Shown here: positions 1 through 9,993 of the stretch, piece by piece
How positions within the stretch are numbered: position 1 is the stretch's first letter
How the letters are laid out: every line of letters starts with the position of its first letter
DNA from: Planctomycetota bacterium
GTDB taxonomy: Bacteria > Planctomycetota > Phycisphaerae > WQYP01
DNA: 9,993 bases
Assembly: GCA_021799715.1 (NCBI GenBank)
Contig: JAJYZY010000081.1
Span: forward strand, 1-9,993
Direction of reading: 5' to 3'
Program-made: the position numbers and the translations under genes
The notes under the pieces: model-generated
The model's database searches: none
Seen by the model: only the letters and a program-made list of their open reading frames with translations
What the model was told of the DNA's origin: nothing

Positions 1-1169
1 CGGCCGTATTAATCGCTTGGTTGCTGTGGGCGTACAACATGGGCTTTGGACCGCAATTGTTCCCATTTGTAGGCCATCCCACACCTGTGGCAAGCATTAT
101 GGATGAGCTGAATCAGGCCATCGTGCCTGGTGCGAACGCCGCATCACCATTTGCCACTGCCGCATTTCCAATGTCGGCCATGGTCTATTTCCAATTTGTA
201 TTTGCCGCCATTACTTTGATTTTGATCGCCGGCTCACTGTTCGGTCGTATGAGCTTTGTGGCTTGGATGCTTTTTGTTCCGCTATGGCTGACGTTCTCGT
301 ATGCCGTAGGCGCATTTACTTTGTGGGGCGGCGGTTTCCTTGCTTTGAAGGGAGTTATCGACTACTCGGGCGGATACGTCATCCACTTGGCCGCCGGTGT
401 CAGCGCGTTTACCGCCGCCGCGATCATTGGCCCGCGTTTGAGCCAGGATCGCACCAACTTCAAGCCCAATAACATCCTGATGGTTCTGGCCGGTGCCGGT
501 TTGGTCTGGCTGGGATGGAATGGATTTAATGGTGGTGACCCGTATTCGGCTAATGCGGACGCCGCCGTCGCCGTTCTGAATACCAATGTGGCCACAGCCA
601 TGGCTCTGCTGGTCTGGATGTTCTGTGACTACGCCAAGTATGGCAAGCCATCGGTCCTTGGTGCCGTCAATGGCATGATTGCAGGACTTGTGGCAATCAC
701 GCCCTCGGCTGGTGTGTGCAACGGCTACGGAGCTTTGCTGGTTGGTCTGTGCGCGGGGACCATTCCATGGTTCACCATGAATGTCCTGAGCCAGAAGCTT
801 AGCGTATTTAAGAAAGTCGATGATTGTTTGGGAGTTATACATACCCATGGCTTTGCCGGTTTGACCGGCGGGTTATTGGTCGGTCTGGTCGCCACCCAGC
901 AAGGTGAAAGCGCCTTCGCATGTGTCAATACCAACGGTGGATTGTTCTACGGTGGCGGCATGCAGCAATTCTGGCTGCAAGCTGAAGGCGCGGGCTTCAT
1001 CATCGTGCTGAACGTTGTTGTTACCGCCGCGATCTGCTACCTGATCAAACTCTTCATTCCGCTGCGCATGTCTGATGAAATGCTGCGAATCGGCGATCAT
1101 GCGGTGCACGGTGAAGAGGCCTATGGCCTGGCTGAAGAAGATGATGCCGATGAATTGGTTCCGGCATAA
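1..1169 (+). CDS. amt: Ammonium transporter (Amt/Mep/Rh family), 5'-truncated by window edge
   Basis: An inner-membrane channel protein that moves ammonium/ammonia into the cell for nitrogen assimilation. The reading frame is open from base 3, so the N-terminus and the first membrane helix lie outside the window. The sequence shows many hydrophobic helices and Amt signatures: GVIDYSGGYVIHLAAG (conserved Asp and the first pore His, codon at 384), WLGWNGFNGG, LNTNVATA, VAITPSAG, and DDCLGVIHTHGFAG with the second pore His at codon 846. The twin-His pair is therefore intact. The cytoplasmic tail contains HGEEAYG, the usual end signature of Amt proteins, followed by an acidic stretch. A terminator lies 43 bases after the stop, so this is the last gene of its transcript. 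Amt genes are commonly next to glnK/glnB, but the upstream side is not visible here. Family assignment is secure; the specific subgroup is not determined. Confidence 0.95.
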   Translation, partial: AVLIAWLLWAYNMGFGPQLFPFVGHPTPVASIMDELNQAIVPGANAASPFATAAFPMSAMVYFQFVFAAITLILIAGSLFGRMSFVAWMLFVPLWLTFSYAVGAFTLWGGGFLALKGVIDYSGGYVIHLAAGVSAFTAAAIIGPRLSQDRTNFKPNNILMVLAGAGLVWLGWNGFNGGDPYSANADAAVAVLNTNVATAMALLVWMFCDYAKYGKPSVLGAVNGMIAGLVAITPSAGVCNGYGALLVGLCAGTIPWFTMNVLSQKLSVFKKVDDCLGVIHTHGFAGLTGGLLVGLVATQQGESAFACVNTNGGLFYGGGMQQFWLQAEGAGFIIVLNVVVTAAICYLIKLFIPLRMSDEMLRIGDHAVHGEEAYGLAEEDDADELVPA

Positions 1170-1211
1170 TCTCTCCGCCGCTTGAATTCTTTGTAAAATT
1201 GCCGTCAACAT

Positions 1212-1251
1212 GGGCGGTCAAGGCGTAAGCCTTGGCCGCCCTTTTTATTTT
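1212..1251 (+). terminator. Rho-independent terminator after amt
   Basis: A 13-bp stem pairs GGGCGGTCAAGGC (1212-1224) with the arm at 1229-1241, with a single T-G wobble and a GTAA tetraloop at 1225-1228. It is followed directly by TTTTTATTTT. This is a textbook intrinsic terminator for the ammonium transporter transcript. It also rules out the ATG at 1210 as a plausible start for the next gene, because that ATG would lie immediately 5' of the stem. Confidence 0.92.
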
Positions 1252-1281
1252 GGGGGCTTGTTCCGCCGGGCGACATTGCGA

Positions 1282-2457
1282 ATGTCCGCGAAAAGCCCCC
1301 GCTTGTCGGCTTATGCGGTAGAATTAGCTGCTGCTATGGCTGATCAGGTAATTGAATCATCCCCGCTGCACATCGCCCTGTGGCTGGATTCCCGACAACT
1401 TCCGCAGGAGGCGGGATTTATTTATTCACTGGCCGTAGCGGTTAAGGCCGAGGGGTGCCGCATCAGCGTTGTAGCACCCGCCGATGTGGATTTATCGTTT
1501 CTGCCGGATCTTGGAGCGCCGGTATTATTAAGACCCACGCCATCCGGGCCGGCATGGTTGGCCTCCATCCGCCGACCATCAATGGCCATGATTGACAAAC
1601 TCAAGCAGGCCAATGTGGATGTGGTGCTGCAATTTTCACCGGGCCATGGTTCTGATCCCATGCAATTGCGCCTGACAAAGGAAATTCCCGTCGTGCGCTG
1701 GATTTGGGATTCGGCCGATTTGGCCTCCGGCGGCTGCATATTGGATGCCGCCCACCTGATCGTCGCATCACAATACGCTCTGGAGCAATGCCGCGCCGAA
1801 TCGTCAAAAATATCCCTGATTCGTCCGGGTGTTTTAACTTATGATGCCATTGCATCAAAGACCGGCGTTGCCGATCGGCCCGCTTGTATGGTCTGCCTGG
1901 ATGTGATTTCTGATTATCAACTTTTTGCGGACCTGCTTGACGCATGCCGCCGATTAATGGATGAGCAAGCGGATTTTCTGCTTTTTCTTTGTGATGTTGG
2001 CAAAGATGCACACAGTATCTGGAAGCTTTCCAATGATCTGGGATTGCTCGATCGCATCAGCTTTATTCCGTATCGCTATGATCTGGACCCTCTGCTGGCC
2101 CAGGCGGATGTCTACATTCAACTTACCGCGTCGTCGCGGCACAACTATACCACGTTACGCGCCATGTCGCGGAAAATTCCGGTTATTGCCAATCCCGGTG
2201 TCAATGATGAGTTTTGTATTGATGGCCAGACCTGCCGCGTATTTCAACGTGGGCGGCCGGATATGCTTTCACAGGCCCTGGGGGACATGCTGGCCCATCC
2301 CGCGGCAACCCGTGAACTTGCATCGCGTGCCGCAATGAATGTGCAACGATATTATGGCATGAGCGATTCCGTGCTGCGGTTAATTGCGCTATGTCGGCGG
2401 GCATCCGGAATTCCGCTGGTTTTGCCCAATATAAACAGCCCGGTCACGCGGCAATAA
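1282..2457 (+). CDS. GT4-like glycosyltransferase family protein
   Basis: Likely a GT-B-fold glycosyltransferase that moves a sugar from an activated donor onto an envelope or secreted glycan; donor and acceptor cannot be told. The N-terminal half has the first Rossmann-type pattern (HIALWLDSRQLPQEAGFIYSL, then a strand RISVVAP), as in GT4 proteins. The linker IRPGVLTYD leads to a C-terminal Glycos_transf_1-like domain with LLFLCDVG, ISFIPYRYDLDPLLAQADVYI and KIPVIANPGVNDEFCIDGQTCRVF. The usual EX7E acidic pair is not conserved: the aligned stretch reads SSRHNYTTLRAM, with Ser and Arg where Glu is expected. The start is uncertain. ATG 1282 gives 391 residues, while ATG 1336 gives 373 and still includes the first beta strand; neither has a clear Shine-Dalgarno. 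An ATG at 1210 is rejected because it abuts the amt terminator. The gene stands alone, with 63 bases before the next gene. Confidence 0.8.
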   Translation: MSAKSPRLSAYAVELAAAMADQVIESSPLHIALWLDSRQLPQEAGFIYSLAVAVKAEGCRISVVAPADVDLSFLPDLGAPVLLRPTPSGPAWLASIRRPSMAMIDKLKQANVDVVLQFSPGHGSDPMQLRLTKEIPVVRWIWDSADLASGGCILDAAHLIVASQYALEQCRAESSKISLIRPGVLTYDAIASKTGVADRPACMVCLDVISDYQLFADLLDACRRLMDEQADFLLFLCDVGKDAHSIWKLSNDLGLLDRISFIPYRYDLDPLLAQADVYIQLTASSRHNYTTLRAMSRKIPVIANPGVNDEFCIDGQTCRVFQRGRPDMLSQALGDMLAHPAATRELASRAAMNVQRYYGMSDSVLRLIALCRRASGIPLVLPNINSPVTRQ

Positions 2458-2520
2458 AACCCGCGGCGGTGCGGATTGGTTGTGCCGCGATAAACGACCG
2501 CTCAGGAAGGATGTGAATGT

Positions 2521-3009
2521 ATGCTTATTCGTGATGCCACAAGCTTGGATCTACCCGCCATTGTGGCTATCTATAATTTCACCATTCCTTCACGGATGGT
2601 AACCGCGGATACGCAAAGTGTGTCCGTGGCCAGTCGGGAAAAGTGGTTTGCCGAGCATTCGCCGAATCGTCGGCCATTGTGGGTGGCGGAAGAAAATGGC
2701 GTGGTGGTGGGGTGGCTGAGCTTTTCGTCATTTTATGGCCGTCCGGCGTATGAGGCCACCTGTGAAGTAAGTGTCTACCTGGCACCAGACCGGCAACGCC
2801 GCGGCCTGGGCACGGTATTGCTGCGCCACGCCATGTCGCATGCGCCCCACATTCACGTCACCACACTTTTGGGTTTTATTTTTGGCCACAATCAGCCGAG
2901 CCTGCGGCTTTTTGAAAAACTCGGCTTCCAACGTTGGGGCCACCTTCCGCGCGTGGCCTTGCTGGATGGTGTCGAACGCGATTTGGTGATCGTCGGATGG
3001 CGCGTTTAA
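2521..3009 (+). CDS. GNAT family N-acetyltransferase (phosphinothricin acetyltransferase-like)
   Basis: A 162-residue single-domain acetyl-CoA-dependent N-acetyltransferase of the GNAT superfamily, closest in pattern to the phosphinothricin/methionine-sulfone acetyltransferase (PAT/MnaT) group. Seen in the protein: the N-terminal IRDATSLDLPAIVAIYN motif, VAEENGVVVGWLSF (beta 2-3), the CEVSVYLAPDRQRRGLGTVLL strand and acetyl-CoA pyrophosphate-binding loop (RQRRGLG, residues 91-97), and GHNQPSLRLFEKLGF (122-136) as the typical motif B. Length matches the PAT group (about 160-185). The start ATG at 2521 has a good ribosome binding site, AGGAAGG at 2504-2510. The substrate is not known: many such proteins act on amino acids or their analogues, and drug or herbicide resistance should not be assumed. 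It is the last host gene before the mobile element. Confidence 0.9.
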   Translation: MLIRDATSLDLPAIVAIYNFTIPSRMVTADTQSVSVASREKWFAEHSPNRRPLWVAEENGVVVGWLSFSSFYGRPAYEATCEVSVYLAPDRQRRGLGTVLLRHAMSHAPHIHVTTLLGFIFGHNQPSLRLFEKLGFQRWGHLPRVALLDGVERDLVIVGWRV

Positions 3010-3142
3010 CTTCACACGGCAACAACTCCGAAACCCGCGGGAACCCCGCGCCTTCTGGTACCATTGTTTGCCGCCGTGAATCATTGGCCATGACATGAAG
3101 CCAACCCGGATTATTCATTGGAAACCGGCCCGAAGCAATCAT

Positions 3143-3189
3143 AGCCGATGGCGAGAGTCGAACTCGCAACCTACGGTTTACAAAACCGC
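3143..3189 (-). tRNA. tRNA-Thr(UGU) 3' fragment; attL of the element
   Basis: Read on the - strand, the sequence gives an anticodon arm (GCGGT, loop TTTGTAA, ACCGT), a five-base variable loop AGGTT, a T arm (GCGAG, loop TTCGACT, CTCGC) and the 3' acceptor strand CATCGGC with discriminator T; CCA is not encoded. The anticodon is TGT (bases 3180-3182 on +), which reads Thr codons. The D arm and the 5' acceptor strand (expected GCCGATG) are absent upstream on the - strand, so this is not a functional tRNA gene. A 3' tRNA piece at the edge of an integrase-bearing element is the classic product of tyrosine-integrase insertion into a tRNA gene. The intact gene, rebuilt with element-borne 3' sequence, should be at the other junction. 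Confidence 0.85.
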
Positions 3190-3392
3190 ACGCGCAAAGC
3201 GTAAAACCCTTGAATTTGGCGGATATTATTGATGCCGGCAATCAGCGCGCTGAAAATGCGCTGAAAGTTGAAGCGGTTTCCGGTCAAGATTCCGCAATCA
3301 CGGACAAGGATTTACGACGCCTTGCCGGGCGTTGGAATACCCTGCCGGAGAATCTGAAGAAAGCCATACTGTTGATGGCGGGAATCCAATAG
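3150..3392 (+). pseudogene. Probable detached C-terminal tail of a tyrosine integrase
   Basis: A + strand frame reads antisense through the tRNA fragment as GESRTRNLRFTKP and continues without a stop to TAG at 3390-3392. It is open upstream only to 3093, with no convincing start; a TTG at 3210 could give a 60-residue protein but has no ribosome binding site. The end of the frame, RWNTLPENLKKAILLMAG, resembles the short C-terminal helix I recall after the catalytic domain in planctomycete tyrosine recombinases (a W-x-x-LPE-x-(I/L)-(K/R)-x-(A/G)-I-(L/V) pattern). I infer that this is the piece that follows the core site in the circular element's integrase gene, left behind at attL on integration. 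It could instead be a remnant of an earlier integrase, or an independent small protein. Confidence 0.5.
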
Positions 3393-3483
3393 AATGATAT
3401 TCGGGAAGGCCGCCTGATCCGCGGCCAAGTGGCTCCCGGCGTGGCTGACACCAAGGCGTTACGGCCTGATAAACTAGCCCAAG

Positions 3484-3523
3484 ATTAATCCCCAAACAAC
3501 AAAAACCCTACCCCACAAAACCC
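3484..3523 (-). other. G-free 40-base stretch; possible G-quadruplex on the - strand
   Basis: The + strand contains no G for 40 bases. It carries four C-runs at 3490-3493, 3506-3508, 3511-3514 and 3521-3523, so the - strand has four G-runs separated by loops of 6, 2 and 12 bases. The long loop makes a stable quadruplex uncertain. It lies in the 262-base non-coding stretch between the integrase tail remnant and the excisionase-like gene, where integrase/excisionase arm sites would be expected. Confidence 0.35.
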
Positions 3524-3549
3524 GCACCAGCATTGCTCAAAGTGCATTC

Positions 3550-3570
3550 CCTACCACAAAAATTGGTAGG
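3550..3570. repeat. Perfect inverted repeat, candidate operator near the xis-like gene
   Basis: CCTACCA (3550-3556) and TGGTAGG (3564-3570) are a perfect 7-bp inverted repeat separated by CAAAAAT. It lies about 85 bases upstream of the HTH gene and its right arm overlaps a possible -35 element (TTGGTA, 3563-3568). There is no T-run after it, so a repressor or excisionase binding site is more likely than a terminator. Confidence 0.5.
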
Positions 3571-3590
3571 ACTACGCGCGCACATATAGA
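3563..3590 (+). promoter_or_regulatory. Possible promoter of the early operon
   Basis: TTGGTA (3563-3568) and TATAGA (3585-3590) are spaced by 16 bases, a moderate match to a sigma-70-type promoter. It would give a leader of roughly 55-60 bases before the HTH gene at 3655. Overlap of the -35 with the 3550-3570 inverted repeat would suit repression. The assignment is tentative. Confidence 0.35.
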
Positions 3591-3605
3591 GGCTATACGG
3601 GGTTG

Positions 3606-3621
3606 GTCGGCATAAGCCGAC
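3606..3621. repeat. Perfect inverted repeat in the leader of the xis-like gene
   Basis: GTCGGC (3606-3611) and GCCGAC (3616-3621) flank ATAA, giving a perfect 6-bp palindrome or hairpin. A further GCCGAC copy follows at 3628-3633, so the GTCGGC/GCCGAC unit occurs three times in 28 bases. This could be a DNA-binding site for the element's HTH protein or an mRNA hairpin just 5' of its ribosome binding site. Confidence 0.45.
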
Positions 3622-3654
3622 ACCGGTGGCCGACATTACATCGGAGCCTATATC

Positions 3655-3846
3655 ATGGCGCGGATACCTGACCTGCCGACGCAATACCTCACTTATGCGG
3701 ATGTCGCGCGAACACTGAATGTGTCGCCCCGAATGGCGCGCAAATTGGCGGCAAGTCGCCAGATCAAGGCGGTGAAAATTGGCTCTTGCGTGCGAATAGC
3801 GCCGGAGGAACTCGCGCGTTTCGTGCGGGCGTTGCCAAATCGTTAA
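3655..3846 (+). CDS. Excisionase/AlpA-like helix-turn-helix protein
   Basis: A 63-residue protein that is almost entirely a MerR/Xis-type winged HTH of the HTH_17 (DNA-binding, excisionase family) type. LTYADVARTLNVSPRMARKLAASRQIKAVKIGSCVRIAPEELARFV-type order is visible: helix-turn-helix at residues 13-34, then the wing (IKAVKIGSCVRI) and a closing helix. The ribosome binding site CGGAG at 3642-3646 supports the ATG at 3655. Such proteins act as recombination directionality factors for tyrosine integrases or as activators of the early operon, as AlpA does in P4-type satellites. It is the first gene of the element's rightward gene block, 47 bases before the replication gene. Role as excisionase versus activator cannot be decided from sequence. 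Confidence 0.8.
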   Translation: MARIPDLPTQYLTYADVARTLNVSPRMARKLAASRQIKAVKIGSCVRIAPEELARFVRALPNR

Positions 3847-3852
3847 AAAAAT

Positions 3853-3879
3853 GCCCGGAGGCTTGCGGGCCGTCCGGGC
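3853..3879 (+). promoter_or_regulatory. Hairpin between the xis-like and rep genes
   Basis: GCCCGGA (3853-3859) and TCCGGGC (3873-3879) form a perfect 7-bp stem around a 13-base loop. No T-run follows. The 3' arm ends just before the GGAAAG that probably serves as the ribosome binding site of the gene at 3894, so it might adjust translation of the replication gene or stabilise a processed mRNA end. Confidence 0.4.
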
Positions 3880-3893
3880 GGAAAGCTTGAGTT

Positions 3894-5402
3894 ATGACAA
3901 CCATACCAGAAAACCAAACCGCACTGCAAGTGCCTTTGGCCACACGCTGGGCCGACGCGGAACGGCGATTACTCGGCAACGTTTGTTGCAAGCCGCCGGT
4001 CAACCCAAAACCGCGAGAGGATCACGTTTTGCGGCTATTGGATGCCAATGACCTGCTGAACGGTTACCACTGGGCAAACCCGCGGAACCAAGCAATTTTT
4101 GAAGCCGCGGTACGAATCGCGATGACCGGCGTTTACCCCGCGGCGCTGGCAATCGAATCCGAGTTGCGACGGATCAGCAACACGGAAGCCGCGGATTTTG
4201 CCGCCACACTTCCGATGGGATTTTTCTCTGATGCCGAACTTTTATTTTGGGCTGCTCAATGCGTGGAATTGGCGCGAGCGTGCGAGCTATATTCCAGCGT
4301 TGACCGGATTAAAGTGGCATTAGATTCCGGTCAAACCACCGCGGACGTTGCGCCTCTGGTGGCTGGTCTGGCTGAAACTGCGAAGCCAGCGGATCAGGAC
4401 AATGGCACCGTCAATGCTGGCGACTTGCTGGCCGACAATCCGCCGCTGTCCGAGCCAGTGATCGACGGCGCGTTGAGGCGCGGTGAGGTCGGACTACTTA
4501 TCGGCGCGCCGAAAACATGTAAAAGCTGGGCGGTTTTACACCTGCATTGCGCCATGGCAATCGGTGGGAGTTGGCTTGGCCATAAGTGCCGCAGAGGCCG
4601 TAGCCTACTGATTGATGGGGAGCTTTCGCCTTCAGTGATCGGGCATCGCCTGGCCAAGGTCGGGGAGCTTTATGGGTTAACAGACTTTTCATCCATCGAT
4701 ATTCTCTCATTAAGAGGTGACCCGCGGGATATTGATCGGCTGATGCCGATGCTGCAACGCTTTAAGCCCGGTGATTACGACCTGGCAAGTTTTGATCCCA
4801 TTTTCAAACTTTTGCCCGCCGATGCGGATGAAAATTCAAACGCTTATATCGCCGGATTTTTCCGCAAGATAATAGCGTTTACCGAGTCCGCGCAATTGGC
4901 TGCTGTTTGCATCCATCACGCGAGCAAGGGCTCGCAATCCGGCAAAAGTGTAAGTGATATGGGCGCGGGCGGTGGTGCACAATCACGTAGCGTGGATTGG
5001 CATGCGGCATTGAGAGAACACGCTGAACCGGGCTGCGTTTCGCTTCACACCATTTGCCGGAGCTTCGCGCCAACGCCGCCGAGCGTATGGCGGATGGATC
5101 CGCCGGAAATCGTCCCAATGCAGGAATCTGATCCCGAAGACCTGCGTACCGGCAGGCCGCGCAAGGCCACCGAGCCAGACACCGAAAAGCCGACGCCGCC
5201 AAACTGGCAGAGTGTCGCCGCGCTGGTCAACGGCGAAGCCCATGACCTGCCATGGTTTTCGGCAAGGCTGAACATGGGTGCAACAAAAACACGGGAGCTA
5301 TTGTCGCAAGCCGTGGCGATGGGCACTTTGTACCTGTGGCCGCGGGACAAAAAACGTGACTTGCCCGCCCGTTGGGCGCGTGAGCCGGAGAGGCTGGTTT
5401 AG
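3894..5402 (+). CDS. DnaB-N / RepA-like AAA ATPase (replicative helicase-type protein)
   Basis: A 502-residue protein likely to drive replication of the excised element. Residues about 18-105 look like a DnaB-type N-terminal helical domain (DAERRLLGNVCCKPP, then IFEAAVRIAMTG and ALAIESELRRI). Residues about 180-400 are an AAA_25/RepA-like RecA-fold ATPase: Walker A GAPKTCKSW (204-212, K210/S211), the strand RSLLIDGE (236-243), Walker B DLASFDPIF (296-304), the sensor-like CIHHASKG (339-346), and GAGGGAQSRSVDW (357-369) with a possible arginine finger. A proline-rich linker (about 405-437) leads to a C-terminal winged-helix-like segment ending in GTLYLWP. No primase (AEP or TOPRIM) domain is evident, so priming may rely on the host. 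The first ATG with a purine-rich site (GGAAAG about 3880) is used. A repeat-rich non-coding stretch follows directly, as expected if the origin lies beside the rep gene. Confidence 0.82.
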   Translation: MTTIPENQTALQVPLATRWADAERRLLGNVCCKPPVNPKPREDHVLRLLDANDLLNGYHWANPRNQAIFEAAVRIAMTGVYPAALAIESELRRISNTEAADFAATLPMGFFSDAELLFWAAQCVELARACELYSSVDRIKVALDSGQTTADVAPLVAGLAETAKPADQDNGTVNAGDLLADNPPLSEPVIDGALRRGEVGLLIGAPKTCKSWAVLHLHCAMAIGGSWLGHKCRRGRSLLIDGELSPSVIGHRLAKVGELYGLTDFSSIDILSLRGDPRDIDRLMPMLQRFKPGDYDLASFDPIFKLLPADADENSNAYIAGFFRKIIAFTESAQLAAVCIHHASKGSQSGKSVSDMGAGGGAQSRSVDWHAALREHAEPGCVSLHTICRSFAPTPPSVWRMDPPEIVPMQESDPEDLRTGRPRKATEPDTEKPTPPNWQSVAALVNGEAHDLPWFSARLNMGATKTRELLSQAVAMGTLYLWPRDKKRDLPARWAREPERLV

Positions 5403-5410
5403 GTCGTTGG

Positions 5411-5489
5411 GCACGCACGCACGCACCCCCTTATACCCCCTGTGTGCACGCGAACGTGCCACAGGGCTGGGGAAAAACGGGCGTGCACG
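5411..5489. repeat. GCAC repeats plus strong hairpin: candidate origin or packaging site
   Basis: The 108-base gap after the rep gene holds four tandem GCAC units (5411-5426). They are followed by a long hairpin, CCCTGTG (5438-5444), bulged T, GCACG (5446-5450), tetraloop CGAA, CGTGC (5455-5459) and CACAGGG (5460-5466). A second copy of GTGCACG from 5444-5450 is at 5483-5489. The repeats share the GCAC/GTGC core. The hairpin is not followed by a T-run, so a simple terminator is unlikely. Position next to a RepA-like gene suggests a replication origin; a cos/pac site for the terminase is the other attractive reading. Confidence 0.45.
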
Positions 5490-5510
5490 TGATGTGAATG
5501 GAGTTTTAAT

Positions 5511-5762
5511 ATGCTGATATTTATCCCGAATAAGAAAGACCCGCTGTACGGGGCATGGTGCGAAGTGGATTCGGTTCCGAAGGTGAATCCGTCCGCCGTC
5601 CGTGCTATTTACCGGGAGCGACGGAAAAACAAGATTGTGGATGGCGGCATATCCCCAGATAGGGCAAGTGAATACGCGGTAAGCGACGTGGCCTGGATGC
5701 TCGGTCTTACGGAAAAGACCGTGCGGGCATTCTGCCGAATTAAACAAGGTGTAAAATCATGA
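5511..5762 (+). CDS. Small HTH-like protein of unknown function
   Basis: An 83-residue basic protein not recognised as a named family. Its C-terminal half (YAVSDVAWMLGLTEKTVRAFCR, about residues 55-76) has the spacing of a helix-turn-helix, so DNA binding is plausible. The N-terminal part (MLIFIPNKKDPLYGAWCEVDSVP) is beta-like. The start at 5511 is supported by GGAG at 5500-5503 with seven bases between. It is the first gene of a compact block: its TGA overlaps the ATG of the next gene as ATGA. It could regulate the packaging operon. Existence as a gene is fairly sure; function is not. Confidence 0.65.
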   Translation: MLIFIPNKKDPLYGAWCEVDSVPKVNPSAVRAIYRERRKNKIVDGGISPDRASEYAVSDVAWMLGLTEKTVRAFCRIKQGVKS

Positions 5763-5896
5763 TTGACCCTGATGGCCAAAGATTGCAACGCGCTATTCAG
5801 CGACGCCGCCGGCAACATGCTTGGTCGAATCGGTTGCGGGCAATCATTCACCGGATCATGAATATGGCATCCATCCTTGGAGGAATTTTTGTATGA
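5759..5896 (+). CDS. 45-residue basic peptide gene between coupled genes
   Basis: A short open frame with ATG at 5759-5761 inside the ATGA that ends the preceding gene. Its own stop, TGA 5894-5896, overlaps the ATG of the following gene in a second ATGA. It fills the otherwise empty 130 bases exactly, which is the main evidence. The protein is strongly basic (IQRRRRQHAWSNRLR) followed by a hydrophobic end (MNMASILGGIFV), suggesting nucleic-acid or membrane contact. No family is recognised. Translational coupling from the upstream gene would explain the lack of a clear ribosome binding site. Confidence 0.55.
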   Translation: MIDPDGQRLQRAIQRRRRQHAWSNRLRAIIHRIMNMASILGGIFV

Positions 5897-6252
5897 CTTC
5901 CCGACCATTATTCGATGCACCGACTGCAGCGCCAACCCGTAGGGTTAAAACCGGCCGGGCAGTGCCGACGATTCCGGTTCCGCCAAAGCCGCCGGTTCAA
6001 TCGTGGACGATTACATTTGTCGCCGTGCCGGATTCAGTGCCGGGAATCATCCGCGTTCGCCGAGTTCTGAAAAACGCCATGCGGAGATACAAGCTACGTG
6101 CCCGAATCGTTGCAGAGCCTGGCACCATTGCAACGCTGGGCCATTCGACGGGCAATCAATCGTCCGATGGCCACCGAGGCCGGGAAACGGCGTTTAACCG
6201 AACTCGAAAGAATGAAGTTGCGGCCGGGACGACCGGCAGAATGGAGCGGTAA
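5893..6252 (+). CDS. Small phage-type protein of unknown function
   Basis: Starting at ATG 5893, with a strong GGAGG site at 5879-5883 and ATGA overlap with the gene before, this frame gives 119 residues. A more upstream start at 5821 is open but has no site and would overlap the 45-residue gene. After a Pro-rich basic leader (about residues 1-37) comes a compact conserved-looking core (WTITFVAVPDSVPGIIRVRR, then LLKNAMRRYKLRARIVAE-type order, about 38-76). I recall similar cores in small genes of phage-like islands, without known function. The last 43 residues (GHSTGNQSSDGHRG and onward) look like a non-native frame, while the overlapping +1 frame there looks protein-like. The real C-terminus may therefore differ by a frameshift, or the tail may simply be tolerated overlap. 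Confidence 0.6.
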   Translation: MTSRPLFDAPTAAPTRRVKTGRAVPTIPVPPKPPVQSWTITFVAVPDSVPGIIRVRRVLKNAMRRYKLRARIVAEPGTIATLGHSTGNQSSDGHRGRETAFNRTRKNEVAAGTTGRMER

Positions 6253-6265
6253 TCATGGTTCCTGA
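6098..6265 (+). CDS. Overlapping +1-frame gene or frameshifted C-terminus (55 residues)
   Basis: In the +1 frame relative to the previous gene, GTG 6098 opens a 55-residue frame. Its content (LQRWAIRRAINRPMATEAGK, then a basic helix with RRLTELERMKLRPGRPAEW) looks like a genuine helical basic protein, more so than the frame it overlaps. GGAG at 6083-6086 is 11 bases before the GTG, a slightly long spacing. The TGA at 6263-6265 overlaps the next gene by 11 bases, the same overlap seen between the terminase genes. Either this is a separate nested gene, or it is the true C-terminal half of the previous protein reached by a frameshift (programmed or mutational). Confidence 0.45.
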   Translation: MPESLQSLAPLQRWAIRRAINRPMATEAGKRRLTELERMKLRPGRPAEWSGNHGS

Positions 6266-6533
6266 TTCTCGCGAACGCCAAGGTCAACACTCCGCGACCG
6301 ATTGGGCGGAGGCTCTGACCCAAATCGAAGATGCCTTGGATATAACCGACCGCAAGGAGTGGTATGGCCTGTTGGTGGGGCACTTTTTGTATGTCGGCGG
6401 ATCGCCGACGGCGCGGCCTGATGGGGCAATGGACAGTACTTGGTTTGTGGGGCCATATCAAATCGAAATTCACGAAACGGCGAACGGCACTGTTTCATGG
6501 CATATTGCCACCCCGGATGAGGCATTGCGATGA
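6255..6533 (+). CDS. Hypothetical 92-residue acidic protein upstream of terminase
   Basis: A 92-residue protein with ATG at 6255 preceded by GGAG at 6243-6246 (8-base spacing). No family is recognised. Residues about 15-50 are helical and acidic (WAEALTQIEDALDI), and the second half is beta-like with aromatic residues (TWFVGPYQIEIHETANGTVSWHI). Its TGA overlaps the terminase ATG as ATGA, so the two are likely translated in a coupled way and this protein may take part in packaging. It is not similar in pattern to HNH nucleases, which often sit near terminases. Confidence 0.65.
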   Translation: MVPDSRERQGQHSATDWAEALTQIEDALDITDRKEWYGLLVGHFLYVGGSPTARPDGAMDSTWFVGPYQIEIHETANGTVSWHIATPDEALR

Positions 6534-7936
6534 ACCCAGTCACTTATTACCGCGCCTGGCGCGAGGCGTGCGATGACGCCGGGGCCATGCTTCGCCGCCG
6601 ACGCAAGGCCGTGGCCCTGTTGGACGCCAAGCCCACGGACGCCATCACGCCCGCTGACTATCAGGCGGCTTTCGTGGATGATCCGTCCCGCGTGGTTGTG
6701 GCAAGGGGCGGAAACTCCAGCGGAAAAACCGAAGCCGGGGCCATCAAGGTTGCCCGCATCCTGAAACACGCCCCGCCCTACCCGAACTGTCCATTCTGGA
6801 TCATCGGCCAGAGTTTTGAACTCGCCTGCGGTGTATGCTGGGCCGAAAAACTTACCAAGCACTTTGCCGCCCACGAGATCCGAAAAATCTCATGGCACGA
6901 TCAGGCCCGCAACTGGCCCGCCGCCGTCCGATTGCACAACGGCTGGGTAATTGAGTTCAAGTCCGCTGAACAAGGGCGACGGCTGTTTCAGGCCCGGAGC
7001 ATCGGCGGGGCGTGGCTTGATGAACAGTTTCCGCCTTCGATATTCATTGAAATATTCGCCAGAACACGTGACACGCACGGGCAGATTATCATGACCCAGA
7101 CGCCCATTGAATTTGACCCGTTCATGGAGGATAAGTTTAATTCCCATTCGCCCGGCTGGTCGTGGCACCAGTTCAGGACACGGGACAATAGCTTTGTTTC
7201 CTCTGACTGGATCGACGCCTTTGAGCAGGAGATACCGGAGCAGTTCAGGGCTACCCGCATGGCCGGGGAATTCGGGAGCTTCCAAGGCGCGGTTTATCCG
7301 CTTTTCGATCGCAACGTGCATGTTATTCCCGCCGTCAATCCGGCGACGCTGACCGACAAGCTGATTGTTCGCAGCGTAGACTTTGGCTTCAATAACCCGT
7401 TTGTGTGCCTCTGGCTGTACAAGACCGGCGACGGCGGCTGGGTTGTGTTTCAGGAATACTACAAACCGCGAACCCGCATTGCCGAACACGCCGCAACGAT
7501 CAAAGCTATGAGCGATGGCATGACCGTTCAACGCACCTGGGCGGATCCCGAAGATGCTGCGGCACGAAATGAACTCGGTGCCCTGGGCGTGCCGACCAGC
7601 ACAGCCCGTAAGGCCGTCCGGGCCGGCATTGAAGAAACCCAACGGCTGATGATGGTTATGGGTGATGGCAAGCCCCGCCTGCACATAACCACTAACTGTC
7701 CCAACACCATACGCGAGCTATCCTCTTACCGATGGGACAAAGGTACCGTTCGTACTGCCCCGGATATGCCGCTGAAAAAAGACGATCATACCTGCGACGC
7801 ATTGCGGTATGCCCTGTACTCCGAGAAACCTTACAGCGATGCCGGAACTGGTGCGCCGGAGATGGCAACAAACCCAAGCCGAATGAATATAATCATGCGG
7901 GGCGCGGGGCTTTGGAGCGGTCAAGATGACGAATGA
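6530..7936 (+). CDS. terL: Phage terminase large subunit (packaging ATPase-nuclease)
   Basis: The 468-residue protein contains both domains of a DNA-packaging motor. The N-terminal ATPase shows Walker A GGNSSGKT (residues 60-67), Walker B GGAWLDEQF (159-167, with D164 and catalytic E165), and the coupling motif IIMTQTP (186-192). The C-terminal RNase H-fold nuclease shows SVDFGFNNP (D284), TWADPED (D339) and KKDDHTCDALRYAL (D423), the three acidic positions expected. Length is normal and no frame break is seen, so the enzyme is probably active. It would translocate element DNA into a procapsid and cut it. No portal or capsid gene follows, so those parts must come from elsewhere. The start ATG overlaps the previous stop by ATGA. 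Its own end overlaps the small-subunit-like gene by 11 bases. Confidence 0.93.
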   Translation: MNPVTYYRAWREACDDAGAMLRRRRKAVALLDAKPTDAITPADYQAAFVDDPSRVVVARGGNSSGKTEAGAIKVARILKHAPPYPNCPFWIIGQSFELACGVCWAEKLTKHFAAHEIRKISWHDQARNWPAAVRLHNGWVIEFKSAEQGRRLFQARSIGGAWLDEQFPPSIFIEIFARTRDTHGQIIMTQTPIEFDPFMEDKFNSHSPGWSWHQFRTRDNSFVSSDWIDAFEQEIPEQFRATRMAGEFGSFQGAVYPLFDRNVHVIPAVNPATLTDKLIVRSVDFGFNNPFVCLWLYKTGDGGWVVFQEYYKPRTRIAEHAATIKAMSDGMTVQRTWADPEDAAARNELGALGVPTSTARKAVRAGIEETQRLMMVMGDGKPRLHITTNCPNTIRELSSYRWDKGTVRTAPDMPLKKDDHTCDALRYALYSEKPYSDAGTGAPEMATNPSRMNIIMRGAGLWSGQDDE

Positions 7937-8309
7937 ACAGATGGAAGGCCAGATAACGGAAAAACAACTGCCCGCGCTGGAGGCATTGTTTCAGGGAGCG
8001 ACGCTGGAAGTTGCGGCCAACGCCGCGGGTGTGACCGTCCAAACCGTGATGCGATGGAAGAAACTGCCCGCGTTTCAAAGGGAGTTACAGGCCCGTGCGG
8101 ACGCCATGCTTTCCGCGGCGCAGAGAATGGCCGCCGGGGAAGCGGTCAAATGCTTAGAAACGTGGCGTGAACTACGCGATGACCCCAAACAGCCCGGCAT
8201 CGTGCGTATTGCGGCGGCGGACAAAGTATTCGGCGTGGCCATGGCTCCGGCAATAGAGGATGTCCGCCGGATGACACGCAAGATGCTGAAGGCCATGAAG
8301 GCCCCGTAG
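7926..8309 (+). CDS. Terminase small subunit-like HTH protein
   Basis: A 127-residue protein. Residues about 13-60 (LPALEALFQGATLEVAANAA, then GVTVQTVMRWKKLPAFQREL) form a helix-turn-helix of the type found at the N-terminus of small terminase subunits (phBC6A51/Terminase_2-like), followed by a long helix with Ala/Arg-rich content and a C-terminal part ending in MTRKMLKAMKAP. Small subunits bind the cos/pac DNA and load it onto the large subunit. The gene overlaps the end of the large-subunit gene by 11 bases, so both are co-expressed. The order large-then-small is opposite to that of most tailed phages. It could alternatively be a transcriptional regulator of similar HTH type, but the overlap with terL favours packaging. 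Confidence 0.72.
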   Translation: MTNEQMEGQITEKQLPALEALFQGATLEVAANAAGVTVQTVMRWKKLPAFQRELQARADAMLSAAQRMAAGEAVKCLETWRELRDDPKQPGIVRIAAADKVFGVAMAPAIEDVRRMTRKMLKAMKAP

Positions 8310-8310
8310 G

Positions 8311-8327
8311 AATGTTAATAAATGTTA
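8311..8327 (+). repeat. Short direct repeat after the terminase genes
   Basis: AATGTTA occurs at 8311-8317 and again at 8321-8327, a spacing of 10 bases, or one helical turn. It begins directly after the stop codon of the small-subunit-like gene, in an AT-rich gap upstream of the toxin-antitoxin promoter. The spacing is compatible with a protein-binding site, but two copies are weak evidence. Confidence 0.3.
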
Positions 8328-8364
8328 GGTTTTTGAGGGTATCTGGGCCGATATTTACCATCGC

Positions 8365-8392
8365 TTGACATTTAAGCGTTAATAGCTATGAT
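8365..8392 (+). promoter_or_regulatory. Sigma-70-type promoter of the toxin-antitoxin pair
   Basis: TTGACA (8365-8370, a perfect -35 consensus) and TATGAT (8387-8392, one mismatch to TATAAT) are separated by 16 bases. This is the best promoter match in the window and stands in an AT-rich gap just upstream of the antitoxin gene. It probably also transcribes the integrase, which follows the toxin after only 20 bases. Confidence 0.8.
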
Positions 8393-8399
8393 AGTAATT
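8381..8399. promoter_or_regulatory. Palindromic operator over the -10 box
   Basis: AATAGCTATGATAGTAATT is an imperfect palindrome centred on base 8390: the inner CTAT-G-ATAG and the outer AAT/ATT arms match, with two mismatched pairs between. It covers the -10 element and the expected transcription start. Phd/YefM-type antitoxins repress their own promoter through such palindromes, so autoregulation by the downstream gene product is the natural reading. Confidence 0.55.
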
Positions 8400-8421
8400 G
8401 TGATTGTTTGGAGTATTAGGT

Positions 8422-8667
8422 ATGGATATTGGTATTGCCGAGTTTCGTAACAACATGGCCGACCCGATTAACCGGGCTATTTACGCCGGGGAGCGCGTCA
8501 TTCTAACCCGTGATGGCAAACCCACGGTGGCGCTGGTGAGCATGGACGATCTGAATCTGCTGGAGGAACTGGAAAACCGGGCTGATCTGAAAGCGGCATT
8601 GAAAGCCCGCAAGGAAAAAGGCGGAGTGCCGCTGGAGCGAATCAAAGCCCGTATGGCGGCGCGGTGA
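8422..8667 (+). CDS. Phd/YefM family antitoxin
   Basis: An 81-residue antitoxin that should neutralise the RelE-type toxin encoded next and repress the shared promoter. The N-terminal DNA-binding and dimerisation fold is typical: IGIAEFRNNMADPINRAIYA, then GERVILTRDGKPTVALVSMDDL (residues about 4-44). A helical, charged C-terminal part (ENRADLKAALKARKEKGG, about 51-68) would wrap the toxin. ATG 8422 is preferred over a TTG at 8404 because GGAG at 8410-8413 is eight bases upstream of it. The toxin gene begins three bases after the stop, as usual for such operons. In a mobile element the pair likely serves to keep the element in the population or to block competing phages. Confidence 0.9.
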   Translation: MDIGIAEFRNNMADPINRAIYAGERVILTRDGKPTVALVSMDDLNLLEELENRADLKAALKARKEKGGVPLERIKARMAAR

Positions 8668-8670
8668 GTT

Positions 8671-8937
8671 GTGGCCATATATCGGGTTATTCTCAAGCCG
8701 TCCGCCGATAAGGCGCTGCAAAAGCTTCCAGTGGATATGCAACGCCGGATTGTGGCCAAACTGGATGAACTGGCGGTGAATCCACGGCCGGCCAACGTGG
8801 TGAAACTGGCGGGCGATGATAATCTTTGGCGTATAAGAGCCGGCGATTATCGCGTGGTGTATGAGATTCACGACCGGGAAATAACGGTATGCGTTCTGGC
8901 CATTGCCCACCGACGCGACATTTACCGTGGATTGTAA
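8671..8937 (+). CDS. RelE/ParE superfamily toxin
   Basis: An 88-residue toxin of the RelE type, which cleaves ribosome-bound mRNA in well-studied members; ParE-type relatives instead inhibit gyrase. Seen: YRVILKPSADKALQKLPVDM (helical start), then KLAGDDNLWRIRAGDYRVVY (residues 45-64) and a closing strand and tail VCVLAIAHRRDIYRG. The R54/R56/R61 cluster, Y64 and H80-R81 are the positions expected of RelE-like ribonucleases. Start is GTG at 8671, three bases after the antitoxin stop. Only 20 bases separate it from the integrase start, so the three genes may share one transcript. Confidence 0.9.
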   Translation: MAIYRVILKPSADKALQKLPVDMQRRIVAKLDELAVNPRPANVVKLAGDDNLWRIRAGDYRVVYEIHDREITVCVLAIAHRRDIYRGL

Positions 8938-8957
8938 AAAGCAAAGGACGGTGACAC

Positions 8958-9993
8958 GTGGCCTCAACCTACAAACGTGGTAAATCTTGGATTGCGTCTT
9001 ACCTTGGATCAGATGGCCTCTGGCACGCCAAGTCCGCCGGCACGGACAAAGGCGAAGCCCTGCGGCTGGCGAATCATCTTGAAAATCAAGCCACGCTAAT
9101 CCGTGCAGGGATTGTTGACACCAAGCAACAGCGTTTTGCCGCCAATGCCAAACTGGGCATTGCGGATCATGTTTCCGCCTATAGGGCCGATCTACTGGGC
9201 CGCAACCGCACCGGGAAGCATGTCAACCTTGCCGTGAAGCGGGTTGAAACACTGCTGGAAAAGGCCGCGATTGAAAACTTGACGGATATATCAGGCTCCC
9301 GCATATCCACCGCGCTGGGGCAATTGCGTGATGAGGGCATGGCGGAGCGCACCATCGGCCACTACACGCGGTGCATCAAAGGTTTTACCCGCTGGGCGTG
9401 GCGTAACGGGCTGTGTGCGGATGATCCGTTAGCCATCCTGGCGGTCAAGGTGAACGTGCCGTTGGCGGAGCGTAAGCACGTCCGGCGTCCATTTTCCGCC
9501 GAAGAACTCCGGCAATTGCTGGCCTATACCAAGGCCGCGCCAACACGCTGGAACATGACGGGGATAGACCGGGCAATGCTTTATTCCGTGGCTTGTGGCA
9601 CGGGATTCCGGGCCAATGAATTGCGAAGTCTGACGGTGAAATCTTTCCGCTTGGATGAGCCGGCCATTGCGCTATCCGGCACCGCCGCCAAAAACGGCAA
9701 AGATGTTCTGCAACCCATACCGGCGGAACTGGCCAATGAACTCAAGCCATGGCTTAAAGGCCGCAAGGCAGGTCCGGCATTCAGCATGTGCAATAAAGGC
9801 AACGTGGTGCGGATGTTGCGTGATGACATGGCTTCTGCCCGGATCGCATGGTTCAAGTCCATGGAACCCGACCTGCAACGCCGCAACGCCCGGCAAGGTG
9901 ATTTTCTCCGCCCAATTGATGCGGATGGCCGGTATGCCGATTTTCACGCCTTGCGGGCAACGTATATCACTATGCTGGCGAGAGCCAACGTAC
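8958..9993 (+). CDS. int: Tyrosine-type site-specific integrase, 3' end beyond window
   Basis: A frame of 345 complete codons, open to the right edge, encoding the recombinase that should insert and (with the xis-like protein) excise this element. The start GTG 8958 has AAAGGA at 8943-8948. Residues 1-45 (YKRGKSWIASYLGSDGLWHA) form an arm-site-binding beta domain; about 65-165 is the core-binding SAM-like domain (MAERTIGHYTRCIKGFTRWAW); about 175 onward is the catalytic domain. Visible catalytic residues are Arg218 in ACGTGFRANELRSL, Lys245 in TAAKNGKD and the HxxR box DFHALRATY (His330, Arg333). The second His/Trp and the nucleophilic Tyr lie outside the window. The gene points to the right end of the element, where attR with the intact tRNA-Thr is expected. 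It may continue into the att core, in which case its last residues differ between integrated and circular forms. Confidence 0.95.
   Translation, partial: MASTYKRGKSWIASYLGSDGLWHAKSAGTDKGEALRLANHLENQATLIRAGIVDTKQQRFAANAKLGIADHVSAYRADLLGRNRTGKHVNLAVKRVETLLEKAAIENLTDISGSRISTALGQLRDEGMAERTIGHYTRCIKGFTRWAWRNGLCADDPLAILAVKVNVPLAERKHVRRPFSAEELRQLLAYTKAAPTRWNMTGIDRAMLYSVACGTGFRANELRSLTVKSFRLDEPAIALSGTAAKNGKDVLQPIPAELANELKPWLKGRKAGPAFSMCNKGNVVRMLRDDMASARIAWFKSMEPDLQRRNARQGDFLRPIDADGRYADFHALRATYITMLARANV

Follow-up and report, generated by a model that had tools for sequence, protein, structure and literature searches.

The 9,993-nucleotide stretch of Planctomycetota DNA analyzed here (contig JAJYZY010000081.1, positions 1 to 9,993; hereafter, the window) carries an integrated element that encodes both terminase subunits and in which no virion gene was recognized. 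The element likely belongs to a family of tRNA-integrated, PICI-like satellites, some members of which took up a TerL-TerS cassette from a phage and would use it to package themselves into the procapsid of a helper. Comparison of the window with its relatives indicates a plan in which att repeats enclose a regulator/excisionase, a replication protein, a packaging cassette, and an integrase. No virion genes were recognized, and in the relatives the boundaries are formed by tRNA genes and att repeats.

A tRNA-Thr fragment at 3143 marks the left limit of the window element, which continues up to the open end of the window at 9993. The fragment of the tRNA-Thr(TGT) gene, attL (3143..3188, minus strand), shares 91% identity with the intact tRNA-Thr(TGT) of genome G002 (contig C123) across 46 nt. 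The same 46 nt also match the tRNA-Thr(TGT) of locus L197 in G094, which adjoins an integrase, and ARAGORN found no intact tRNA in the window. The window shows attL alone, with attR lying beyond 9993; judged from the relatives, the element probably ends soon after this position. All of its genes lie on the plus strand. The left end contains a 60-aa ORF (3210..3392) without a significant Pfam family, and positions 3174-3452 share 76% DNA identity with the left end of the element L201 in G001 (contig C524). There follow an HTH_17, excisionase/AlpA-like regulator (3655..3846; Pfam HTH_17, 3.1e-10; phrog_66, excisionase, 1.7e-6), whose counterpart in L022 passes the AlpA cutoff, and a RepA/DnaB-like replicative helicase-primase of the AAA_25 type (3894..5402; Pfam, 3.9e-20; phrog_2597, DNA primase, 1e-33). 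An 83-aa ORF (5511..5762), for which all Pfam and PHROG matches were below the cutoff, precedes OrfA (5893..6252), a signature ORF of the family (RPLFDxP...) without a Pfam or PHROG match, and the 92-aa OrfB (6255..6533), which lies directly 5′ of terL and has no significant Pfam or PHROG family. Downstream of the terminase genes are a Phd/YefM antitoxin (8404..8667; Pfam, 3.5e-12), a ParE-type toxin (8671..8937; Pfam, 1.5e-14), and a tyrosine integrase (Phage_integrase, 8958..9993; Pfam, 8.4e-8), the frame of which is still open at the window end. Thus, Pfam and PHROGs recovered the whole gene set named in the original prediction, namely, the excisionase-like, RepA-like, terL, terS, toxin-antitoxin, and integrase genes.

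The same prediction had claimed that virion genes are lacking. In agreement with this, the element proteins gave no match to portal, protease, capsid, tail, or lysis families (Pfam, n = 11; PHROGs, n = 8) at an E limit of ≤1 for Pfam (10 proteins) and PHROGs and of ≤0.01 for the Pfam scan of the integrase. Among the window proteins scanned with Pfam and PHROGs, we found no relaxase or conjugation family and recognized no capsid-size gene, and none of eight window proteins matched PADLOC defence genes at E ≤ 0.01. The core genes of the P4 satellite are psu, sid, delta, and alpha; all four are absent from the names of the Pfam and PHROG matches listed for the window.

TerL (6530..7936; Pfam Terminase_6N, 3e-11; PHROG, 2.5e-32) is a single open frame with both ATPase and nuclease motifs, as had been predicted. 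These include GGNSSGKT at residue 60, which we take to be Walker A, and GGAWLDEQ at residue 159, as well as acidic motifs, presumably those of the nuclease, at residues 283, 338, and 418. The family profile matches the solved terminases 5oe8/5oea. The suggested dN/dS check gave 0.11-0.17 for the window copy against the copies of its relatives, which indicates that TerL is under selection. The end of terL is overlapped by the gene of a TerS-like small subunit (7926..8309; phrog_7344, 5.6e-7; phrog_2538, 5e-6); the TerS assignments are based on weak similarity to small HTH proteins.

Three related Planctomycetota MAGs (G001, G002, and G036) contain a TerL that is 85-97% identical to the window copy. 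This upholds the predicted Planctomycetota setting, as does the flanking DNA, and, together with the dN/dS, speaks against a decaying one-off derivative of a prophage. The satellite TerL was found in only 3 of 28 genomes of one order. Including the window, there are four TerL-bearing elements, the others being L019 (G001), L022/L020 (G002), and the partial L165 (G036), and TerS adjoins TerL in all three in which that side is visible. TerS is 88-94% identical between the window and L019 and L020, and OrfB is 91% identical between the window and L022. In contrast, the integrases of the window, L019, and L020 are only 33-34% alike, the window Rep is 46-48% identical to those of L022 (47%), L190, and L194, and L165 has a Rep of another type. 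Because TerL, TerS, and OrfB are highly alike whereas Int and Rep diverge or differ, TerL-TerS(-OrfB) appears to be a cassette that is kept while the surrounding genes change. We found no head genes among the scanned ORFs of the TerL-bearing relatives; because ORF selection greedily favored the longest frames, antisense frames displaced some small true ORFs, and all frames were listed for chosen stretches.

The relatives also show how such elements end. The integrase frame runs into tRNA-Leu(TAA) in L019 and into tRNA-Thr(CGT) in L020, and in both cases chromosomal genes lie beyond the tRNA. Thus, as judged from these relatives, no portal or capsid block follows the integrase, in line with the original prediction. 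Where flanking genes have a Pfam match (NYN_YacP, radical SAM, DUF4159, TPR, CysS, Lon_C, and SSF), they are of chromosomal type, while two element-flanking proteins (L022:4392-5711 and L201:7321-9000) have no Pfam match. Repeats representing att were found in L201, L194, L128, and L020/L022, in the last case as a 60-nt repeat of 85% identity at L022 5963-6022. The G002 element is split over two contigs, L022 and L020, with a reconstructed length of ~7.6 kb; because their 347-nt overlap contains 8 mismatched bases, the contigs could each represent one half of a separate copy. An empty site of this element was not found among the five stretches examined (L231 was left out); these stretches from five other genomes hold orthologues of a right-flank gene without the tRNA or the left-flank genes. 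L019 and L165 are truncated where their contigs stop, and some MAG contigs may have been assigned to the wrong bin.

Among the siblings that share OrfA, two showed a TerS-like gene but no TerL; other siblings gave no terminase match among their scanned ORFs. The integrase of L201 is 81% identical to that of the window over 345 aa, and its frame runs into a tRNA-Arg gene, beyond which lies a gene without a Pfam match; a 45-nt repeat of 91% identity bounds 5.9 kb. TerS-like genes were detected in L201 (PHROG, 7e-8) and L189 (PHROG, 2e-6). No TerL was found in either, and the sole TerL of G001 belongs to L019; elements with TerS and TerL and with the TerS-like gene only therefore coexist in one MAG. 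In L194, L128, L192, and L188, none of the scanned ORFs gave a terminase match. All three kinds occur within one bacterial order, and the comparison indicates that the siblings exchange modules. Because the three kinds share an order and two of them share G001, they offer a setting in which cassette gain or loss can be traced and put to the test. The expected recurrence at tRNA genes without recognized head genes was observed, but the size is not constant, as the G002 and L201 elements differ in length. Likewise, the integrases run into tRNA genes, though into more than one (Thr, Leu, and Arg). The gene plan of the proposed packaging parasite does recur, but TerL plus TerS is one of several variants in a broader family.

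Regarding the origin of the cassette, the nearest phage, L021, has a TerL of 55% identity and carries portal, minor head, and major head genes 3′ of TerL. Its putative TerS, a gene without a PHROG match, precedes TerL, whereas TerS follows TerL in the element. The satellite TerLs form one tree group (100/100) beside phage TerLs; in this tree, P0001 and P0002 were called satellite by similarity alone, with their contigs unseen. The source of the cassette is probably a planctomycete phage of the Mu-portal type. The genes after TerL were scanned at 93 of 108 loci, with the commonest family alone reported. Some of the 15 loci left out have little or no sequence after TerL, four lack a picked TerL ORF, and L082 and L093 have room after TerL yet no 180-aa ORF within 3 kb.

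G001, G002, and G036 gave no match to a Mu-type portal, the portal family sought in 59 genomes or records. Besides the element's own, no Terminase_6N gene was seen in G001 and G002, and none in G036. Thus, no resident helper of the Mu-portal type was seen. The prophage-like contig G088:C293, where a Phage_portal gene lies after a terminase, was considered as a helper and rejected, as it has no link to the element. In viral_contigs, the window Int and RepA have no relative, and TerL matches at ≤42% identity, save one 57-residue stretch at 54% (80 of 323 relatives kept). The element DNA matched none of 50,697 phage records, while the TerL protein matched 1418 of them, all at <60% identity. With Int, RepA, and the element DNA unmatched and the listed TerL relatives distant, the virus collections searched gave no sign of the element. 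No publication on phage satellites of Planctomycetota turned up in the literature collection searched.

In the mechanism that we propose, a helper phage would induce the element, the integrase and the HTH protein would excise it, and RepA would replicate the excised form. TerS would recognize the element DNA, and the element's TerL, rather than that of the helper, would dock on the helper portal, fill the helper procapsid, and cut the DNA. Siblings with a TerS-like gene only may use the classical route by redirecting the helper's TerL.

Other readings fit parts of these data. Capsid genes might lie right of the window or be too divergent for recognition, as attR is outside the window and no family was assigned to the 83-, 119-, and 92-aa ORFs. 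We regard this as highly improbable, since the integrase frames of L019, L020, and L201 run into the tRNA gene itself and the unassigned ORFs look too small for a portal and capsid set. The grouping of TerL beside phages with a portal after TerL would suit the decaying remnant of a temperate phage after loss of the head and tail genes. However, unlike a defective prophage, the element recurs in several genomes and at several tRNA sites, with open frames and a TerL dN/dS well below 1; moreover, the cassette occurs with different rep and int modules, and its TerS and TerL are in the reverse of the L021 order. Such a remnant is therefore very unlikely.

An ordinary integrative island, plasmid-like or mobilized by conjugation, could have captured the terminase cassette while making no use of it in phage transfer. 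The siblings without a terminase match among their scanned ORFs could be plain islands, and Phd/ParE suits stabilization, but the lack of relaxase and conjugation families among the scanned window proteins, the selection on the terminase, and the AlpA/excisionase-like regulator make this doubtful. Alternatively, TerL and TerS could act mainly against the helper, whose portal they might occupy, whose motor they might poison, or whose DNA they might cut, with the element's own DNA being packaged otherwise. This would account for terminase genes under selection without a capsid, and no capsid-size or defence gene was recognized in the window. Nevertheless, a decoy would need less than TerS and TerL kept together with intact ATPase and nuclease motifs, and the siblings with a lone TerS-like gene fit packaging redirection; we consider the interference reading unlikely.

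The preferred reading, a self-packaging satellite, can be placed among known systems. Like PICIs and SaPIs, the element is compact and has an integrase at one end, an AlpA-like/excisionase-like regulator, its own replication protein, and a packaging gene. The likeness to PICIs includes the tyrosine integrase with attL in the window and att repeats in relatives, the combination of an HTH_17 regulator (over the AlpA cutoff in L022) with its own Rep, and, as in classical PICIs, the lack of recognized structural or lysis genes in the part left of 9993. In PICIs, helper packaging is redirected through TerS, Rpp, or cos and relies on the TerL of the helper. The window element has its own TerL and departs from this scheme, while L201 and L189 fit it. 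It also differs from PICIs by the order TerL-TerS on the integrase side and by its Planctomycetota host. With a TerS-like gene only, L201 and L189 resemble those SaPIs that encode TerS (PMC10690885). Both terminase subunits are encoded by cfPICIs, as in the element (PMC10690885); in contrast, cfPICIs have portal, protease, capsid, and connectors, none of which was recognized here. The Streptomyces phage satellites Flayer and Mulch also encode small and large subunits (PMC10690885); as described there, they have portal and major capsid protein but no key replication genes, whereas the element shows the reverse. AH14b, a satellite-like prophage of Pseudomonas, has a similar gene plan, with integrase, AlpA-like regulator, its own primase, and no structural genes in the description given (PMC4936722). 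Its authors report finding no terminase gene, packaging being left to the helper AH14a (PMC4936722), which sets AH14b apart from the element. PICMIs of Vibrionaceae are described as very small satellites without capsid remodelling genes that integrate next to fis, with PICMI115 lacking terS or another packaging-redirecting gene in that account (PMC10803314); the element, in contrast, has TerS and TerL and sits at tRNA genes. VEIMEs and tycheposons, which are found integrated in marine bacteria, have likewise been proposed to be satellites (PMC10803314, PMC11389934).

In the literature covered here, satellites either borrow the helper motor (SaPI, P4, and AH14b) or make their own head and terminase (cfPICI and Flayer/Mulch). 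A satellite with a motor but no head fills the gap between these strategies. On balance, we lean toward a third, "motor-bearing" strategy, in which the satellite would supply a complete terminase and depend on the helper for just a procapsid with portal and tail, and an exchangeable TerL-TerS cassette, in a mosaic family beside TerS-only and terminase-less siblings, would make the element independent of the specificity that a given helper motor has. It raises the question of whether a satellite TerL can dock on a helper portal, and it extends candidate satellites to Planctomycetota.

Two smaller features are shared within the family. The junction at the terS end (8290..8392, plus strand) contains the block CCATGAAGGCCCCGTAGG, which is conserved among the window, L019, L020, and L201 and matches L189 over a shorter length. 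The last part of the junction is a promoter-like TTGACA-16-TATGAT (8365-8392), although a promoter scan gave no excess of sites (4 versus 4.1 in shuffles), and the similarity between L020 and L201 continues from the junction into the next gene. Because of this ending and the continued similarity, a shared promoter/operator or an exchange point is as likely here as a pac/cos site. The AlphaFold model of OrfA is poor (mean pLDDT 62, one helix); OrfA matches were found in 16 of the 298 genomes of the class sample (E ≤ 0.001), which overlaps the phylum sample of 392 genomes.

The left part of the window (3-3009) is chromosomal in kind, encoding an ammonium transporter, a glycosyltransferase, and a GNAT acetyltransferase, and its DNA is 76-79% identical to a contig of the planctomycete MAG LSA5.bin36 (G002:C133). 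The mobile element starts at 3143 with part of a tRNA-Thr(TGT) gene whose intact counterpart in G002 is 91% identical over 46 nt. Next come a 60-aa ORF, genes for an HTH_17 excisionase/AlpA-like protein and a RepA-type helicase, three small ORFs of 83, 119, and 92 aa with no significant family match, TerL, TerS, Phd/ParE, and then a tyrosine integrase whose reading frame is open at 9993. As originally predicted, the element carries no recognised virion genes, since the element proteins scanned matched no head, tail, or lysis family. The predicted integrity of TerL was likewise borne out: sequence alignment revealed both ATPase and nuclease motifs, and the TerL family profile hit, at about 1e-22, two terminases of known structure, 5oe8 and 5oea. 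In G002 (L129, C123, 4353-5814), the tRNA-Thr(TGT) region occurs a second time in imperfect form (90% over 78 columns). This copy and the intact tRNA lie about 1.3 kb apart, with an ORF judged toxin-like by eye between them; the copy is likely what is left of an older insertion at the kind of site used by the window element.

Scanning genome contigs with the TerL alignment yielded 16 loci, and three of the best four, coming from two MAGs, represent the same kind of element. L019, a 7471-base contig of G001 that starts inside the element, carries OrfA (the signature ORF of the family; 5893-6252 in the window), a 106-aa ORF, TerL, TerS, HTH, and Int; tRNA-Leu(TAA) lies directly past Int at 4533-4617, with NYN_YacP, radical SAM, and DUF4159 genes beyond. 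The other two loci belong to G002. L022 opens with chromosomal genes, passes an att repeat at 5963, and continues with Rep, OrfA, and OrfB (6255-6533 in the window) until its contig stops within the first part of TerL, while L020 begins within TerL and continues with TerS, HTH, Int, tRNA-Thr(CGT) at 3289-3361, and TPR and CysS genes. Neither half yielded a recognised head gene. The two share a 60-nt repeat at 85% identity; thus, if they are halves of one copy, the bounded element measures ~7.6 kb. Because their 347-nt overlap contains eight differences, they may instead be two copies. A fourth element (L165, G036), found by class-wide search, has TerL at the contig end, 93% identical over its first 103 residues, together with OrfA, HTH_17, and a replication gene of another kind, with a DnaB N-terminal domain. 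Its left end, read by eye, is tRNA-like and precedes a transporter gene; ARAGORN calls no tRNA there. The satellite TerL was present in 3 of 28 genomes of the order of G002; in a phylum sample, 2 of 392 genomes matched TerL at E 1e-40; one was G002 itself, and the other had an identity of 34%.

OrfA is a small family-specific protein with an RPLFDxP N terminus and a W...P..xRxRRLLK..xR motif in the alignment, and it matched nothing in Pfam or PHROG. It was matched, in some cases weakly, in 16 of 298 class genomes, and a search of a 5.8-billion protein set returned 14 of 5577 candidates at E<=0.001, the window's own included. Further integrase-rep elements were found around the OrfA genes. L201 (G001:C524) has tRNA-Arg(CCT) and a 45-nt repeat (91%) at its boundaries and encodes an integrase 81% identical to that of the window and a TerS-like gene (PHROG 7e-8), with no TerL match found. 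L189, also in G001, lies at tRNA-Arg(TCT) and has a TerS-like gene (PHROG 2e-6); we found neither a flanking repeat nor a TerL match. Because G001 has a single TerL, the one in L019, elements with both subunits and elements with only a TerS-like gene co-exist in one MAG. L194 (7.4 kb) is flanked by tRNA-Lys and a 56-nt perfect repeat, and the part of the ORFs scanned in L194, L192, and L188 gave no terminase match. Between OrfA and Int, L194 encodes (7867-8241) a protein whose PHROG hits are nucleotide pyrophosphohydrolase and unknown families. L128 (G002:C152, 3213-13427, ~10 kb) sits at tRNA-Leu(CAA), has an 85-nt repeat at 94%, and carries a replication gene and a related integrase, with no OrfA or terminase match. 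Thus, the predicted recurrence at tRNA genes without head genes held for L019 and L020/L022, whereas the predicted constant size did not (~7.6 kb for the G002 copy, ~5.9 kb for L201). The integrases of the window, L019, and L020 are only 33-34% identical as compared to 85-93% for TerL, which implies that the TerL-TerS cassette moves from one element backbone to another. Where terS ends (8290-8392 in the window), a block of DNA is conserved between the window, L019, L020, L201, and L189. The block lies in coding sequence in the window, and in L201 it begins within the stop codon that closes the TerS-like gene. It has a promoter-like site at its end and could be a promoter/operator, an exchange point, or a packaging site.

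We next consider selection and phage ancestry. By the Nei-Gojobori method, TerL dN/dS against the window copy, a check proposed with the original prediction, was 0.158 (L019), 0.165 (L020), 0.108 (L022), and 0.143 (L165); the six pairs without the window gave 0.039-0.203, some on short stretches, and TerS gave 0.25-0.34. The low TerL values indicate that this gene is retained for its function. The nearest phage, L021 (TerL 55% identical; in 1 of the 28 genomes of that order, G003), encodes past TerL a portal (PF06074 Portal_Mu; phrog_113 1e-28), a Mu F-like minor head protein (4e-20), a scaffold-like protein (1e-4), and a major head protein (3e-24). Its putative TerS precedes TerL, matches the window TerS weakly (E 1e-3), and had no PHROG match. 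A search for Portal_Mu in 59 genomes or records gave hits in 8. In 93 of 108 related loci, the first ORF past TerL with a length of 180 aa or more was scanned, and 39 of the 93 matched the phrog_12 portal family. Thus, a portal often lies past TerL in distant relatives and is absent from that place in close ones. In the TerL tree (43 rows), the window, L019, L020, P0001, and P0002 (the last two labelled satellite by similarity alone) form one group (support 100/100), adjoining P0003 (weakly, 82/48) and the L021 group (99/97).

Judged from its sequence, the element shares the overall plan of PICI-type satellites (integration, regulation, replication, and packaging) but differs in one respect, bringing its own TerL motor. 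According to the available portions of PMC10690885, some SaPIs combine cos sites with the terminase of the helper and others have a TerS gene, while cfPICI encode capsid parts and both terminase subunits, and Flayer/Mulch satellites a terminase, portal, and capsid. Excerpts of further papers report terS as absent from PICMI115 (PMC10803314), no terminase gene found by the authors in satellite AH14b (PMC4936722), and terminase genes as suggesting mobilisation by phages (PMC11389934). The partial texts searched, a coverage outside which the original VEIME/tycheposon papers fall, contained no description of a satellite with both subunits and without head genes; with caution on that coverage, we regard this combination as a variation on a known satellite kind. 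Beside the observed anatomy, recurrence, and selection, we infer induction, docking, packaging, and transfer: most economically, TerS would mark the element DNA, and the element's own TerL would drive it into the empty head of a helper by way of that helper's portal. No Mu-type portal was found in G001, G002, or G036, Int and RepA had no match in the viral contig collection, and the element DNA had none in the phage records searched. G088, which also holds OrfA elements, contains a separate prophage-like contig (L209, C293) with a Terminase_6N terminase gene followed by a Phage_portal gene (6e-17), a possible kind of helper.
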